Notes under the pieces: generated by a model
Databases searched by the model: none
What the model saw: the letters and a program-made list of their open reading frames with translations, nothing else
What the model was told of the DNA's origin: nothing
Program-made: the position numbers and the translations under genes
NCBI GenBank assembly: GCA_013151255.1
Contig: JAADIQ010000098.1
Coordinates: forward strand, 1 to 64,000
Origin: Alphaproteobacteria bacterium
GTDB taxonomy: Bacteria; Pseudomonadota; Alphaproteobacteria; Caulobacterales; Parvularculaceae
Direction of reading: 5' to 3'
DNA length: 64,000 nucleotides
In this document: one piece after another, positions 1 to 64,000 of the stretch
Layout: each line of letters starts with the position of its first letter
Position numbering within the stretch: position 1 is the first letter of the stretch

Positions 1-1345
1 CATCGTCAGGCGGGGTCAGCCCCGCAAACGGGCTGTCGGCCGGAAACGCATCAAGCCGTTGCGGCGTTTCCCAGGTGAGCGCGCCGCCAAAAGCGCGCCC
101 GCCGCCGCGCAACGTGACCGGCAGGAGCGGCGGCGTGCGGTCTTGCGCCGCCTCGGCCAGCACCGGGCCGGCAAAGCGAATAAGAACGCCGCCCTTTTCA
201 ACCCAGGCGGAAAGCGCGTCGATATCGCCGCTACGCATGGCGGCGACATCATCAAGAATGATCACCGATGCATCCGAGGCGACAATGGCGCCCAGCCTGT
301 CGGTGAGGAACTCCGCATAAGGATTAAGAGATTGGCGCAAATAATGGGCGCCGTCGAGAAGATTGTTGCGCACCGGCCGCGCCTCGCCAACCAGACCGAT
401 GAGGGCGCGTCGCGCACGCGCGTCGATCAGTTGAACCGCGCCGGGAGAGGCTGCATTTTCTATCCGCACCGCGCCGAGTTCATTGCGCAGCGCCAGCGGC
501 AATTGCGCCGTGACATCGATTTCGGTTTGGCCTTCCTCCATCGTGACATCGATGCGCGTTAATTCGCGTCCGTCCCGCGCTGTGGCGACGAACGCGCCTT
601 CCCAGGCGTCGTTTGCGTTCAAACGCTCAATGCGAAACATTGGTCCGGCATTGGCAGCCGCCAGCGGCCGCAGGATTGGCGCGGGCGGATCGGTTAGCAA
701 CACCACGTCGCCGCGTTGGCGCAGGGCGTCGGCGAAAGCTTGATCATCTCTGTCGGCGACGCCGTCGGAGAGCCAGCGGATATCCCAGCGCTGGTTTCCA
801 TTATTGGCGGCGAATTGATCCAGCGCCGTCAGCGTCTCGATTGCGCCGGCGCGGTCGCTCGCCCAGGGCTGCGGCGTCAGCGTGTCGGCCATCGCTCGCG
901 CTTCCTGTGCGGTAAGCGGTTCGAGCGGCGCCGGCGTGCGTTTCGGCGCGGTGGTGAGGATGAAAATCGGACGGTCCGATTGCGCAGCTTCTGCGCTGAT
1001 GCGGCGCATCTCGTCGCGGCGCGCATTCCAGTTCGCCGCCGCCGCCCAGCCGTCGTCAACAATCAGCGCGATGGGGCCGCCGCCAGAAGCTGCGGGCGGC
1101 GCGTTTAGAACCGGCCCGGCAAGGCCGGTGATGACAATTGCCACCAGCAACAGCCTCAGCAACAATAACGGCCAGGGCGTGCGGTCCGGGGTTTCTTCTT
1201 TGGCGGTCAGCTGCCGCAAGATGATGAAGGCCGGAAACCGCGCCTGTTTTGGCGAAGGCGGCGTCGCCCGTAATAAAAACCACACCAGCGGCAGAGCGAT
1301 GAGCGCTGCGAGGATGAGGGGGGAGGTGAAGGAAAGTGCGCCCAC
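1..1345 (-). CDS. BatA-like N-terminal / probable DUF4159 protein, cut by left edge
   Basis: No stop is reached on the minus strand before the window edge, so the ORF track omits this gene; I translated it by hand. It begins at a GTG three bases after the stop of the DUF58 gene. The protein opens with MGALSFTSPLILAALIALPL and has two N-terminal membrane segments with the pattern of the BatA double-transmembrane domain, then a periplasmic part with IALIVDDGWAA (von Willebrand-like start) and LIRFAGPVLAEAAQDR. About 448 codons are visible. In alphaproteobacteria this position after MoxR and DUF58 is usually held by a roughly 900-residue protein ending in DUF4159; that C-terminal half is inferred, not seen. 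It probably works with the MoxR chaperone in envelope maturation or stress tolerance. Confidence 0.8.
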   Translation of the reverse strand, partial: MGALSFTSPLILAALIALPLVWFLLRATPPSPKQARFPAFIILRQLTAKEETPDRTPWPLLLLRLLLVAIVITGLAGPVLNAPPAASGGGPIALIVDDGWAAAANWNARRDEMRRISAEAAQSDRPIFILTTAPKRTPAPLEPLTAQEARAMADTLTPQPWASDRAGAIETLTALDQFAANNGNQRWDIRWLSDGVADRDDQAFADALRQRGDVVLLTDPPAPILRPLAAANAGPMFRIERLNANDAWEGAFVATARDGRELTRIDVTMEEGQTEIDVTAQLPLALRNELGAVRIENAASPGAVQLIDARARRALIGLVGEARPVRNNLLDGAHYLRQSLNPYAEFLTDRLGAIVASDASVIILDDVAAMRSGDIDALSAWVEKGGVLIRFAGPVLAEAAQDRTPPLLPVTLRGGGRAFGGALTWETPQRLDAFPADSPFAGLTPPDD

Positions 1346-1348
1346 GGA

Positions 1349-2248
1349 TTATTGCGTCCATCCTCGCGCGTCGCCAAGCGCGGCAAACAGCGCCAGCAGT
1401 GCGGTTTGCGCCGGCCGGTCAGTGCGATGGCTGATGAATGTCCAGCCGGCTTTGCTGGCGAGTGTCGCCAGAGCGTCGCGATGCGCCTGGAATTTTGCCC
1501 GGTAGTCTTTTGCAAGCGCGCCGGTCTCGCCAAACACCAACCGGTCTTTGCTTTCAAGGTCGTGGAATTCGACCCGTCCATGAAACGGAAAGTCCTCTTC
1601 CGCCGGGTCGCAAATTTGCACCAGCACGCCGCGCGCGCCGGCCGCGGCCAGGGTCGCGACGCTGGTTTCTATGGCGTCGGGGTCGGTGAAAAAATCACTG
1701 ATCATCACGACGCGCGCGCCGGGCGCCAGTTCAGCCGGTTCTGGCGAGGACGCGGCGTCGTTAAATTGCGTAATATGCAAAGCCTCAAGAATGCGCGACG
1801 GCGCGGCGCGGCCATGAAACGGACGCCGCCCTTCGCCCAAAAGGCCGATGCGCTCGCCAGCCTGTGACAACAATATTGTTAGAGCGACCGCCAGAACATC
1901 CGCACGCTGTCTTTTGGTTGGCGCCATCTTAGTTGAGGCATAATCCAGCGAGCGCGAGGGATCGCGCCATAGATAAACGGCGGCGGCCGCCTCCCACTCA
2001 TTTTCGCGAACATAAAGCCGATCGGCGACGCGCGCGGATTGGCGCCAATCTATGCTCGACACCGGATCGCCAAATGCGTAAGCGCGGTGCTGCCAGAAGG
2101 TCTCTCCAGGCCCGGCGCGGCGGCGTCCATGCAGCCCGGCGGCGACGGTCTGGGCGATGCGCGCCGCTTCCACCAGCAGCGCCGGGAAAAGGGCGGCGGC
2201 CTCTTCGGCCTGGCGCCTGACGGCGATTGCGCTTTGGGGTTCGGTCAT
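1349..2248 (-). CDS. DUF58 domain protein
   Basis: This is a 299-residue protein without membrane segments, second in a moxR-DUF58-BatA operon. The DUF58 signature is clear near residues 45-75: GETFWQHRAYAFGDPVSSID, then WRQSARVADRLYVRENE. The C-terminal half is a von Willebrand A-like fold with RVVMISDFFTD, where the D of SDFF stands at a metal-site-like position. DUF58 proteins pair with MoxR AAA+ ATPases, and the family is thought to assist assembly or activation of other proteins; no substrate is known here. The stop codon lies 3 bases before the next gene's GTG, which suggests translational coupling. Confidence 0.9.
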   Translation of the reverse strand: MTEPQSAIAVRRQAEEAAALFPALLVEAARIAQTVAAGLHGRRRAGPGETFWQHRAYAFGDPVSSIDWRQSARVADRLYVRENEWEAAAAVYLWRDPSRSLDYASTKMAPTKRQRADVLAVALTILLSQAGERIGLLGEGRRPFHGRAAPSRILEALHITQFNDAASSPEPAELAPGARVVMISDFFTDPDAIETSVATLAAAGARGVLVQICDPAEEDFPFHGRVEFHDLESKDRLVFGETGALAKDYRAKFQAHRDALATLASKAGWTFISHRTDRPAQTALLALFAALGDARGWTQ

Positions 2249-2280
2249 CAGCGCGGCGGTGTCCTTATTTACGCTTTACG

Positions 2281-3315
2281 CTATAGTCCGTCCAAAAGCT
2301 CGTCGATAAATTGATCGGTATCGAGCCCTTCGGATCTGGCGGCGAAGTTGAGCGCCATGCGGTGACGCAAAACCGGCTTGGCGAGCGCGCGCACATCGTC
2401 GAGCGATGGCGAATGACGTCCATCAATTAACGCTAGCGCGCGCGCAGACAATGAAAACGCCTGGCTGGCGCGGGGGCCCGGTCCCCATGCGACCAGCGAT
2501 TTAACGCGCGCGCTGGCGGCCTCGTCAGGCCGTGCCGAGCGCACCAGTTTTAAAATCATCTCGACGACTTGCTCGCCAATCGGCATCTCGCGCACCAACA
2601 TCTGCATGTCGATCAGATCGGCGCTGGTCATCACCGGCTCAATGGTCGCCGTCTCCAGGCCGGTAGTCTCGCTCAGCATGCGCCGCTCCGCTTCAAGGTC
2701 CGGATAGCCGACATTGATCTGCAACAAGAAACGGTCGAGCTGAGCTTCGGGCAGCGGATAGGTGCCTTCCTGTTCAATCGGGTTTTGGGTGGCGAGCACG
2801 TGAAACGGTTGCGGCAAATCGTGGCGCGCGCCGGCGACGGTGATGTGGTGTTCCTGCATCGCCTGCAACAGCGCCGACTGGGTGCGCGGCGAGGCGCGAT
2901 TAATTTCGTCGGCCATCAACAGCTGGCAAAAAATTGGCCCCGGAATGAACCGGAATTCCCGGGTTCCGTCAGCGGCTTGTTCCAGCACTTCCGAGCCCAA
3001 AATATCGCCAGGCATCAAATCGGGCGTGAACTGCACCCGCTTGGCAGACAGGCCCATCAAATCTGCGACAGATGTCACAAGAAGTGTTTTGGCAAGCCCC
3101 GGCGCGCCGACCAAAAGCCCATGCCCGCCAGCCGCCAATGTCGCAAGGCAAAGCTTGATCACCTCTTCCTGACCGAACACCACCCTGGAGAGGCTATCCT
3201 TAGCGCGCGCAAGGCTTGCCGCTATCTGGTCAAATTTCTGTAACACAGTCGCATCGGGCGTCGGGTCGGTCATAGGGTCAAAGGTCTCTTTTTCCGTGGT
3301 TATTTCCAATATCAT
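2281..3315 (-). CDS. MoxR family AAA+ ATPase
   Basis: This 344-residue cytoplasmic ATPase has Walker A LVGAPGLAKT (about residues 67-76), Walker B LLMADEINRA, sensor 1 VLATQNPIEQEGTYPLPEAQ, and an arginine-rich LDRFLLQINVGYP stretch, all diagnostic of MoxR. It is the first gene of a minus-strand operon with the DUF58 and BatA-like genes, the usual partners. MoxR proteins act as chaperone-like remodellers of metal-dependent or membrane-associated complexes. The start is uncertain: the track uses the ATG at 3315, but the ATG at 3273 (MTDPTPDATV) also fits the family's length, and neither has a strong Shine-Dalgarno sequence. The gene faces away from sppA, leaving a shared promoter region at about 3316-3533. 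Confidence 0.93.
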   Translation of the reverse strand: MILEITTEKETFDPMTDPTPDATVLQKFDQIAASLARAKDSLSRVVFGQEEVIKLCLATLAAGGHGLLVGAPGLAKTLLVTSVADLMGLSAKRVQFTPDLMPGDILGSEVLEQAADGTREFRFIPGPIFCQLLMADEINRASPRTQSALLQAMQEHHITVAGARHDLPQPFHVLATQNPIEQEGTYPLPEAQLDRFLLQINVGYPDLEAERRMLSETTGLETATIEPVMTSADLIDMQMLVREMPIGEQVVEMILKLVRSARPDEAASARVKSLVAWGPGPRASQAFSLSARALALIDGRHSPSLDDVRALAKPVLRHRMALNFAARSEGLDTDQFIDELLDGL

Positions 3316-3533
3316 GGGTCAATGCCGTGTTAGCAACTGCTTGGCAAGAAAACCGAACGGATTGTCGCAAAACTCTTGCCTCTTGCGGTCAGGGGCCCAT
3401 TTTCTTTACGGTGTTGTCATAGTTCCGGCTCACGATTGCGTTGGTATGGTTGAGGGTGGCGGGTCAGCAACTATTTGAGTTACTTATTGCAGCGCGATGT
3501 TTCGCGTTTGGTCTGTAGAAAAAGGGGCAGTTT

Positions 3534-5429
3534 GTGTCTGATAATGAATCTAATTTCACCGTCTGGGGCTTCATCAAAGGCGCCGGTAAATTAATAATCG
3601 GCTTGTTGCTGTTAGTGCAGGGGTTAATTGGCCTGGTGGTGATGCTGCTTTTTGTCGGCGTCCTCGTCTCCGTCACCAACGGTATTGCCGGCAAGGGCGA
3701 GAAAGTTTCCATTTCCATTCCGGACGCCGCCGCGTTGCAGCTAAACCTCAACGGCGTGCTTGTGGAGCAGGCCGAAGTGGTCGACCCGTTCGAGGCTCTG
3801 ATCGAAGAGGCTTATGGCATGAACAAGCCGAGCCAAATCGAGGTTCACGATTTGGTGCGGGTGATCCGCAAAGCCAAAGACGACGAACGCATTACTGGCA
3901 TCGTGCTTGATCTTGGCTCGCTGCAGGTATCGCCATCAAGCGCCAGCAAAATTCACTATGTCGCCGCGGAGTTGCAAAAGTTCAAAGACAGCGGCAAGAA
4001 GCTTGTCGCGGTCGGTGATTTCTACAGCCAGGACCAATATCTTCTCGCCGCTACCGCCGACAAAATTATCATGAATAATTTCGGCAATGTCGTCATCTAC
4101 GGCTATGGCCGTTACGGCACGTTTGTTAAATCCTTCCTCGAGAAGTTAAAAATCAACAGCCACGTCTTCCGTGTAGGGACGTTCAAATCCGCCGTTGAGC
4201 CCTTCATTCGCGATGACATGTCGCCGGAAGCCAAAGAAGCCAATAGGGCCTATCTTGGCGTCCTGTGGCGCGAATATGTGAGCGCTGTTGAGGCCGCACG
4301 CGGGATGGACGCCGGCGTGATAGAAAACTACGCCAATAACCTTGGGCCCATAATGAAAACCGTTGACGGGAGTTTCGCCAAAGCCGCGCTAAAAACCGGC
4401 CTGGTCGATCAGCTCTCATCACGCGCCGAACAAAGCGAATATCTCATCAGCGAATTCGGCAAGGAAAAAGACGGCAAGTCCTATAGTCATGTGAGTTTCC
4501 GTCGGTATCTGAGTGCGATTGAAGGCGTCCATGACGGCGAGGACCCTAATATTGCAGTGATCACGGCCGCCGGCACAATCGTTGACGGCAAGGCGCCGGC
4601 AGGGCAAGCAGCTGGCGGCGACACGATTGCCGCGCTGTTGAAAAAAGCCCGGCTGGATGAAAACGTCAAAGCGGTTGTCCTGCGTGTCGATAGTCCCGGC
4701 GGCTCGACCTTTGCTTCCGATGTTATTCGCGACGAAGTTCTAGCGATTAAAGCGGCGGGCAAACCCGTGGTCGCGTCGATGGGATCGCTCGCGGCTTCCG
4801 GCGGATACTGGATTGCCGCGCCGGCCGATGAAATCTGGGCCTCGCCGACAACCATCACCGGCTCCATCGGTATCTTCGGCTATTTCAACACTTTCGAAAA
4901 CACCGCTGCAGAAGTTGGCATATTTGTTGACGGCGTTGGCACCACAAACCTGTCTCCGATCCTGGCGACCGGCATCGGGCCATTGCCAGATAGCATCGCC
5001 GATATCATCCAACAGTCGATCGAATATGGATATGACCGCTTCCTGTCGATTGTCGGCGAGGGCCGTGGCCTCGACAAGACCTATGTCGATTCTATCGGCC
5101 AGGGCCGCGTCTGGATTGGCGAGCGCGCCAAAGGCCTGCGGCTGGTCGACAAGCTTGGCAATCTCGATGACGCCATCGCCAGCGCGGCGAAGATGGCGGA
5201 GCTGGAGAAATATGACGTCGTCGATATGATAGAGAAAAAGACGCCGTTCGAACGCATTCTCGGCAATATGTCGTCGCAGATTTTAGCGGCGAGCGGGCGT
5301 GAAGACAAAATCCGCAACCGCCAAGGCGCGGTTCAAAAGCTGATGGCCAAAGCCGACGAACAACTCGCCTTCTTTGAGGAGTTCAACGACCCGAACGCCG
5401 CCTATGCAAGGTGCTTGGCTTGCGAATAG
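3534..5429 (+). CDS. sppA: Signal peptide peptidase SppA, 67-kDa type
   Basis: This inner-membrane serine protease degrades signal peptides after secretion. It starts at a GTG preceded by an AAGGGG-type ribosome site. At 631 residues it matches the long, duplicated SppA form. A single membrane anchor lies near residues 17-48 (LIIGLLLLVQGLIGLVV). The catalytic lysine is K218 in RVGTFKSAVEPF (E. coli K209), and the nucleophile is S422 in SMGSLAASGGYW (E. coli S409), so both halves are complete. It stands between the moxR operon and the DUF1285-NUDIX-CCA block. A strong rho-independent terminator follows at 5483-5514. Confidence 0.95.
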   Translation: MSDNESNFTVWGFIKGAGKLIIGLLLLVQGLIGLVVMLLFVGVLVSVTNGIAGKGEKVSISIPDAAALQLNLNGVLVEQAEVVDPFEALIEEAYGMNKPSQIEVHDLVRVIRKAKDDERITGIVLDLGSLQVSPSSASKIHYVAAELQKFKDSGKKLVAVGDFYSQDQYLLAATADKIIMNNFGNVVIYGYGRYGTFVKSFLEKLKINSHVFRVGTFKSAVEPFIRDDMSPEAKEANRAYLGVLWREYVSAVEAARGMDAGVIENYANNLGPIMKTVDGSFAKAALKTGLVDQLSSRAEQSEYLISEFGKEKDGKSYSHVSFRRYLSAIEGVHDGEDPNIAVITAAGTIVDGKAPAGQAAGGDTIAALLKKARLDENVKAVVLRVDSPGGSTFASDVIRDEVLAIKAAGKPVVASMGSLAASGGYWIAAPADEIWASPTTITGSIGIFGYFNTFENTAAEVGIFVDGVGTTNLSPILATGIGPLPDSIADIIQQSIEYGYDRFLSIVGEGRGLDKTYVDSIGQGRVWIGERAKGLRLVDKLGNLDDAIASAAKMAELEKYDVVDMIEKKTPFERILGNMSSQILAASGREDKIRNRQGAVQKLMAKADEQLAFFEEFNDPNAAYARCLACE

Positions 5430-5482
5430 AGGGCCTGCGAATGAACGGCTAGCGCTATCGCGCGGCTCTGAACTGAGATAAG

Positions 5483-5514
5483 AACCGGCGTCAGCGAAAG
5501 CGGCGCCGGTTTTT
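5483..5514 (+). terminator. Rho-independent terminator of sppA, abutting the next start codon
   Basis: An 8-bp perfect stem, AACCGGCG (5483-5490) with CGCCGGTT (5504-5511), encloses a 13-base loop and runs into five Ts. It lies about 55 bases after the sppA stop. The T-run ends 3 bases before the ATG of the next gene, leaving no room for a normal ribosome-binding site there. Confidence 0.8.
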
Positions 5515-5517
5515 ACT

Positions 5518-6087
5518 ATGAAAGACTTATTGAGCTACGCAATAAAGCTGGAAGGCGTGGGCGGAAAATCCTTGCCGCCGGTGCACAAATGGCATCCGGA
5601 CTTTTGCGGCGACATAGATATTGTCATCAAGCCCGACGGCACATGGTTTCATGAGGGAACGCCGATTGGCCGGGCGCGGCTGGTGCGGTTGTTCTCAACG
5701 GTCATGCGGCGCGACGGCGACGACTATTTCCTGGTGACGCCGGTCGAGAAGCTTCAGATTACGGTGGAAGACGCGCCCTTTGTCGGCGTTTCAATGCAGG
5801 TGGAAGGAACCGGCCAGAGCCAAAACCTCACCTTCACCTCCAATGTCGGCGACACCGCAACCGCCGGTCCCGACCACCGGCTGGTGTTTCGCAAACACCC
5901 AAAGACCGGCCAGGCCGCGCCCTATATCGATATGCGTGCCGGGCTTGAGGCGCGCATTGCGCGGGCGGTGTTCTACGACCTTGTCGAACTCGGTGAGAAG
6001 CGCCAGATGAACGGGGTAGAGATGTTTGGCGTTTGGTCCGGGGCCGTGTTCTTCCCGTTCGGGCCGGCGGACGAAATTTTTGAGTAG
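5518..6087 (+). CDS. DUF1285 domain protein
   Basis: This 189-residue protein of unknown function carries the DUF1285 hallmarks: LPPVHKWHPDFCGDIDIVIK near residues 20-39, then DGTWFHEGTPIGRARLVRLF, and a mid-region LVTPVEKLQITVEDAPFVGV. It is the first gene of a tight DUF1285-NUDIX-CCA unit, a gene order familiar in alphaproteobacteria. The start is odd: the ATG at 5518 follows the sppA terminator directly and has no Shine-Dalgarno. Either the transcript is leaderless or a TTG at 5530 is used. The conserved domain begins later, so its identity does not depend on the start. Confidence 0.88.
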   Translation: MKDLLSYAIKLEGVGGKSLPPVHKWHPDFCGDIDIVIKPDGTWFHEGTPIGRARLVRLFSTVMRRDGDDYFLVTPVEKLQITVEDAPFVGVSMQVEGTGQSQNLTFTSNVGDTATAGPDHRLVFRKHPKTGQAAPYIDMRAGLEARIARAVFYDLVELGEKRQMNGVEMFGVWSGAVFFPFGPADEIFE

Positions 6088-6099
6088 GTATTTGAAGTG

Positions 6100-6795
6100 A
6101 TGAGTGTCGCTAGAGGTAAGCTGCGAATAGAAGATGTTGATTGGCGTGCGCGCATTGCCTCCAATCTTGACCGGATGAGCGCGCAGCGCGTGCGGGCGTT
6201 GTTCCGTGAAATCAACCCGCATCTTGTTGGCGACAAAATGTTTGAAAGTCGCTGGAGCGATATCCGCAAAGACGCCGCCGTACTGGTGCCAATTATCAAT
6301 CGCCCCGAAGGCGCAACCATATTGCTGACGGTGCGCTCGTCCGACATGCCGTCGCATGCGGGGCAAATCAGCTTTCCCGGCGGCAAGGTTGAGCCCGGCG
6401 ACGCCTCGCGCGTTGAGACGGCGTTGCGCGAAGCCCATGAGGAAGTCAATATTGAGCCCGGCAGTGTTGAGGTCATCGGGCAGCTCGGCGTCCACGAAGG
6501 CGGTCTCGGATTTTCGGTGACGCCCGTGGTCGGGATTGTTCATCCGCAGACGGATATTCGCGCCTGCCCGCGCGAAGTACACGAGGTTTTTGAAGTCCCG
6601 CTCGATTTTGTGGCTGACTTGTCAAACCATGTCACCGAAGAGCGCGAGCACAAGGGCGTGAAATACAATATGTTCGCCGCACCCTATGGCCGGTTTCATA
6701 TTTGGGGCCTTACCGCAGGAATTTTGCGCACCATGGCTGAAGTCCTGCAAGATGAGCCGGGTGATGACGGCCAAGGCAATGATGGGGCGCTATGA
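6100..6795 (+). CDS. NUDIX hydrolase, CoA pyrophosphatase family
   Basis: This is predicted to hydrolyse the pyrophosphate of coenzyme A or related nucleotides. The Nudix box is at about residues 90-112: GGKVEPGDASRVETALREAH followed by EEVNI. The preceding HAGQISFPGG is typical of the CoA-specific subgroup. The glycine normally following EE is asparagine here (EEVNI), a small departure; the metal-binding REAHEE core is intact. I start at the ATG at 6100; the track's GTG at 6097 lies immediately before it. The stop overlaps the start of cca by 4 bases (ATGA), which indicates coupled translation. Confidence 0.9.
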   Translation: MSVARGKLRIEDVDWRARIASNLDRMSAQRVRALFREINPHLVGDKMFESRWSDIRKDAAVLVPIINRPEGATILLTVRSSDMPSHAGQISFPGGKVEPGDASRVETALREAHEEVNIEPGSVEVIGQLGVHEGGLGFSVTPVVGIVHPQTDIRACPREVHEVFEVPLDFVADLSNHVTEEREHKGVKYNMFAAPYGRFHIWGLTAGILRTMAEVLQDEPGDDGQGNDGAL

Positions 6796-8030
6796 GCGCG
6801 GGCGAATTCATTCCCTTAACGGCGCAGCAGCGGACGCATTTTGGCTGGCTCGAAGACGCATCGCTCAACAAGGTGATTGCCGCGCTGGAAGCAGTCGAGC
6901 CGGGCTCGGCAAAATTTGTCGGCGGCTGTGTGCGCGATGCATTGTTCGGTACGGCGCCGAAGGACTTTGACGTCGCAACGACACTGCCGCCTGACAGGGT
7001 TGTCGCCGCGCTCAAAACCGCCGGGCTGCGCTCAGCCCCCACCGGGATTGAGCACGGCACGATAACCGCGATTGTCGACCATCACGGCGTTGAGGTGACG
7101 ACGCTGCGGGCGGATGTCTCAACAGATGGCCGCCGCGCAACCGTCGCCTTCACCCGCGACTGGCAGGTGGATGCGGGCCGGCGCGATTTTACTATCAATG
7201 CGATTTATCTGACGCCTGACGGCCAGCTCTATGACCCGGTTGCGGGGATCGCCGACATAGAGGCGGGCCGGGTGCGGTTTATCGGCGATGCGACGCGCCG
7301 CATCGCAGAGGATTTCTTGCGCATCCTGCGGTTCTTCCGCTTCACGGCGCGCTTCTCGGAACGTTTCGACGAACCGGGACTTACCGCTTGCACCGCCCAA
7401 AGGGGAGGGATCGCACGGCTTTCGGCGGAACGTATTGGCGCGGAATTGATGGCGATTTTAGCGCTACCGCGCGCCGCATTCGCGCTGAAGGCGATGCAGG
7501 ACGCCGGCGTGTTGCGGGCAATCTGGGATGCGCCGGCGCATATTGATGCGGTGGCGCGGCTTAAAACTATCGCGCCGGATGCGCTGGCGCCAGTGGTGCT
7601 GGCGGTTCTGTTTGGCGCAGACGGAACCGGCGTTGGTGCGCGCCTGCGCCTTTCCAATGCGGAAAAGGCGATCCGCTCAAACACGCTCAAAGGCGCGGAG
7701 CAGATTGTGCCAAGCTTGCAGGACAAAGCTGTGCGCGAACTAATCTATCGGCTCGGGCGCGATGTCTTTCTGGATGCCGCCGCCGCAGCTTTTGCCCTGG
7801 AGCGGATCGACGAGGCCGCCCATGCGCGCCTCACGGGGCTCGCCAAAGCCTGGCAGGCGCCGACATTATCAGTGTCGGGCCGCCATATTATCGACGCCGG
7901 CGTGCCGCCGGGCGTAGCGGTTGCGAAAATCCTGGAGGCGACCGAGGCGCAGTGGATCGCGGAAGACTTCCCGGCCCCCTCCCGACTCATCGAGATTCTG
8001 GAAACCCAAATCGCCGCCTTGCGCGCCTGA
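6792..8030 (+). CDS. cca: CCA tRNA nucleotidyltransferase
   Basis: This enzyme adds or repairs the 3' CCA end of tRNA using CTP and ATP. The class II catalytic motif is GGCVRDALFGTAPKDFDVAT at about residues 36-55, with the metal-binding DFD. It is followed by the RRDFTINAIY motif near residue 130 and GDATRRIAEDFLRILRFFRF, all characteristic of the family. At 412 residues there is no HD phosphohydrolase domain at the C-terminus. It overlaps the NUDIX gene by 4 bases and is the last gene of the DUF1285-NUDIX-CCA operon. Confidence 0.95.
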   Translation: MSAGEFIPLTAQQRTHFGWLEDASLNKVIAALEAVEPGSAKFVGGCVRDALFGTAPKDFDVATTLPPDRVVAALKTAGLRSAPTGIEHGTITAIVDHHGVEVTTLRADVSTDGRRATVAFTRDWQVDAGRRDFTINAIYLTPDGQLYDPVAGIADIEAGRVRFIGDATRRIAEDFLRILRFFRFTARFSERFDEPGLTACTAQRGGIARLSAERIGAELMAILALPRAAFALKAMQDAGVLRAIWDAPAHIDAVARLKTIAPDALAPVVLAVLFGADGTGVGARLRLSNAEKAIRSNTLKGAEQIVPSLQDKAVRELIYRLGRDVFLDAAAAAFALERIDEAAHARLTGLAKAWQAPTLSVSGRHIIDAGVPPGVAVAKILEATEAQWIAEDFPAPSRLIEILETQIAALRA

Positions 8031-8145
8031 AGCGGTCTTTGTCGCGCCGGCTCCCTTCCCATCGGGATGAATAACAGCCAAACCATTTGACCCCGAGGGG
8101 TTTCGGCGATTTGATATAGATAACAGGGACAGGGAGACGACCGCG

Positions 8146-9762
8146 ATGATGGGACAAATGATGAATCGGCCGCTTTTGACGACCGATATCCTCAAACACG
8201 CCGTGCGTAATTTTCGCCATACCGAAATTGTCACGCGCACCGTGGAAGGGCCGATCCATCGCTACACCATCGCTGATTCGGCCAAGCGTATCGCCAAGCT
8301 CGCCAATGCGCTGACCAATATGGGCGTCAAACGCGGCGACCGCATCGGCGTGATTGGCTGGAACACCTATCGCCAGTTTGAAATGTATTACGCCGTTGGC
8401 GGCCTCGGCGCGGTGTTGCACACCATCAATCCGCGCCTCGGGCCGGACAATGCCGCCTTCGTCATCAACCACGCCGAAGACGATTATCTGTTTTACGACA
8501 CGACCTTCGCGACACTGGTTGCCGCGTTGCGGCCTAAGCTTAAAACCGTGAAGGACTATTTCGTGTTGACCGACGCCGACAATGTCGGCGACGCTGGCGT
8601 GGGCGCGTCGACCTATGATGAATTTATCGCCGGTGAGAGCGATGTTTTCGAGTGGCCGGAATTTGACGAAAATACCGCCGTCACCATGTGCTACACATCC
8701 GGCACGACCGGCGACCCGAAAGGCGTGGTTTATTCGCACCGTGCGCTGGTGTTGCAGTCTTTCGCCGCCTGCCTGCCGATGGCGATGAATGTTATGGAAG
8801 GCGACACGTTGCTTCCCGTGGTGCCGATGTTTCATGTGAATGCGTGGAATGTTCCTTATTCCTGCCTCATGGTTGGCGTGAAACAGGTTTATCCCGGACC
8901 GAAGCTCGACGGTGAAAGCCTTTATGAACTTCTTGATACGGAGAAAGTCACCTATTCAGCGGGCGTGCCGACGGTTTGGCTTGGCCTCCTCCAATATCTC
9001 AAGAAAACTGGCAAAGAACTTCCCCATCTCAGGAAAGGGCTATGCGGCGGTTCGGCTCTGCCGGAAGCGCTTATTCGCGGCTACGCGGATTATGGCGTGG
9101 AGTTGCAGCAGGGCTGGGGCATGACCGAGATGTCGCCGATCGGCACCGTTAATGTGCTGCCGCCAAGATTAAAAGCGCTGCCGTTCGAGGAGCGCATCCC
9201 CTATCAGCTGAAAGCCGGCAGGGCCTTACCTTTCGTTGATATGCGGATTGTTTCTGGAGAGGGCGAAGTGCTTCCCCATGACGGTGAGGCCGACGGGAAC
9301 CTGCAAGTGCGCGGGCCGTGGGTTGTCGATCAATATTTCAAAGTGGATGAGCCAACGCTCACCGATGATGGCTGGTTCGACACTGGCGACGTGGCGATTA
9401 TCGACCCCGATGGCTTTTTGCAAATCACCGACCGTTCGAAGGACGTGATTAAGACCGGCGGTGAGTGGGTGTCGTCCATCGATATCGAAAATGCAGCGCT
9501 GATGCATGAGGGCGTGGCGCAAGCCGGCGTCATCGGGGTTTATCATCCAAGATGGCAGGAGCGCCCGTTGTTGATTGTGGTCAAGGCGGAGGGCGCGGAC
9601 CCGTCGCCGGATGAAATCAAGGAATTTTTAAAACCCAAGCTCGACAAGATCGCCTGGCCGGACGCAGTGGAGTTTGTCGACGAAATCCCGCTTGGCGCGA
9701 CCGGGAAAATCCTCAAAACCGAGCTGCGCAAAATGTTCAAGGGCTATGAGCTGCCGGGTTGA
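8146..9762 (+). CDS. Medium/long-chain fatty acid-CoA ligase (AlkK-like)
   Basis: This adenylate-forming enzyme activates fatty acids with ATP and CoA. The P-loop-like motif MCYTSGTTGDPKGVVYSHRA lies at about residues 182-201. The adenylate-binding GWGMTEMSP, the DGWFDTGDVAIIDPDGFLQI hinge region, and the C-terminal catalytic lysine in LGATGKILKTELRK are all present. At 538 residues it has the usual length, and motifs such as VVPMFHVNAWNVPY resemble the AlkK / long-chain ligase group. A purine-rich GGGAG lies upstream of the ATG. It is monocistronic, followed by a repeat-containing gap. Confidence 0.92.
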   Translation: MMGQMMNRPLLTTDILKHAVRNFRHTEIVTRTVEGPIHRYTIADSAKRIAKLANALTNMGVKRGDRIGVIGWNTYRQFEMYYAVGGLGAVLHTINPRLGPDNAAFVINHAEDDYLFYDTTFATLVAALRPKLKTVKDYFVLTDADNVGDAGVGASTYDEFIAGESDVFEWPEFDENTAVTMCYTSGTTGDPKGVVYSHRALVLQSFAACLPMAMNVMEGDTLLPVVPMFHVNAWNVPYSCLMVGVKQVYPGPKLDGESLYELLDTEKVTYSAGVPTVWLGLLQYLKKTGKELPHLRKGLCGGSALPEALIRGYADYGVELQQGWGMTEMSPIGTVNVLPPRLKALPFEERIPYQLKAGRALPFVDMRIVSGEGEVLPHDGEADGNLQVRGPWVVDQYFKVDEPTLTDDGWFDTGDVAIIDPDGFLQITDRSKDVIKTGGEWVSSIDIENAALMHEGVAQAGVIGVYHPRWQERPLLIVVKAEGADPSPDEIKEFLKPKLDKIAWPDAVEFVDEIPLGATGKILKTELRKMFKGYELPG

Positions 9763-10143
9763 GGCGGTCTGGCCGATTTTGAAATGACCCCAGCCTTAAG
9801 TGTCGTGCGCATCTTTGTCCCATCCCGATGTCATCACCGGATTTATTCCGGTGATCCAGGGCAAAGCAAAAGAAAGCTAAAGGCTTGCCTGCCTGGATTG
9901 CCGGAACAAGTCCGGCAATGACACTGAGCGGTGGTTTTGCGCGCGAAGCCGAACCAGGCGGCGCGTGTTTGGTGCTCCAAGCCGCAGGGTTAAACCGGAA
10001 AACGGTGGAACAAGTCGGGCTCTGCATGCTCTATTGGGACTAAATATCGTTGCGCCGAAAACTGAGCCAAAACCGAGATTGTCCCGGCGGAGGAATTCAG
10101 ATAGGCGTTGGCGGCGTAACCCATACTGACGGAGGCTTTTGGC
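9763..10143. other. Intergenic stretch with palindromic repeat
   Basis: This 381-base gap between the acyl-CoA ligase and the NDUFA9-like gene carries the nested palindrome at 9830-9922. The rest shows no ORF with coding character. Near its 3' end a GGAGG about 8 bases before the GTG at 10144 is the likely ribosome-binding site of the next gene. Confidence 0.6.
9830..9922. repeat. Nested palindromic intergenic repeat
   Basis: Two imperfect inverted copies face each other. The left copy starts GTCATCACCGG and ends ATCCAGG; the right copy starts CCTGGATTGCCGG and ends CCGGCAATGAC. Each copy is itself a hairpin: CACCGGA with TCCGGTG on the left, TTGCCGGA with TCCGGCAA on the right. The element resembles palindromic repeats common between genes in alphaproteobacterial genomes and may fold in RNA or act as a transcription end for the upstream ligase. 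Copy number in this genome cannot be judged from one window. Confidence 0.75.
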
Positions 10144-11112
10144 GTGACGGGAAAACTGGCGGTTGTCTTTGGCGGATCGGGCTTTGTCGGGCGCAATACG
10201 GTGCGCGAGCTTGCCAAGCGCGGCTGGCGCGTGCGCGTTGCGGTGCGTCGTCCGCATTTGGCGCAGTTCTTACGGCCGATGGGCGCAGTCGGGCAAATCC
10301 AGCTCAAACAAGCCAATATCCGCTATCCCGATTCCATCGCCGGCGCGCTCACCGGCGCAGATGCGGTGATTAACCTGGTGGGCATTCTCCACCGCGAAGG
10401 GCCGCAACGTTTTGAGGCGGTGCAAAGACAAGGCGCTGCCAAGATTGCACAGCTGGCGGGCGAGGCGGGCGTTGAAAATTTTGTCCAGGTCTCGTCAATC
10501 GGCGCCGATGCGGACAGCGACAGCGTTTACGCGCGCACCAAAGGCGAGGCGGAGATTGCGGTGCGCGAAGCCATTCCTTCCGCGACCATCATCCGTCCGT
10601 CGATTGTCTTCGGCCAAGAGGACAAATTCTTCAACAAGTTCGCCGCCATGGCGATGATGTCGCCGGTGCTGCCGTTGATCGGCGGTGGCAAGACGCGGTT
10701 TCAGCCGATTTATGTCGATGATGTCGCTGATGCGATCTGCGAAGCATTGGTTCGCCCCGAAGCCAGGGGGCGTATTTACGAACTTGGCGGGCCGCGGATT
10801 TATACGTTCAAAGAGCTTCTGGAATTAATGCTGCATGAGATCGGCCGCAAGCGGGCGCTCGTCCCTGTGCCGTTCCCCATTGCATCGCTGATCGGCCTGG
10901 CCGGTGAGATGGCGGGCATTGCGCCATTTGTAGAGCCGCCGCTGACGCGCGATCAGGTGAGGCTGTTAAAACGGGACAATGTCGTGGGCACGGGCGGCGG
11001 TGTTGCAACGCTCGATGATCTTGATATTCAGCCGCATACGGTGGAAGCGATTTTGCCGACCTATATGACGCCTTACCGGAAATACGGCCAGTTCGCTGAG
11101 CGTCCGGCTTAA
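10144..11112 (+). CDS. NDUFA9-like NAD(P)-binding protein
   Basis: This 322-residue atypical short-chain dehydrogenase/reductase is of the complex I NDUFA9-like type. The N-terminal Rossmann motif is VFGGSGFVGRNTVRELAKRG (residues 8-27), with the typical VINLVGILHREGPQRFEAVQ motif near residue 80. The SDR tyrosine-lysine pair is replaced by YARTKGEAE, as in this family. Bacterial members are thought to assist respiratory complex I or quinone metabolism, but the role is unsettled. It begins at a GTG with a GGAGG upstream. It converges on galE with only three bases between the stops. Confidence 0.85.
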   Translation: MTGKLAVVFGGSGFVGRNTVRELAKRGWRVRVAVRRPHLAQFLRPMGAVGQIQLKQANIRYPDSIAGALTGADAVINLVGILHREGPQRFEAVQRQGAAKIAQLAGEAGVENFVQVSSIGADADSDSVYARTKGEAEIAVREAIPSATIIRPSIVFGQEDKFFNKFAAMAMMSPVLPLIGGGKTRFQPIYVDDVADAICEALVRPEARGRIYELGGPRIYTFKELLELMLHEIGRKRALVPVPFPIASLIGLAGEMAGIAPFVEPPLTRDQVRLLKRDNVVGTGGGVATLDDLDIQPHTVEAILPTYMTPYRKYGQFAERPA

Positions 11113-11115
11113 GTT

Positions 11116-12147
11116 TTACTTATACCCATCAGGATTGTTGCTCTGCCAACGCCAGTGATCGGCGCACATTTGGTCGATGGTTTTTTCTGCGCGCCAGCCA
11201 AGCAGCTTTTCCGCAAGCTTGGCATTGGCGTATACCTCGGCGATATCGCCCTCGCGCCGGGGCGCGATTTCGTAAGGAACGTCGCGGTTGGAAGCGCGCT
11301 TGAACGCAGCGACCGCTTCGAGCACGGAATAACCGGCGCCGGTTCCAAGATTGATGTCGAGCGCGCCGCCATCTTCCAACGCCGCCAGATAGTCGAGCGC
11401 TGCGAGATGGCCGCGCGCCAAATCGCTGACATGGATATAATCTCGCACGCCGGTTCCGTCGCGCGTGGGATAGTCGTCGCCGAACACCATCAGTTTTTTG
11501 CGCCGGCCGACAGCCACCTGAGCGATAAACGGAAACAGATTGTTGGGAACGCCGTTCGGGTCCTCGCCGATGCGGCCCGACGGATGGGCGCCGACCGGAT
11601 TGAAATAACGCAAGTTCACCACGCGCCAGGCGCCGTCCGCCGCCGCCAGGTCTTTCAGCATGTCCTCGATAATCAGCTTGGTGCGGCCGTATGGATTGGC
11701 AGCGCCGGTCTTTCCGGTCTCGTTTACCGGGCTGTCATTTAACGCGCCATAGACGGTTGCGGAGGATGAAAAGACAATGGTTTTCGCGTTCGCCGCGTCC
11801 AGGGCGCGGATCAGCGTTAAAGACGCGCCGATATTGGTTCGGTAATACAGCATCGGCTCGGCCACCGACTGGCCAACCGCTTTCAGTCCCGCCAGATGAA
11901 TGGCGCTGTCGGCGCCGAAGGCTTTGACGGCGGCGATCACATCATCACTATGGGCGGGGTTGGCGAGGTCGCGCTCCAGCAATTCAAGATTGCCCGGCGC
12001 CAGTTCTTTTATCCGCGCGAGCGCTTCAGGATGGGCGTTGGAAAAATCATCGATGATTAAAACATCGCGGCCGGCGCCCAATAGCTCGACGGCGACATGG
12101 CTGCCAATATAGCCCGCGCCTCCGGTGACGACAATTTTTTGAGCCAT
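11116..12147 (-). CDS. galE: UDP-glucose 4-epimerase
   Basis: This enzyme interconverts UDP-glucose and UDP-galactose with bound NAD. It has the Rossmann motif VTGGAGYIGSHVAVELLGAG at residues 6-25, the catalytic YxxxK in NPYGRTKLIIEDML, the SSSATVYG serine region, and LRYFNPVGAHPSGRIGEDPN, all diagnostic of GalE. At 343 residues the length is normal. It is the third gene of a minus-strand nucleotide-sugar operon after the AGE isomerase and the mannose-1-phosphate guanylyltransferase, which suggests supply of sugars for surface polysaccharide. Confidence 0.95.
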   Translation of the reverse strand: MAQKIVVTGGAGYIGSHVAVELLGAGRDVLIIDDFSNAHPEALARIKELAPGNLELLERDLANPAHSDDVIAAVKAFGADSAIHLAGLKAVGQSVAEPMLYYRTNIGASLTLIRALDAANAKTIVFSSSATVYGALNDSPVNETGKTGAANPYGRTKLIIEDMLKDLAAADGAWRVVNLRYFNPVGAHPSGRIGEDPNGVPNNLFPFIAQVAVGRRKKLMVFGDDYPTRDGTGVRDYIHVSDLARGHLAALDYLAALEDGGALDINLGTGAGYSVLEAVAAFKRASNRDVPYEIAPRREGDIAEVYANAKLAEKLLGWRAEKTIDQMCADHWRWQSNNPDGYK

Positions 12148-12159
12148 AGAAAGTTCCGT

Positions 12160-13212
12160 CTACAAAAGATGCTGGAGGCCGCGTTTTTTTAATTCCTCGA
12201 CAATCGCACGCACGTCTTGTGCGTTGTCGCTGCGCGCCACCAGAACCGCATCGCCGGTGGCGACGATTATCAAATCTTCAACCCCGGCCGCGGCGATAAG
12301 CGGTCCGTCGCTGCGGATGATGTTGTTTGTCGCATTGACGCAAATGACATTGCCGCTGTTGTCGGCAGAGGCGACCTCGCTCCAGCTGCCGATATCGGTC
12401 CAGCCGACATCGACCGGCGCGACGATGGCGGCCTTGTCGGTTTTTTCCATCACCGCATAGTCGACGGAATCTGACGGACAGGCGGAAAACGCCGCCTCGT
12501 CAAGGCGCAGGGCGCCATCAGACGGCGCGGCTTTTTCAAGCGCCTCGCTCGCGGCGGCCATAATTTCCGGCGCAAGGCGCGCCATCTCGTCACGCATGGC
12601 GCTCGCTCGATAAAGGAATATCCCGGCATTCCAGTAATAGCGCCCGTCTTTGATATAGCGTTCGGCGGTCTCACGATCAGGTTTTTCTTTAAAGGCGGCT
12701 GCTTTGTATACAGATGGAAACAGCTGCGCGCCGGTCTCGATATAACCATAGCCGGTATGCGGGGTTTGCGCAGCTATGCCGAAGGTGACGATATTGCCAG
12801 CCTCAGCCGCCTTGGCGCCGAGCGCGACAGCGCTGCGAAAGCCTGCGCCGTCGGCGATATGATGGTCAGCGGGCATCAATAAAATGAGCGCATCTTCATC
12901 GCCGCGCGCAACCCAGGCGGCAGCGGCTGCCGCGACGGCGGCGGTGTTGCGCGGGCAGGGCTCCAGGATGATGTCTGCCGGCTGGATGGCGATCTCGGCC
13001 AATTGCTTGGCGACAATGGGCCCGTGATGGGCGCCGCAGATCACCACCGGATCGCCATAGCTGTCTTGCTTGCCGCAAACGCGCGAAACGGTGTCTTGAA
13101 ACATGGTGCGGTCGGTGACCAATTTTAAAAACTGTTTCGGCAGCGCCTTGCGCGACATTGGCCATAGTCGCGTGCCCGAACCGCCCGACATGATGACCGG
13201 CTGAATTTTCAT
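12160..13212 (-). CDS. manC: Mannose-1-phosphate guanylyltransferase
   Basis: This makes GDP-mannose from GTP and mannose-1-phosphate. The nucleotidyltransferase signature PVIMSGGSGTRLWPMSRKAL sits at residues 5-24, with LLMPADHHI, the YWNAGIFLY segment and AAFKEKPD, all family-specific. At 350 residues it has only the transferase domain and lacks the C-terminal cupin isomerase half of the long ManC/AlgA form. The isomerase job may be done by the AGE-family protein immediately upstream, whose stop overlaps this start by 4 bases. No phosphomannomutase is in the window. Confidence 0.92.
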   Translation of the reverse strand: MKIQPVIMSGGSGTRLWPMSRKALPKQFLKLVTDRTMFQDTVSRVCGKQDSYGDPVVICGAHHGPIVAKQLAEIAIQPADIILEPCPRNTAAVAAAAAAWVARGDEDALILLMPADHHIADGAGFRSAVALGAKAAEAGNIVTFGIAAQTPHTGYGYIETGAQLFPSVYKAAAFKEKPDRETAERYIKDGRYYWNAGIFLYRASAMRDEMARLAPEIMAAASEALEKAAPSDGALRLDEAAFSACPSDSVDYAVMEKTDKAAIVAPVDVGWTDIGSWSEVASADNSGNVICVNATNNIIRSDGPLIAAAGVEDLIIVATGDAVLVARSDNAQDVRAIVEELKKRGLQHLL

Positions 13213-14360
13213 GATCGCTCGCGCTCCGCATTTTCAAAGCTTGCAGCATCGCCGACAGCTTCAAACAAATGGTAAAGAATACTGGCCGGCACGTCACGCG
13301 CTAGGGCTGCGCCATTGGCGTCAAATTGGTCGCACCAAAGCCCGGCGACGTCTTGGGCGAGGTAGCTCTTAAACAGCATGTCTATGAGGGCGCCGGCGCG
13401 CGCCGCCATCGCCTTGTCGCCGCGCCGCGCCAGGGTGATGGCGGCTTTGATATATTCGGTCTGCGGCCACAGCCGTCTTGGGCCGGGCAGGCTCTCCTTG
13501 CCGAGGCGCACCGTGTCGCGCAGGAAGCCGGCGCTATCAAGCCCGATCTCCTCGGCGCGACTATAAAGCCGCGTCATCTGTGCGGTGCTGTCGGTTGCGA
13601 ACAGGGCGTCATAATGCCCGAGCAGCCAAACCCACTCCATCATATGGCCGGGTTCGATAAGATCGCCTTTGTCCGTGCTAAGGGCGAAGTCCTGGTCAAA
13701 AAATTCACGCAACACGCCGTCGCGTTGGTCGAAGAACACGGTTTCAAACAGGGCGTAGACTTGCGCGGCGTAATCGCCATAGGCGCTGTCGCCGGTGGCG
13801 CGGTAGAGCGCCATGAACGCTTCCAGCAAATGCATGTGCGGGTTTTGCCGCCGCGGCGTCTCGCGCTGGTCGCTTTCAAGCCAGCCGCCATGGGGGGAGG
13901 CAAGCTCATGGTTGAGAAAAGCGATGATGCGTTCCGCCAGCGCCAGCGCGCGCGTGTCTTGCGCCGCTTGCCATCGTGACGCACAGGCGAGCAAAGCGAA
14001 GGCCTGGTCATAGAGATCGCGGCGATCATCGAGAACCGTTCCGTCATCGGACAGATGATGGACACAGCCGCGCGCGCCTTCATCCGGGCAGGCCTTAGTG
14101 AGAAAATAATCGAACCCGGCAGCGGCAAGCGCTTCGTAATCGGCGCCCCAACCGCGCAAGGCGGCTTGCGAGAAGGTGTGGATTTGCCGCGCCTGAACCC
14201 GCACCCTTCGCGGCCGGCCGGTCACCGGCGCGCCGGTGAAATCCAGACATTCGTAAAAGCCGCCGCGTTTGGCGTCATAGCCTTGTGCGCGCCACAGCGC
14301 CAATGCGTCGTCGCGAAACCAGCGCTCGAATGTCGATACGGACTGGCGCAACGCCGTCAT
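13209..14360 (-). CDS. AGE family epimerase/isomerase, likely mannose-6-phosphate isomerase
   Basis: This belongs to the N-acylglucosamine 2-epimerase / mannose isomerase superfamily, an (alpha/alpha)6 barrel. Recognisable parts are RVRVQARQIHTFSQAALRGW near residues 50-70, LYDQAFALLA, RQNPHMHLLEAFMALYRATG and LIEPGHMMEWVWLLGHYD, carrying the histidines expected in the barrel. I start at the ATG at 14360 (MTALRQSVST) rather than the track's upstream TTG. The 3' end overlaps manC by 4 bases. That pairing favours a fructose-6-P/mannose-6-P isomerase role feeding GDP-mannose, although a GlcNAc 2-epimerase cannot be excluded. Confidence 0.85.
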   Translation of the reverse strand: MTALRQSVSTFERWFRDDALALWRAQGYDAKRGGFYECLDFTGAPVTGRPRRVRVQARQIHTFSQAALRGWGADYEALAAAGFDYFLTKACPDEGARGCVHHLSDDGTVLDDRRDLYDQAFALLACASRWQAAQDTRALALAERIIAFLNHELASPHGGWLESDQRETPRRQNPHMHLLEAFMALYRATGDSAYGDYAAQVYALFETVFFDQRDGVLREFFDQDFALSTDKGDLIEPGHMMEWVWLLGHYDALFATDSTAQMTRLYSRAEEIGLDSAGFLRDTVRLGKESLPGPRRLWPQTEYIKAAITLARRGDKAMAARAGALIDMLFKSYLAQDVAGLWCDQFDANGAALARDVPASILYHLFEAVGDAASFENAERERS

Positions 14361-14452
14361 AAACCAAACTCTTTCCCGCAAACTTATCTAATCCGGTAAC
14401 GCGTTGCGGCAGAGCGGTCAAACCAAAGCGGTGCGGGGGGCGGTTTTGCGGG

Positions 14453-16072
14453 CTAATCGGCGCCTTTGATCATGTCTGCGGCTTTTTCAGCGATCATGAT
14501 GGTCGGGGCGTTGGTGTTTCCCGAAACCACAAACGGCATCACCGAGGCGTCAACGACGCGAAGACCGCTGACGCCGGTAACGCGCAATTGTGGATCGGTG
14601 ACGGCCTGTTCATCGCGCCCCATCCGGCAAGTGCCGACCGGGTGATAGATCGTATCCGAACGATTTCGAATATCCTCAGTGAGCGCCGCGTCGCTGGCGG
14701 GCTCTTCCAGATAGAGCGATGCGCCCTTGACGCCGGCAAAGGCGGGCGCTGCAAAAATCCGTTCCATGATGCGCGCGCCTTTTATCAGGCGATGGAGGTC
14801 GTCTTCGTCTGCGAGGAAATTCGGGTCGATTGCGGGCGGCGCTTGCGGATCGCTTGAGGCGAGCGTGACGCTGCCGCGGCTTTTCGGTCTCAAAACGCAT
14901 GCATGACAGGTTATGCCGCCGCCGAGATGTTTCTTGCGGCCGTGATCATCGACCAGACCGGGAATGAAATGTAGCTGAATGTCAGGTTCTGCCTCAGTGG
15001 GATCGGTTTTTACAAAGCCGCCGCATTCTGCAAGGTTTGACGTGAACAGGCCTTCGCCGCGGTTTTTATAGGCGAAGAACGACGGGAAGAACTTTTTGAC
15101 CATGCCAAAATTAAGGCCGACAGAATCGCCTGACGATGTTTTATAAAGCGCGGGATAATCAAGATGGTCCTGAAGATTGGCGCCGACGCCCGGCGCATCA
15201 ACGACGACATCGAGGCCGTGCTCGCGCAAATGAGCGCCCGGACCAATACCCGATAGCATCAACATTTGCGGCGACTGGAACGCGCCGCCGGAAAGGATGA
15301 CTTCGCGTTTGGCTGCAACCGATTTCGGCGCGCCCATTTCAAGAAATTCAACCCCGCTTGCGCGTTTTGCGTCGAACATTACGCGCTCGGCGTAGGCGCC
15401 GGTGATGATGGTAAGGTTGGCGCGCTCTTTCACGGGATTGAGATAAGCAACCGCTGTCGAGCAGCGCCGGCCATCACGCTGCGTCACCTGATAGTATCCC
15501 ATGCCTTCCTGATCGGCGCCGTTGAAGTCATTGCAGTCGGGCAGCTGTAATTCAGCAGCAGCTTTCAGAAAAACATCCGACAATGGATTGCGGTAGCGCA
15601 AATCAGATACCGATAGCGGGCCGCCAACTGAATGGTAATTGTCGCTGCCGCGCTGATTGTCTTCCGCTTTCATAAAATACGGCAGAACCCCGTCCCAGTC
15701 CCAGCCATCGGCGCCTTCGCTCGCCCAGTGATCATAATCAGCGTGTGCGCCGCGAATATAAATCATCGCATTAATCGAGCTTGACCCCCCAAGCACGCGC
15801 CCGCGTGGCTGATAGCAGATGCGATCATTGAGATGTTTCTGCGGGACGGTATCAAAGCGCCAGTTTACCGGCGAGCTATCGGAAAAAAACGCAAAACCAA
15901 TCGGCGCATGAATGAGCGGGTCTTTATCGACGCCGCCCGCCTCTAACAGGCAAACGCTCACCGATGCGTCTTCGCTCAAGCGATTAGCAAGAACGCAACC
16001 CGCCGACCCGGCGCCGACAATTACATAATCAAACTCGCCCAGCTTTTCACGGGCGTTATTTTCTGCGGTCAT
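14453..16072 (-). CDS. GMC family FAD alcohol dehydrogenase (AlkJ/BetA-like)
   Basis: This 539-residue flavoprotein oxidises an alcohol, with either choline or aliphatic/aromatic alcohols as family substrates. The dinucleotide-binding motif is [20 protein letters not shown] (residues 15-34). GMC signature 1 is [20 protein letters not shown]. The C-terminal catalytic pair is His in [10 protein letters not shown] and Asn in [20 protein letters not shown]. It lies 9 bases downstream of a coniferyl-aldehyde-type dehydrogenase on the same strand, so an alcohol-to-aldehyde-to-acid pathway is likely. That context argues against a dedicated choline dehydrogenase, since no betB- or betI-like gene is nearby. 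Confidence 0.9.
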
Positions 16073-16080
16073 AATTGCGC

Positions 16081-17529
16081 CTAAAGAATTTTCCGGATGA
16101 AGGAGAGGGTTTTTTCTAGTTTTTCTGTATAGGGAGGATGTAATAGCCCGCTACTGGCAAAACGGCTCTGGTAGAATACCGGTTTCAAATGTGAGAAAGT
16201 CTCAAACCCTGCGCGTCCATGATAGGCGCCGATGCCGCTTTTGCCGACGCCGCCAAAGGGCAGGTTTTCTTGCGCCAGATGCCATAATGTATCGTTGACG
16301 GTAACGCCGCCGGAAACGGTTTGCTGCAACACGCGGTCGCGCGCCTCATTGTCTTCGCCAAACCAGTATAGCGCCAGCGGGCGCTCGCCCTTGTTGATGT
16401 GGGCGATGGCCTCCTCGGTTGAGCCGTTCGGCAAAATCGGTAGGATCGGCCCGAAGATTTCCTCTTTCATGACAGCCGCATCCGCCGGCGGGTCGATCAC
16501 CAAAGTCAGCGGCAATTTGCGTTGCGGATGCAGCGCATTGGCGGAACCGACTTCAATAATCCGCGCGCCGCGGTCGCGCGCCTCTTCCACCATAGCTTTC
16601 AGCCTGGCAAAGTGTCGGTCGGAGATAATCGACGTATAATCCGCCGTCGTATCAATTTCCGGATAGAGCGCGCGCGCAGCGGCGGCGATGGCGGCGGCGG
16701 TCTCATCGAGTTTGTTGGTTGGCGCCAACACATAATCCGGCGCGATGCAAGTCTGCCCGGCATTGAGCATTTTGCCATAGGCGATGGATTGCGTGACTTT
16801 TCCAATATCGGCGCTGGCGTCGATAATCGCCGGGGACTTGCCGCCAAGCTCCAGCGTCACTGGCGTGAGGTTTTTTGCAGCGGCCTGCGCAACGCGTATG
16901 CCGATGCTGGTCGAGCCGGTAAACAGCAAATGGTCAAATGGTGTTTCGGTGAAAGCCTGGCCAGTATCAACGCCGCCGACAATAACGGCGAATTCTGATT
17001 CATCGAACGCCGCGCTAATTAACTCATGCATAACATCGCTGGTATGCGGGGTCAGTTCACTCGGTTTCAGCATCACCCGATTGCCCGCCGCAATCGCCGC
17101 CGCCGCCGGGGCCAGCGCTAAAAATACCGGATAGTTCCATGGCGAGATGATGCCGATAACGCCGAGCGGTTGCGGCTCAAGCTTGCTTTTCGCCGGCAGC
17201 ATATGCAGCGGTGTCGGCACGCCACGCGGACGCATCCAGTTTTTTAAACTTTTCTTCGCCATGCGCACGCCGGAAGTCAGGACCAGCATTTCTGCAATGA
17301 TGGTTTCATGTTTCGAGCGATTGCCAAAATCGGTGCTGATCGCCTTTGCGAAAGCGTCCTCATTGGTTTCAATCAGCTCGATAAGCTTATCGAGGCCAGC
17401 GATGCGTCGGTCATAAGAGGGAAACGGATTTTGCAAATAGGCGTCTTTTTGCAGCGCAAAAATGCGCTTGATCTCGCGTTCGCCTTCAGATTGGTCGGCG
17501 CCTAGTGTATGGGCGGTGTCGGCGGGCAT
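16081..17529 (-). CDS. Coniferyl-aldehyde-type aldehyde dehydrogenase
   Basis: This is an NAD(P)-dependent aldehyde dehydrogenase. The general-base glutamate lies in PVTLELGGKSPAIIDA and the nucleophilic cysteine in NAGQTCIAPDYVLAP; the IAPDYVL sequence is typical of the coniferyl aldehyde dehydrogenase / membrane ALDH subgroup. I start at the ATG at 17529 (MPADTAHTLG), which has GGAGA 6 bases upstream, giving 482 residues. The track's longer 540-residue version reads through a tandem DNA repeat and is not credible. It is the first gene of an operon with the GMC dehydrogenase and is divergent from a class V aminotransferase. Confidence 0.9.
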   Translation of the reverse strand: MPADTAHTLGADQSEGEREIKRIFALQKDAYLQNPFPSYDRRIAGLDKLIELIETNEDAFAKAISTDFGNRSKHETIIAEMLVLTSGVRMAKKSLKNWMRPRGVPTPLHMLPAKSKLEPQPLGVIGIISPWNYPVFLALAPAAAAIAAGNRVMLKPSELTPHTSDVMHELISAAFDESEFAVIVGGVDTGQAFTETPFDHLLFTGSTSIGIRVAQAAAKNLTPVTLELGGKSPAIIDASADIGKVTQSIAYGKMLNAGQTCIAPDYVLAPTNKLDETAAAIAAAARALYPEIDTTADYTSIISDRHFARLKAMVEEARDRGARIIEVGSANALHPQRKLPLTLVIDPPADAAVMKEEIFGPILPILPNGSTEEAIAHINKGERPLALYWFGEDNEARDRVLQQTVSGGVTVNDTLWHLAQENLPFGGVGKSGIGAYHGRAGFETFSHLKPVFYQSRFASSGLLHPPYTEKLEKTLSFIRKIL

Positions 17530-17601
17530 TAAATTTCTCCCGTTATCAAATGCGCAAGGCTTGCGCAGAATGTGATGAATGCATAGGCGAAAGTCCACCT
17601 T

Positions 17602-17669
17602 CTTTGGCGCCAGCTGGGCTTTGGCGTCAGACGGGCTTTGGCGCCAGCTGGGCATTGGCGCCAAGCCGG
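17602..17669. repeat. Four tandem 17-bp repeats in a divergent promoter region
   Basis: The unit CTTTGGCGCCAGCTGGG occurs at 17602-17618 and again exactly at 17636-17652. Variant CTTTGGCGTCAGACGGG lies between them, and CATTGGCGCCAAGCCGG follows at 17653-17669. The period is exactly 17 bp without gaps. It lies between the divergent starts of the aldehyde dehydrogenase (17529) and the aminotransferase (17778). It could be an array of regulator sites, a slippage-prone tract, or relics of a mobile repeat. The TTGGCGCCA core is itself palindromic. Confidence 0.85.
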
Positions 17670-17777
17670 CGCCCCCTGATTTTGCCCGGCATTGTGCCCA
17701 CATCGCCCGGTGGCTGACAACACGACAAAATGCGTCTAACCCTGCGCGGCAAAATCAGGCGCACAACAATAGCGAGC

Positions 17778-18902
17778 ATGGCCATGAAAAGTTTTTCTCC
17801 GCCCACCATACGTCTTATGGGCCCCGGCCCGTCAAAGGTGAGCGAGCGTGTGCTGGCCGCTATGGCGCGCCCGACGATTGGACATTTGGATCCGGAATTC
17901 ATCCGCCTGATGGATGAGATCGGGAGCCTTCTGCGCACTGCGATGCGGACGGAAAACGATCTGACATTTCCGGTTTCTGCGCCTGGCTCTGCGGGCATGG
18001 AAACCTGCCTGGTCAACCTCCTGGAGCCGGGCGACACAGCGGTTGTTTGTATAAACGGTGTCTTTGGCGGACGGATGAAAGAGGTTGTAGAACGCGCTGG
18101 CGCAACGGCGGTGGTCGTCAATGATGAATGGGGCGCGCCTGTAACACCAGACAAAGTGGAAGCTGCTCTCCAGGAAAATCCGCAAAGCAAGTTAGTCGCT
18201 TTCGTTCATGCTGAAACGTCAACCGGCGCCCTGTCGGATGCGCAACAAATTTGCCGTATTGCAAAAAATCACGGAGTGCTCGTCGTGGTCGACGCCGTTA
18301 CCTCTTTGGCAGGCGTGCCGTTGGAAGTCGATCGCTGGGGTATAGATGCGGTTTATTCCGGAAGCCAGAAATGTCTTTCCTGCCCGCCGGGTCTGTCGCC
18401 GGTCAGTTTGAATAAAGCTGCTTTGGCATGTGTTGAGGCGAGAAAAACGCCGGTTCAGAGTTGGTTTCTCGATCTGTCGCTTGTCGCGGCCTACTGGCAG
18501 GGAGATGGCGCCCGCGCTTATCACCACACCGCCCCGGTCAACGCCATGTACGCCTTGCATGAAAGCCTTATCGCATTGCATGAGGAAGGCCTGGAAGCAT
18601 CATGGGCGCGGCATGAACGAGAAAGCGGGGTCTTGCAGGAAGGCCTTTCAAACCTTGGGTTTGAGTTTCTTGTAGATAAAAAATACCGGCTGCCGCAATT
18701 GCTGAGCATTCGAATTCCTGAATTTGTGGACGATGAAGCGCAAATACGCCGCCATTTTCGCAATGCTTTTTCGCTTGAAATTGGCGCGGGCTTAGGCCCC
18801 CTTGCGGGCAAGGTTTGGCGCATTGGCCTGATGGGCGCCGGCGCCAATCGAGACAATATCGACGCTTGCCTTAGCGCCCTCGCTTCAATTTTTGAGACCT
18901 GA
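17778..18902 (+). CDS. Class V aminotransferase (alanine/serine-glyoxylate type)
   Basis: This PLP enzyme is predicted to transfer an amino group from serine or alanine to glyoxylate. The N-terminus has the family signature RLMGPGPSKVSERVLAAMAR followed by TIGHLDPEF. The PLP lysine is in YSGSQKCLSCPPGLSPVSLN, with the upstream aspartate in VLVVVDAVTSLAGVPLEVDR. HHTAPVNAMYALHE is another family mark. The start is taken at the ATG at 17778 (MAMKSFSPPT), about 370 residues, instead of the upstream 17730 codon. It is monocistronic and converges on a TonB receptor. Photorespiratory-type or serine-cycle roles cannot be told apart. Confidence 0.87.
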   Translation: MAMKSFSPPTIRLMGPGPSKVSERVLAAMARPTIGHLDPEFIRLMDEIGSLLRTAMRTENDLTFPVSAPGSAGMETCLVNLLEPGDTAVVCINGVFGGRMKEVVERAGATAVVVNDEWGAPVTPDKVEAALQENPQSKLVAFVHAETSTGALSDAQQICRIAKNHGVLVVVDAVTSLAGVPLEVDRWGIDAVYSGSQKCLSCPPGLSPVSLNKAALACVEARKTPVQSWFLDLSLVAAYWQGDGARAYHHTAPVNAMYALHESLIALHEEGLEASWARHERESGVLQEGLSNLGFEFLVDKKYRLPQLLSIRIPEFVDDEAQIRRHFRNAFSLEIGAGLGPLAGKVWRIGLMGAGANRDNIDACLSALASIFET

Positions 18903-19014
18903 CAGAGGGGTTTAGCGCCGCAACGCGGTTTGCCTTTTTCTCCTCAGCTAGGTTTGCTCCGGAAACGCTTCGCAGGCTCGCATCGGTGATAATTATTATT
19001 CTACCTGTGAGCGA

Positions 19015-19032
19015 TGCGGGACCGTTCCCGCA
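19015..19032. terminator. Hairpin between convergent genes
   Basis: A perfect 7-bp stem, TGCGGGA with TCCCGCA, has a 4-base loop and lies midway between the convergent aminotransferase and TonB receptor ends. No T-run follows on either strand, so it is at best a weak or factor-assisted terminator. Confidence 0.35.
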
Positions 19033-19077
19033 CGCCGTTGCGCTTGAAGTGAGGGAGGCGCCGCCTTCGCTCTCTCG

Positions 19078-21306
19078 CTATTTACCGAAACTAACTTTCA
19101 ACTCTACGCCATATTTGCGCGGCTGGTTGAAGTATCCGTTCAAAGAAATCGTTTGCAGCCGATAGACTTCATTGGTCAGGTTTTTGCCAAAGGCGCTAAG
19201 TTGCCAGCCATCGCCGCGCACCCCAAGGCGCGCATCGACAAGAAAGAAATCATCAAGCTCACGGCCTGTCGCTGACGTCGTTCCGCCAGAAGCATTCTCA
19301 AAGCCGCCGCCTTCTGTTTGCAAGCTACCGCCCATAAACCAGTCAACCGAGTCTGCAAGCGGCGCAAAATAAAACGCATTTGCCTGGATCACATAGTCTC
19401 GCGTTCGATTGACGCGCGCGCCCGATAGATCAATCGTTTCAATAACCGGGCCGCCTCCACTGGTGGTAATCAGCGAGCCATCGGAAAAATCGCCCCGGGT
19501 CGTCGCCGCACTGGCGCCCCAACGAAGTCGCCCCGGCCCAGCGTCAAACGCACCAGAAACATCGGCTTCAAACCCAAAAATATTGGTGTTTCCGACATTT
19601 TGAAGAGCTGTCGTCGTTGTGGTTGTGTCCAGCGTAGATACAGCCTGCACATCTTTGGTAACTACGTAAAAACCGGTGAAACCAAATCGCACCCCGCCTT
19701 GCGTGGCGCCCTTCCAGCCGGCCTCAAAAGAATACGCAGCCTCAGGATCGTAAGGAATAAACTGAGTATTACTTACATCAAGACCGGTATTGAAGCCGCC
19801 AGGCCGGTAGCCGCTTGCTGCGCGCAGATAAATTATCTGATTATCCGAAACACTATAGTTGAGCGTTGCGGCGGGCAAGAACCGTGTCCAGCTTTCCTCC
19901 AAGTCACCTGTGGCAAGTATTATTGAGCCGCTTTGATTGCGCGTAAAATTAAAATCCTTATTGTCATTTTGAACGCGCGCTTCCAATGTCAGTGACGTAG
20001 ATTGCGCAAGGCCAAACTCAACCAATCCGAAACCAGAAACCGATCTCAGTTTTTCAACAAACATATCTTGCCGAGTTGCAAGCGCTGCGAGCCCGCCCAG
20101 CCCTGAAGTCCCTCCGTTTGTGGTAACGACATCATCATTTGAACTTAGGAAGTCAGCGCCAATCAGCCAGGTGACCCCTGAGCCAGACTTTGACGCCAAG
20201 CGAATTTCGCCAACAAAGCGTTGATAATCTTCCGTCTGTGCGGCGGTGAGGTCCGTGGTGACACCGCCTACGTCAATGCCTTGAAAACCAATGAAGCTGT
20301 CGAGGTCTTCGTTAAAGCGGTTTCCATCCCTTTGTTTGTAGGAAAATATCGCTGTGAAATCACCGATAGCGAGATCGGAAGTCAAATCTGCAAACACCGC
20401 CGTAGAGTCGATCTCCACAACACCGATACGGCTGTCGTTGGTCTGATAGGGACCAGGGTCGGCGTCTCCGGTTTGCCCGGCTGCATTTCTGCCGGTGAAG
20501 CGTTGGCCGAGCGCACTAAAGCCGGGCGCTGTACTATCGTAATACTCGACAAGGACATTCGCAGTCGTGGACGGTGACAGGTCCGCACGCAGCGCGCCTC
20601 GCAGGCCAAGATAATCTCTTTGATCGACGGCGTCGCCAGTGTTGACATCGGTAATGAAGCCATCGTTTTGATCAATATAAAAAGCGCCTAGCCGTGCGGC
20701 TACGTTTTCACCCAGTGGCGCATTAACTATTCCGGATACTGAGTATCGTTCGGCGCTTTCATACCCTGCTTTTATTTCTGCCGTCGTTTCATCGGTAGGC
20801 TTCTTGCTGATGACGTTGATTGCGCCGCCCACGGCATTACGACCGTACAATGCGCCTTGAGGTCCGCGATATGTTTGAACATTATCAAGGTCAAAGAAAT
20901 CTAGTCGATTGAACGACCGCCCGCCAAACCCGCCGCCTGCGATATAAACGCCGTTGCGATAGATGCCTGTTGAGGATTCAGAAAACCCTTGGCGCCCGCC
21001 GCCCTGACCGCGAATTGAAATGTCGGATAGATATTCCGGCCCGCCATTCACCAAAATTGCATTGGGAATTTGTCGAATGTAGTCGGCGATCCCATCGAGC
21101 GCCAAGAGATCGGCGTCTTCACCTCGCAACACGCTGATGCTTGAGGGAACATCTTCAAGCGATTCTTCTTTTTTTCGGGCCGTGACAAGAATTGTATCTC
21201 GCGCATCGACGGCGTCTGCGTCTTCTTGCGCCATGGCGCCAGGAACTACAGCGCCGGACCCCAACGCTGAAATAATCGCTGCCGTGGTAAGTAATTTATG
21301 GTTCAT
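19078..21306 (-). CDS. TonB-dependent outer-membrane receptor
   Basis: This is a 742-residue active-transport barrel. It has a signal peptide with cleavage near GAMAQE (about residue 27), then a TonB box DTILVTARKKEESLEDVPSS, a plug domain including YGRNAVGGAINVISKKPT, and about 22 barrel strands ending in a typical terminal strand YGVELKVSFGK. The start ATG has a GAGGAAG site upstream. The ligand is unknown. The promoter holds an ATTGTAGACAAT palindrome at 21381, the same motif found before the two serine hydrolases at 29-31 kb, and a GntR gene is divergently placed, so repression by that regulator is likely. Confidence 0.92.
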   Translation of the reverse strand: MNHKLLTTAAIISALGSGAVVPGAMAQEDADAVDARDTILVTARKKEESLEDVPSSISVLRGEDADLLALDGIADYIRQIPNAILVNGGPEYLSDISIRGQGGGRQGFSESSTGIYRNGVYIAGGGFGGRSFNRLDFFDLDNVQTYRGPQGALYGRNAVGGAINVISKKPTDETTAEIKAGYESAERYSVSGIVNAPLGENVAARLGAFYIDQNDGFITDVNTGDAVDQRDYLGLRGALRADLSPSTTANVLVEYYDSTAPGFSALGQRFTGRNAAGQTGDADPGPYQTNDSRIGVVEIDSTAVFADLTSDLAIGDFTAIFSYKQRDGNRFNEDLDSFIGFQGIDVGGVTTDLTAAQTEDYQRFVGEIRLASKSGSGVTWLIGADFLSSNDDVVTTNGGTSGLGGLAALATRQDMFVEKLRSVSGFGLVEFGLAQSTSLTLEARVQNDNKDFNFTRNQSGSIILATGDLEESWTRFLPAATLNYSVSDNQIIYLRAASGYRPGGFNTGLDVSNTQFIPYDPEAAYSFEAGWKGATQGGVRFGFTGFYVVTKDVQAVSTLDTTTTTTALQNVGNTNIFGFEADVSGAFDAGPGRLRWGASAATTRGDFSDGSLITTSGGGPVIETIDLSGARVNRTRDYVIQANAFYFAPLADSVDWFMGGSLQTEGGGFENASGGTTSATGRELDDFFLVDARLGVRGDGWQLSAFGKNLTNEVYRLQTISLNGYFNQPRKYGVELKVSFGK

Positions 21307-21625
21307 GTCTTCCTCCCAGAATTATGATTGGTCAGGCGGTTTTCAAAACGCTAGGCATGGGAGAGGCTCTTGTCCACACTATTGTAGACAATTCTGTAAG
21401 CAAACACGCATAATTTTAATCATGTGGCAATTTTCACACGATCCTCGCCGCGTTCTCTAGTGAAACCTGCTAACTGAGGCGAGCATGCGGCTGTTTTCAT
21501 GAATCTGCCGGCTAAAAAAGGGCAATAAGGCGCGCATTCTTTTTGAATAGCGGCGGAGAAATTGAAGGTTTCTATTTGGAATGACAATGTTGTATGCAGG
21601 ATTGCCAACAAAAGGAACGAGACCT
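21307..21625. other. Divergent promoter region of TonB receptor and GntR regulator
   Basis: This 319-base gap separates the minus-strand receptor from the plus-strand GntR gene. It holds the receptor's GAGGAAG ribosome site, the palindrome at 21381-21392, and an AAAGGA ribosome site before the GntR ATG at 21626. The small ORFs listed here have no coding character. Confidence 0.6.
21381..21392. promoter_or_regulatory. Candidate GntR operator ATTGTAGACAAT
   Basis: This is a 12-bp palindrome with 5-bp perfect arms (ATTGT / ACAAT) around AG, placed 75-86 bases upstream of the TonB receptor ATG. It matches the TNGT-N-ACNA pattern of FadR-type GntR operators. Matching palindromes occur at 30273 and 31703-31729. 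Confidence 0.6.
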
Positions 21626-22279
21626 ATGCCGCAACCTGCAGCAAAACGACTTACGTCGGACGATATTGTGTTTGAGATGATCAAGCTGTTGCAGAAGAAG
21701 GTGTATCAACCTGGCGACCGGCTACGCGAACAGGAGCTCGCCACCAGGTTTGGCGTGAGCCGCGGTCCCATTCGTGAAGCCTTGCGCGCGCTGGAAGCAA
21801 AATCACTGATCAAAATAGAGCCGATGCGCGGCGCCTCCGTAACCAGGCTGAGTGACAAAGACGCAATAGAAAGCGTTGAAATTAGCGCCACTCTGTTTGG
21901 CTTGGCTGCGAATAAGGCGGCCGGGTGTGAACAACATTTCATTACAAAACTGCGAACGCAATTGAAAACGCTAAATGACATGGTCAATCAAGACACCTCT
22001 GCGAAAGCTTTTTTTCTGCAGACCATCAAAATGGGCATGATCGTCGTAAAAGCTGCGGGCAGCGATCGATTGGCGGCATTGCTCTCGGATATCCGCATCG
22101 GCGCCCCCGATCTGTTCGGCCCTTTTGGCTTTACGTCATCAACGTTGCGCAAAAAAGCAGCGACGAAATGGGCGCGAATGATAGATGCAATCGAATCTAA
22201 TGATGTGGATGCGGCGGAAAGAATCGCGCGCGAGCTCAACATGGATTCGCTAAAAGCCGCTCTTGAAATTGTCGGGTGA
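21626..22279 (+). CDS. GntR family transcriptional regulator, FadR type
   Basis: This is a roughly 217-residue DNA-binding repressor. The winged-helix part holds QPGDRLREQELATRFGVSRG then PIREALRALEAKSLIKIEPM, a clear GntR helix-turn-helix with the FadR-subfamily SRGPIREAL. The C-terminal all-helical domain is degenerate compared with FCD: the usual metal-binding D/H-x3-H pattern is not obvious. I start at the ATG at 21626 (MPQPAAKRLT) because AAAGGA precedes it; the track start is 45 bases earlier. It is divergent from a TonB receptor and probably controls it together with the serine hydrolases at 29-31 kb through ATTGTNNACAAT sites. Confidence 0.88.
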   Translation: MPQPAAKRLTSDDIVFEMIKLLQKKVYQPGDRLREQELATRFGVSRGPIREALRALEAKSLIKIEPMRGASVTRLSDKDAIESVEISATLFGLAANKAAGCEQHFITKLRTQLKTLNDMVNQDTSAKAFFLQTIKMGMIVVKAAGSDRLAALLSDIRIGAPDLFGPFGFTSSTLRKKAATKWARMIDAIESNDVDAAERIARELNMDSLKAALEIVG

Positions 22280-22419
22280 ACACGCAGGATGCTTTTGAGG
22301 ACTGGCGCCATTTTGTGTGTGGCGCAAATAATGTGCAACGCCCCTCGCGCTGCCAGCAAAGCGGTCAAACTATAATTGGCGCAAGCAAATGCGATCGCCG
22401 ATAACCAGGGGAGGCTCGG

Positions 22420-23991
22420 TTAATCGTTCTTTGGCGCTTGTGTCGATTGTTGTCGATCATAGAGGTTACGCCAATCTTCTGGCGGAAGCGGTAGCTGGCG
22501 GCTGTCCTTTTGTCGCGCAGGCTCAAACGCCGGACGCGGCTTGTCGGAGCGGACCTGTTCGAGCCAGAAGACGCCATCATATTCGCCGCTATTGCCACGC
22601 GTTGCAACGAAATCGATATCGCCATCGCCATCCATATCGTGCGGAATGAATTCGTCATACATGCCTCTTATCCGTCGCGAGATATCATGGCGAATCCATT
22701 CATTATACGGATTACCTGTATTTTGAAACCAGGTGATGCGGCCAACAGAAGAGGCGGCGGTAACGTCTGGATCGTCGTGATCACGCGCGGCGCCGGAATA
22801 TCCGCCGTCAAGCACATTCAGACCGGAATAGCCGCCAGCCATCACATCCAGGTCGCCATCATTGTCGATATCGGCAACGGCGAATCCAACGATTACATCC
22901 GGCATAACATCGCCAATTGTGAAGAACCGCCAAGGGTCTGAAAGACGGGCCGGCTGCCTTAGCCAGCCCAAGGAAACGACGAGCTCGTCAGTTCCATCTT
23001 CGACGATCACCATCACAAGATCAGTGCGCGCGTCGGCGTCCAAGTCAGCGTCCGCAGCATGAAACACATTTGTGCGTCCGCGCCATCCGGGCGGCATGTC
23101 CGCCCCGGGCGCTATTTCGATTGGTTCTACCGCCCACCCGCGCGCGCGTCGATCCGCCCGATCACTTTGTACGAGTAGCAGCGCCTTGTAGGTCAATCGT
23201 GATCCAGTTAAAATATCGACATCGCCGTCACGATCAATATCGATGGGCATTGCCGTATTCGGCACGCCAGCATCCCATAGTTTCATTTCCACCCATGAGC
23301 TTTGGTCAAGCGGATCACTGGTGATTTTGAAAACGGACAATACGCCGCTGCGGGCCTCTCCCGCGCTTACATCGATGACGTCAACGCCGCCCTTATTCGC
23401 AGCCAGAACTTCCGGCATGCCGTCGCCGTCCAGATCCGACATGAACACACGAAGCCATGACCCCCGGTTTTTAGTAATCGACGGAATTATGCGCGCCCAG
23501 ACGCCCCGGCGAATCTGGCGGCCGGGATTTTGTAGGTAGATGAGGTGACCGCGCTCGCAAGCAGCGACAATGTCAATCCAGCCATCGCGATTGAGATCGC
23601 CGAGTGCAACGTCCTCAATGGCGTTGACCTCTTCACCAAAGGCAACGGTGGTAAGAACCCATTCGTTCGGGTCATCCGTACCAAAAGCAATACGCAAATG
23701 ATCTGAATCCTCGTGAACGGATATGATATCAATATACCCATCGGCATCCAAATCCGCGAGCTTTAGCCCGTCGCCGCCGCGTATTGGAACGCCGCCATTG
23801 ATGTCTTCACCATCAATGAGATGCTCCGTCCAGGAAATATACGCGCCGTCGGGCGTTTGCGCTTGGGTCGGCGTCGAGGCGATGTTTTGCTGTGCAGGAG
23901 CGAGGCTTAATTTCTGGCTGCATCCGGACGCAATCATAAGCACAACGAATGTGATCAGGAAAAGGGGGATAGCAGAACATCCAGACTTCAT
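22420..23991 (-). CDS. FG-GAP/VCBS repeat lipoprotein
   Basis: This 523-residue secreted lipoprotein has a type II signal with lipobox MIASGC (MKSGCSAIPLFLITFVVLMI precedes it). The rest forms a seven-bladed integrin-alpha-like propeller: calcium-binding DxDxDG loops recur as DLDADGYIDI, DLNRDGWIDI, DLDGDGMPEV, DIDRDGDVDI, DADLDADART, DIDNDGDLDV and DMDGDGDIDF. I start at the ATG at 23991, which begins the signal peptide; the track uses a TTG 11 codons upstream. It is divergent from the DUF3604 gene across a 32-bp dyad, which suggests joint control. It has no catalytic motif and may bind carbohydrate or another exported protein. Confidence 0.85.
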   Translation of the reverse strand: MKSGCSAIPLFLITFVVLMIASGCSQKLSLAPAQQNIASTPTQAQTPDGAYISWTEHLIDGEDINGGVPIRGGDGLKLADLDADGYIDIISVHEDSDHLRIAFGTDDPNEWVLTTVAFGEEVNAIEDVALGDLNRDGWIDIVAACERGHLIYLQNPGRQIRRGVWARIIPSITKNRGSWLRVFMSDLDGDGMPEVLAANKGGVDVIDVSAGEARSGVLSVFKITSDPLDQSSWVEMKLWDAGVPNTAMPIDIDRDGDVDILTGSRLTYKALLLVQSDRADRRARGWAVEPIEIAPGADMPPGWRGRTNVFHAADADLDADARTDLVMVIVEDGTDELVVSLGWLRQPARLSDPWRFFTIGDVMPDVIVGFAVADIDNDGDLDVMAGGYSGLNVLDGGYSGAARDHDDPDVTAASSVGRITWFQNTGNPYNEWIRHDISRRIRGMYDEFIPHDMDGDGDIDFVATRGNSGEYDGVFWLEQVRSDKPRPAFEPARQKDSRQLPLPPEDWRNLYDRQQSTQAPKND

Positions 23992-24086
23992 AAAAGCCGT
24001 ACTGTTTTTAGAGCCGCCAACCAACGACTACGCGTTTTCATAGTTTGTATTCCTGCAAGCGCAAAAGACATAGAAATGCCTTGTTA

Positions 24087-24118
24087 TTATAGAAGATACG
24101 ATATAGTATCACCTATAA
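24087..24118. promoter_or_regulatory. 32-bp dyad operator between FG-GAP and DUF3604 genes
   Basis: The inner arms GATAC (24095-24099) and GTATC (24106-24110) flank GATATA. The outer arms TTATAG (24087-24092) and CTATAA (24113-24118) add a second pair at equal 2-base offsets, so 11 of 13 positions per arm pair. It lies between two divergent genes. A TetR-family gene downstream (26176) is the natural candidate to bind it, because TetR operators of this size are common; this link is inference. Confidence 0.65.
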
Positions 24119-24233
24119 TCGCGGCCGACAACAAGAATTAAGACGTTTGGCGCGCTCCAAATTTTTGACAGGCCGTTTGCGCCGGCAACGCTAACGAAAA
24201 CCGCATCGAAGCAAGTAAGGACACCATTTAGCG

Positions 24234-26114
24234 ATGGCTCAATGTGACGGTTCAAAAATTTTAACAACACCGACAAGAATTTTCGCCGCTGCCGTGGCGC
24301 TTGCTCTCGCTTTAGCCGGGCTGAGCATCACAAGCCGTGCTCACGCTCAGGAAATGCAGCTTTATTGGGGCGACACCCATGTGCATACGAATTATTCTTT
24401 CGATGCTTATCTGTTTGGAAACAAAACCGCCGACCCAGACACAGCATACAGGTTCGCAAGGGGTGCGCCGGTTTTGCATCCGGCAACCAGGGTGCGGATC
24501 CAGTTAGATCGCCCCCTCGATTTTTTGACTGTAGCCGATCATGCCGAAGCGCTTGGCGTTATCAGACGCCTGGACGCCCGCGACAAAAGAATACTCGAAA
24601 CTCGGTTTGCCAAAGAAAACAAAGCGGCGTTTGCTTCAAATAACGGCTTGGAAATTTTTCGCCGCCTTGCGCAAGGGCTTAGCAAAGGCGAAAACCATGA
24701 TTTATATTCGGAGTTGCAAACCCCTGAAATTCTGGCGCCAGCGTGGAATGACGTGATTACCGCCGCTGACCGAAATAATCGGCCAGGTGAGTTTACCGCC
24801 TTGATTGGTTGGGAATGGAGCTCTGCGCCAGGCAATGCGAATTTACACAGAGTCGTCGTAAGCGACGCCAATGCGAGCACTGCATCGAACTTTCTACCCT
24901 TTTCTGCGATTGATAGCCAAGACCCTGAAGCGCTGTGGAGGTTTCTATCGGATACTGCATCCGAATTTGGCGTCAATTTTGTTTCTATACCTCATAATTC
25001 AAATTTATCGCGCGGCCTCGCCTTTGCTATTGAAGATGTCAACGGTCAACCGATTACAGCAGATTATGCGCGCAGGCGGATGATGTGGGAAAGAGTGGTT
25101 GAGGTCACTCAAACTAAGGGCGATTCCGAAACACATCCTGTTTTGTCTCCAACCGATGAGTTTGCCAATTTTGAATTCTATCCATTTCTAGTCTCTGGCG
25201 GTCAATATGGTGATGACGAAGAAATCAGCGGCGGAAGTTATGCTCGCTCAGCGCTAAAGCGCGGCTTGGCGATTCAAGGAGAGACTGGCGAAAACCCGTT
25301 TCAATTTGGCATGATCGGTTCAACCGACGTCCATACCGGCCTTTCTACAACTGGCGAACGCGAATTTGCCGGCAAGCTGCCAATGATGGCGACGCCTGAG
25401 GCGCGATTAGATCGAAAAAAGAACCTCGGTGATGACAGGGTCAATACGTGGGACATGGGGGCTCAAGGCCTTGCGGCTGTCTGGGCGGAAGAAAATACGC
25501 GGCAATCGATCATCAACGCGTTCCGACGGCGTGAGGTTTATGCGACGACGGGTTCAAGAATTATGTTGCGGGTGTTTGCGGGGGCATCGCTCAGCCCACG
25601 AATAATCAAGTCTCGAAACTGGATAGAAAAAGCCCGCTCAAAAGGAGTGCCGATGGGCGGAGAGCTTTTTGGCGGCGACACTGAAAAACCCCCAACGTTC
25701 CTCATTCAAGCCGTAAAAGACCCGCGCAGCGCCAGCCTTGACCGCGTGCAAGTGATCAAGGGGTGGCTGGATTCCTCTGGCGAAATGCATGAACAGGTCT
25801 TCAATGTCGCCCTGTCCGGTGATCGTATCATAGCCGCTGATGGCTCAGCGCCGGCATTGCTCGACACAGTCAACCGTGAAAATGCAAGTTATGACGCCGC
25901 TTCCGGCAATACAGAGTTTCTCGTTGCCTGGACCGATCCTGTCTTTAGAGCTGATGAACCAGCCTTCTATTATGTGCGCGTTCTTGAAGCGCCAACGCCG
26001 CGTCATTCCCTCTACGACCAGGTAGCGCTGCAAGAAACCATTCCAGGAAATGTGACGCTGACCCTGCAGGAGCGCGCTTACAGTTCTCCCATCTGGTACA
26101 CGCCCGCCCAATAA
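24234..26114 (+). CDS. DUF3604 secreted protein, PHP-like metallo-phosphoesterase fold
   Basis: This 626-residue exported protein has a signal peptide ending SRAHA-QE (about residue 38). The DUF3604 hallmark follows at once: LYWGDTHVHTNYSFDAYLFG, with the metal-binding WGDxHxH. Further conserved metal-site segments are FLTVADHAEALGV, VSIPHNSNLSRG and IGSTDVHTGLS, giving the His/Asp pattern expected of a PHP-type fold. Proteins of this family are widespread in marine bacteria, with no established substrate that I know of. It is followed by tetR, a parvulin and a HupE/UreJ gene on the same strand, and shares its promoter region with an FG-GAP lipoprotein. Confidence 0.9.
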   Translation: MAQCDGSKILTTPTRIFAAAVALALALAGLSITSRAHAQEMQLYWGDTHVHTNYSFDAYLFGNKTADPDTAYRFARGAPVLHPATRVRIQLDRPLDFLTVADHAEALGVIRRLDARDKRILETRFAKENKAAFASNNGLEIFRRLAQGLSKGENHDLYSELQTPEILAPAWNDVITAADRNNRPGEFTALIGWEWSSAPGNANLHRVVVSDANASTASNFLPFSAIDSQDPEALWRFLSDTASEFGVNFVSIPHNSNLSRGLAFAIEDVNGQPITADYARRRMMWERVVEVTQTKGDSETHPVLSPTDEFANFEFYPFLVSGGQYGDDEEISGGSYARSALKRGLAIQGETGENPFQFGMIGSTDVHTGLSTTGEREFAGKLPMMATPEARLDRKKNLGDDRVNTWDMGAQGLAAVWAEENTRQSIINAFRRREVYATTGSRIMLRVFAGASLSPRIIKSRNWIEKARSKGVPMGGELFGGDTEKPPTFLIQAVKDPRSASLDRVQVIKGWLDSSGEMHEQVFNVALSGDRIIAADGSAPALLDTVNRENASYDAASGNTEFLVAWTDPVFRADEPAFYYVRVLEAPTPRHSLYDQVALQETIPGNVTLTLQERAYSSPIWYTPAQ

Positions 26115-26175
26115 GAGCTTAAATTACTCGACATTTTATTCTGGACAACCGGAACGAAATCAAAAACGAAGCATA

Positions 26176-26853
26176 ATGTCAAAAAACAATAACACGGTAA
26201 CGAAGACGCCTGACGTTGAAACAGTGGATGGCCGCACGACGCGTTATGCCTCTCATAGAATACAACGTCGGGAGGCTCTGCTTGAGCAAACAACTGTGCT
26301 CTTGGCGAAATATGGGTTGCGCGCTTTAACGATCGACGACATCGTTGAAAGGCTGGATATAGCCAAGCCTGCTCTTTATCGCTATTTCAGTTCGAAAGAA
26401 GATCTGATCCGGGCTACGCTGACCCGCGCCCGAGAAGATCTTGTGGAGGCGGATATGGCGGCTGACAATAGTGATTGGCGGCTGCAATTGCTCGGCGCCA
26501 TTCGTTTCATCGCCGTCCGACCCGAGGCTTTTATAGTCTTATACCGGCACGCCGCTAATGATCCGGAATACCACTCGTATTTCAAGGCATACTTCGATCA
26601 AGCGTCGGAACTCACGTTGGAACGTCTTGTCAGGTTTTCTGCAAATAGTCCGGACACGCCAGTTAGCTTCGATTTTTGCGCACGCGCGCTCGTATCATTT
26701 ATTTTCAGCGCAACACTAACATGGATTGAAGATGGGGCTTGGGAAATCAAGGCGTTTCACAAATGGCTTGTGCTTTCAGCGGTCGCACTTACCGAAAGCT
26801 GGGCGGTGTTCACATTCGAATCCGCCGCTGAAGAAGAAAATTTCGGCCAGTAA
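26176..26853 (+). CDS. TetR family transcriptional regulator
   Basis: This 225-residue regulator has the N-terminal TetR fold: RREALLEQTTVLLAKYGLRA then LTIDDIVERLDIAKPALYRY FSSKEDLIRA, with the recognition helix near residues 60-68. The C-terminal ligand domain is not assignable to a known inducer class. It lies 61 bases after the DUF3604 gene and 134 bases before the parvulin gene. The likely target is the 32-bp dyad at 24087-24118. No such dyad was seen directly upstream of this gene, so it may be co-transcribed with the DUF3604 gene. Confidence 0.9.
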   Translation: MSKNNNTVTKTPDVETVDGRTTRYASHRIQRREALLEQTTVLLAKYGLRALTIDDIVERLDIAKPALYRYFSSKEDLIRATLTRAREDLVEADMAADNSDWRLQLLGAIRFIAVRPEAFIVLYRHAANDPEYHSYFKAYFDQASELTLERLVRFSANSPDTPVSFDFCARALVSFIFSATLTWIEDGAWEIKAFHKWLVLSAVALTESWAVFTFESAAEEENFGQ

Positions 26854-26987
26854 CCTCGACATTCAGATAGCTTGCACGCCGTGACCCAACCCGCCCAAGA
26901 GCATTGCCGTGCTGAGCCCTTAATTTGGGCCCGAAAAAAATTTACCGCCGCAACCGCAACGGCATCAGTCTGTTTGAGGACAAGCAT

Positions 26988-27983
26988 ATGCAAAAAAACA
27001 AAGCCTTTATCAAAAGACAAGCGGAGGAGCCTAGGCTTTTGGGGGGCACGGGGAATAGCCGCGATAAAGGCCGAGCCACGAGTTTGTTTTGGTCTGCAAA
27101 GCGGCTATTTAGCGACCCGCTTACTCATTTTCTGATTATTGGTTTTATTATATTTTCTACCATAACCGCTTTATCGCCGGACGAGAACGAGGCGGTCATT
27201 ATTGTCGATGACGCCGCTATCTTAACGTATATTCAGTATCGTTCGAAAGCATTTGATGAAGAAAGCGCATGGGCGGCATATCGCAATCTTAGCGCTGATG
27301 AGAAAACCACATTAGTCAATGACTATGCCCGAGAAGAAGCGCTCTACCGTGAGGCAAAAAAACTTGGCTTTGAAAATGGCGACTACATCATACGTCAGCG
27401 ATTGATTCAAAAACTCGACTTTATCGCTGAAGCTGGTTCCATTCCACCATCACCTGATGTCGCGGAGATGCTTGAATTTTACACAAACAACAGCGATGAA
27501 TTCAGCGAGCCGGAACGCGCGTCATTTACACACATATTCTTTTCAAAGGACGGCAGTTCATACAACAATGCTTTGGTGCGCGCGCGCGCTGCTCTTTCCG
27601 TAATTGAGCGAGCGGAAACGATGCAAGATGGTAGCGAATATGGAGACCGTTTTCTTTATCAATCAAGATATACCAACCGAACGCATGATCAGATTGTTGA
27701 TATGCTTGGCCCCAAGGCTGCCGAGTTAATTTTTTCGCCAGAGGCATCAATAAATCAATGGGTTGGGCCGGTAACATCTCATCATGGCGTACACCTCATA
27801 TTCATTTCGAGCCGGCGCGCACAAATGACCGAACCGTTTGAAGCCGTGCAGGATATTGTAGAAGATCGAATGAGGCGGGAGGAGATCGCCAAGCGAAAGG
27901 CCGATTACATCAGGCAAATCGTCACCAACTATCAAATCAAGACCAAGCTATCGCCGCTGCACGATGCTGGCTTCACTGAATGA
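26988..27983 (+). CDS. Membrane-anchored parvulin-type peptidyl-prolyl isomerase
   Basis: The 331-residue protein has one N-terminal membrane anchor (PLTHFLIIGFIIFSTITAL, about residues 45-63) and a periplasmic PpiC/SurA-like part. AREEALYREAKKLGFENGDY and IIRQRLIQKLDFIAE are the helical SurA-like chaperone arm. PERASFTHIFFSKDG and INQWVGPVTSHHGVHLIFIS form a rotamase domain. I start at the ATG at 26988 (MQKNKAFIKR), preceded by GAGGA, instead of the track's codon 63 bases earlier. It overlaps the HupE/UreJ gene by 4 bases (ATGA). It probably assists folding of an exported partner, possibly the DUF3604 protein or the HupE-like periplasmic domain. Confidence 0.86.
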   Translation: MQKNKAFIKRQAEEPRLLGGTGNSRDKGRATSLFWSAKRLFSDPLTHFLIIGFIIFSTITALSPDENEAVIIVDDAAILTYIQYRSKAFDEESAWAAYRNLSADEKTTLVNDYAREEALYREAKKLGFENGDYIIRQRLIQKLDFIAEAGSIPPSPDVAEMLEFYTNNSDEFSEPERASFTHIFFSKDGSSYNNALVRARAALSVIERAETMQDGSEYGDRFLYQSRYTNRTHDQIVDMLGPKAAELIFSPEASINQWVGPVTSHHGVHLIFISSRRAQMTEPFEAVQDIVEDRMRREEIAKRKADYIRQIVTNYQIKTKLSPLHDAGFTE

Positions 27984-28978
27984 AATTAGGATTGAACATA
28001 GTTCTTGCCGGTCTAATACTCATCTTTAGCCAGGCGGCGTTTATAGCACGCGCCGAAGCCCATGAGGCTCGCCCCATCTACATTGAACTGACGCAAACGG
28101 GTCAATTTACTACCGTTTATTGGTCGACGCCGCCAACGCTTGCACAACGCCTCGCACCTAGAATTTCACTGACCGGTTGCAATTTGATCAAAGTGGTTGA
28201 TGGCGCCGCGTCCAGCGCCAACTTCCTCTCCTACAAATGCGCCAGCGTTTCCGGTCGGGTCTTGAATCTGGATTTTCCGTCTTACAATCCGTCACTCTCA
28301 ACAGTTATTAAGTTGCGCAAAGATGGAAAGAACCAGTTTGTCACTTTGGTCCCAGGCGTTTCACAATGGGTTGTGCCAGAAAATACAACCGGCGGCCAAA
28401 TCATCAAAGACTATTTCAGGATTGGGATCCAACACATTCTTCGCGGCGCCGATCACCTCCTGTTCCTCGCCGGCCTGATGTTTATCGCGCGCACGCCGGC
28501 AAGGATTTTGACCACCGTTACCGGTTTCACATTGGCGCATTCTCTCACTATTTTCCTAACGGCATTTAATATTATTCAGGCGCCTATCTTTGCGACCGAA
28601 ATTATTATCGCTTTGTCCATAGTTTTTCTTGCTAGCGAGATCGCTCGTAACAACAGGCAAACGCTCACCTGGCGCAGACCAATATTTGCAGCGTCAATCT
28701 TTGGTCTGTTTCATGGAATTGGGTTTGCTTCAGCTCTGGGTGAGATTGGGTTGCCGCAAACGGATCGAATTTTCGCTCTTGTTTTCTTCAATCTAGGCGT
28801 GGAGGCTGGCCAGATACTAGTTGGCGTCGCCCTGTTTTCTGCAGCGCGCTTATTCCTCGTATGTTTCGATCAAAAGAGAAGCGATACAATGAAACCGCAT
28901 TTGCAGACAGGCTTAGCATATATGCTAGGTATCGTATCTTCTGCCTGGTTCTTCGAAAGGCTTTTAAGTGCGGCGTAA
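27980..28978 (+). CDS. HupE/UreJ family membrane protein
   Basis: This 332-residue protein has a signal-like N-terminus, a periplasmic domain of about 130 residues (EARPIYIELTQTGQFTTVYW), then about six membrane helices. The HupE/UreJ-2 signatures are DYFRIGIQHILRGADHLLFL and FGLFHGIGFASALGEIGLPQ, with the conserved histidines H-x4-GADH and FHG. Classical HupE/UreJ proteins are nickel/cobalt permeases, but no hydrogenase or urease gene is present, so the metal role here is unproven. Translation is coupled to the parvulin by a 4-base overlap. The end of the operon is at 28978. Confidence 0.87.
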   Translation: MKLGLNIVLAGLILIFSQAAFIARAEAHEARPIYIELTQTGQFTTVYWSTPPTLAQRLAPRISLTGCNLIKVVDGAASSANFLSYKCASVSGRVLNLDFPSYNPSLSTVIKLRKDGKNQFVTLVPGVSQWVVPENTTGGQIIKDYFRIGIQHILRGADHLLFLAGLMFIARTPARILTTVTGFTLAHSLTIFLTAFNIIQAPIFATEIIIALSIVFLASEIARNNRQTLTWRRPIFAASIFGLFHGIGFASALGEIGLPQTDRIFALVFFNLGVEAGQILVGVALFSAARLFLVCFDQKRSDTMKPHLQTGLAYMLGIVSSAWFFERLLSAA

Positions 28979-29095
28979 CAACCCGGCGGGTTCAATTTCG
29001 ACTCGCTAACAACACAGCTCACTTTCAATTGTTTTGGATATACGCTTCCGCTCACCCTTTGCGTTGCGGTAAGAAATCCTGTTGCTCACTTAGCT

Positions 29096-29132
29096 AAAAA
29101 ATGAAGTGGCGGTGTCAAGAAACCACCACTTC
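29096..29132 (-). terminator. Minus-strand rho-independent terminator
   Basis: GAAGTGGCGGT (29103-29113) pairs with ACCACCACTTC (29122-29132) with one mismatch and an 8-base loop. Read on the minus strand, the hairpin is followed by ATTTTTT, so it ends transcripts of the serine hydrolase-like gene that stops at 29240. The gap 28979-29239 otherwise shows nothing notable. Confidence 0.7.
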
Positions 29133-29239
29133 AAGTTTCAGGGAGAGATCGAGCTTTTTTAAGCAAATTAGGTCGGCGCCCACAGCAGAGATTATAGACC
29201 CCGACGATACATTTCGCAGAGATGGGCAAACTTAAGAAT

Positions 29240-30211
29240 TCAATTGAAATAGGCCTCGCGAACAGCTTTTCCGCACACGTAGCTATTTTGAAAATTTGAG
29301 CTGTCTGTAGCGATAATACCGTAGCGTCCTTTACCGGCGCTAATCCAGGGATAAAATCCCAAGGCGCCAGGACTAGAGTAGGCGCCGTCACCAGGGCTCA
29401 AGGGCGTGCCATTGGGAAGCACGCCACCGGTGTTATCTTCAATCCAATGGTACAACGAATAATGTAGATCGACTGTACCAAACGGGCTGTTGCAATTCGC
29501 ACATTGGGTTGTGACAGGGCTGTCGCCTAAATAGGCGGACATTACGTAGGTCCCCTTCATAATGCCTTGAAGAAACGCAGCGTAATCGGCAGCACTTGCG
29601 CGCATGCCGCCGGCTACAGCCGGCATGTTATATGAAAAGTCGGAGCCAAGATTTAGAAAGCTGTTTATTTCGGTTAGCAGGGCGTTTGCATCTTTGTTCC
29701 CAAGCCCTAGCAGGTTGGACTTTGCGGCCGCGTACTGGCCATCACCGCCCCCATAGTTGAAAAAACCAACCTTACTGGGATCAACAACGTCATTGTTTCC
29801 GACTACGTAGCATCCATAGACTTTGTTAGCGAGAGCACACGAACCAGGATTAAAACTTGTATGGCCTTCCTTCATGTTAAGCGAGGATATTATTGTCGCT
29901 CCGGACGGCCCGGCAGGCAGCCCTCCATAACGCTGCAAGACGTAAGCGCCGAATATCCATTTTGAAGCTGATGCAATTCCAATTTGCGTGTTTCGGCCAT
30001 AAGTATTTCCGCCGACCTGTCCAGAAATGATCGGCCCACCCCATTTTCTGCCAATCTCCCAGTAAAATGGCTGCACAGCATTACATGCTGACCCGTTTGC
30101 TGCTGCGATAGCCTCTGGTTTTCCCGCATGAGCGATCGAAAATACGCTGGCGAGACCGACAAAGGCTGATGCAAGCAGTTTGAATATTGCAGCCCGGTTT
30201 GATTTTCTCAT
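29240..30211 (-). CDS. Exported serine hydrolase-like protein (beta-lactamase fold, divergent)
   Basis: This 323-residue protein has a signal peptide (LLASAFVGLASVFSIAHAGK). The SxxK motif of serine penicillin-binding/beta-lactamase folds is visible as IGIASASKWIFGAYVLQRYG (S81, K84). A FNYGGGDGQY segment at about residues 151-160 occupies the place of the usual YxN, and GALGFYPWISAGKGRYG near the C-terminus resembles the third-motif region. Nine or so cysteines suggest disulfides. The same SASKW, YGG and YPWI signatures occur in the hydrolase at 30583, so the two are paralogues. An ATTGTTGACAAT operator precedes it. The substrate is unknown; peptide, ester or lactam are all possible. Confidence 0.7.
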   Translation of the reverse strand: MRKSNRAAIFKLLASAFVGLASVFSIAHAGKPEAIAAANGSACNAVQPFYWEIGRKWGGPIISGQVGGNTYGRNTQIGIASASKWIFGAYVLQRYGGLPAGPSGATIISSLNMKEGHTSFNPGSCALANKVYGCYVVGNNDVVDPSKVGFFNYGGGDGQYAAAKSNLLGLGNKDANALLTEINSFLNLGSDFSYNMPAVAGGMRASAADYAAFLQGIMKGTYVMSAYLGDSPVTTQCANCNSPFGTVDLHYSLYHWIEDNTGGVLPNGTPLSPGDGAYSSPGALGFYPWISAGKGRYGIIATDSSNFQNSYVCGKAVREAYFN

Positions 30212-30582
30212 GAACGAATCTCCCGTTTCTTTAGGTTGAAACTGAATTTAAGGACTGCTTGCACCTTTTCATATTGTTGACAATTATGCAAACAATATTT
30301 GACGACAGAATTGAGGTGGTTTTTCGCATGAACTTCAGATGCCAAACCTGAAGCGTCCGTTCATGAGGAAGGGGCCCGTAGAAGTTGGTCGTTCCTTGCC
30401 ATCGCACCCAGCGACGACCGCCGCCCTATAGGAAAGCGCCCATCATCTTCGAATGGAATGATCAGCTGGTCGATAGTCGATGAGCGGCAAAAAGAATTGG
30501 TCGTCTGCAGTCGTTTCATAGACGTCTGAAATTAAATCTTCACCGAAGATTGCAATCAATCTCCGTTGTTCGGCGCGCGACT
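30212..30582. other. Gap between paralogous hydrolases with operator and ORF remnant
   Basis: The 371-base stretch holds the GntR-like palindrome at 30273-30284. Near 30440-30590 on the minus strand it also holds an open frame of about 46 codons beginning at a TTG that overlaps the stop of the gene at 30583 (reading KSRAEQRRLIAIFGEDLISD). That frame is compositionally protein-like but too short to assign and may be a remnant. Confidence 0.4.
30273..30284. promoter_or_regulatory. Candidate GntR operator ATTGTTGACAAT
   Basis: This 12-bp palindrome has 5-bp arms like the one at 21381. It lies 62-73 bases upstream of the ATG of the serine hydrolase-like gene ending at 29240. A loose extra half, AACAATATTTGAC, follows within 10 bases. 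Confidence 0.6.
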
Positions 30583-31674
30583 TCAAAGGCAGTTTTCAAT
30601 ATTTTTTATCAACACACGCTCCGCATCCACAACACGGTTCAATCTGCTTTTTATAAAAATAACGCCCCATGTGCCGTCCGTTCGGTCAATCCACGGGTAG
30701 GCCCCCCAGGCGCCAGCGGAATGAACAAATTTACATGCGCCCCCCACGGTTTCATAACCTTCACACCAGCTGCCAAGACCATAGCTTGACCCGGTCACAA
30801 CAGCATTAGGCGCGAAATCAATCCTAGCGTCTCCGACTTGATCAGAAAACATCTGATCGATTGAGGCGCTGCTAACAATATCCCCGCCGCCAATACTTAA
30901 AGTATGTATGAGCGCGGCAAAGTCTCTGGCTGAAATAAATAACCCGCCGCCCAACATCTCACGACCAACTTCCGGGCCGCGCAACGGGCGCCCCCAAGCT
31001 GCTGTCTTTAAACCAAGGGGGCCGGCAACGCGCTCAGCGAACAGCGCTGACCAGTTTTTTCCCGTGATTTGCTCAGCAATGGCGCCGGCAACCTGCATAG
31101 AGCTGCCGCCATATCGAAAGGATGTTCCAGGCGGCGCTAGCAGCTTCGGCGCAAGCATACGCCGCGCAACGGATTGGGCCCCGCCCTTACCGGTGTCTCG
31201 CCTTATCAGCCTCGGTGCGATGCCGGACGTATGCGCCAGCAATTGCCGTAATGTGATGGATTTTTTGACGGCGTCAATTTCCGGAAAATATTCGCCAATT
31301 GTCGTGTCGAGCTTGATTTCTTCGCGGTCGACAAGCGTGAGAAGCGTTACCGCCGTCGCCCATTTAGAGGCGCTTGCGATGTTTATGGCGTCATTGGCGC
31401 CAAAATTGCCGTATTGGTTGGTATACTGAGCGCCATGCGCGTTTCCTGCGATGACAATAAATCCGTTGCTCCTCGGCGCCGATCGCAGTGTCGAAAAGGA
31501 CGTCTGCGTTGTTTCTTCGTCATTGACACATTGGGCGATTTTCTTTCCAGCTGATAGAATCGCAGCAGTATTTTCAACATTTGCTGCGTCATTACTGGTC
31601 GCGGTAGAACAGGCCGCAAGGGCCTGCATTACCGTAAAGACAAAGGAAAACAGAAGCTGGCGCGGGTAATTCAT
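30583..31674 (-). CDS. Serine hydrolase lipoprotein, class C beta-lactamase / esterase VIII fold
   Basis: The 363-residue precursor starts at the ATG at 31674 (MNYPRQLLFSFVFTVMQALA) and has a lipobox ending at C22 (ALAAC), so it is lipid-anchored. The catalytic SxxK is INIASASKWATAVTLL (S101, K104). LRQLLAHTSGIAPRL is typical of the beta-lactamase/CubicO family. FRYGGSSMQVAGAIAEQITG supplies the tyrosine motif as YGG in place of YxN, and HSAGAWGAYPWIDR is the third motif. It is a paralogue of the neighbour at 29240. Two overlapping ATTGT-type palindromes cover its promoter. Antibiotic resistance is unlikely; esterase or DD-peptidase activity fits better. Confidence 0.85.
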   Translation of the reverse strand: MNYPRQLLFSFVFTVMQALAACSTATSNDAANVENTAAILSAGKKIAQCVNDEETTQTSFSTLRSAPRSNGFIVIAGNAHGAQYTNQYGNFGANDAINIASASKWATAVTLLTLVDREEIKLDTTIGEYFPEIDAVKKSITLRQLLAHTSGIAPRLIRRDTGKGGAQSVARRMLAPKLLAPPGTSFRYGGSSMQVAGAIAEQITGKNWSALFAERVAGPLGLKTAAWGRPLRGPEVGREMLGGGLFISARDFAALIHTLSIGGGDIVSSASIDQMFSDQVGDARIDFAPNAVVTGSSYGLGSWCEGYETVGGACKFVHSAGAWGAYPWIDRTDGTWGVIFIKSRLNRVVDAERVLIKNIENCL

Positions 31675-31974
31675 GAGCAGGCTTTCCTTGATGCGAAGCT
31701 CCAATAATGTAGACATTATTGTTAACAATATAACGTCAATCCGAAGCAAGGCAAGGAAAATCTCAAGTAAGAAACAGTTGGCGCACTAACCCAGCCTGTC
31801 CCAAGTGAAAACCATATCCGGCAAGGTTCGCATCGTAAAGCTACTCGTGTTCGCAATACAGCATGTGGAATTTGTTTCACCTTTTGGTGCTTTTCCTGCG
31901 CGATATATTTCTATCACGTAAATTCTTGGAAGCTGAAAACACTTACCCCGCCGTCAACTTGGCGTATTGCAGCG
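31675..31974. other. Gap between serine hydrolase and symporter
   Basis: This 300-base gap carries the double palindrome at 31703-31729 close to the hydrolase. Both flanking genes are on the minus strand. In the remainder, about 31730-31974, I see no hairpin terminator, ORF or repeat. Confidence 0.5.
31703..31729. promoter_or_regulatory. Double candidate GntR operator
   Basis: AATAATGT-AG-ACATTATT (31703-31720) is an 18-bp perfect-arm palindrome. It overlaps ATTGTTAACAAT (31718-31729), a 12-bp perfect palindrome. Both are 29-55 bases upstream of the ATG at 31674, a position expected to block the promoter. Confidence 0.65.
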
Positions 31975-33573
31975 CTAATCGTCAAATCGTTTTCGGCTCA
32001 TGCGGGCGACCGGTTTATCTTCTACTGGCTGGCGCTCATTCGTTTTTCCAATTGAACAGACAATGGCCGCGACTATGACGCCGACGCAAAGCTTCCAAGG
32101 AAACGCGATGTTTTTCATCGCTTCGGGAAGCCCTAATATATCGATCATGAATGCTTGCTGCGCCAGGATTACAAAGAACCCGATAATCAGCGCTGCGATG
32201 ACTGAGTTCGCTGAGCCTCTATTGGTGAAGACCGCAACGAAAAAGACGCCAAGCAGACCTGCATAGGCGAAGGTCATGACCGATAATGCAAATTCCAACA
32301 ACGGCATTTGTGCATAGCGCTGCCAATAGAAACAAATCGCGGACATTAGAAAGAGGCTGAGCGCAAAGGCGGCCATGCCTATTCTGCCTGCATTGACAAA
32401 ATGACTAGGGGCGAGTTTCCGGCGTCGTTCTATCCAGGGGCGGTAAAAATCTTCAATCAACACCGATGACATCGAATTCAGGCCTGAATTCAAAGTTGAT
32501 ATCGCGGCGGCCAGGACGCCCACCGTAACCAGCCCGCGCAAGCCCGACGGGATTTCGCTAAGGATGTAAAACATAAAAACGGTGATGGTCTCGCCCTGAA
32601 ACTCGCTTGCAACGCTCATCGTATCCGCGCGGGCCATTAGGTCTGGCCGTTCATAAAAAATGTGCAGCAGCTCGCCAATCGAGACAAACACCCAGACCAG
32701 CGGAATGGCGATCAGTACAGAGAAAATAATCGCTTTTCCCCCGCCTTTTTCATCCTTGCAGGAGAGCAAACGCTGTGTCGTGTCCTGGTCGAGCCCGAAA
32801 TTGCCGACATAAAGGAGGAAGACGCCAGTGCCGACGGCCCATATGGAAAATGGTTGGCTGAATGAGAATGAAAAATCGATCAGCGTGAGTTTGTTCTGGC
32901 CTGAAGGCGTGTTGGCGAGCGCGTCGAGAATATCGACGAACGGCAACGGAATTTGCATCCGCAGATATATCAATACGCCAATCGCGGCCCCGGCATAGAT
33001 AAGAAACTGGATGAAATCGCTCCAGATTACAGACCGAATGCCGCCGACAAAGGTAAACACAAAGCCGAGCAGCACAATCGCGAACGAAGCGGTGATAACG
33101 CTTGTCGCCGCGACATCTGCGAACAGGATCATGGATACAGCGATGGCCGCCATATAAAGCCGCGCGCCATTGGCGAACACCCGGCCGACGAGGTACATGG
33201 CGCCGGCGGCTTTTGTCGCCCGGTCTCCAAACTTCACAGCTAAGAGTTCATAAACCGTCGTCGCCCGAATGGCGTAAAAGCGCGGCACCAGGATTTTTGC
33301 GACAAAGACCGCCGCGAGGAATGCGCCGATAAAGGTGCTGAGATAGGTATAATCCCCTCGATATCCGTAATCGGGACCGCCAAGGAATGTTGCTGCGGAC
33401 TGGGTCGTGGCGAGAACGGAAATCGTCACCAGCCAAAGCGACATTTCATTGCCGCCGAGAAAATAGTCCCGTGAGCTTGATGCGCCTTTTCGAGAAAAGA
33501 ACCAGCCAAACATCGCGAGTATGACGAGATACCCGACGACAACCATCCAGTCAGCAAGAGAAAATTCTGTCAT
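31975..33573 (-). CDS. Sodium:solute symporter (SSS family)
   Basis: This 532-residue inner-membrane transporter has about 13-14 helices. The SSS signature region lies at the N-terminus: SSSRDYFLGGNEMSLWLVTI then SVLATTQSAATFLGGPDYGY. GFVFTFVGGIRSVIWSDFIQ is a second family mark. The substrate is unknown. It sits downstream of the TonB receptor of the amino-sugar locus on the same strand, but a strong terminator separates them. A role in importing GlcNAc or another product released in the periplasm is plausible, because the nag locus has no PTS or ABC transporter in view. Confidence 0.9.
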   Translation of the reverse strand: MTEFSLADWMVVVGYLVILAMFGWFFSRKGASSSRDYFLGGNEMSLWLVTISVLATTQSAATFLGGPDYGYRGDYTYLSTFIGAFLAAVFVAKILVPRFYAIRATTVYELLAVKFGDRATKAAGAMYLVGRVFANGARLYMAAIAVSMILFADVAATSVITASFAIVLLGFVFTFVGGIRSVIWSDFIQFLIYAGAAIGVLIYLRMQIPLPFVDILDALANTPSGQNKLTLIDFSFSFSQPFSIWAVGTGVFLLYVGNFGLDQDTTQRLLSCKDEKGGGKAIIFSVLIAIPLVWVFVSIGELLHIFYERPDLMARADTMSVASEFQGETITVFMFYILSEIPSGLRGLVTVGVLAAAISTLNSGLNSMSSVLIEDFYRPWIERRRKLAPSHFVNAGRIGMAAFALSLFLMSAICFYWQRYAQMPLLEFALSVMTFAYAGLLGVFFVAVFTNRGSANSVIAALIIGFFVILAQQAFMIDILGLPEAMKNIAFPWKLCVGVIVAAIVCSIGKTNERQPVEDKPVARMSRKRFDD

Positions 33574-33647
33574 GGCATATTCGTTCTGACTGTCGGGTTA
33601 GCTTATTGAGTGTCCATATTGGGCATAGCAAATTTTAGGCGTTACGC

Positions 33648-33686
33648 AAAAAAATGCGGGAGATGACACCGAAGTATCATCTCCCG
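33648..33686 (-). terminator. Strong minus-strand terminator after TonB receptor
   Basis: CGGGAGATGA (33657-33666) and TCATCTCCCG (33677-33686) form a perfect 10-bp stem with a 10-base loop. On the minus strand it is followed by CATTTTTTT (seven Ts). It lies 78 bases beyond the stop of the receptor at 33764, and so insulates the symporter gene from receptor transcription. Confidence 0.88.
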
Positions 33687-33763
33687 TCAGGACTGGCGCC
33701 GCCGCTCGGATGATGTCGGGAGAAAACATCTCGTCCCGTACGGAGCAAGCCTCTGTAATCGCC

Positions 33764-36475
33764 CTAAAAGCGCGCGCGAACCGTGGCGCCAAATGAACGC
33801 CCAACCGCATCATATTCACTAACCGTTCCGAAGAAATTGCCCCCGGAGAGCGGCACGGGCGGTTCTTTATCGAAGATGTTTTTGACGCCAGCCGTCACCC
33901 TGACATTGTCGGTGACGTCATAGGTGCCGGTCAGGTCAAAATAGTCCTGGGCGTTAATGGTATCGGTCGCATCGCCTGCGTTTCGTACGCCGCCGATCCG
34001 GCGCCAGCTCAACTGAGCGCCGAACGCGTCCATCGCCCAATCCAGGTTCGCGCGATGTTTGTAGTCCGGCTGAAGGAAGCTGGCGAAGTCGCCGCTGCAC
34101 GAGCCGCCGAATGTGCCTTTACAGTCGGTCGACGCAACAGTGGCGTTGGCTTGCCGGCTTTGAGCGGTAACGATTGTCGCCGAATAAGTCAGCCGAAACT
34201 GTTCTGCGAGCGTTCCCATAATATCCAATGGAAGCGTCAGGCCTATATCCAGCCCTTCTTGTTTCAGGCTCGCCAAGTTGAAGTCATTGACCAGCGCCTG
34301 GCTGATCAAACCCGTTCCCGGGTCCCGCAGGACAGCGCCACAAAGTGGATTGTCCGCAACCGGATTATCAATATAGCAATCCGTCAGGGCTGCTATCGGT
34401 TGGATCTGGCTCACCGCATCAGTGATTTCAATATTATAATAATCAACCACCAGGCTCGCGCCGGGATAAGCTTCAGGCGTCACCACCACGCCAACGGTAA
34501 TTGTTTCACCTTTTTCGGTGTCGATGGCTGGGTTGCCGCCGAAGCTGTAAATGGCCTGGCTGGTGTCGAAGGGCGTCCCCGGCGCCGCGGCGCCTTGTGC
34601 TGCGCATTGGGCTGCATCGCCGCGCCCATCCAAACAGGGATCGCCGTCAAACCGGCCGCCGAGACGCGGAATGAAGCTTGCGCTTGTTGGGTCGAAGAGA
34701 GCGAGCGACAATTGCACTTCGGGGCCTGCGAACTCACCCAGATTGGGCGAGCGAACGGTGGTTTGGCGCTGTCCGCGGAAGCGGATGGTGTCGTTTACGA
34801 CCCATGTGCCGCCGAACTTATCCGCGTTGCCCTTACCGGTTGTCGAAAAGTCGAACGAGCGAAAAGCGCCCTCAAAGTTCAACTGCTGAATGAACGGCAA
34901 GTCCGACAGGATTGGAACCAAAACTTCGCCAAAGACTTCGTTTGTATCAAACCCGGCATCGAGCGAGCTGACGCCGCCCAAGCCAAAAGCAAGACCGTTT
35001 TGCAAAGCAATCCCCGGCGTTTGGCGACCGGTTTCCTTGCGATACTCATAGCCGCCAGCAAAGCCTATAGGGCCGGCCGGCAATTCAAAGACATCGCTGG
35101 TGTCACCGGAAATAACGATTGAGGTAACGAACTGGTCGCGCGTCCTGTTGGAATGCACAATATCGGTTCCAAAACTGCTTAGATCTGCATTCGGACCAAA
35201 TATGTCCACTGTATCGGCAATGGCGCCAAACCGGCTGTTTCCACTTCCGTCGTTGACTATCGCATTATTAAATACGACGGCGTTTTCTTCCGCGCGCCCA
35301 TATTGGACATAAGCGTCCCATGAGACGTTATCGGTGATGGCGCCGCGCAATCCGCCGACGATTTGGAACGTATCCCGGCTGGTTTCCGTTCTTTGCAAGC
35401 CGAGACCAAGATTGCGCTCGACATTCACCGTCGCATTCCCGCTGCCATCGAAGGTCAACAGGGCGGCCGCCGCTGCCGGCAAGAATGGGTTTGTGTTGGA
35501 AATCGTCACTTCTTCATTGACGCTGATGGGCGTCTGCCCGGTCGATCCGGCGCCGGTCACATTGATGTCGGTGAAAAACGCCCGTCCATAGACCTCAACA
35601 TTGCTGAACAATTCATAGTCAAACAAAAGGCTAGCGTTGAAACGCGTCATCGGCTGGATCAGGAACCGATCAGGGGTGACATTGACGGTTTGCCGCGTCG
35701 TGCCGAAATTTCCGGCTTCGTCAAAGGAGAAGAAATTTCCTGAGGCGACATCCGTAAAGTTTCCGCCTTCAGACGGAATAGCTGTCACCGTTCCCGCGGT
35801 GAAGTCTCGCTCGCCGGCGAGAAGTTCAAAACGCTCAGTATACCCTAAATAAGCAACGACATGACCGCGCCCATCATGGATGTCGCTGCCAGCGATAAGC
35901 TCAGCTTGAATAGATTCGCCGCCGCCATTGGGCACATCGCCGGTGACAGAAAGCTGAAGGCCGTTAAAGTCATCATTGAGGATAAAGTTGACAACGCCGG
36001 CAACAGCATCCGCGCCATAGATCGCCGCTGCGCCGCCGGTCAGCACTTCAACACGTTTTATCAATCCGGTTGGTAGGCTGTTGGTGTCGACAGCATTGCG
36101 GAAACTAAACGGAACCGCCCGGGTCCCGTTCACCAGAACCAGCGTCCTGTTCTGGCCCAGGCCGCGCAAGTCGATGGTCGAGGAGCCGAGCGAATCGCCA
36201 ACCGCCGCGCCCGTCGCATTGGCGCCGCCGCCGGCTTGCGGAAGGCGCTGGAAAATATCTTCGATGGTTACAGATCGATCCGTAGCGATTTGTTCGGCGT
36301 CAATAGTGGTCACTGGCGTTGGCGACGTCAGTCCGGAACGGGCGATGCGCGAGCCCGTGACGAGGATTGTATCGCGCGCGTTATCTGTCGCTCCATCTTG
36401 CGCGGCGGCTTGCCCGCTGATGGCGAAGACAAGCGACGTCAGGCTCACCGCGCTTAATAAAACTGATCTTTTCAT
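33764..36475 (-). CDS. TonB-dependent receptor of the amino-sugar locus
   Basis: This large receptor of 903 residues starts at the ATG at 36475 (MKRSVLLSAV), which has a GGAGGGA site upstream; the track begins 10 codons earlier. The signal peptide ends near SGQAAAQD. It has a TonB box RDTILVTGSRIARSGLTSPT, the plug motifs STIDLRGLGQNRTLVLVNG and YGADAVAGVVNFILN, and a terminal strand VGRSFGATVRARF. The SGLTSPTPVTTI plug start is common in receptors for oligosaccharides. It is divergent from nagK, so chitooligosaccharide or muropeptide-sugar import is the likely task; this rests on context. A candidate regulator word ATTGGTATCTATAC (minus strand) lies at 36525-36538. Confidence 0.92.
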   Translation of the reverse strand: MKRSVLLSAVSLTSLVFAISGQAAAQDGATDNARDTILVTGSRIARSGLTSPTPVTTIDAEQIATDRSVTIEDIFQRLPQAGGGANATGAAVGDSLGSSTIDLRGLGQNRTLVLVNGTRAVPFSFRNAVDTNSLPTGLIKRVEVLTGGAAAIYGADAVAGVVNFILNDDFNGLQLSVTGDVPNGGGESIQAELIAGSDIHDGRGHVVAYLGYTERFELLAGERDFTAGTVTAIPSEGGNFTDVASGNFFSFDEAGNFGTTRQTVNVTPDRFLIQPMTRFNASLLFDYELFSNVEVYGRAFFTDINVTGAGSTGQTPISVNEEVTISNTNPFLPAAAAALLTFDGSGNATVNVERNLGLGLQRTETSRDTFQIVGGLRGAITDNVSWDAYVQYGRAEENAVVFNNAIVNDGSGNSRFGAIADTVDIFGPNADLSSFGTDIVHSNRTRDQFVTSIVISGDTSDVFELPAGPIGFAGGYEYRKETGRQTPGIALQNGLAFGLGGVSSLDAGFDTNEVFGEVLVPILSDLPFIQQLNFEGAFRSFDFSTTGKGNADKFGGTWVVNDTIRFRGQRQTTVRSPNLGEFAGPEVQLSLALFDPTSASFIPRLGGRFDGDPCLDGRGDAAQCAAQGAAAPGTPFDTSQAIYSFGGNPAIDTEKGETITVGVVVTPEAYPGASLVVDYYNIEITDAVSQIQPIAALTDCYIDNPVADNPLCGAVLRDPGTGLISQALVNDFNLASLKQEGLDIGLTLPLDIMGTLAEQFRLTYSATIVTAQSRQANATVASTDCKGTFGGSCSGDFASFLQPDYKHRANLDWAMDAFGAQLSWRRIGGVRNAGDATDTINAQDYFDLTGTYDVTDNVRVTAGVKNIFDKEPPVPLSGGNFFGTVSEYDAVGRSFGATVRARF

Positions 36476-36912
36476 GGAATTCCCTCCCAGCGTATGATTA
36501 ACCAAAATTCTCGGCCTCTAAACCGTATAGATACCAATAAAACACCATTTTGGACCATTTGCAAATTCAGGCAAATGCTTTTTGTGATGGCGAGGCGCCT
36601 CTGTGACAAATTCGCAACGGCTCAGATAGCGCTGCCGATGTCAATATTTAAGTGATTCAGTGCCTTTCGCGATGTTGGCAGCCACAGAATCCACCGATAC
36701 CAATTTTTATGGATGCCGCCGCCAGGTGGAATCAGACGCGAAAAAGAAGGGCTTGAAGTGGAAGGCCATGTAGACATATATAATACCACTCGGTCATAAT
36801 TAACGATGCGTGCTGCGTTGAGGAGGGTTTTTGCCGCCTGCGCAGTAAGTTTCGACGCGCGCTGGCGCGCGATCGCAAGACGACGAGCACGACCACTACA
36901 AAGGAGGCTGCC
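36476..36912. other. Divergent control region of TonB receptor and nag operon
   Basis: This 437-base region has the receptor's promoter on the left and the nagK promoter on the right, with AAAGGAGG 7 bases before the nagK ATG. Two related words read on the minus strand as ATTGGTATCTATAC (36525-36538) and AGTGGTATTATA (36779-36790). A similar word, ATTGGTGCTATAC, occurs before murQ at 42473-42485. These are candidate sites for the GntR/UTRA regulator at 43489. No coding ORF is credible here. Confidence 0.45.
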
Positions 36913-37800
36913 ATGTTTTATCTGGGCGTAGACGCAGGCGGCACCCATTGCCGGGCGCAGCTGATCAATGAAGATGGCATCCTGGTCGGCTTTGGCGAAG
37001 GCGGGCCCGGCAACACCCGACTTGGCATTGACGCATCATTTGCAAGCATTGAGCAATCCTTTCGGCAGGCCTGTCAAAGGGCGCAGTTGGAATCGCATCA
37101 GCTTACGCAAATTGCAGCGGGACTGGGCGTCGCCGGGGTGGAGCGCGACGGCGCTAAGGAAAAATTGCGAACATGTCCGTTCCCGTTCAACACGGTTGAG
37201 ATTGCGAGCGATGTGGAAATTGCGAATTTGGGCGCCCATAGCGGTCAGGATGGCGCCGTCGTTATCGTTGGTACGGGAAGCATTGGGTTCGCGCGTTGTA
37301 AAGGCGAAACGTTTCGTGTCGGCGGGTATGGTTTTCCGATTTCCGATGAAGGCAGCGGCGCCTATCTTGGATTGCAGGCTTTGCGTGTTACGCTCAGGGC
37401 CGCAGACGGGCGGATTTCCGGAACCAACTTCACAGAAAATCTTTTTGGTGATTTTGACGCATCCTCCAGGAAGATTGTCGCCTGGATGGATGAAGCCGGG
37501 GCGACGGAATATGCAACGCTCGCGCCGAAGGTCGTTGAATATGCCCGCCAGGGAGACAAAATCGCTGCTGACCTTATGCGTCGTGCGGCTGAACATGTGA
37601 ACGCGATGGTGGAGAGCTTGTCAGACTGGGGCGCGCCGCAATGTTCTATCATTGGCGGTCTCTCGGAGCATATTATTGACTGGCTTCCGCATCGGACAGC
37701 CTCAAACATCAAGCCGCCGGAAGGCCAACCGATCGATGGCGCTATTCTTCTCGCCAAGACCCTCACGACGACAAATCGCCTCGCGCCCTCCAAACAATAA
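36913..37800 (+). CDS. nagK: N-acetylglucosamine kinase, BadF/BadG family
   Basis: This ATP-dependent sugar kinase converts GlcNAc to GlcNAc-6-phosphate. The 295-residue protein has the actin-fold phosphate-1 motif YLGVDAGGTHCRAQLINEDG (residues 3-22), the GEGGPGNTR loop, a phosphate-2 segment DGAVVIVGTGSIGFARCKGE and ISDEGSGAYLGLQALR, all typical of bacterial GlcNAc or GlcN kinases in the BadF/BadG/BcrA/BcrD family. The start has a strong AAAGGAGG. It is the first gene of the nagK-anmK-deaminase-nagA-nagX operon. Glucosamine kinase is an alternative, but the nagA downstream favours GlcNAc. Confidence 0.85.
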   Translation: MFYLGVDAGGTHCRAQLINEDGILVGFGEGGPGNTRLGIDASFASIEQSFRQACQRAQLESHQLTQIAAGLGVAGVERDGAKEKLRTCPFPFNTVEIASDVEIANLGAHSGQDGAVVIVGTGSIGFARCKGETFRVGGYGFPISDEGSGAYLGLQALRVTLRAADGRISGTNFTENLFGDFDASSRKIVAWMDEAGATEYATLAPKVVEYARQGDKIAADLMRRAAEHVNAMVESLSDWGAPQCSIIGGLSEHIIDWLPHRTASNIKPPEGQPIDGAILLAKTLTTTNRLAPSKQ

Positions 37801-37816
37801 CCGGCCTTGTTCAAGC

Positions 37817-39019
37817 ATGCTTAAAGACATTGAAAAACTCGCCGTCGTCGCCGCAAAAGAGGAACGAACCATCATCGGGCTGATGAGCGGCACGTCGTTG
37901 GATGGGCTTGATATTGCGTTGTGCAAAGTTTCAGGTTCTGGTCGCGACACCAAAGTCTCGTTGGAGGCATTTGCAACGGCGCCTTACCATGATGATTATC
38001 GGAGCAACATCGGCGCAGTTTTTTCAAAGCGCGATGTCGACCTAGAATTGGTGTGCCTGTTAAACCCTTATGTGGCAAGAATACAGGCCAGGCTCATAAA
38101 TCAACAACTCAGAGCCTGGGATGTACAGCCCCAGGATATTGATTTGATTGCGAGCCACGGACAAACGATTTATCACGCACCGAAATCGCAGCACAAACGA
38201 GATGTGTTCTCAAATGCAACACTGCAAATCGGCGATGGCGATCATATGGCGCTTGAAACCGGCGTCATAACGATCAGTGATTTTCGCCAAAAACACATCG
38301 CCGCGGGCGGCGAGGGCGCACCGCTTGCAGCTTATGGGGACTATCTTATTTTCAGCACCCCAGCAGAAAACCGAATTCTTCTGAATATTGGCGGTATCGC
38401 AAATATCACTTTCCTACCCAAAAGCCTTGAGGCGAGGGAAGTCTTCAGCACCGATATCGGGCCGGGCAATACAATCATGGACGCCTATATACGAGAGTAC
38501 TTTCCCGGAAAGCTCTACGATACGGACGCTGAGCTTGCTGGCGCCGGCGCCGTTCATGAACGGCTCTTGAGAGAGCTGATGTCGTCGGAATTTTTCGCAG
38601 TCGGATTTCCAAAAACCACAGGCCCAGAATTATTCAATTTGGGTTATCTAAAGCGCGCCCAACAAAACACTGGGACACAAGCGCTTAGCCACACGGATAT
38701 TATGGCGACCTTGAACCGGTTTTCCGCCGAGACTATCGCAGAGGCTATTGTCGCATGCCCGGCGTACCCGGCGAGCGCGACTATCTTCGCGAGCGGCGGC
38801 GGCGTTCATAACCCACTGCTAATAGCGACAATTCAGAACCTGCTGCCGCAAACCGATATCAAATCGACAGCTGAATTGTTTGTTGATCCCGATGCGAAAG
38901 AAGCAGTCCTGTTCGCCATTCTTGCTAACGAATGCGTAGCAGGGCAGGGCGCCGGCATCGGCAATCCAGACGCTGGCATACCCAGCATATCCATGGGCAA
39001 GATAAGCCTGTGTCATTGA
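37817..39019 (+). CDS. anmK: Anhydro-N-acetylmuramic acid kinase
   Basis: This converts 1,6-anhydro-MurNAc from peptidoglycan turnover into MurNAc-6-phosphate. The 400-residue protein shows the family opening TIIGLMSGTSLDGLDIALCK (about residues 19-38), ASHGQTIYHAP, and RILLNIGGIANITFLP, followed by FSTDIGPGNTIMDAYI. These cover the ATP and sugar sites. I start at the ATG at 37817 (MLKDIEKLAV), 16 bases after the nagK stop; the track start lies inside nagK. Its product is the substrate of MurQ encoded 5 kb downstream, so this is a genuine recycling link. Confidence 0.93.
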   Translation: MLKDIEKLAVVAAKEERTIIGLMSGTSLDGLDIALCKVSGSGRDTKVSLEAFATAPYHDDYRSNIGAVFSKRDVDLELVCLLNPYVARIQARLINQQLRAWDVQPQDIDLIASHGQTIYHAPKSQHKRDVFSNATLQIGDGDHMALETGVITISDFRQKHIAAGGEGAPLAAYGDYLIFSTPAENRILLNIGGIANITFLPKSLEAREVFSTDIGPGNTIMDAYIREYFPGKLYDTDAELAGAGAVHERLLRELMSSEFFAVGFPKTTGPELFNLGYLKRAQQNTGTQALSHTDIMATLNRFSAETIAEAIVACPAYPASATIFASGGGVHNPLLIATIQNLLPQTDIKSTAELFVDPDAKEAVLFAILANECVAGQGAGIGNPDAGIPSISMGKISLCH

Positions 39020-39069
39020 CGCGCCTTCACCGCCATAGACGCCCCGCTCGCTCACAAGAAAGCAATGGC

Positions 39070-40107
39070 ATGATCGAAGATTATTCTGGGACGCAAATGT
39101 ATGCCGAGGCGGCGCAGGCCAGTGATCGCGTAGAACAACAATCTAGAGAGATCAGGCCTGGCGTTGATGAGCTCGGCCGGATGTTTGGGGCCAACCGGTT
39201 TCATACCGTCCTCACCTGCGCACGCGGAAGTTCCGATCATGCCGCAACCTACGCCAAATATTTGATTGAGACGGAACTTGGCATTCCCGTCGCATCTTTC
39301 GCGCCTTCAATCGCGTCGGTTTATCATGCGCGACAGCGTTTGGAAGGCGCTTTGTTTCTGGCGATCTCACAATCGGGCGAGAGCCCTGATCTTTTGGCGG
39401 CGGCGGAGCATGCGAAAAAATACGGGGCAAGCGTTGCGGCCCTCGTCAATAACACAAGCAGTCCGCTTGCTGATGGTGCAGATATTGTAATCCCTATGGG
39501 CGCCGGGCCGGAACTGAGCGTGGCGGCGACAAAGTCGTTCATCTGTTCTCTTTGCGCCATTGCGCGCATCGTTGAGGCGGGCGCCAACAACACAAAGCTC
39601 AGCGCCGCATTGCCAGGCCTCCCGTCAGCGCTTTCCAAGGCGTGGTTATGTGATTGGTCGGAAGCGATTGAGCCGCTGGCGTCCGCGACAAATCTTTTTG
39701 TCATCAGCCGCGGGCTCGGTCTGTCCATCGCTTGCGAAGCGGCGCTAAAACTCAAAGAGACTTGCGCCCTGCATGCCGAAGGCTATAGCGCCGCCGAGGT
39801 GAAGCATGGCCCCATGGCGATAGCCTCCGACGGGTTTCCTGTCCTGGCTTTTGCCCCCTCGGACAAAACAGGCATAGGCTTCGATGCGCTGATAGAAGAA
39901 TTTTCATCGAGAGGCGTTAATTGCATGGTCGCCGGACTAAACCTGGCTAATGCGCTGCATTTGCCGAGCGTTGATGCGGGCGCTCACCAACTCACCCCAA
40001 TCGTACAAATACTCTCATTTTACCGCTTCGCGAACGCCCTGTCCTGCCGCCGTGGTCTCAACCCCGACGCACCGCCATTTTTAAAAAAGATCACGGAGAC
40101 GCGCTGA
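39070..40107 (+). CDS. SIS-domain glucosamine-6-phosphate deaminase (NagB-II type)
   Basis: This 345-residue protein has two SIS domains resembling the isomerase half of GlmS, the non-orthologous replacement for NagB. The first domain shows VLTCARGSSDHAATYAKYLI and ALFLAISQSGESPDLLAAAE. The second shows FVISRGLGLSIACEAALKLK then ETCALHAEGYSAAEVKHGPM, with the Glu and His of the isomerase site. It should convert GlcN6P to fructose-6-phosphate and ammonia. I start at the ATG at 39070 (MIEDYSGTQM); the track's start is inside anmK. Its TGA overlaps the ATG of nagA by one base. Confidence 0.87.
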   Translation: MIEDYSGTQMYAEAAQASDRVEQQSREIRPGVDELGRMFGANRFHTVLTCARGSSDHAATYAKYLIETELGIPVASFAPSIASVYHARQRLEGALFLAISQSGESPDLLAAAEHAKKYGASVAALVNNTSSPLADGADIVIPMGAGPELSVAATKSFICSLCAIARIVEAGANNTKLSAALPGLPSALSKAWLCDWSEAIEPLASATNLFVISRGLGLSIACEAALKLKETCALHAEGYSAAEVKHGPMAIASDGFPVLAFAPSDKTGIGFDALIEEFSSRGVNCMVAGLNLANALHLPSVDAGAHQLTPIVQILSFYRFANALSCRRGLNPDAPPFLKKITETR

Positions 40108-41261
40108 TGCTGGCAATTCATGGCGGCGAAATTCTTGTTGACGATGCATTCAGAAGCGATGTCTGTGTGTTGGTTTGCGATGGCGCCATCAAGGATATTG
40201 TGAGCCAATCTGATGCGCCGTCGCAGGCGGATCGCTACGACCTTAAAGGCGGATATCTCACGGCCGGTTTTATTGACCTGCAAGTCAATGGCGGCGGCGG
40301 CGTCATGTTCAATGATGCGCCGACCGTCCAAACGATAGAAAAAATTGCAGCCGCCCATCGTGCATTCGGTACGACAGGTTTTTTGCCGACGCTCATCAGT
40401 GATGATTTTGACATTATCCGCGAAGCGATCTGCGCGGTGGACGAGGCCATAAAGATTGGAGCGCCGGGTGTTCTCGGTATTCACCTCGAAGGCCCGTTCC
40501 TGAATGCAGAAAAACGCGGCGTGCATGACGTAAAAAAGCTGTTGCCGCTCGATGAGGCGTCGATAGATTTGATCTCATCGCTGAAGAACGGCGTAACGCT
40601 TGTGACTTTGGCCCCAGAAATGACAATGCCGGGCCAGATACGGGCGTTGACAGAGCGCGGCGTCATCGTTGCGGCCGGCCATACAAATGCTAGCTATGCG
40701 CAAATTAATGCGGCTATCGCAGAAGGCCTCAGCGGTTTTACGCATTTGTTTAACGCCATGTCGCAGCTAGGCTCGCGCGAGCCCGGCGCGGTTGGCGCCG
40801 CACTCGATTCAGACAGCGTGTGGGCTGGGATCATCATTGACGGCTTCCATGTTCACGACGCGTCGTTGCGCCTTGCGTTAAAGTGCATGTCGCCGGCCCG
40901 TGTTGCGCTTGTCACCGATTCCATGGCGACAGTTGGCAGTGATATCGATAGCTTTTCGTTAGGCGGCGCCATCGTAACGTCTAACAATGGCAAGCTTACA
41001 ACACCGCAAGGCACGCTTGCCGGCTCCACGCTCAACATGATGCTGGCGGTAAAAAACTGCCGTGCACGCTTAAATGTTGATCTTGCAACCGCGATACAAA
41101 TGGCGACGGCAACCCCTTCGCGAGCGTTAGGCTTACAAAATGCCCGGGGAGCGATTTTCACAAGCATGAAGGCCGACCTGGTTCACTTTTCCAGCCAATT
41201 TGATGTCGTTGAAACCTGGATCAACGGCAGCGCCAGCGCGTCGTCAAACCGGGATCGGTAA
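40107..41261 (+). CDS. nagA: N-acetylglucosamine-6-phosphate deacetylase
   Basis: This removes acetate from GlcNAc-6-phosphate to give GlcN6P. The 384-residue amidohydrolase has the metal-binding glutamate in LGIHLEGPFLNAEKRGVHD, the metal histidines in IVAAGHTNASYAQ and FTHLFNAMSQL, and the catalytic aspartate in ALVTDSMATVG, all in the expected order. It follows the deaminase with TGATG overlap and precedes the NagX-like gene by 3 bases, so these steps are translationally coupled. No alternative assignment is likely. Confidence 0.95.
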   Translation: MLAIHGGEILVDDAFRSDVCVLVCDGAIKDIVSQSDAPSQADRYDLKGGYLTAGFIDLQVNGGGGVMFNDAPTVQTIEKIAAAHRAFGTTGFLPTLISDDFDIIREAICAVDEAIKIGAPGVLGIHLEGPFLNAEKRGVHDVKKLLPLDEASIDLISSLKNGVTLVTLAPEMTMPGQIRALTERGVIVAAGHTNASYAQINAAIAEGLSGFTHLFNAMSQLGSREPGAVGAALDSDSVWAGIIIDGFHVHDASLRLALKCMSPARVALVTDSMATVGSDIDSFSLGGAIVTSNNGKLTTPQGTLAGSTLNMMLAVKNCRARLNVDLATAIQMATATPSRALGLQNARGAIFTSMKADLVHFSSQFDVVETWINGSASASSNRDR

Positions 41262-41264
41262 GCC

Positions 41265-42356
41265 ATGCCCCAGCGGCCGGAAAACCAACGCTTGTTGTCC
41301 ATCGACGCGCTACGTGGTTTCGATATGTTCTGGATTATCGGCGGCGATTTTCTGGCGCATGCGCTTGCCGACGCCACAGCTTTTCCCGCTTTCTTGTGGC
41401 TGTCCGCACAAATGCGCCATGCCGATTGGATCGGCGTCAATTTATACGATCTGGTATTTCCGCTATTTATGTTTTTGTCGGGCGCGTCTGCGGCAATCGT
41501 CCTATCGCGCAAGGATAATTCAAAAGCTCCCAGTACTTATATATCCGGCGCGGCAAAACGAGCGCTGATCCTGATCCTTTTGGGAATAGCGTATAATTGG
41601 GGGTGGGATATAACCGCTGAACGTTTTCGTATTCCCAGCGTGCTTGGTCTTATCGGCGTTGCATATCTCATCGCCATGATAATCCTTGTCACAATCAAAT
41701 CCTGGCCGCGGCGCGCAATGATGCTTGTAGCAATCTGGGTTTTTGTCGCATTGCTTCAACTCGCTACGCCAGTACCCGGTTTTGGCGCCGGCGACCTCAC
41801 CGCTGCGGGCTCCATCAATGGATGGATAGACCGAACTTTTTTGCCGGGCCGGCTCTATGGCGGCGCTTATGATCCCGAAGGGCTGCTCGGCATGATTTCA
41901 GGCGCGAGCATTACATTGGCCGGCGCCTTTGCAGGGGCGCTGCTGGTAAAACCAAACAAGACTTATTTAAAAAAGACCGCCATCCTTGCCGGGACGGGCA
42001 TCGTTCTCATCCTATCGGGTTTAGCTTTGGCGCCATACTATCCACCGATCAAGAAACTATGGACGGTGACGTTTGACCTCATTGCCATCGGCGCCTGTAA
42101 CATATTCCTGGCGCTTTTCATTATACTGATCGAGCAGCTTCGCTTACGGCGGTGGGCAACATTCTTTGCGGTCATTGGGGCCAACTCCATCGCCATCTAT
42201 ATGGTTGCGCGCTTTTTTGCCTATCCGGTGCTTATTCCGCTTTCGACTTTTGACGGATCAATCGGGTTGAGGATTTTAGGCATTATCGCCATTCTCGCGG
42301 TCGAGTGGGGCTTGCTTTTCGCCCTCTACCGCAAGCGGATTTTCGTGAAAGTTTGA
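41265..42356 (+). CDS. nagX: NagX-like membrane protein (DUF5009/HGSNAT-related)
   Basis: This 363-residue integral membrane protein has about 10 helices. It opens with RLLSIDALRGFDMFWIIGGD, the conserved start of the heparan-alpha-glucosaminide acetyltransferase-like family, and continues NLYDLVFPLFMFLSGASAAI. In several proteobacterial GlcNAc regulons a gene of this family (NagX) accompanies nag genes and was proposed to act in sugar transport or transmembrane acetyl transfer; its function is not firmly known. Position immediately after nagA in the same operon supports the NagX name. It could partly replace a missing dedicated transporter. Confidence 0.85.
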   Translation: MPQRPENQRLLSIDALRGFDMFWIIGGDFLAHALADATAFPAFLWLSAQMRHADWIGVNLYDLVFPLFMFLSGASAAIVLSRKDNSKAPSTYISGAAKRALILILLGIAYNWGWDITAERFRIPSVLGLIGVAYLIAMIILVTIKSWPRRAMMLVAIWVFVALLQLATPVPGFGAGDLTAAGSINGWIDRTFLPGRLYGGAYDPEGLLGMISGASITLAGAFAGALLVKPNKTYLKKTAILAGTGIVLILSGLALAPYYPPIKKLWTVTFDLIAIGACNIFLALFIILIEQLRLRRWATFFAVIGANSIAIYMVARFFAYPVLIPLSTFDGSIGLRILGIIAILAVEWGLLFALYRKRIFVKV

Positions 42357-42595
42357 GCAGGTAAAGAGTTTGCGGCCTTGCGCGAGCCCCCCGTCAGCGC
42401 AGCCGTTTGCCTGCCGGGCCCAATAATCCGCCTGATTTTCCGGCGTTTACCATAATCACTGGCTTTACAAAGGTATAGCACCAATTTAATACATATTATG
42501 GGCCGCGTTGGCGACTTTACTATAGGTTTTCTGAGGCGGCCGTTTGCGTGGAGCCAAATTAGCCTGTGGCGAAACACAGGGACATGGGGGCGTGG

Positions 42596-43477
42596 ATGCC
42601 AACTGAGCACCTGAATGAACGATTCGTTGAGATCGACAGCTGGTCTACTGCGGAAGCCGTTGAGGCCATGCTGGAAGGACAATTGAGCGCTGTTGCGGCG
42701 GTAAAGCCGATTACGCCGCTGATTGCCAAGGCGAGCGAGCATGCATCGGCGAGGTTGGCGCGCGGCGGACGGTTGGTTTATGTCGGCGCCGGTACATCGG
42801 GGCGAATTGCCGCTCAGGACGGCGTTGAATTGACGCCCACCTTTGGCTGGCCAAAAGACAGAATCAAATTTGTCATTGCTGGAGGGCTGGAGGCATTAGC
42901 CGCAAGCGCTGAGGCCGCAGAAGACGACGGCGGCGCATCTGCTGAAGCGCTTTCTTCTTTAAACTTGAACGCCGAGGATGTTGTTATCGGCGTTGCGGCC
43001 AGCGGCGAAACCCGGTTCACTGTCAGCGCGCTTGAGGCTGCGAACAAGGTTGGCGCCCTTACGATTGGTATTGCGAACAACGAAAACACGCCCCTGCTTC
43101 AAGTGGCGGAATTCGGGCTTTGCGCGGAAACAGGAAGCGAGCTTGTCGCCGGGTCAACACGGATGAAAGCCGGGACTGCACAGAAAGTAATCCTCAACCT
43201 GTTTTCGACGGCGACAATGATCCGTTGCGGGAGGGTCTATAAGGGCTTGATGGTGAATATGCTGATTTCCAATTCAAAACTGAAACGGCGCGCAACTGAA
43301 ATCGTGCAGCAGCTCACAAATACTGATGTTGAAACCGCAACAAAAGCGATTGAAGCCGGGCAGGGGGATTTAAAGTCTGCAATTTTAATCGGCCTGGGCT
43401 ATGGTCGCGAAGAAGCCGCCTCCCGGCTCCAATCCAGTAACGGCAACCTGCGGGCCGCCATTGAGAACAACAGCTAA
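42596..43477 (+). CDS. murQ: N-acetylmuramic acid 6-phosphate etherase
   Basis: This cleaves the lactyl ether of MurNAc-6-phosphate, giving GlcNAc-6-phosphate and D-lactate. The 293-residue SIS-family protein has the core LVYVGAGTSGRIAAQDGVEL with the catalytic glutamate in GVEL, then VIGVAASGETRFTVSALEAA, and LVAGSTRMKAGTAQKVILNL. I start at the ATG at 42596 (MPTEHLNERF), which lines up with family N-termini; a GTG at 42566 and an ATG at 42584 are alternatives. A 240-base gap before it suggests its own promoter, with a candidate regulator word at 42473-42485. A GntR/UTRA gene follows by 11 bases. Confidence 0.92.
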   Translation: MPTEHLNERFVEIDSWSTAEAVEAMLEGQLSAVAAVKPITPLIAKASEHASARLARGGRLVYVGAGTSGRIAAQDGVELTPTFGWPKDRIKFVIAGGLEALAASAEAAEDDGGASAEALSSLNLNAEDVVIGVAASGETRFTVSALEAANKVGALTIGIANNENTPLLQVAEFGLCAETGSELVAGSTRMKAGTAQKVILNLFSTATMIRCGRVYKGLMVNMLISNSKLKRRATEIVQQLTNTDVETATKAIEAGQGDLKSAILIGLGYGREEAASRLQSSNGNLRAAIENNS

Positions 43478-43488
43478 GGAATTTCTCC

Positions 43489-44208
43489 ATGGAGGATCTA
43501 AGCCCTAGCAAAGCCAGCAACACGCCGCTCTATCTACAAATTGCCAGCAACCTACGCAATCGGATCAACACTGGCGGCGTTGGCACGGGCGAAGCACTGC
43601 CGTCGGAGCGCGACCTGAGCGAGCTGACGGGCGCCTCGCGGGTCACCATTCGCAAAGCGATAGACACGTTAATCGCGGAGGGGTTGCTGTTTCGCAAGCA
43701 AGGCTCCGGCACTTTCGTATTGCCTCGGATCGAGGCGCCAGGCTCTTACTTAAGCGGATTTAGCGACGACGCGCGCGCCCGCGGAGATGAACCGCGCGCC
43801 CTATGGATTGTCAAAGCCTACGCCCCTCCAACCAGTGACGAGGCATCGCATCTGAATGTGTCCGCTAGTGCAGAAGTTGCACGATTAGGCCGTGTACGGC
43901 TTTCCGGCGGCGAGCCGTTGGCGATTGAGCATGCGGTGGTTCCGAAGCACCTGCTGCCGCCTTTGGATGATATCGGCGATTCTTTGTATGATGCTTTAGA
44001 AAGCATGGGCAACCGCCCCGTTACAGGCAAACAAAAAATTAGGGCGTCCCTCGCCACCCCGACTGAGGCCGGCTTGCTGATGATAAAGGAGAACAGCGAA
44101 ATTCTCCGTATCGAGCGGATAACAAAACTGGCCGATGGAACCGTTGTTGAGTTCACACGATCTGCTTATCGTGGCGACCGATACGATTTTGTTTCAGACC
44201 TTCAATAA
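43489..44208 (+). CDS. GntR/HutC family regulator with UTRA domain (NagR-like)
   Basis: This 239-residue regulator has an N-terminal winged helix, TPLYLQIASNLRNRINTGGV then LPSERDLSELTGASRVTIRK, with GLLFRKQGSGTFV closing the domain. The C-terminal part (about residues 85-235: RARGDEPRALWIVKAY, LGRVRLSGGEPLAIEHAVVP, FTRSAYRGDRYDFVSDLQ) is a UTRA sugar-phosphate-binding domain. Position between murQ and dld in a nag locus points to a GlcNAc6P- or GlcN6P-responsive repressor. The start has AAGGA 7 bases upstream. This is distinct from the FadR-type GntR at 21626. Confidence 0.88.
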   Translation: MEDLSPSKASNTPLYLQIASNLRNRINTGGVGTGEALPSERDLSELTGASRVTIRKAIDTLIAEGLLFRKQGSGTFVLPRIEAPGSYLSGFSDDARARGDEPRALWIVKAYAPPTSDEASHLNVSASAEVARLGRVRLSGGEPLAIEHAVVPKHLLPPLDDIGDSLYDALESMGNRPVTGKQKIRASLATPTEAGLLMIKENSEILRIERITKLADGTVVEFTRSAYRGDRYDFVSDLQ

Positions 44209-44293
44209 GAAAGCCCCCGCGGGGAGAATTGCCTTTGCGTTGAATACGCAACTGGATTGTTGAGCAAAAATTTAAAAACACCTGTTATAGATT

Positions 44294-45982
44294 ATGCCGA
44301 ACCAAGAGCTTCTGGCGACACTTCAAACAATTGTTGGGCGCCGGTATGTTTTGACCGACCCCAAAAAGACTGCGCCATTTCGACATGGGTATCGGTCAGG
44401 CTCGGGCAAGGCCCTGGCGGTCGTCAGACCCGGCTGCCTCGTCGAGCAATGGCGCGCACTTCAAGCTTGTGTCGCGGCCGACAAAATAATCATTATGCAA
44501 GCTGCCAATACGGGCCTCACCGAAGGGTCAACGCCGACGATAGGCTATGATCGCGATGTCGTAATTTTCAATACACGGCGGATGAAGACAATTCAGGTTT
44601 TGCCCGACGCCCGTCAAATCATTGCATTTCCCGGAGCGACGCTGTTTGATCTTGAAGGCCTTTTGCAGAAATGTAACCGCGAGCCACACTCCGTCATCGG
44701 CTCTTCATGTATTGGCGCTTCGGTTGTGGGCGGCGTATGCAACAATTCCGGCGGCGCATTGGTCGCGCGCGGCCCCGCCTACACGCAATTATGTCTTTAT
44801 GCAGAAGTCAAAGCAGATAGACGGCTCACCCTCGTCAACGAATTGGGCATTGAGCTTGGGCAGGACCCGGAAGAGATGCTCGCGCGGCTCGAACGGAAAG
44901 AATATTCGCCTTCAGACATAAGCGGCAACACGCTGAAAGGCTCTGACAATGACTACGCGTCCTGGGTGCGAAATATCGATAGCCCAACCCCAGCACGCTT
45001 TAACGCCGATCCGCGCCGCCTTCATGGCGCCAGCGGTTGTGCAGGAAAGCTAGCTGTTTTCGCCGTACGATTGGACACATTTCCTAAACACGAATTAGAA
45101 AAAACCTATTATATCGGAACCAACGATCCCGCCGCGCTGACAAAGCTACGGCGCGACATACTCGGCAAATTCACAAATTTACCTGTATCGGCTGAGTACA
45201 TGCATCGGGACATGTTCAATATTTCGGAGCAATATGGGCGCGACACAGTTTGGTTGATTTTGTTACTTGGTACAAAATTTTTGCCGACATTTTTCGCCGC
45301 AAAAGCATCGATTGACGGGTGGCTTGCCGGAAGGAAGTTTTTTTCTCGCCAGCTCACGGATAGGGTGCTGCAAACAATAGCGAGAATTCTTCCCAACCCG
45401 CTCCCAAAAAGCATTAGGTCCTGGCGCGATCTATATGAGCACCACCTCATTTTAAAAATGAACGATCAAGGCGTTAGCGAAGCAACGGAATACTTAAGTT
45501 CCTCCTGTAAAAAATACGATTTTGGGTATTTTGAATGCTCCCCAAACGAAGCAAAGCTAGCTTTTCTGAATCGGTTTGCAGCGGCAGGCGCTGCTGTGCG
45601 GTTTGACGCCGTGCATAAAGGCGATGTTGAGGGTATTTTGGCGTTAGACATCGCCCTGCGTCGTGATGATAGCCAATGGTATGAAACTCTCCCTGAAGAT
45701 ATTGAGGCGGAGCTGTTGCACAAATTATATTATGGGCATTTTCTCTGTCATGTTCTGCATCAAGATTATATAATCAAAAAAGGCGCCAATATTGACGCTA
45801 TAAAACATCGCATGCTGGAGATTTTGGATCGGCGCGGCGCTAAATATCCCGCCGAACATAATGTCGGGCACTTGTATCAAGCAGGCGCCGTGCTTGCAGC
45901 GCACTACAAAACCATAGACCCAACCAACACATTTAACGCGGGCGTTGGGAAAATGGAGAAAACAAAAAACTATTCAAAATAA
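44294..45982 (+). CDS. dld: Quinone-dependent D-lactate dehydrogenase
   Basis: This FAD membrane-associated enzyme oxidises D-lactate to pyruvate and passes electrons to quinone. At 562 residues it is close to E. coli Dld (571). The FAD domain has VRPGCLVEQWRALQACVAAD, MQAANTGLTEGSTPTIGYDR and GVCNNSGGALVARGPAYTQL. The C-terminal part NVGHLYQAGAVLAAHYKTID then PTNTFNAGVGKM matches the family end. It is 85 bases after the GntR gene on the same strand. Its presence fits the D-lactate produced by MurQ. It converges on the PP2C gene with 12 bases between stops. Confidence 0.93.
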   Translation: MPNQELLATLQTIVGRRYVLTDPKKTAPFRHGYRSGSGKALAVVRPGCLVEQWRALQACVAADKIIIMQAANTGLTEGSTPTIGYDRDVVIFNTRRMKTIQVLPDARQIIAFPGATLFDLEGLLQKCNREPHSVIGSSCIGASVVGGVCNNSGGALVARGPAYTQLCLYAEVKADRRLTLVNELGIELGQDPEEMLARLERKEYSPSDISGNTLKGSDNDYASWVRNIDSPTPARFNADPRRLHGASGCAGKLAVFAVRLDTFPKHELEKTYYIGTNDPAALTKLRRDILGKFTNLPVSAEYMHRDMFNISEQYGRDTVWLILLLGTKFLPTFFAAKASIDGWLAGRKFFSRQLTDRVLQTIARILPNPLPKSIRSWRDLYEHHLILKMNDQGVSEATEYLSSSCKKYDFGYFECSPNEAKLAFLNRFAAAGAAVRFDAVHKGDVEGILALDIALRRDDSQWYETLPEDIEAELLHKLYYGHFLCHVLHQDYIIKKGANIDAIKHRMLEILDRRGAKYPAEHNVGHLYQAGAVLAAHYKTIDPTNTFNAGVGKMEKTKNYSK

Positions 45983-45994
45983 CAGCAATAAATC

Positions 45995-46864
45995 TCACTT
46001 GAGCTTAACAACGACGCATGTTGCATCGTCAGATTTCTTTACCCGTATATACTTCCTGCATTCCGGGTCCGCATTCTCTGCACCGCGAACATCATCCGCC
46101 ACATAAAGAAGGGGATTTTTTTGGACGCGCTCAAACAAGTCCGTGTAATTGCCGAGCTCAAAGGTTTCTGTATATCGCAAAAACCCATCACTCATGAGTG
46201 CAAGACTGTCGCCGGCATTTAAAGGCGCGCGTTGAATGTTCAAATCGTCTACGTTTATCTCTGTCAGACTGAGAATTCGATAGCCGTCAGGCTGATTCAT
46301 CTTTTGTCGGTTTTCTTTCATGAACGGCGTCAGCTTGGAAACAAGTTCCGCATGCGACAAGTCCGGATTATATTTTCGTATCTCGCGAAGCGCTATCTGT
46401 GTTCTGTTTTCAAACGGTTCAAGCGAGTCATCATAAAATATACGCGTGTCTCCGGTTTCATCAGTAAACAACGCTTTGCAATCGCCCAGTGAGGCGATTT
46501 CTATTGCTCCCCCAAGCATTCTGACCATCACAAAGGCGGCTGAAGGCGCCAATGTTGAGCTACGATCAGAATTAGCGGACCCTTCCAAATATTTATTTCT
46601 GGTCGATGCAATGGCTCGGTTCATGATGTCAAGCGTTGGCGCTTCGGGCGTCGTCAGTAGCTCAAAATCCAAAAAACGGCTGAACGTGCGAACGAACCAA
46701 TACGCATCGCTTGGGTAGGGCAGCTTTTCATCGGAAACGCCTGTCGCTCCATCAAGAACCCATGCCGCTTTTTGCGTCCATCCAAAAAAATCTTCGTTCA
46801 CAACGCCGTCGCCAGCGAGCGAACAACCGGCTGATAAATCGAAACCTAACAACGCGTTTTCCAT
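45995..46864 (-). CDS. PP2C-type serine/threonine phosphatase
   Basis: This roughly 289-residue, metal-dependent phosphatase-like protein is predicted cytoplasmic. The PPM/PP2C pattern is visible as VVNEDFFGWTQKAAWVLDGA, where NED and LDGA resemble the metal-binding NED and DG. IEIASLGDCKALFTDETGDT is the S-x-GDS-like motif, and SLALMSDGFLRYTETFEL is the LxSDG motif. I take the ATG at 46864 (MENALLGFDL), though the ORF is open to 46978. No kinase partner or anti-sigma gene is near. It is an orphan next to a decayed region. Confidence 0.75.
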   Translation of the reverse strand: MENALLGFDLSAGCSLAGDGVVNEDFFGWTQKAAWVLDGATGVSDEKLPYPSDAYWFVRTFSRFLDFELLTTPEAPTLDIMNRAIASTRNKYLEGSANSDRSSTLAPSAAFVMVRMLGGAIEIASLGDCKALFTDETGDTRIFYDDSLEPFENRTQIALREIRKYNPDLSHAELVSKLTPFMKENRQKMNQPDGYRILSLTEINVDDLNIQRAPLNAGDSLALMSDGFLRYTETFELGNYTDLFERVQKNPLLYVADDVRGAENADPECRKYIRVKKSDDATCVVVKLK

Positions 46865-47328
46865 TGAAGCATCTGTCCTATTTTCTCGAAGCAAACCATG
46901 CGCAGCGCCGATTATCATCGATAGCATTTTGATCGCACGCCTCTCAACTAAAATCGCCAGTTCGCGCGCGATTGGCATTGTCTATGAGACGTCTATCGCC
47001 CGACTTGCCGTAAGATAGGTATTGCAGAGCCAGCCTATTGCTAATGGAGGAAGCTGTTTGCTGCGATTGGCCGCTTCGTTTTGGGTTGAACTTACCGACG
47101 ACATCAGTTGTGCGAGGTTTGTTCGGTAAAGAAACTGGGCGCCAAAAGTACTGATAATTGGGGGGTATGGGGCAATCCTGGCGAAACAGCTCGGGTCTTT
47201 CTTTAAGCGGTAGCGACTGGCTAGAAGTTCACCCCAGAGCAAAGCTGGTAGAGCGGTTGGCTTTCGCGAAGCAGGTGATTGAATTTGCAACCCGGTCCAC
47301 CAAGGACCATAACCAGAACAGGGCGAGC
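46865..47328. other. Unassigned stretch beside a truncated hydrolase
   Basis: There is no gene with family resemblance here. The 120-residue minus-strand ORF at 46982-47344 (TALPALLWGELLASRYRLKK) has no recognised domain and a composition unlike its neighbours. The foreign-looking sequence appears to continue to about 47480, where the hydrolase homology breaks. It may be a remnant of an inserted element or of another gene. Confidence 0.4.
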
Positions 47329-48255
47329 CTATAAACGCGGGCAATCACAGGGCAACGTCAGGACAGGCAACTTTTGCGAGTTTGATAGAGCTGATACATG
47401 GATTACACGGTTACTCCAGCTGTGCGGATTTTTCATGAAGCCCTTCTTGTTGTGGTTGCAGAGCAAGAGAAGGCGAAAACAGCCGGCGGCGATGATGACG
47501 GTGGGCGGTAGCTTGTCGATGTTGTTGGCTAATATTGGCGACAGGTTAGGATTTTCACGTAAAGATGCGCCGTTTAAATACCAGTCCACTGTCGCATCGA
47601 TGCCAGCGCATGAAAGATAATAGGCGCCGTCTCCAAATTTGATGCGCGAGGCATAAGCTGAATGCGGCTGGCTGATATCAAGTATCGGATAGAGGAGGAA
47701 TTGTGCAGCGAGCTTTATCCGGCCCGCCACATGAACCCTATGGGCGACCGCCGCGGTAAGATTGCCGCCGGCGCTATCGCCCATGACGGCAAGGTGCTCT
47801 GGATCTGCGCCAATTGAGTTTGCGTATAGCGCCGCCCACTCTACGGCGGCTATGCAGTCGTTGAGACCGGCAGGAAACTTGTGCTCCGGCGCGAGACGGT
47901 AATCGATACTGAGAAAGATGGCGTCAGAGCGAGTGCATAGGGCCCGCATCAACTCGTCATAGCAGTCCAGGTCGCCCAGCGACCATCCGCCGCCATGAAA
48001 AAAAACTATCAACGGCGCCGGCCCCTTGCGTGGCGCGTTCGGCCGGTAAAGCCGCGCCGGAATTTCGCCTGCTTCGCGGGGAATACAAACTTCTGTCACA
48101 ACGCAATTGGTTTTTTCTGCACCAGAGAATTCGGCGAAAACGGCAGCCACGCCGTCGCGTGCATCGGCAACATCAAACGCCTGCTTCGTGGCGCCAGCTC
48201 CTTGCACATCGGGTACCAATTTTTGTAAAAGGACGGCGGTCTGCCGGTCGAGCAT
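47329..48255 (-). pseudogene. HSL-family alpha/beta hydrolase with lost C-terminus
   Basis: The N-terminal 258 or so residues are a good hormone-sensitive-lipase-type esterase: oxyanion motif IVFFHGGGWSLGDLDCYDEL, nucleophile motif VMGDSAGGNLTAAVA, and IDYRLAPEHKFPAGLNDCIA. After LPPTVIIAAG, where homologues read DPLRDEG and end with the catalytic histidine, the frame runs into unrelated CFRLLLLCNHNKKGFMKNPH and stops at 47329. The acid and histidine of the triad are therefore missing, so the product should be inactive. The start is the ATG at 48255 with GAGG upstream. The break is near 47480 and looks like a rearrangement rather than a simple base indel. Confidence 0.8.
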
Positions 48256-48325
48256 TCTCAACCTCGCAATATATGAGTTGCTACTATTTGTGCGCTGACC
48301 ACGCCTTCTAATTTCGCGAGCAACC

Positions 48326-49190
48326 TTAGTACCGGAAGATCACTCGGAAATCATAGATGCGCGGAGCCGTATAAAATCCCAGTTCTACGCCTGGAAACTC
48401 AGACAGATTAAATCCTTGAACGCGGATTGCTTGGTTAGTAGCGTTGCGGACGCCGCCTCGCCACTCCCATCGTCCGCCCGCCGTCTTGAGCGATACAAAA
48501 GCATTTAGGAGAACATACCTATCCTGAGCAAGAATGGGAGACGCTGTAATTTCGTTGAAGGACATGCCGCGATAGGATGCATCCACATGAGCCGTTGCAA
48601 CCAATCCCGGCGTTACTTGTGTTTCATAGGTCGCGCCAAGATGGGCGTTCCATTTTGGCGAATTGACTAACCCCCTGTCGCTAACATCGGTAACAACGCC
48701 GCCAACCAATGTTTCAAACTCATCATACTCGGCGTCGAGATATCCCACCGAGCCATTCAATGTCAGTGAATCAACAGGTTGTGCAACTATTTCAAGCTCA
48801 ACACCTTGCGCATGCGCGGCTGCGGCATTGGTGAAACGACTTACAAACACACCCGAGATAGGGTCGGCGCCGAATGATGTTACCTGAATATCAGTGTAGT
48901 CATTATAAAAATAGACTGCATTGAAGATCAGCCGTCCATCATACCAGCTTGATTTCATACCGCCTTCATAGCTCCAGACGAATTCCGGCTAACCTTGCCC
49001 TCTACGGTTAATAGAAAATCGACATTGTCAGAAGGCGTATAGAGCAGTGAGCCGCGCCCGGAAAACGAATCTACATCGCCATCGTTGCTCCCTGTGAACG
49101 TGTTTGTGTTGTAACCGTCGCGGCGCGTATAGGAAATATAGTAACGGCTTCCTTGATCAGAAGGAAGCGCGGCGACAAGAAAGAGCCACT
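48326..49190 (-). pseudogene. TonB-dependent receptor remnant
   Basis: The 210-residue ORF 48326-48958 is a receptor C-terminus (TNAAAAHAQGVELEIVAQPV, ending RIYDFRVIFRY). The same frame continues upstream without a start as EFVWSYEGGMKSSWYDGRL to about 48985. There it joins a second frame that reads ALPSDQGSRYYISYTRRDGY and VDSFSGRGSLLYTPSDNVDF and stops shortly after the junction. This is an internal deletion plus frameshift within a barrel. The signal peptide, TonB box and plug are gone; a TAG stands before the first readable residues, close to the MFS gene's 3' end. Confidence 0.82.
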
Positions 49191-49209
49191 AGGCCGCGGC
49201 AGGTTATGC

Positions 49210-50556
49210 TTAACCTTCCCAATCATGTTTCAGGCGCGGCGCCGTAATCATAAACAACGTCGCTGCAATGAGATAAAATACCGTTCCTGATAAAATCGCG
49301 TAGCGTAAGGATTCTTCTGCAAACCGCACCGCAAGCGAGTCTGAAAGAACGCCGATAGCTAGGTTGCCTAATCCGATGCCGATGAGGTTGTTGATGAACA
49401 AAAAAATTGCCGAAGCCGTCGCGCGCATGTTGGGCTGAACTAAATGCTGGAACGCAGAAAGCACAGGCCCGAGCCAGACGAGGCTGAGCGCCTGGATAAA
49501 CAAAAATGTGAAGAAAGTCAGAACTAGCGTATTTGAAAGCACGCCGATAATGAACAAGGGAATTGTTGCCAGAAATGCGACGGCGGGAATGATTGCATAG
49601 GCGCCTTTTTGGCGGGCCCCGTAACGGTCGGCCAACCAACCGCCGAGCCAGATTCCCGCAATCCCCCCAACCAGCAAAATTGTTCCGTAGAAATAAGATG
49701 CATAGAGCAGAGGGCCAGCATCAGGGGGCACAAGAAACGGCGGCATCCAAGAGAAAAATCCAGGAAGCGCATCGCCAAAACTACGTACAAAAAATGACGG
49801 CAGCCAAAAAATAAGACCGTATCCCATCATTGACGATGACGCGGCGCCAATGGACATGCCCCAAAAACTCTTTTTACGGATGAGTGTTCTGAAAACCACC
49901 CGAATTGACACAGGCTCAACACTTGCCGACGCCGGGTCATACTGGCCGCGTTTCGGCTCACGCACCGTAAGCCGAAATATTGGCGCGATCACAAGGCCCA
50001 TCAGGCCAACGATGATGAAGGCTGCGCGCCAGCCGATCATGTTCGTCAAAATGCCGCCGAGGATAATGCCAATTGCGCTGCCGATTGGTATGCCAAAAGA
50101 ATATATGCTCAATGCGCGCGCGCGCTGGTTGGGTGGAAAATAATCAGAGATCAAAGAATAAGCCGGCGCCACGCCGCCCGCCTCGCCGATACCGACGCCG
50201 AGGCGGGCCAGGAACAGCTGAAGAAAGTTCTGTGTGAACCCGCATACCGCCGTCATGGCGCTCCATATTACAAGTGCGGCGGTCATGATCCAGGTCCGGC
50301 TCTTGCGATCCGCGAGCCAGGCGATCGGGATGCCGAGAAAAGTATAAAACAGCGCGAAGGCCAAGCCTCCCATGAGGCTAAGCTGCGTATCGCTTAAATT
50401 TAGGTCCGCCTTGATCGGCACCGCAAGAATGCCGACAATTTGTCTGTCGATAAAATTAAATGTGTAGACCACAACAAGAATGAACAGCACCCAGGCGCGA
50501 TAGCCGTCGGTAATGGGAGGTGCGCTTTCAGACGAGCTTTTGTTTATTGCCGTCAT
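49210..50556 (-). CDS. MFS transporter (spinster-like)
   Basis: This 448-residue, 12-helix major facilitator opens with RAWVLFILVVVYTFNFIDRQ, followed by the loop 2-3 signature IAWLADRKSRTWIMTAALVI and FLARLGVGIGEAGGVAPAYS, a pattern typical of spinster-like MFS proteins common in alphaproteobacterial catabolic clusters. The substrate is unknown, possibly an organic acid released by the linked hydrolases. It is the second gene after an alpha/beta hydrolase whose stop overlaps its start by 4 bases. Downstream lies the TonB receptor remnant. Confidence 0.9.
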   Translation of the reverse strand: MTAINKSSSESAPPITDGYRAWVLFILVVVYTFNFIDRQIVGILAVPIKADLNLSDTQLSLMGGLAFALFYTFLGIPIAWLADRKSRTWIMTAALVIWSAMTAVCGFTQNFLQLFLARLGVGIGEAGGVAPAYSLISDYFPPNQRARALSIYSFGIPIGSAIGIILGGILTNMIGWRAAFIIVGLMGLVIAPIFRLTVREPKRGQYDPASASVEPVSIRVVFRTLIRKKSFWGMSIGAASSSMMGYGLIFWLPSFFVRSFGDALPGFFSWMPPFLVPPDAGPLLYASYFYGTILLVGGIAGIWLGGWLADRYGARQKGAYAIIPAVAFLATIPLFIIGVLSNTLVLTFFTFLFIQALSLVWLGPVLSAFQHLVQPNMRATASAIFLFINNLIGIGLGNLAIGVLSDSLAVRFAEESLRYAILSGTVFYLIAATLFMITAPRLKHDWEG

Positions 50557-51500
50557 TGATGTGTTCCAGCAGCTTCGTTTAGAAATGAGATTGCGTCTCG
50601 CACAGTGGTTTCAGAAATCTCTTCCTGAGGAACATGGCCTGCGCCATCATAAATGATGAGCCGCGCATCGGCTATTGCCGCTTCCATCCGCAGCCCGTGG
50701 TCGACGGGGATTAGCTTATCCTGACGTCCCCACATGACCAGTACGGGAGCGCTGATGCGGGCAAGATCAGGATTTGGGTCCGGCAAAGTGAACTCGCGCA
50801 AATGCTCCACGAACGCATCGCCATTACCTTTGCGGCGCATCATATCACGAGCGAGTGCGACACGCTCGTCTGTGATGTTTGCACTGTCGGCATAAAGAAA
50901 CTTCATTGATGCGCGCACGCCCTGTTCTGGCGCGGTGCGCAAAAATATTTCTATCGCAGGCGGAATAGGCGCCGGGACATCCGTCACGCCATTCATGGGA
51001 TAGGCGCCGGCATCGATAAGGATCAGGCGATCAACCCGTTCCGGGTTGTTGACGGCAAACCGCCATGCAATGAGCCCGCCCAGAGAATTGCCGGCAATGT
51101 GGGCCTTATTTACCGCCAACGCGTCCATCACCTCTTCAAGGAACGCCGCACGCTCCTGAGGCGAATAGCGTTTTTGCGGGTCCGGACCGGTGAGGCCGTG
51201 CCCGAGCAAGTCGTAGCGAATAACACGGTGCGTTTTGGAAAGCTCTTGCGCCCAGCCGTCCCATGTCTCGAGGCTAAAAGTGAAGCCGTGAAGCAATATT
51301 ATCACGGGCCCATCGGTAGGCCCTTCCTCCCTGACGCGCACGCGGACGCCCGCGATATCAATAAAACGATCCGCACTGGTTAGATATTTCGGTTCTGATG
51401 AAGAGACAGAAACACCCCGCGCCGATTTCCAATAGGCATAGCCAACGGCCGCGACGCCAAAAACAACGATGATGAAAATTGCGAGCAGGATTTGTTTCAC
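50553..51500 (-). CDS. Membrane-anchored alpha/beta hydrolase
   Basis: This 315-residue hydrolase has an N-terminal anchor or signal (QILLAIFIIVVFGVAAVGYA). The oxyanion/HG motif is VIILLHGFTFSLETWDGWAQ, the nucleophile serine is in AHIAGNSLGGLIAWRF, the acid in LVMWGRQDKLIPVDHG, and the histidine in IIYDGAGHVPQEE, so the triad is complete. It likely cleaves an ester or C-C bond in the periplasm or at the membrane. It is encoded between a TonB receptor and an MFS transporter on the same strand, overlapping the MFS start by 4 bases. The substrate is unknown. Confidence 0.9.
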   Translation of the reverse strand: MKQILLAIFIIVVFGVAAVGYAYWKSARGVSVSSSEPKYLTSADRFIDIAGVRVRVREEGPTDGPVIILLHGFTFSLETWDGWAQELSKTHRVIRYDLLGHGLTGPDPQKRYSPQERAAFLEEVMDALAVNKAHIAGNSLGGLIAWRFAVNNPERVDRLILIDAGAYPMNGVTDVPAPIPPAIEIFLRTAPEQGVRASMKFLYADSANITDERVALARDMMRRKGNGDAFVEHLREFTLPDPNPDLARISAPVLVMWGRQDKLIPVDHGLRMEAAIADARLIIYDGAGHVPQEEISETTVRDAISFLNEAAGTHQ

Positions 51501-51592
51501 GGGCCGGCTTCCCCTCAGGCTGGTTGTTCATATGACGAGGCGGCGATCATACATAGATCGCCGCCCCCGGCTCTAGGAAGGGAGTAAATATC

Positions 51593-53950
51593 CTAGAACC
51601 GTACAGAAACCGTGCCTGTCACCGTGCGCGGCGGACCGAAGAAGGCCGTTTCAACACCCTCAACACCCAGTGTCGACGTCAGCGGCGAGACAAAGCTGCC
51701 ATCCAAATTCTGAGCCAGGAAATTATATCCCGCAACGCGATATTCACGATCAAATAAGTTCTTACCGTGAACGCCAGCTTGCAGGCGCCCATCATCAGAC
51801 GTCCACACCAGGCTGGCGTCAAACAGACCGTACCCGCCCTGATCGAGAAATGCGTTTGGCGTCTCGAAAATATGCGTCCGCGATTTGTAAGACGTTTGCG
51901 TAATGAGCGCGAGATCGCCGCCTGCCATTGGGTGTGTATAGTTGGTGGTGATCGCGCCGGAAAATTCCGGCGTATTTTGAATAACGCGTGAACTTGCAAT
52001 ATCAACCGGAGGCGTGCCGGTTACAAACTCGGTATAGCGCGCATCAATCCAACCACCGCCCCAACTGACCGTGAAGCTGTCGCCTGCGCCAAACAAATCT
52101 TCGCCAACAAGCGCGCGGCCTTCCCATTCAATGCCATAGAATTCGGCGCCGCCCGCATTGGTCGTTATGCCAATAAAGGTCGGCGCCATAGTGATTGGGT
52201 CAATACCGCCCTGGGAGCCTGGGATCTGCACGTTTTTATAATCGGCATAGAAAAAGGCGAGGTTGGATGTGATCCGCCCCTCTGCAAGAGAAGATTTCCA
52301 ACCTATTTCATAGCTATCGACTTCTTCCGGTTCGAATTTAAAGAATTCAAAAATGTCGTCCCCATCGACATCGCCATCGCCGTCAAAATCAATCGTGACC
52401 GCAGAGGATTGCCCCCGTGGATCAAACCCGCCGCCCTTGAAGCCCTGCGAATAGGAAACATAGAAATTATGATCGCCATTCGGGCTCCAGCCAAGAGATA
52501 CGCGCGGGCTGAAATCGGTAAACCTCTCCGATCCTTGAAAATCCGATGTCGTGGCGATGAGCGTCGATGTTGTCCCGCCAAATAACGGCGTGTTGCCGCC
52601 GATAAACGTTTGCCGCAACACGCGCGCCGAACGTTTGTCGCTTGTATAGCGTCCACCGACAGCGAGTTCGATGCCTTGAACGCCAAAAATTTCTTCCAGG
52701 TCGAAGGTTACGTCCCCGAAGATCGACCAGGAATTGGTGTCCACATCGCCGAGCGTATTTGCGTTAAGACCTGGTAGGCTGATTAAAGTCCCAACGACAT
52801 CAAGTATGACGTCAAAAGTATCAAACGCATTTGCATCGATATAATAGAACCCAAGCACACCTGCGACCGCATCACTCTCATAGAGCAATTGCAGCTCTTC
52901 CGTAAATTGTTCATTTTGATAGATTACAGGAACGTCGAGATCAGCGCCGGGCAAAGCATCAAAGTCGATTTGCTGAATATTATCGTCCTTACGATATGCC
53001 GCAATATTCTTCAGCGTCCACTGATCGTTCAGCGCAATCTCGACATGCAGTGCGCCGCCATAAGCTTCGGCTTCGTTCTGTCCGGTAATGCCGCCGCGGG
53101 AATCGTAAACATTGTCAAGCACGGGCGCAGCTGTGAACAGGCTGGGAATAAGTCTGTGCCCGCCTTTCGGGTTTGACTTGTCTTTGAGATAATCGCCGCT
53201 CAGGCGGATAAAGACTTTGTCGTTGTCATATTCAGCGCTGGCGCGGAATGCGAGAACGTCCTTATCATAATTTTCTGCGCCCGTTGTCAGGTTTGTTCCA
53301 AACCCGTTACGCGAGAGATACGCTACCGATCCGCCAACTGATAAAGTATCGCTCAAAGGCATGGCTGCCGTACCAACAATATCAAGCTGGCCAAATGTAC
53401 CGCCGGATGCGCGAAGCTTGGCCATCGGTTCGTTGCCCAGTCGCTTGGTGACATATTTTATCGCGCCGCCAACGGAGTTGCGGCCGTATAAAGTTCCTTG
53501 CGGTCCGCGCAAAACCTCGATGCGTTCGACGTCATAAATATCGAGGACGGCGGCTTGCGGGCGGTTGAGGTATATATCATCGACATAAATACCGACGCCG
53601 GCTTCAAAGCCGGCGACAGGGTCCTGCTGGCCGACGCCGCGAATGAACGCTGTCAGGGTCGAGTTCGTGCCGCGCGAGACTTTCAAGGTAGTGTTCGGAA
53701 TCGACTGCGTTAGATAGGTTATGTCCTGCGCGCCGACTTGTTCTAGGGCTTCGCCGCTAATCGCCGTGACGGCGATCGGCACATCCCGCAGGGATTCATC
53801 GCGCCGCCGGGCGGAGACGATAATGACATCGCGATTGGCCGCATCGCCATCCTGGGCGATCGCCGGCGCTGGCGCCATTATCAGCAATGGCGCGATCGCT
53901 GCTCCCGCTGCAAGCGCAGACTTGAAATTGTTATACATTCGCTTCCTCAT
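51593..53950 (-). CDS. TonB-dependent receptor of the ester/acyl cassette
   Basis: This 785-residue receptor begins with a signal peptide (ALAAGAAIAPLLIMAPAPAI, cleavage near IAQDG). The TonB box is DVIIVSARRRDESLRDVPIA, the plug includes YGRNSVGGAIKYVTKRLG and VDDIYLNRPQAAVLDIYDVE, and the terminal strand is TVTGTVSVRF. The barrel carries a calcium-like loop DFDGDGDVDGDDIFEFF. The start has GGAGGGG 8 bases upstream. It is the first gene of the receptor-hydrolase-MFS group (93-base gap to the hydrolase), and lies behind an alpha/beta hydrolase that ends 18 bases upstream. Confidence 0.92.
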   Translation of the reverse strand: MRKRMYNNFKSALAAGAAIAPLLIMAPAPAIAQDGDAANRDVIIVSARRRDESLRDVPIAVTAISGEALEQVGAQDITYLTQSIPNTTLKVSRGTNSTLTAFIRGVGQQDPVAGFEAGVGIYVDDIYLNRPQAAVLDIYDVERIEVLRGPQGTLYGRNSVGGAIKYVTKRLGNEPMAKLRASGGTFGQLDIVGTAAMPLSDTLSVGGSVAYLSRNGFGTNLTTGAENYDKDVLAFRASAEYDNDKVFIRLSGDYLKDKSNPKGGHRLIPSLFTAAPVLDNVYDSRGGITGQNEAEAYGGALHVEIALNDQWTLKNIAAYRKDDNIQQIDFDALPGADLDVPVIYQNEQFTEELQLLYESDAVAGVLGFYYIDANAFDTFDVILDVVGTLISLPGLNANTLGDVDTNSWSIFGDVTFDLEEIFGVQGIELAVGGRYTSDKRSARVLRQTFIGGNTPLFGGTTSTLIATTSDFQGSERFTDFSPRVSLGWSPNGDHNFYVSYSQGFKGGGFDPRGQSSAVTIDFDGDGDVDGDDIFEFFKFEPEEVDSYEIGWKSSLAEGRITSNLAFFYADYKNVQIPGSQGGIDPITMAPTFIGITTNAGGAEFYGIEWEGRALVGEDLFGAGDSFTVSWGGGWIDARYTEFVTGTPPVDIASSRVIQNTPEFSGAITTNYTHPMAGGDLALITQTSYKSRTHIFETPNAFLDQGGYGLFDASLVWTSDDGRLQAGVHGKNLFDREYRVAGYNFLAQNLDGSFVSPLTSTLGVEGVETAFFGPPRTVTGTVSVRF

Positions 53951-53968
53951 GGGTTTACCCCTCCCTGG

Positions 53969-54838
53969 CTAATGCGCCGCCACGATAAACGGCGTGTTAC
54001 TGATCGTTTTGGAACTCAATTTTTCAATGAAAGTAATAAGCCGCTCATTGAAGCGGTCAGGCTCTTCCAAATGAGGCGCATGGCCGGAATTTGGAAAGCT
54101 TGCAATTTCGCAATTCGGTATTTCGGAGGCGACAAACTGGCTTGTCGCCTCTGGATATAGTTGACTCTGCTCACCATAGATGACGAGCGTTGGGATGTTC
54201 AATAATCGTATTGTTTTTCGAAAATCCTGAACCGCCATGGACTCCCATAGGTCGGCCATGGTTTCTGCATTCAGTGCGTTCGCCTCTTCGATCATCTCCG
54301 CGATATGCACGCCATGGTTGGTTTTTCTGTTTGGCGAAAAAATTCTGGGTACGAACTGATGGACCATCGCTGGCCAGTCCTGGCGCATGGCTTGCGCCGC
54401 GCGCAATGCCGCAAGCGGCCGGCGGCCGTCAGAAAGACCAAGCTGCCAGGAGGCGTCATTAGAAATGCGTGGGCTCATGTCGATGATGACAAGACCGCTG
54501 ACGCGGCGAGCGAATATTTCCTGCGTCATCGCCTCCCACGCGACCATGGCGCCCATGGACCAACCGACGCAAACTGCTTCTTGAAGATTAAGCTGCTCAA
54601 AAATCTCGACAAGATCAGCGCCAAGCCGTTCAACCGTCGCCGCTGCATCATGGGAAGCGGAATGGCGGTGCCCGCGCAGATCAAACGAGATAACCTGATA
54701 GTTTTTTGACAGCGCATCATGCTGCGGCTCAAACATACCGCCATGCATTGCCCAGCCGTGAACAAACACCACAGGCCGGCCTTCACCCGATATTGTCAGG
54801 TTGATTTTAGCGCCGTCGCTAAGGGTCAGTGTCGTCAT
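53969..54838 (-). CDS. Cytoplasmic alpha/beta hydrolase
   Basis: The 289-residue protein begins at the ATG at 54838 (MTTLTLSDGAKINLTISGEG); the track's 375-residue version reads backward through the divergent TetR gene. The motifs are VVFVHGWAMHGGMFEPQHDA (oxyanion region), nucleophile CVGWSMGAMVAWEAM, acid in LVIYGEQSQLYPEA (a Glu/Asp equivalent is unclear), and FPNSGHAPHLEEPDRFNERL for the histidine. No signal peptide is seen. It is divergent from tetR across two 20-bp direct repeats and is the first gene of a probable hydrolase-TonB-hydrolase-MFS unit. Confidence 0.87.
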   Translation of the reverse strand: MTTLTLSDGAKINLTISGEGRPVVFVHGWAMHGGMFEPQHDALSKNYQVISFDLRGHRHSASHDAAATVERLGADLVEIFEQLNLQEAVCVGWSMGAMVAWEAMTQEIFARRVSGLVIIDMSPRISNDASWQLGLSDGRRPLAALRAAQAMRQDWPAMVHQFVPRIFSPNRKTNHGVHIAEMIEEANALNAETMADLWESMAVQDFRKTIRLLNIPTLVIYGEQSQLYPEATSQFVASEIPNCEIASFPNSGHAPHLEEPDRFNERLITFIEKLSSKTISNTPFIVAAH

Positions 54839-54920
54839 GGCGGCGTCGGCTTCCTCCAATATCTTCGCCGGCGGCTGGAGAGAAATCCACGCCGGGCTTG
54901 CCTTTGAGGGCCGATTGGGC

Positions 54921-54964
54921 TCATGATGAAACATGAACCAACAATCATATTGAAACATGAACCA
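54921..54964. promoter_or_regulatory. Two 20-bp direct repeats overlapping the tetR start
   Basis: TCATGATGAAACATGAACCA (54921-54940) is repeated as TCATATTGAAACATGAACCA (54945-54964), 18 of 20 identical with a 24-bp period. The first copy extends to an inverted repeat, GGCTCATG with CATGAACC. The second copy contains the ATG of tetR (54957). They fit autoregulatory operators of the divergent tetR/hydrolase pair. Confidence 0.65.
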
Positions 54965-55577
54965 GTTATCAGATTTTGTCCATAGCCTTTCGGAAAAGAC
55001 GCCAAAAACCGCGCGGGGACGGCGAACCTGGCAAAAACTCCTGGATTCGGCGGAAAAAGAATTTGGTGATCGCGGCTTCCATGAGGCGGCGATCAACCGG
55101 ATTACTGAAAATGCCGGCGTCGCGATGGGGACATTTTATGTCCATTTTCAAAGCAAGGAGGCGATCTTCCGGGCGCTCGTCGCCTATATGGGCCATCTGA
55201 CGCGACGCTGGATCGCTGAGCGAGTGGCCGATGCTCCCAATCGGCTCGCCGCTGAGCGCCAGGGGTTGGAAGCGTTCATCGAATTCGTCCGTGAACACGG
55301 CGACCTTTACCGCATCGTCAATGAGGCCCAATTCGTCGCGCCCGACGCCTATCGCGAATATTATTCGGAATTTGCCAAAGCCTATCAGCGCCGGCTGGAA
55401 GACGCCGTTGCAAATAACGAAATCAAACCCGGCGATGATGAGCAACGTGCATGGGCGCTGATCGGCGCAAGTGTCTTTTTAGGCATGCGCTATGGCGTAT
55501 GGGATGATGCGCGCCCCGCAAGCGAGGTTGCCAAGGGCGCGGCAGATCTTTTCGAGTTCGGTTTAAAACCGGAGTGA
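54957..55577 (+). CDS. TetR family transcriptional regulator
   Basis: This 206-residue regulator has the TetR DNA-binding fold RRTWQKLLDSAEKEFGDRGF then HEAAINRITENAGVAMGTFY VHFQSKEAIFRALV. The AMGTFYVHFQSK recognition region resembles regulators of acyl-CoA or fatty-acid pathways. It is divergent from an alpha/beta hydrolase and 16 bases upstream of an acyl-CoA synthetase, so it probably senses an acyl or CoA intermediate of this cassette. The start codon lies inside the second 20-bp repeat, which suggests tight self-control. Confidence 0.92.
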   Translation: MNQLSDFVHSLSEKTPKTARGRRTWQKLLDSAEKEFGDRGFHEAAINRITENAGVAMGTFYVHFQSKEAIFRALVAYMGHLTRRWIAERVADAPNRLAAERQGLEAFIEFVREHGDLYRIVNEAQFVAPDAYREYYSEFAKAYQRRLEDAVANNEIKPGDDEQRAWALIGASVFLGMRYGVWDDARPASEVAKGAADLFEFGLKPE

Positions 55578-55593
55578 CAATCAAGCAGTTGCG

Positions 55594-57102
55594 ATGAAAG
55601 AAATACCGGACCTGATTGCAAAGCGGGCCATACTGACGCCGGACAAAACGGCGATGGTCGATCTCCTGTCGGGTACATCTACAACTTATCGCACGCTAGA
55701 CAGGTCTGCGATTGACGCGGCAAACATGCTCGCCGGATTGGGCGTTGCCGCGCAGGATCGTGTCGCCATTTTATGCCGCAATCGGATTGAGTTTTTTGAG
55801 CTGCTCTTTGCTTGCGCTAAGCTTGGCGCCCTCCTGGTTCCCTTGAATTGGCGCATGCCTGATAAAGAGTTAAAGACGATTATTGATGATTGCCGCCCGA
55901 AGCTTGTGCTGACTGGTGCGGAAGATCGAGGCAAATTAACGGGCGTTGCAGCGGACGCAACTATTATTGAGCTGGATAGTCCCGATACGAATGGCTATCG
56001 CGCACGTTGCGCCGCCGCCGACCACACGCCTCTGCGCGAGTTCTGGCCGGGCGATGAGCCCTGGTATCTGCTCTACACATCCGGCACGACGGGCAAACCC
56101 AAAGCCGTCATTCAGACCTATCAGATGGCGGTCGTCAACTACATCAATGTGCGGCAAGCCATTGATCTGCGCGCCGAAGATGTCACCTTAAATTTCCTGC
56201 CCTTGTTCCATACCGCCGGCATCAACCTTTATACGCTGCCATTTTTGTTTGCAGGCGGTGAGGTAAAAATCTTACCGAGCTTTGATGTCGAAAAAACTAT
56301 CGCCTTGCTAGAGGGCGGCGCCGTCAACGCCTTTTTCGGCGTCCCTGCGGTTTATCAAGAAATCAGCCTACACCCTAAATTTGTGGATGCGGATTTATCG
56401 AAAGTCAGGAGCTGGGGATGCGGCGGCGCGCCCCTGCCAGACATATTGGTTGAAAAATTCGCCAAACGCGGCGCGCTTGTTTGCAACGGATATGGCATGA
56501 CAGAGACAGGCCCCACGGCATTTTTAATGGATGAGGCTCACGTTACGCAAAAAATTGGCGCTGCCGGTCGGCCCCAAATGATGACCGCGGCGCGCATTGT
56601 GGCGAGTAACGGCCAGGAAACCGAACCCGGAAAAACTGGTGAGATACAGCTGAAAGGCCCAGGCATTACACCGGGCTATTGGAATGCGCCCGACGCGACA
56701 AAAGCAGCGTTTACGGATGATGGCTGGCTCAAAACCGGCGATCTGGCGAAGACAGACGCCGACGGTTTCACCTATATTGTCGGTCGATCAAAAGACATGT
56801 TCATTTCCGGCGGCGAAAACATCTACCCGGCGGAAGTTGAAAATATCTACGCCAAGCACCCGGCAGTGCTGGAAGCGGCGATCATCGGCGTCAAGGATGA
56901 AAAATGGGGGGAAGCCGGCCAAGCTTACATCCTGTTGCGAGAGGAGGAGGCAGTCAGCGCAGAAGAACTGACACGTTACGGCCGCGACCACCTTGCGGCG
57001 TATAAAGTACCCAAGTCGTTTGTCTTTGTTGATGCGTTCCCGAGAACTGCAGCCGGCAAGGTTCAAAAACACTTGTTGGCGGCGAAAAATCTAAGCTCAT
57101 GA
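55594..57102 (+). CDS. Acyl-CoA synthetase (AMP-forming)
   Basis: This 502-residue enzyme has the AMP-binding motif WYLLYTSGTTGKPKAVIQTY (about residues 156-175), CNGYGMTETGPTAF, the DDGWLKTGDLAKTDADGFTY hinge, and the C-terminal lysine FPRTAAGKVQKHLL. It should form an acyl-CoA from an acid and CoA; the exact acid is unknown. It resembles the long-chain/aryl ligase group more than acetyl-CoA synthetases. The stop overlaps the next MaoC gene by 4 bases (ATGA), and it follows tetR closely, forming an operon with two MaoC-fold genes. Confidence 0.92.
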   Translation: MKEIPDLIAKRAILTPDKTAMVDLLSGTSTTYRTLDRSAIDAANMLAGLGVAAQDRVAILCRNRIEFFELLFACAKLGALLVPLNWRMPDKELKTIIDDCRPKLVLTGAEDRGKLTGVAADATIIELDSPDTNGYRARCAAADHTPLREFWPGDEPWYLLYTSGTTGKPKAVIQTYQMAVVNYINVRQAIDLRAEDVTLNFLPLFHTAGINLYTLPFLFAGGEVKILPSFDVEKTIALLEGGAVNAFFGVPAVYQEISLHPKFVDADLSKVRSWGCGGAPLPDILVEKFAKRGALVCNGYGMTETGPTAFLMDEAHVTQKIGAAGRPQMMTAARIVASNGQETEPGKTGEIQLKGPGITPGYWNAPDATKAAFTDDGWLKTGDLAKTDADGFTYIVGRSKDMFISGGENIYPAEVENIYAKHPAVLEAAIIGVKDEKWGEAGQAYILLREEEAVSAEELTRYGRDHLAAYKVPKSFVFVDAFPRTAAGKVQKHLLAAKNLSS

Positions 57103-57500
57103 ACGCAATCCCTAAAACGCACATCGCCATAGACCGCACGCTCACGCAGGATGATTTTGATGCGTTCGCGGCGTTAAGCGGAGATGACAACCCAATTCAC
57201 GTTGATCCTACGTTTTCAGCCCGCACAAACTTTGGGCGGACGGTTTCACACGGCATGCTGCTTTACACGATCCTGCGCGGCCTGGCGGATCAACTGGCGC
57301 CAGGAGCGCGGCAAGTCTCGCAGGAGTTGAAATTCCCCGCCCCCGCCTATGCCGGCGAACCGATCCGCTTTGAGGCAAGCCTCACCGAACATAATTCTTC
57401 GCACTGGTCGGTGACGATGCGCGCAACCAGAACCCATGACCAGACATCCGTCTGCGAAGGGTTGTGCATACTCGAATCCACCCAAAGGCGCGCTCAATGA
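57099..57500 (+). CDS. MaoC family (R)-specific enoyl-CoA hydratase
   Basis: This 133-residue hot-dog protein has the complete hydratase-2 motif: AALSGDDNPIHVDPTFSART, with the catalytic Asp and His (D-x-N-P-x-H), and NFGRTVSHGMLLYTILRGLA. It hydrates a trans-2-enoyl-CoA to the (R)-3-hydroxyacyl-CoA. It overlaps the acyl-CoA synthetase and the following degenerate MaoC gene by 4 bases each. Length and motifs are normal for a single-hotdog subunit. The substrate is probably the CoA ester made by its neighbour. Confidence 0.9.
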   Translation: MNAIPKTHIAIDRTLTQDDFDAFAALSGDDNPIHVDPTFSARTNFGRTVSHGMLLYTILRGLADQLAPGARQVSQELKFPAPAYAGEPIRFEASLTEHNSSHWSVTMRATRTHDQTSVCEGLCILESTQRRAQ

Positions 57501-57856
57501 ATGTCGGAGACAGATCGCAAATCGAACGGTCCTTTACCGAAAGCGATGTCGCCGCATATGTGTCGCTCGGCGGCGCACCGACAAACAACGATACCGTCCC
57601 CGAGCCGATGATCGCCGCCCTTTTTTCCTACCTGCTTGGCATGCGCCTCCCAGGGCCAGGTACAAACTACCTCAAGCAGTCTCTAGAATTTTACAGCGCC
57701 GCCAAGATCGGCGACATGCTAACGGCAAACGTCGAAATCATCCGTATCAGACCGGAAAAGTCATTAGTTTATTTAACAACCCTATGCGTCAACGAATGCG
57801 GCGAGGAAATTAATTCGGGACGCGCTCTCGTGCGCGTAAATGATGTTGAGCGCTAA
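57497..57856 (+). CDS. Degenerate MaoC/hot-dog subunit
   Basis: This 119-residue protein starts at the ATG at 57497 (MNVGDRSQIERSFTESDVAA), overlapping the previous stop by 4 bases; the track start is 33 bases upstream. FTESDVAAYVSLGGAPTNND aligns in position with the FxALSGDxNPxH region of its neighbour but lacks the Asp and His. YLKQSLEFYSAAKIGDMLTA is a typical hot-dog beta strand segment. It is likely a non-catalytic partner of the adjacent hydratase, forming a mixed dimer that enlarges the substrate pocket. That pairing is inference. Confidence 0.72.
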   Translation: MNVGDRSQIERSFTESDVAAYVSLGGAPTNNDTVPEPMIAALFSYLLGMRLPGPGTNYLKQSLEFYSAAKIGDMLTANVEIIRIRPEKSLVYLTTLCVNECGEEINSGRALVRVNDVER

Positions 57857-58083
57857 TCCAACAAAAAGTTACTGCGTGTTGCTCACACGGGAAAAAGAAT
57901 AATAGGCATAAGAAATTCCGCGCGCCGCATTACTGGAACAAGTCGCTTTGTCGGCGAGCGGTCTACCGCAGAACTTACTCGGTTCAATTTTTTTTGGGGC
58001 AAAGGATGCCCGAAAATATATTACTTAATTTGGTTTAAGATTCATCGAGAAGGCCAAGCGCTCAAGGTTCCAATTATGTCATC

Positions 58084-59535
58084 TCAGACTTCAAGGCAAA
58101 GATATTTTGTTTCGAGATATTCTTCGACGCCCTGACGCCCGCCTTCTCTTCCGAGCCCGGATTGTTTGACGCCGCCAAAGGGCGCGACTTCCGTTGAGAT
58201 GATGCCGGTGTTAATACCCACCATGCCGGCCTCAATCGCTTCAGCGGTTTTGAATGCGCGCGATAGGTTTTGCGTGAACAGATAAGCGGCCAGTCCGAAT
58301 TGCGTATCATTGGCGAGAGCAATGGCCTCATCATCAGTTTTGAATTTTATCACCGGGGCCAGCGGCCCGAAGGTCTCTTCATGAGCGATTTTCATGGTCT
58401 GCGTGGCGCCAGTCAAAACCGTTGGTTCAAAAAATAAGCCGCCGCGTGCGTGCGGCTTCCCGCCGGTTGTTACCGAGGCGCCTTTATCTAAGGCGTCGGC
58501 TAAATGCGCCTCGACCTTGTCCACCGCCGCCGCATCAATCAGCGGGCCGATTTGCACGCCGTCATCCATGCCGTCGCCAACATTCAACGTCGAAGCAAGC
58601 CGCGATAGTCTTTCAACAAACCCATCATATGCACCCTCTTGAACATAGATGCGATTAGCGCTGACGCATGTCTGGCCTGCATTTCGAAACTTGCATAAAA
58701 TTGCCGCAGCGGCGGCTTTGTCTAAATCGGCGTCATCAAGAACCATAAAAGGCGCATTGCCGCCCAGCTCTAAGGATAGTTTTTTGATCGTGTCCGCACA
58801 TTGGCGCATCAACAGCCGGCCAACTTCCGTCGAGCCTGTAAAAGTCAGCTTACGAATGGCCTCATTGGCTGTAAGCTCACCGCCGATCTTGGCGGCATCG
58901 CCAGTGATAACTGAAAAAACGCCGGGCGGCAGTCCCGCTTTGTCGCCGAGTGAAGCTAACGCAAGCGCAGACAGCGGCGTTTGCTCCGCGGGCTTCACGA
59001 TCATCGCACACCCCGCAGCAAGCGCGGCGCCGGCTTTTCGCGTAATCATCGCATTGGGAAAATTCCACGGCGTAATTGCTGCTGTTATCCCCACAGGCTG
59101 TTTGATTGTGATCAGTCTTTTGTCACGCATATGGCCTGGGATTGTTTCTCCGTAGGTACGCTTTGCCTCCTCCGCAAACCATTCAATGAAAGAAGCGCCA
59201 TAGGCGATCTCTCCGCGCGCTTCTGCGAGTGGTTTTCCCTGCTCAAGCGTTAAAAGGCGCGCCAGATCTTCCTGCTCGGCCATGATCAACTCAAACCAGC
59301 GCCGAAGGATTACGCTTCGTTCTTTCCCTGTCTGCTCACGCCATTGTTCGAACGCAGGGCCCGCTGCGGTGATGGCTGCGCGGGCCTCACCGGCGCCCAT
59401 ATTGGGGACGCTGGCGATGACCGCTCCGGTCGAGGGATTGCTGACATCAAACGTCGTACCGTCATCGGCGCCGCGCCATTCACCGCCAATATAAGCCTTA
59501 TCATTAATCAGATGCGCAACCACTGCTCGCTCCAT
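58084..59535 (-). CDS. gabD: Succinate-semialdehyde dehydrogenase
   Basis: This 483-residue NAD(P)-dependent dehydrogenase converts succinate semialdehyde to succinate. The base glutamate is in KKLSLELGGNAPFMVLDDAD, and the cysteine in FRNAGQTCVSANRIYVQ. ITPWNFPNAMITRKAGAALA and the C-terminal PFGGVKQSGLGREGGRQGVE EYLETKY are typical of GabD. It is the last gene of the gabT-amidohydrolase-permease-gabD unit, with its ATG overlapping the permease stop by one base. The 227-base gap on its 3' side shows no clear terminator. Another short-chain ALDH function is less likely given the operon. Confidence 0.93.
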   Translation of the reverse strand: MERAVVAHLINDKAYIGGEWRGADDGTTFDVSNPSTGAVIASVPNMGAGEARAAITAAGPAFEQWREQTGKERSVILRRWFELIMAEQEDLARLLTLEQGKPLAEARGEIAYGASFIEWFAEEAKRTYGETIPGHMRDKRLITIKQPVGITAAITPWNFPNAMITRKAGAALAAGCAMIVKPAEQTPLSALALASLGDKAGLPPGVFSVITGDAAKIGGELTANEAIRKLTFTGSTEVGRLLMRQCADTIKKLSLELGGNAPFMVLDDADLDKAAAAAILCKFRNAGQTCVSANRIYVQEGAYDGFVERLSRLASTLNVGDGMDDGVQIGPLIDAAAVDKVEAHLADALDKGASVTTGGKPHARGGLFFEPTVLTGATQTMKIAHEETFGPLAPVIKFKTDDEAIALANDTQFGLAAYLFTQNLSRAFKTAEAIEAGMVGINTGIISTEVAPFGGVKQSGLGREGGRQGVEEYLETKYLCLEV

Positions 59536-60908
59536 TATTTATTAGATTCACTTTTGTTTCGCGCCATGAGTAAAAACAAGAGCCCTAATCCAAACCACAC
59601 TGCCAGCAGTCCCCATTCATGGGGCCATTGAAGGGCCGCTGGCGAGCCAGGCAGGTAAAGCGCCAACAAAGCGATGCTGAAAATGAGTGCTGCAACGCCG
59701 GTCAATACGCCGCCCGGCGTTTTATAGGGCCGTTCCAGCAACGGCTCGCTGCGACGCAATTTCAAAAACGCCGCAGCAACGAATAGATACGCAACAACAA
59801 TGCTAAACCCGCCAGCGTTTACGATCCACACCAAGGCGTTGCGTCCAAGCATCGGGGCAAAAACAGACAGTATTCCAATTAACAAGATCGCTGGCCATGG
59901 CGTACCAAAGTTGGGGTGCACCTTGCCCAAAAAGGCGGGTAACTGTCCGGAACGCGCCAATGCAAATACCGCCCGGCTGCCGCCAATCAGGAATGCATTC
60001 CAGCTTGTCAAAATGCCGCCGATCCCGGCGATGACTATGAATTGTGCAGCGGTTCGCGAACTCCAATAGGCGCCGGCCGCATCTGCCGCCGCCAGGTCAA
60101 AGCTATCCTTTGACGCCGGCGCCAGACCGACAGCGAAAACAATCAGCAGATAAAATATCACCGCAAATATAATTGATTGAACAAGTGCGCGTCCGATTTC
60201 ACGTTTTGGCGCGTCGATCTCTTCTGCTGATTGCGGAATGACATCAAATCCAACGAATAGAAACGGCACCATGACAATAACAGAGAAGACGCCCGCAAGC
60301 CCTTTCCAGGCAGGCTGATCGAAGTGCATCGCGTTCATACTAGTCGCGCTGCCGCTCAGTAAAACGAGCCCTGCAAGAAGTATTAAGACCAAAACCACCG
60401 ACTGAACACGCGCCGCAACACGCACGCCGAGGATATTTATCATTGTGATAAGGATGGCTCCGCCGGCGCCCAGCGCCACTTCGCTGGCGTGGACGGTGTA
60501 TCCGGCAACCACCCACAAAGGCGCTATCTTGAATTCCGGAAAGAGGTAAACAACCGCCACCGGTAAAGCGATGGCTTCGAATGCAACCACCGACACATAA
60601 CCGAAAATAATCGACCAGGTGCAAATGAAAGAAACCGTCTTGCCAAAGGCGCGTTCGGTATAGGCGTGCTCACCGCCAGCGAAAGGCAATGCTGAAGCAA
60701 GTTCGGCGTAAGTTAATCCAATTACAATGATCGCGATGCTGCCGAGGAAAAAGGCGAGGCTTGCGCCCAAAACCCCTGCTTGGGATATCCATAGCCCCGC
60801 CAGGATAACCCAGCCCCATCCGATCATCGCGCCGAACCCCAGCGAGACAACATCAAAACGTCCAAGGACGCGTTTCAGACGGGGCTTTTTATTGGTTGGC
60901 TTGTTCAT
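59535..60908 (-). CDS. APC family amino-acid permease
   Basis: This 457-residue, 12-helix transporter shows the APC pattern: VSLGFGAMIGWGWVILAGLW in helix 1, SALPFAGGEHAYTERAFGKT in helix 3 region, and VMVPFLFVGFDVIPQSAEEI. It lies between the amidohydrolase and gabD in the operon, so GABA or a related amine/amino acid is the likely cargo. A 35-base gap separates it from the amidohydrolase stop. The ethanolamine/GABA-type permeases of this family are the closest in appearance; the exact substrate cannot be read. Confidence 0.9.
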   Translation of the reverse strand: MNKPTNKKPRLKRVLGRFDVVSLGFGAMIGWGWVILAGLWISQAGVLGASLAFFLGSIAIIVIGLTYAELASALPFAGGEHAYTERAFGKTVSFICTWSIIFGYVSVVAFEAIALPVAVVYLFPEFKIAPLWVVAGYTVHASEVALGAGGAILITMINILGVRVAARVQSVVLVLILLAGLVLLSGSATSMNAMHFDQPAWKGLAGVFSVIVMVPFLFVGFDVIPQSAEEIDAPKREIGRALVQSIIFAVIFYLLIVFAVGLAPASKDSFDLAAADAAGAYWSSRTAAQFIVIAGIGGILTSWNAFLIGGSRAVFALARSGQLPAFLGKVHPNFGTPWPAILLIGILSVFAPMLGRNALVWIVNAGGFSIVVAYLFVAAAFLKLRRSEPLLERPYKTPGGVLTGVAALIFSIALLALYLPGSPAALQWPHEWGLLAVWFGLGLLFLLMARNKSESNK

Positions 60909-60943
60909 TAGGTCTCTCGCGGCTCAATCTTCTATATCAAGTA

Positions 60944-62611
60944 TTAATCAACGCCGCGCTCATAGACGACTTCACCGTTGAGGATGGTGATATCAACTTG
61001 CGCATCGAGTATTTGCTTCGGTCGCGTTCCGGTGATGTCGCGATCAAGAATAACGATATCAGCCATCATGCCTAGCGAAATCTGTCCTTTCTTGTGGTCT
61101 TCAAATGTGAAATAGGCGCCGCCGGCCGTATACATCCTCAGCGCCTCTAGCACACCGATACGTTCTTCCGGACTATAGACGGTCCCTGATTCACCCTTGC
61201 GCGTAACCGCTGCGTAGACGCCGACAAGCGGGCCCATCGGAATAATGTCCGATGAAAAAGCCATTTTAATTCCATAACCTATCGGCGTCGCAATGGAGTT
61301 GTTATGGGCCAGTCGCGGCCCCGATAAATACGCCGTGTAGCGGCCTTCAAGACTATAGGTGAAATTTGGCTGCTGAATAATGCCGATGCCATGATCGGCC
61401 ATGAGCTTCATGGTTGGTCCCGTCGGCATGACTGTGAAATGGTTGAGATAGTGCCGATGGTCGACGCGGGGGGCGCGCTCAAGGATGCGGCTAAAAATAT
61501 CAACAGTTTCTTCAATTGCCGCATCGCCAATCGTGTGAAACCCTAGCTGCCAACCTGCCTCATGCGCTTCATCTGCAAGAACAGCCAATTCATCGAGCGA
61601 TACGGAAAGGGACCCAAAATAATCGGGGTCGTCTTTATACGGCTCGCGCGTCCAGGCTGCGGGACCTGTGAATCCGCCATCTACAAAAACTTTGAGCGGC
61701 CCAACCTTGAGCTGCTCATCGCCATCGCCTGTTTGCAACCCAAACTCTGTAAGTTGCGCGAATGCATCTGCGGCGGATAAATTTCCGAAGCCAGAATTAA
61801 TTTGCACTGTTGCGCGCGGCAGAGGGCTGCGTGATTGTTCATATACCGCGCTCCAGATTTCCCGATAATCAGAAATGCTGGTCGATGCATCGGTGAGGCT
61901 CGTAATTCCTAACCGGAACTGATCTCCTAACCGTTGTTCCAGGTCTGCTTTTATTTCCGCCGGATTTCCATCAGGAATATGCCTGTTAATAAGGTCGCGA
62001 CGTTCGCGAATAATACCTGAAAGCGCGCCGTCATCGAAACGCTCCAGCACGCCGCCATCCGGATTGGGGGAGGCCGCACTTAATGCCGCGATTTCCAAAG
62101 CAAGAGAGTTTGCAACGCCGCTATGGCCTCCTTCGCGCGTAAGAAAGACAGGATTGTTGGGTGCTACAGCATCCAAATCAAGCCGTGAAGGTTTGCGCCC
62201 ATCCTCCAAACGGTCTTCGGACCACCCATAGCCGGTGATCCAGGCGCCGGGCCCTAGTGCTTCAGCCTTCTGTCGCACCAGGTTTTGGAGTGCAGTGATT
62301 GACTTAGTTTCAGATAGGTTGATCCAACGATCAGGCCTGCCGCGAAGATGCGTATGCGCATCGTTAAATCCTGGAAGCGCTAACCGTCCCTCAAGATTAA
62401 TTGTTTGATCAGCTTTGTATTTCTCAAGGAGATCATCACTGCCGGCTGCAATGATTATTCCATCGGATATGACAATGGTTCGGTAGAAGTCATGTTTGTC
62501 GTTCGCAGAAAATATAGGGCCGTTATATATGATGAGATCAGCTGGGTGTCGCCCTTCGGCGCAGCTAGTAACAGAAATTAGAGCGATGCAAACTAGTAGT
62601 TTTAAATTCAT
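60944..62611 (-). CDS. Exported YtcJ-type amidohydrolase lipoprotein
   Basis: The 555-residue protein starts at the ATG at 62611 (MNLKLLVCIALISVTSCAEG), whose ISVTSC lipobox predicts a lipid-anchored periplasmic enzyme; the track begins 16 codons upstream inside gabT's 3' end. Amidohydrolase motifs are LALPGFNDAHTHLRGRPDRW (metal HxH), ITGYGWSEDRLEDGRKPSRL (YtcJ family), FLTREGGHSGVANSLAL, and GFHTIGDAAIEETVDIF. It lies 4 bases after gabT and before a permease. It may release GABA or another amino compound from an amide outside the cytoplasm, an idea based on position only. Confidence 0.88.
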   Translation of the reverse strand: MNLKLLVCIALISVTSCAEGRHPADLIIYNGPIFSANDKHDFYRTIVISDGIIIAAGSDDLLEKYKADQTINLEGRLALPGFNDAHTHLRGRPDRWINLSETKSITALQNLVRQKAEALGPGAWITGYGWSEDRLEDGRKPSRLDLDAVAPNNPVFLTREGGHSGVANSLALEIAALSAASPNPDGGVLERFDDGALSGIIRERRDLINRHIPDGNPAEIKADLEQRLGDQFRLGITSLTDASTSISDYREIWSAVYEQSRSPLPRATVQINSGFGNLSAADAFAQLTEFGLQTGDGDEQLKVGPLKVFVDGGFTGPAAWTREPYKDDPDYFGSLSVSLDELAVLADEAHEAGWQLGFHTIGDAAIEETVDIFSRILERAPRVDHRHYLNHFTVMPTGPTMKLMADHGIGIIQQPNFTYSLEGRYTAYLSGPRLAHNNSIATPIGYGIKMAFSSDIIPMGPLVGVYAAVTRKGESGTVYSPEERIGVLEALRMYTAGGAYFTFEDHKKGQISLGMMADIVILDRDITGTRPKQILDAQVDITILNGEVVYERGVD

Positions 62612-62615
62612 GGCC

Positions 62616-63890
62616 TTATGCCGCCAATGCTTTTTCAACAACATCGAGCCCTTCATCAAGCAGGGCGTCAGAGATCGTTAAGGGGTAAAGAAATCTGATT
62701 GTCTCGCCTGAAACGCCGCAACTTAATAAAACGAGCCCATGGTCGAGAGCTTTTGCGGTTACACGCTTCGCCGCCGCGCCATCGGGTTTTTCGCCGCCGC
62801 GCGTTGTGACAATGTCGAATGCGACCATAGAGCCTAGCCCGCGAATAGCGTCGATTGGTAAAAGGTCATCGCGGCGTGAAAATTTCTCAAGCCGTTCGGT
62901 GAGATGCGCGCCGAGTGCTACGGAACGATCAAGCAGGCCTTCCTCGTCGATCACATCTATCACAGCGAGCGCTGCTGCGCAGGCGACAGGAGAGCCGGCA
63001 TAGGTGCCCCCAAGGCCGCCCGGACCAACGCTATCCATAATATCCGCTTTGCCGATGACAGCGGATAAAGGAAAACCGCCAGCCAGAGATTTCGCGGATG
63101 TAATGAAATCTGGCTCAACGCCTGAATGTTCGATGGCGAATAATTTACCTGTTCTGGCAAATCCAGATTGAACCTCGTCTGCAATCAGCATTATTCCGTA
63201 TTCATCACATAGGGACCGTAATTTCTGTAACAGCTCAACTGGCGCAACATGAAACCCGCCTTCACCCTGAACGGGTTCAATGACAATTGCAGCCAAACGG
63301 GAAGGGGCGATATCCGCTCTGAATATGTGCTCTAAAGCGTTTAACGTCGCCGGAACATCAATGCCGTAGCGTGAGATGGGGAACGGCGCATGATAGACAT
63401 CCGCAATCATTGGCCCGAAGGCATCCTTATAGGGAACAACTTTTCCGGTCATTGCCATTGTCATCATCGTGCGCCCATGAAAACCGCCAGAAAAGGCGAG
63501 GACGCCGGAGCGACCAGTCGCCGCGCGTGCAATTTTTACTGCATTCTCAACCGCCTCAGCGCCGGTTGAGAAGAGTATGGTCTTGGCTTCGCGGATTGGC
63601 GCGCGTTCATTCAGCCGCTCCGCCAGTTCGATATACGCTTCATAACCCGCAACCTGAAACGCCGTATGGGTGACTTTGTCAATTTGCGCATGCGCGGCGG
63701 CAATAACCTTAGGATGACAATGCCCCGTATTGAGGACCGCAATGCCGCTGGCGAAATCAATGTAGCGACGTCCCTCGACATCCCACATTTCTGCATTCTC
63801 AGCATGGTCAATGAAAATAGGCGCGGCTGTAGCAACGCCGCGCGGCACAGCGTTGTATCGCCGGTTTAATAGATCATCATTTGTCGACAT
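62616..63890 (-). CDS. gabT: 4-aminobutyrate aminotransferase
   Basis: This 424-residue class III PLP enzyme moves the amino group of GABA to 2-oxoglutarate, giving succinate semialdehyde. The fold-type I marks are FSTGAEAVENAVKIARAATG, FSGGFHGRTMMTMAMTGKV, EPVQGEGGFHVAP, the aspartate in IMLIADEVQSGFARTGKLFA, and the PLP lysine in FITSAKSLAGGFPLSAVIGK. These match GabT/GoaG rather than ornithine enzymes. It is the first clear gene of a GABA operon ending in gabD. A GAGGG lies about 9 bases before the ATG. Confidence 0.93.
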   Translation of the reverse strand: MSTNDDLLNRRYNAVPRGVATAAPIFIDHAENAEMWDVEGRRYIDFASGIAVLNTGHCHPKVIAAAHAQIDKVTHTAFQVAGYEAYIELAERLNERAPIREAKTILFSTGAEAVENAVKIARAATGRSGVLAFSGGFHGRTMMTMAMTGKVVPYKDAFGPMIADVYHAPFPISRYGIDVPATLNALEHIFRADIAPSRLAAIVIEPVQGEGGFHVAPVELLQKLRSLCDEYGIMLIADEVQSGFARTGKLFAIEHSGVEPDFITSAKSLAGGFPLSAVIGKADIMDSVGPGGLGGTYAGSPVACAAALAVIDVIDEEGLLDRSVALGAHLTERLEKFSRRDDLLPIDAIRGLGSMVAFDIVTTRGGEKPDGAAAKRVTAKALDHGLVLLSCGVSGETIRFLYPLTISDALLDEGLDVVEKALAA

Positions 63891-64000
63891 ATCGAATACC
63901 CTCTGCGTCCTTCGTTTTTGGATATGGGCGAGCGCCGCTTAACTTTGAGGTTTCGCAGTGCGATCCAAGTTCAATGCGGGCAGCAGCATCACCATAGCGC
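63877..64000 (-). CDS. Possible C-terminus of an upstream gene, cut by right edge
   Basis: On the minus strand one frame is open from the window edge to a TGA at 63877-63879, reading RYGDAAARIELGSHCETSKL and more, and overlapping gabT by 14 bases. It could be the end of a preceding operon gene, but 41 codons are too few to recognise a family. A second frame ends near 63938 (LPALNLDRTAKPQS). The stretch may instead be simple leader sequence. Confidence 0.25.
   Translation of the reverse strand, partial: RYGDAAARIELGSHCETSKLSGARPYPKTKDAEGIRYVDK

Follow-up and report, generated by a model that had tools for sequence, protein, structure and literature searches.

A dyad ahead of a DUF3604 gene is the probable operator of a TetR-family regulator encoded in the same predicted operon

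What binds the symmetrical DNA between two divergent genes of an alphaproteobacterial contig, and which genes does it govern? The window, the 64-kb stretch of DNA analysed here, carries an FG-GAP repeat lipoprotein gene on the minus strand (22420–23991, start ATG at 23991) and a DUF3604 gene on the plus strand (24234–26114), and the 242 bp between their start codons hold a dyad at 24087–24118. A first-pass annotation had described this dyad as two tiers of inverted arms with equal offsets, controlling both genes with a TetR-family protein as the partner. Checking the sequence, we found the letters exactly as claimed (TTATAG, AA, GATAC, GATATA, GTATC, AC, CTATAA), and the symmetry continues one pair further outward. 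The full two-tier dyad thus spans 34 bp at 24086–24119, ATTATAG-AA-GATAC-N6-GTATC-AC-CTATAAT, with 14 of 17 pairs matching, including two of the three spacer pairs. Its inner dyad, GATACGATATAGTATC at 24095–24110, contains the core GATAC-N6-GTATC; neither element is assigned a strand.

Symmetry of this kind has to be weighed against chance. An equal-scoring dyad arose in only one of 2000 dinucleotide shuffles of the 242-bp region, in agreement with the annotation's view that such an arrangement is hard to obtain by chance between genes, but about one dyad of equal score is expected somewhere in the whole 64-kb window (0–2 per shuffle), so the symmetry by itself is moderately strong evidence at most. 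The exact two-tier pattern had no second match in the window at up to three mismatches, and a version with shorter arms matched nowhere else in the genome. The core occurs once in the 3.12-Mb genome, at the dyad, and a search of that genome for a regulon returned no second exact copy. Core matches with one or two mismatches were in modest excess in the window (21 in total vs a shuffle mean of 13.9), and none of them was promoted to a regulon site. The top-scoring dyad of the window lies elsewhere, at 13404–13443; it is GC-rich and 40 bp long, with 16 of 20 pairs matching.

The proposed binder of the dyad is the TetR-family regulator encoded at 26176–26853 on the plus strand. Its N-terminal helix-turn-helix domain scores far above threshold (PF00440, 53.1 bits vs a cut-off of 24), and its C-terminal ligand domain is a marginal match (PF21943, TetR_C_46, 27.7 bits vs a cut-off of 27). 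The protein is rare, with matches at E<=1e-15 in six of 149 related genomes, its own included, and no second close homologue was found in the family or the class. The closest homologue (50% identity) comes from genome G023 of the same genus, where its gene and one for a PQQ dehydrogenase diverge from an intergenic region that contains TGATACTAATTCGTATCA. Read on the minus strand, the window site is TGATACTATATCGTATCT, which is identical to the G023 site at 15 of 18 positions, spacer bases included. In another family of the order, a TetR homologue and a TonB receptor flank GATACTAACTTGTATC (G064-C55). A second G064 cluster, around a paralogous TetR, has the exact core ahead of an AMP-binding ligase gene (GATACTAATTTGTATC) and again in a divergent region (GATACTTAAAAGTATC); contigs with matching gene order carry the latter site in G100 and both sites in G571. 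The TetR/TonB promoters of G064-C18, G100, G571 and G687 retain just eight of the ten core bases.

Overall, for all seven TetRs matching at E<=1e-75, the promoter region of the gene itself or of a divergent neighbour holds either the exact core or its 8/10 version, whereas more distant TetRs recovered with the same profile (E>=1e-44) were without such a site. A chance match to the core has a probability of about 5e-5 for the 165-bp G023 region and about 3e-5 for the G064-C55 region of roughly 100 bp. In the homologous sites the flanking bases are asymmetric and differ from one another, and only the inner 16–18 bp are kept. As far as these sequences go, the core tracks this TetR group while the adjoining genes differ. 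Since it travels with the regulator, it is very probably the operator of that regulator, and the inner dyad is very probably the operator of the 26176 TetR. The annotation's choice of TetR as the partner was therefore well founded, the same core adjoining homologous TetRs next to unrelated genes; of its two tiers, the inner one is conserved as a putative operator, whereas the outer arms are not conserved in the homologous sites.

At least one core is present in 237 of 398 genomes of the order, or about 0.9 sites per genome by a Poisson estimate. Where the flanking gene was read, the core also adjoins a TetR in a separate lineage (G068, G135, G143 and G615); this TetR is a more remote relative whose recognition helix differs. 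The presence of the core beside a distant TetR with another recognition helix (genus g14) indicates that GATAC-N6-GTATC is not exclusive to the subfamily studied here. In genus g14, a different TetR is separated from an epimerase-type gene by a region with two neighbouring dyads, ACATACTATTTAGTATGT and AGATACCAAATAGTATCT (L111:4870–4920, L112:4115–4165). Our literature search for a TetR operator with GATAC found nothing.

If the inner tier is the operator, what are the outer arms? Each reads as a perfect TATAAT directed away from the centre, one per strand: 24086–24091 on the minus strand is a candidate -10 box for the FG-GAP gene, and 24114–24119 on the plus strand is a candidate -10 box for a promoter of the DUF3604-TetR-PpiC-HupE genes. 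We ruled out the arms as part of a conserved operator, the homologous sites being neither symmetric nor conserved there. They are probably the -10 boxes of two divergent putative promoters and not a second recognition tier, which would place the operator at the -35 regions, where a single dimer could obstruct both promoters. Neither TATAAT has a matching -35 partner, and no promoter reached 9/12 in a scan of both strands (TTGACA-like at 16–18 bp). Downstream of the dyad, a TTGACA at 24165–24170 (plus strand) may be the -35 element of an alternative putative DUF3604 promoter; it has no good -10 partner at 16–18 bases.

The dyad sits upstream of the DUF3604 and tetR genes, which we infer to form an operon with its promoter in this region. 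Next on the plus strand are genes for a membrane-anchored PpiC/Rotamase_2 isomerase (26925–27983, PF13145; these are the limits of the reading frame, and translation may in fact begin at an ATG further downstream) and for a HupE/UreJ_2 protein, an anglerase-type permease with a predicted N-terminal His after its signal peptide (27980–28978, PF13795). In most relatives across the order, and on gammaproteobacterial contigs, the DUF3604, PpiC and HupE/UreJ_2 genes are contiguous without a TetR gene, whereas in the window tetR is placed between the first two. From this gene order, it is plausible that tetR and the operator were added to an older DUF3604-PpiC-HupE/UreJ_2 set, creating an autoregulated operon. 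The tetR gene comes second in the operon and is not arranged divergently with respect to the dyad, and the 61-bp gap ahead of it could be the site of a separate tetR promoter.

The dyad does not belong to the DUF3604 family as such. Looking for it upstream of other DUF3604 genes, as the annotation had suggested, we recovered the core in none of 54 regions (8/10 bases once at best, 6–7 in the rest), and we therefore rejected a family-wide element, a general DUF3604 signal being unsupported. This absence is to be expected of a site that belongs to the TetR.

The DUF3604 protein itself (PF12228, E=5e-217) carries a predicted signal peptide and would be an exported PHP-like metalloenzyme. The closest PDB match of its structural model (pLDDT 84) is 3e38, a PHP-like metal-dependent phosphoesterase (E=1e-6), and residues H49, H51, D102, H103, H254, D365 and H367, forming HxH, DH, H and DxH motifs, are invariant. 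The modelled fold and the His/Asp metal motif support the prediction of a PHP-like enzyme, upholding the annotation on this point. The two proteins differ in overall structure, with a low TM score of 0.26–0.28 (by query length) and 12% identity, and in length, 342 residues in 3e38 vs 626 in the DUF3604 protein. A sequence search for a solved relative found none, and a literature search on the family gave only a passing mention.

Further indications of function come from the gene set. The HupE neighbours share a conserved A-H-[E/D]-x-R-P N-terminus, and an N-terminal His is predicted in nearly all HupE proteins of the gene set. Together with the conserved DUF3604-PpiC-HupE arrangement, this links DUF3604 to metal uptake, and a reasonable guess is that DUF3604 is an exported enzyme that depends on metal and has a metal-uptake partner of its own. 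Recently described Ang-1-HupE/UreJ-2 anglerase permeases bear an N-terminal metal-binding His, according to the parts of PMC12537917 drawn on here, and the window HupE resembles them in its signal peptide, the conserved N-terminal His that follows and its PF13795 domain. Those same parts make no mention of DUF3604 or PpiC neighbours, whereas the DUF3604-PpiC-HupE link was seen in this analysis.

We place high confidence in the following model. A TetR dimer would bind the inner dyad with one recognition helix per half-site. From there, the product of the tetR gene inserted between DUF3604 and PpiC would repress the operon, its own gene included, in negative autoregulation, and the same bound dimer would probably also occlude the divergent FG-GAP promoter, because the outer arms present an outward-facing TATAAT on each strand. 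The TetR would be released by a small ligand; an acid or a CoA thioester from the breakdown of an ester- or lipid-like substrate is the probable candidate.

The divergent branch is where this model meets its most serious competitor. The FG-GAP gene encodes three repeats (PF13517) and a lipobox (LMIASGC), which support the lipoprotein of the first-pass annotation, and its control via the dyad is our hypothesis from position. Good homologues are present in five other genomes and none adjoins DUF3604; among the relatives searched, the two genes did not recur as a conserved pair. We give some credence, well short of even, to a dyad that serves as a TetR operator for the DUF3604-TetR-PpiC-HupE operon only, leaving the FG-GAP gene a bystander with its own promoter. 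The neighbours of the FG-GAP homologues elsewhere, MFS transporters and carboxylesterases in place of DUF3604 or this TetR, are consistent with such a bystander, as is the finding of no FG-GAP gene beside other TetRs. However, the minus-strand TATAAT abuts the operator about 95 bp ahead of the lipoprotein ATG, and the dyad lies between both genes at a distance that fits both.

Could a different regulator bind the dyad? A GntR/FCD regulator gene (21581–22279) lies 1.8 kb away, a 34% homologue of its product accompanies the core-bearing clusters of G064, G100 and G571, and the G687 cluster also includes a GntR gene. We consider it improbable that this regulator and not the TetR is the binder, since the stretches of 12–13 kb that carry the G023 and G064-C55 sites encode a TetR and no homologous GntR, and the common neighbour of the sites is the TetR. 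It is very unlikely that the dyad works as an RNA hairpin, be it a terminator, an mRNA stabiliser or a leader: although the strand folds stably (-13.4 kcal/mol, z = -4.0), any palindrome this long would fold, no U-tract follows the dyad, Rfam gave no match, and the homologous sites keep their inner 16–18 bp with changed arms, as protein binding predicts. Equally slight is the likelihood of a functionless chance palindrome, of which the window should hold about one, given the position between divergent starts, the genome-wide uniqueness of the core and its recurrence beside homologous TetRs.

The GntR/FCD genes are of interest in their own right. Their presence (21581–22279 and L079:6227–7054) both near the window site and in the TetR clusters of G064, G100, G571 and G687 hints that ester or acyl-CoA catabolism is a common theme. 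The conserved TetR cluster, seen at L079, L080 and L130 with a TonB receptor, GntR, a DUF1254/DUF1214 protein, an acyl-CoA dehydrogenase, an AMP-ligase and esterases, is apparently a catabolic regulon. Elsewhere in the window, a gene run at 36913–44208 resembles amino sugar use, judging by the translations; it encodes a BadF-type kinase, an AnmK-like kinase, a sugar isomerase (SIS), a NagA-like deacetylase, a MurQ-like etherase and a GntR regulator.

Returning to TetR control of the dyad, two known systems offer comparison. MbdR of Azoarcus sp. CIB is a TetR-family repressor whose ATAC-N10-GTAT sites overlap -10/-35 elements and start sites; it controls itself and several promoters, including that of a CoA ligase, and is released by 3-methylbenzoyl-CoA (PMC4424350). 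The ATAC/GTAT half-sites are shared with the window, and the clusters of the window TetR's relatives likewise include genes for an AMP-binding ligase and an acyl-CoA dehydrogenase, but the half-sites stand N10 apart in MbdR vs N6 here, and the similarity between the two proteins is mostly confined to the helix-turn-helix (PDB 4uds). In divergent regulators of the TetR/tetA type, the flanking genes are controlled from a palindromic operator within the short intergenic region from which they diverge (genome-context survey, PMC3511530). The window palindrome also occupies such a region, with putative control of the genes on both sides, whereas its tetR is the second gene of an operon and not divergent to its target. 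The contents of the relatives' TetR clusters (TonB receptors, esterases, AMP-ligase and acyl-CoA dehydrogenase), combined with the likeness to MbdR, suggest an acid or an acyl-CoA as the inducer of the 26176 TetR, which we regard as a lead.

A regulator and its operator can seldom be pinned down from sequence alone; here, the site and the regulator move together across genera while their targets change, and there is a good probability that the pair governs a DUF3604-family gene in this genome. The switch is of a well-known type, the operator/regulator pair is new, and its value lies in a testable handle on DUF3604. More speculatively, the pair may be a mobile switch set upon a conserved operon of metalloenzyme and metal uptake (DUF3604, PpiC and an anglerase-type HupE), in which a ligand derived from the breakdown of esters or acyl-CoA would induce a secreted PHP-like enzyme together with its metal supply. 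If so, the identity of the inducer would point to a first function for DUF3604. With a ligand that releases the TetR, or with tetR deleted, expression of the DUF3604 operon could be induced and the role of this family tested.
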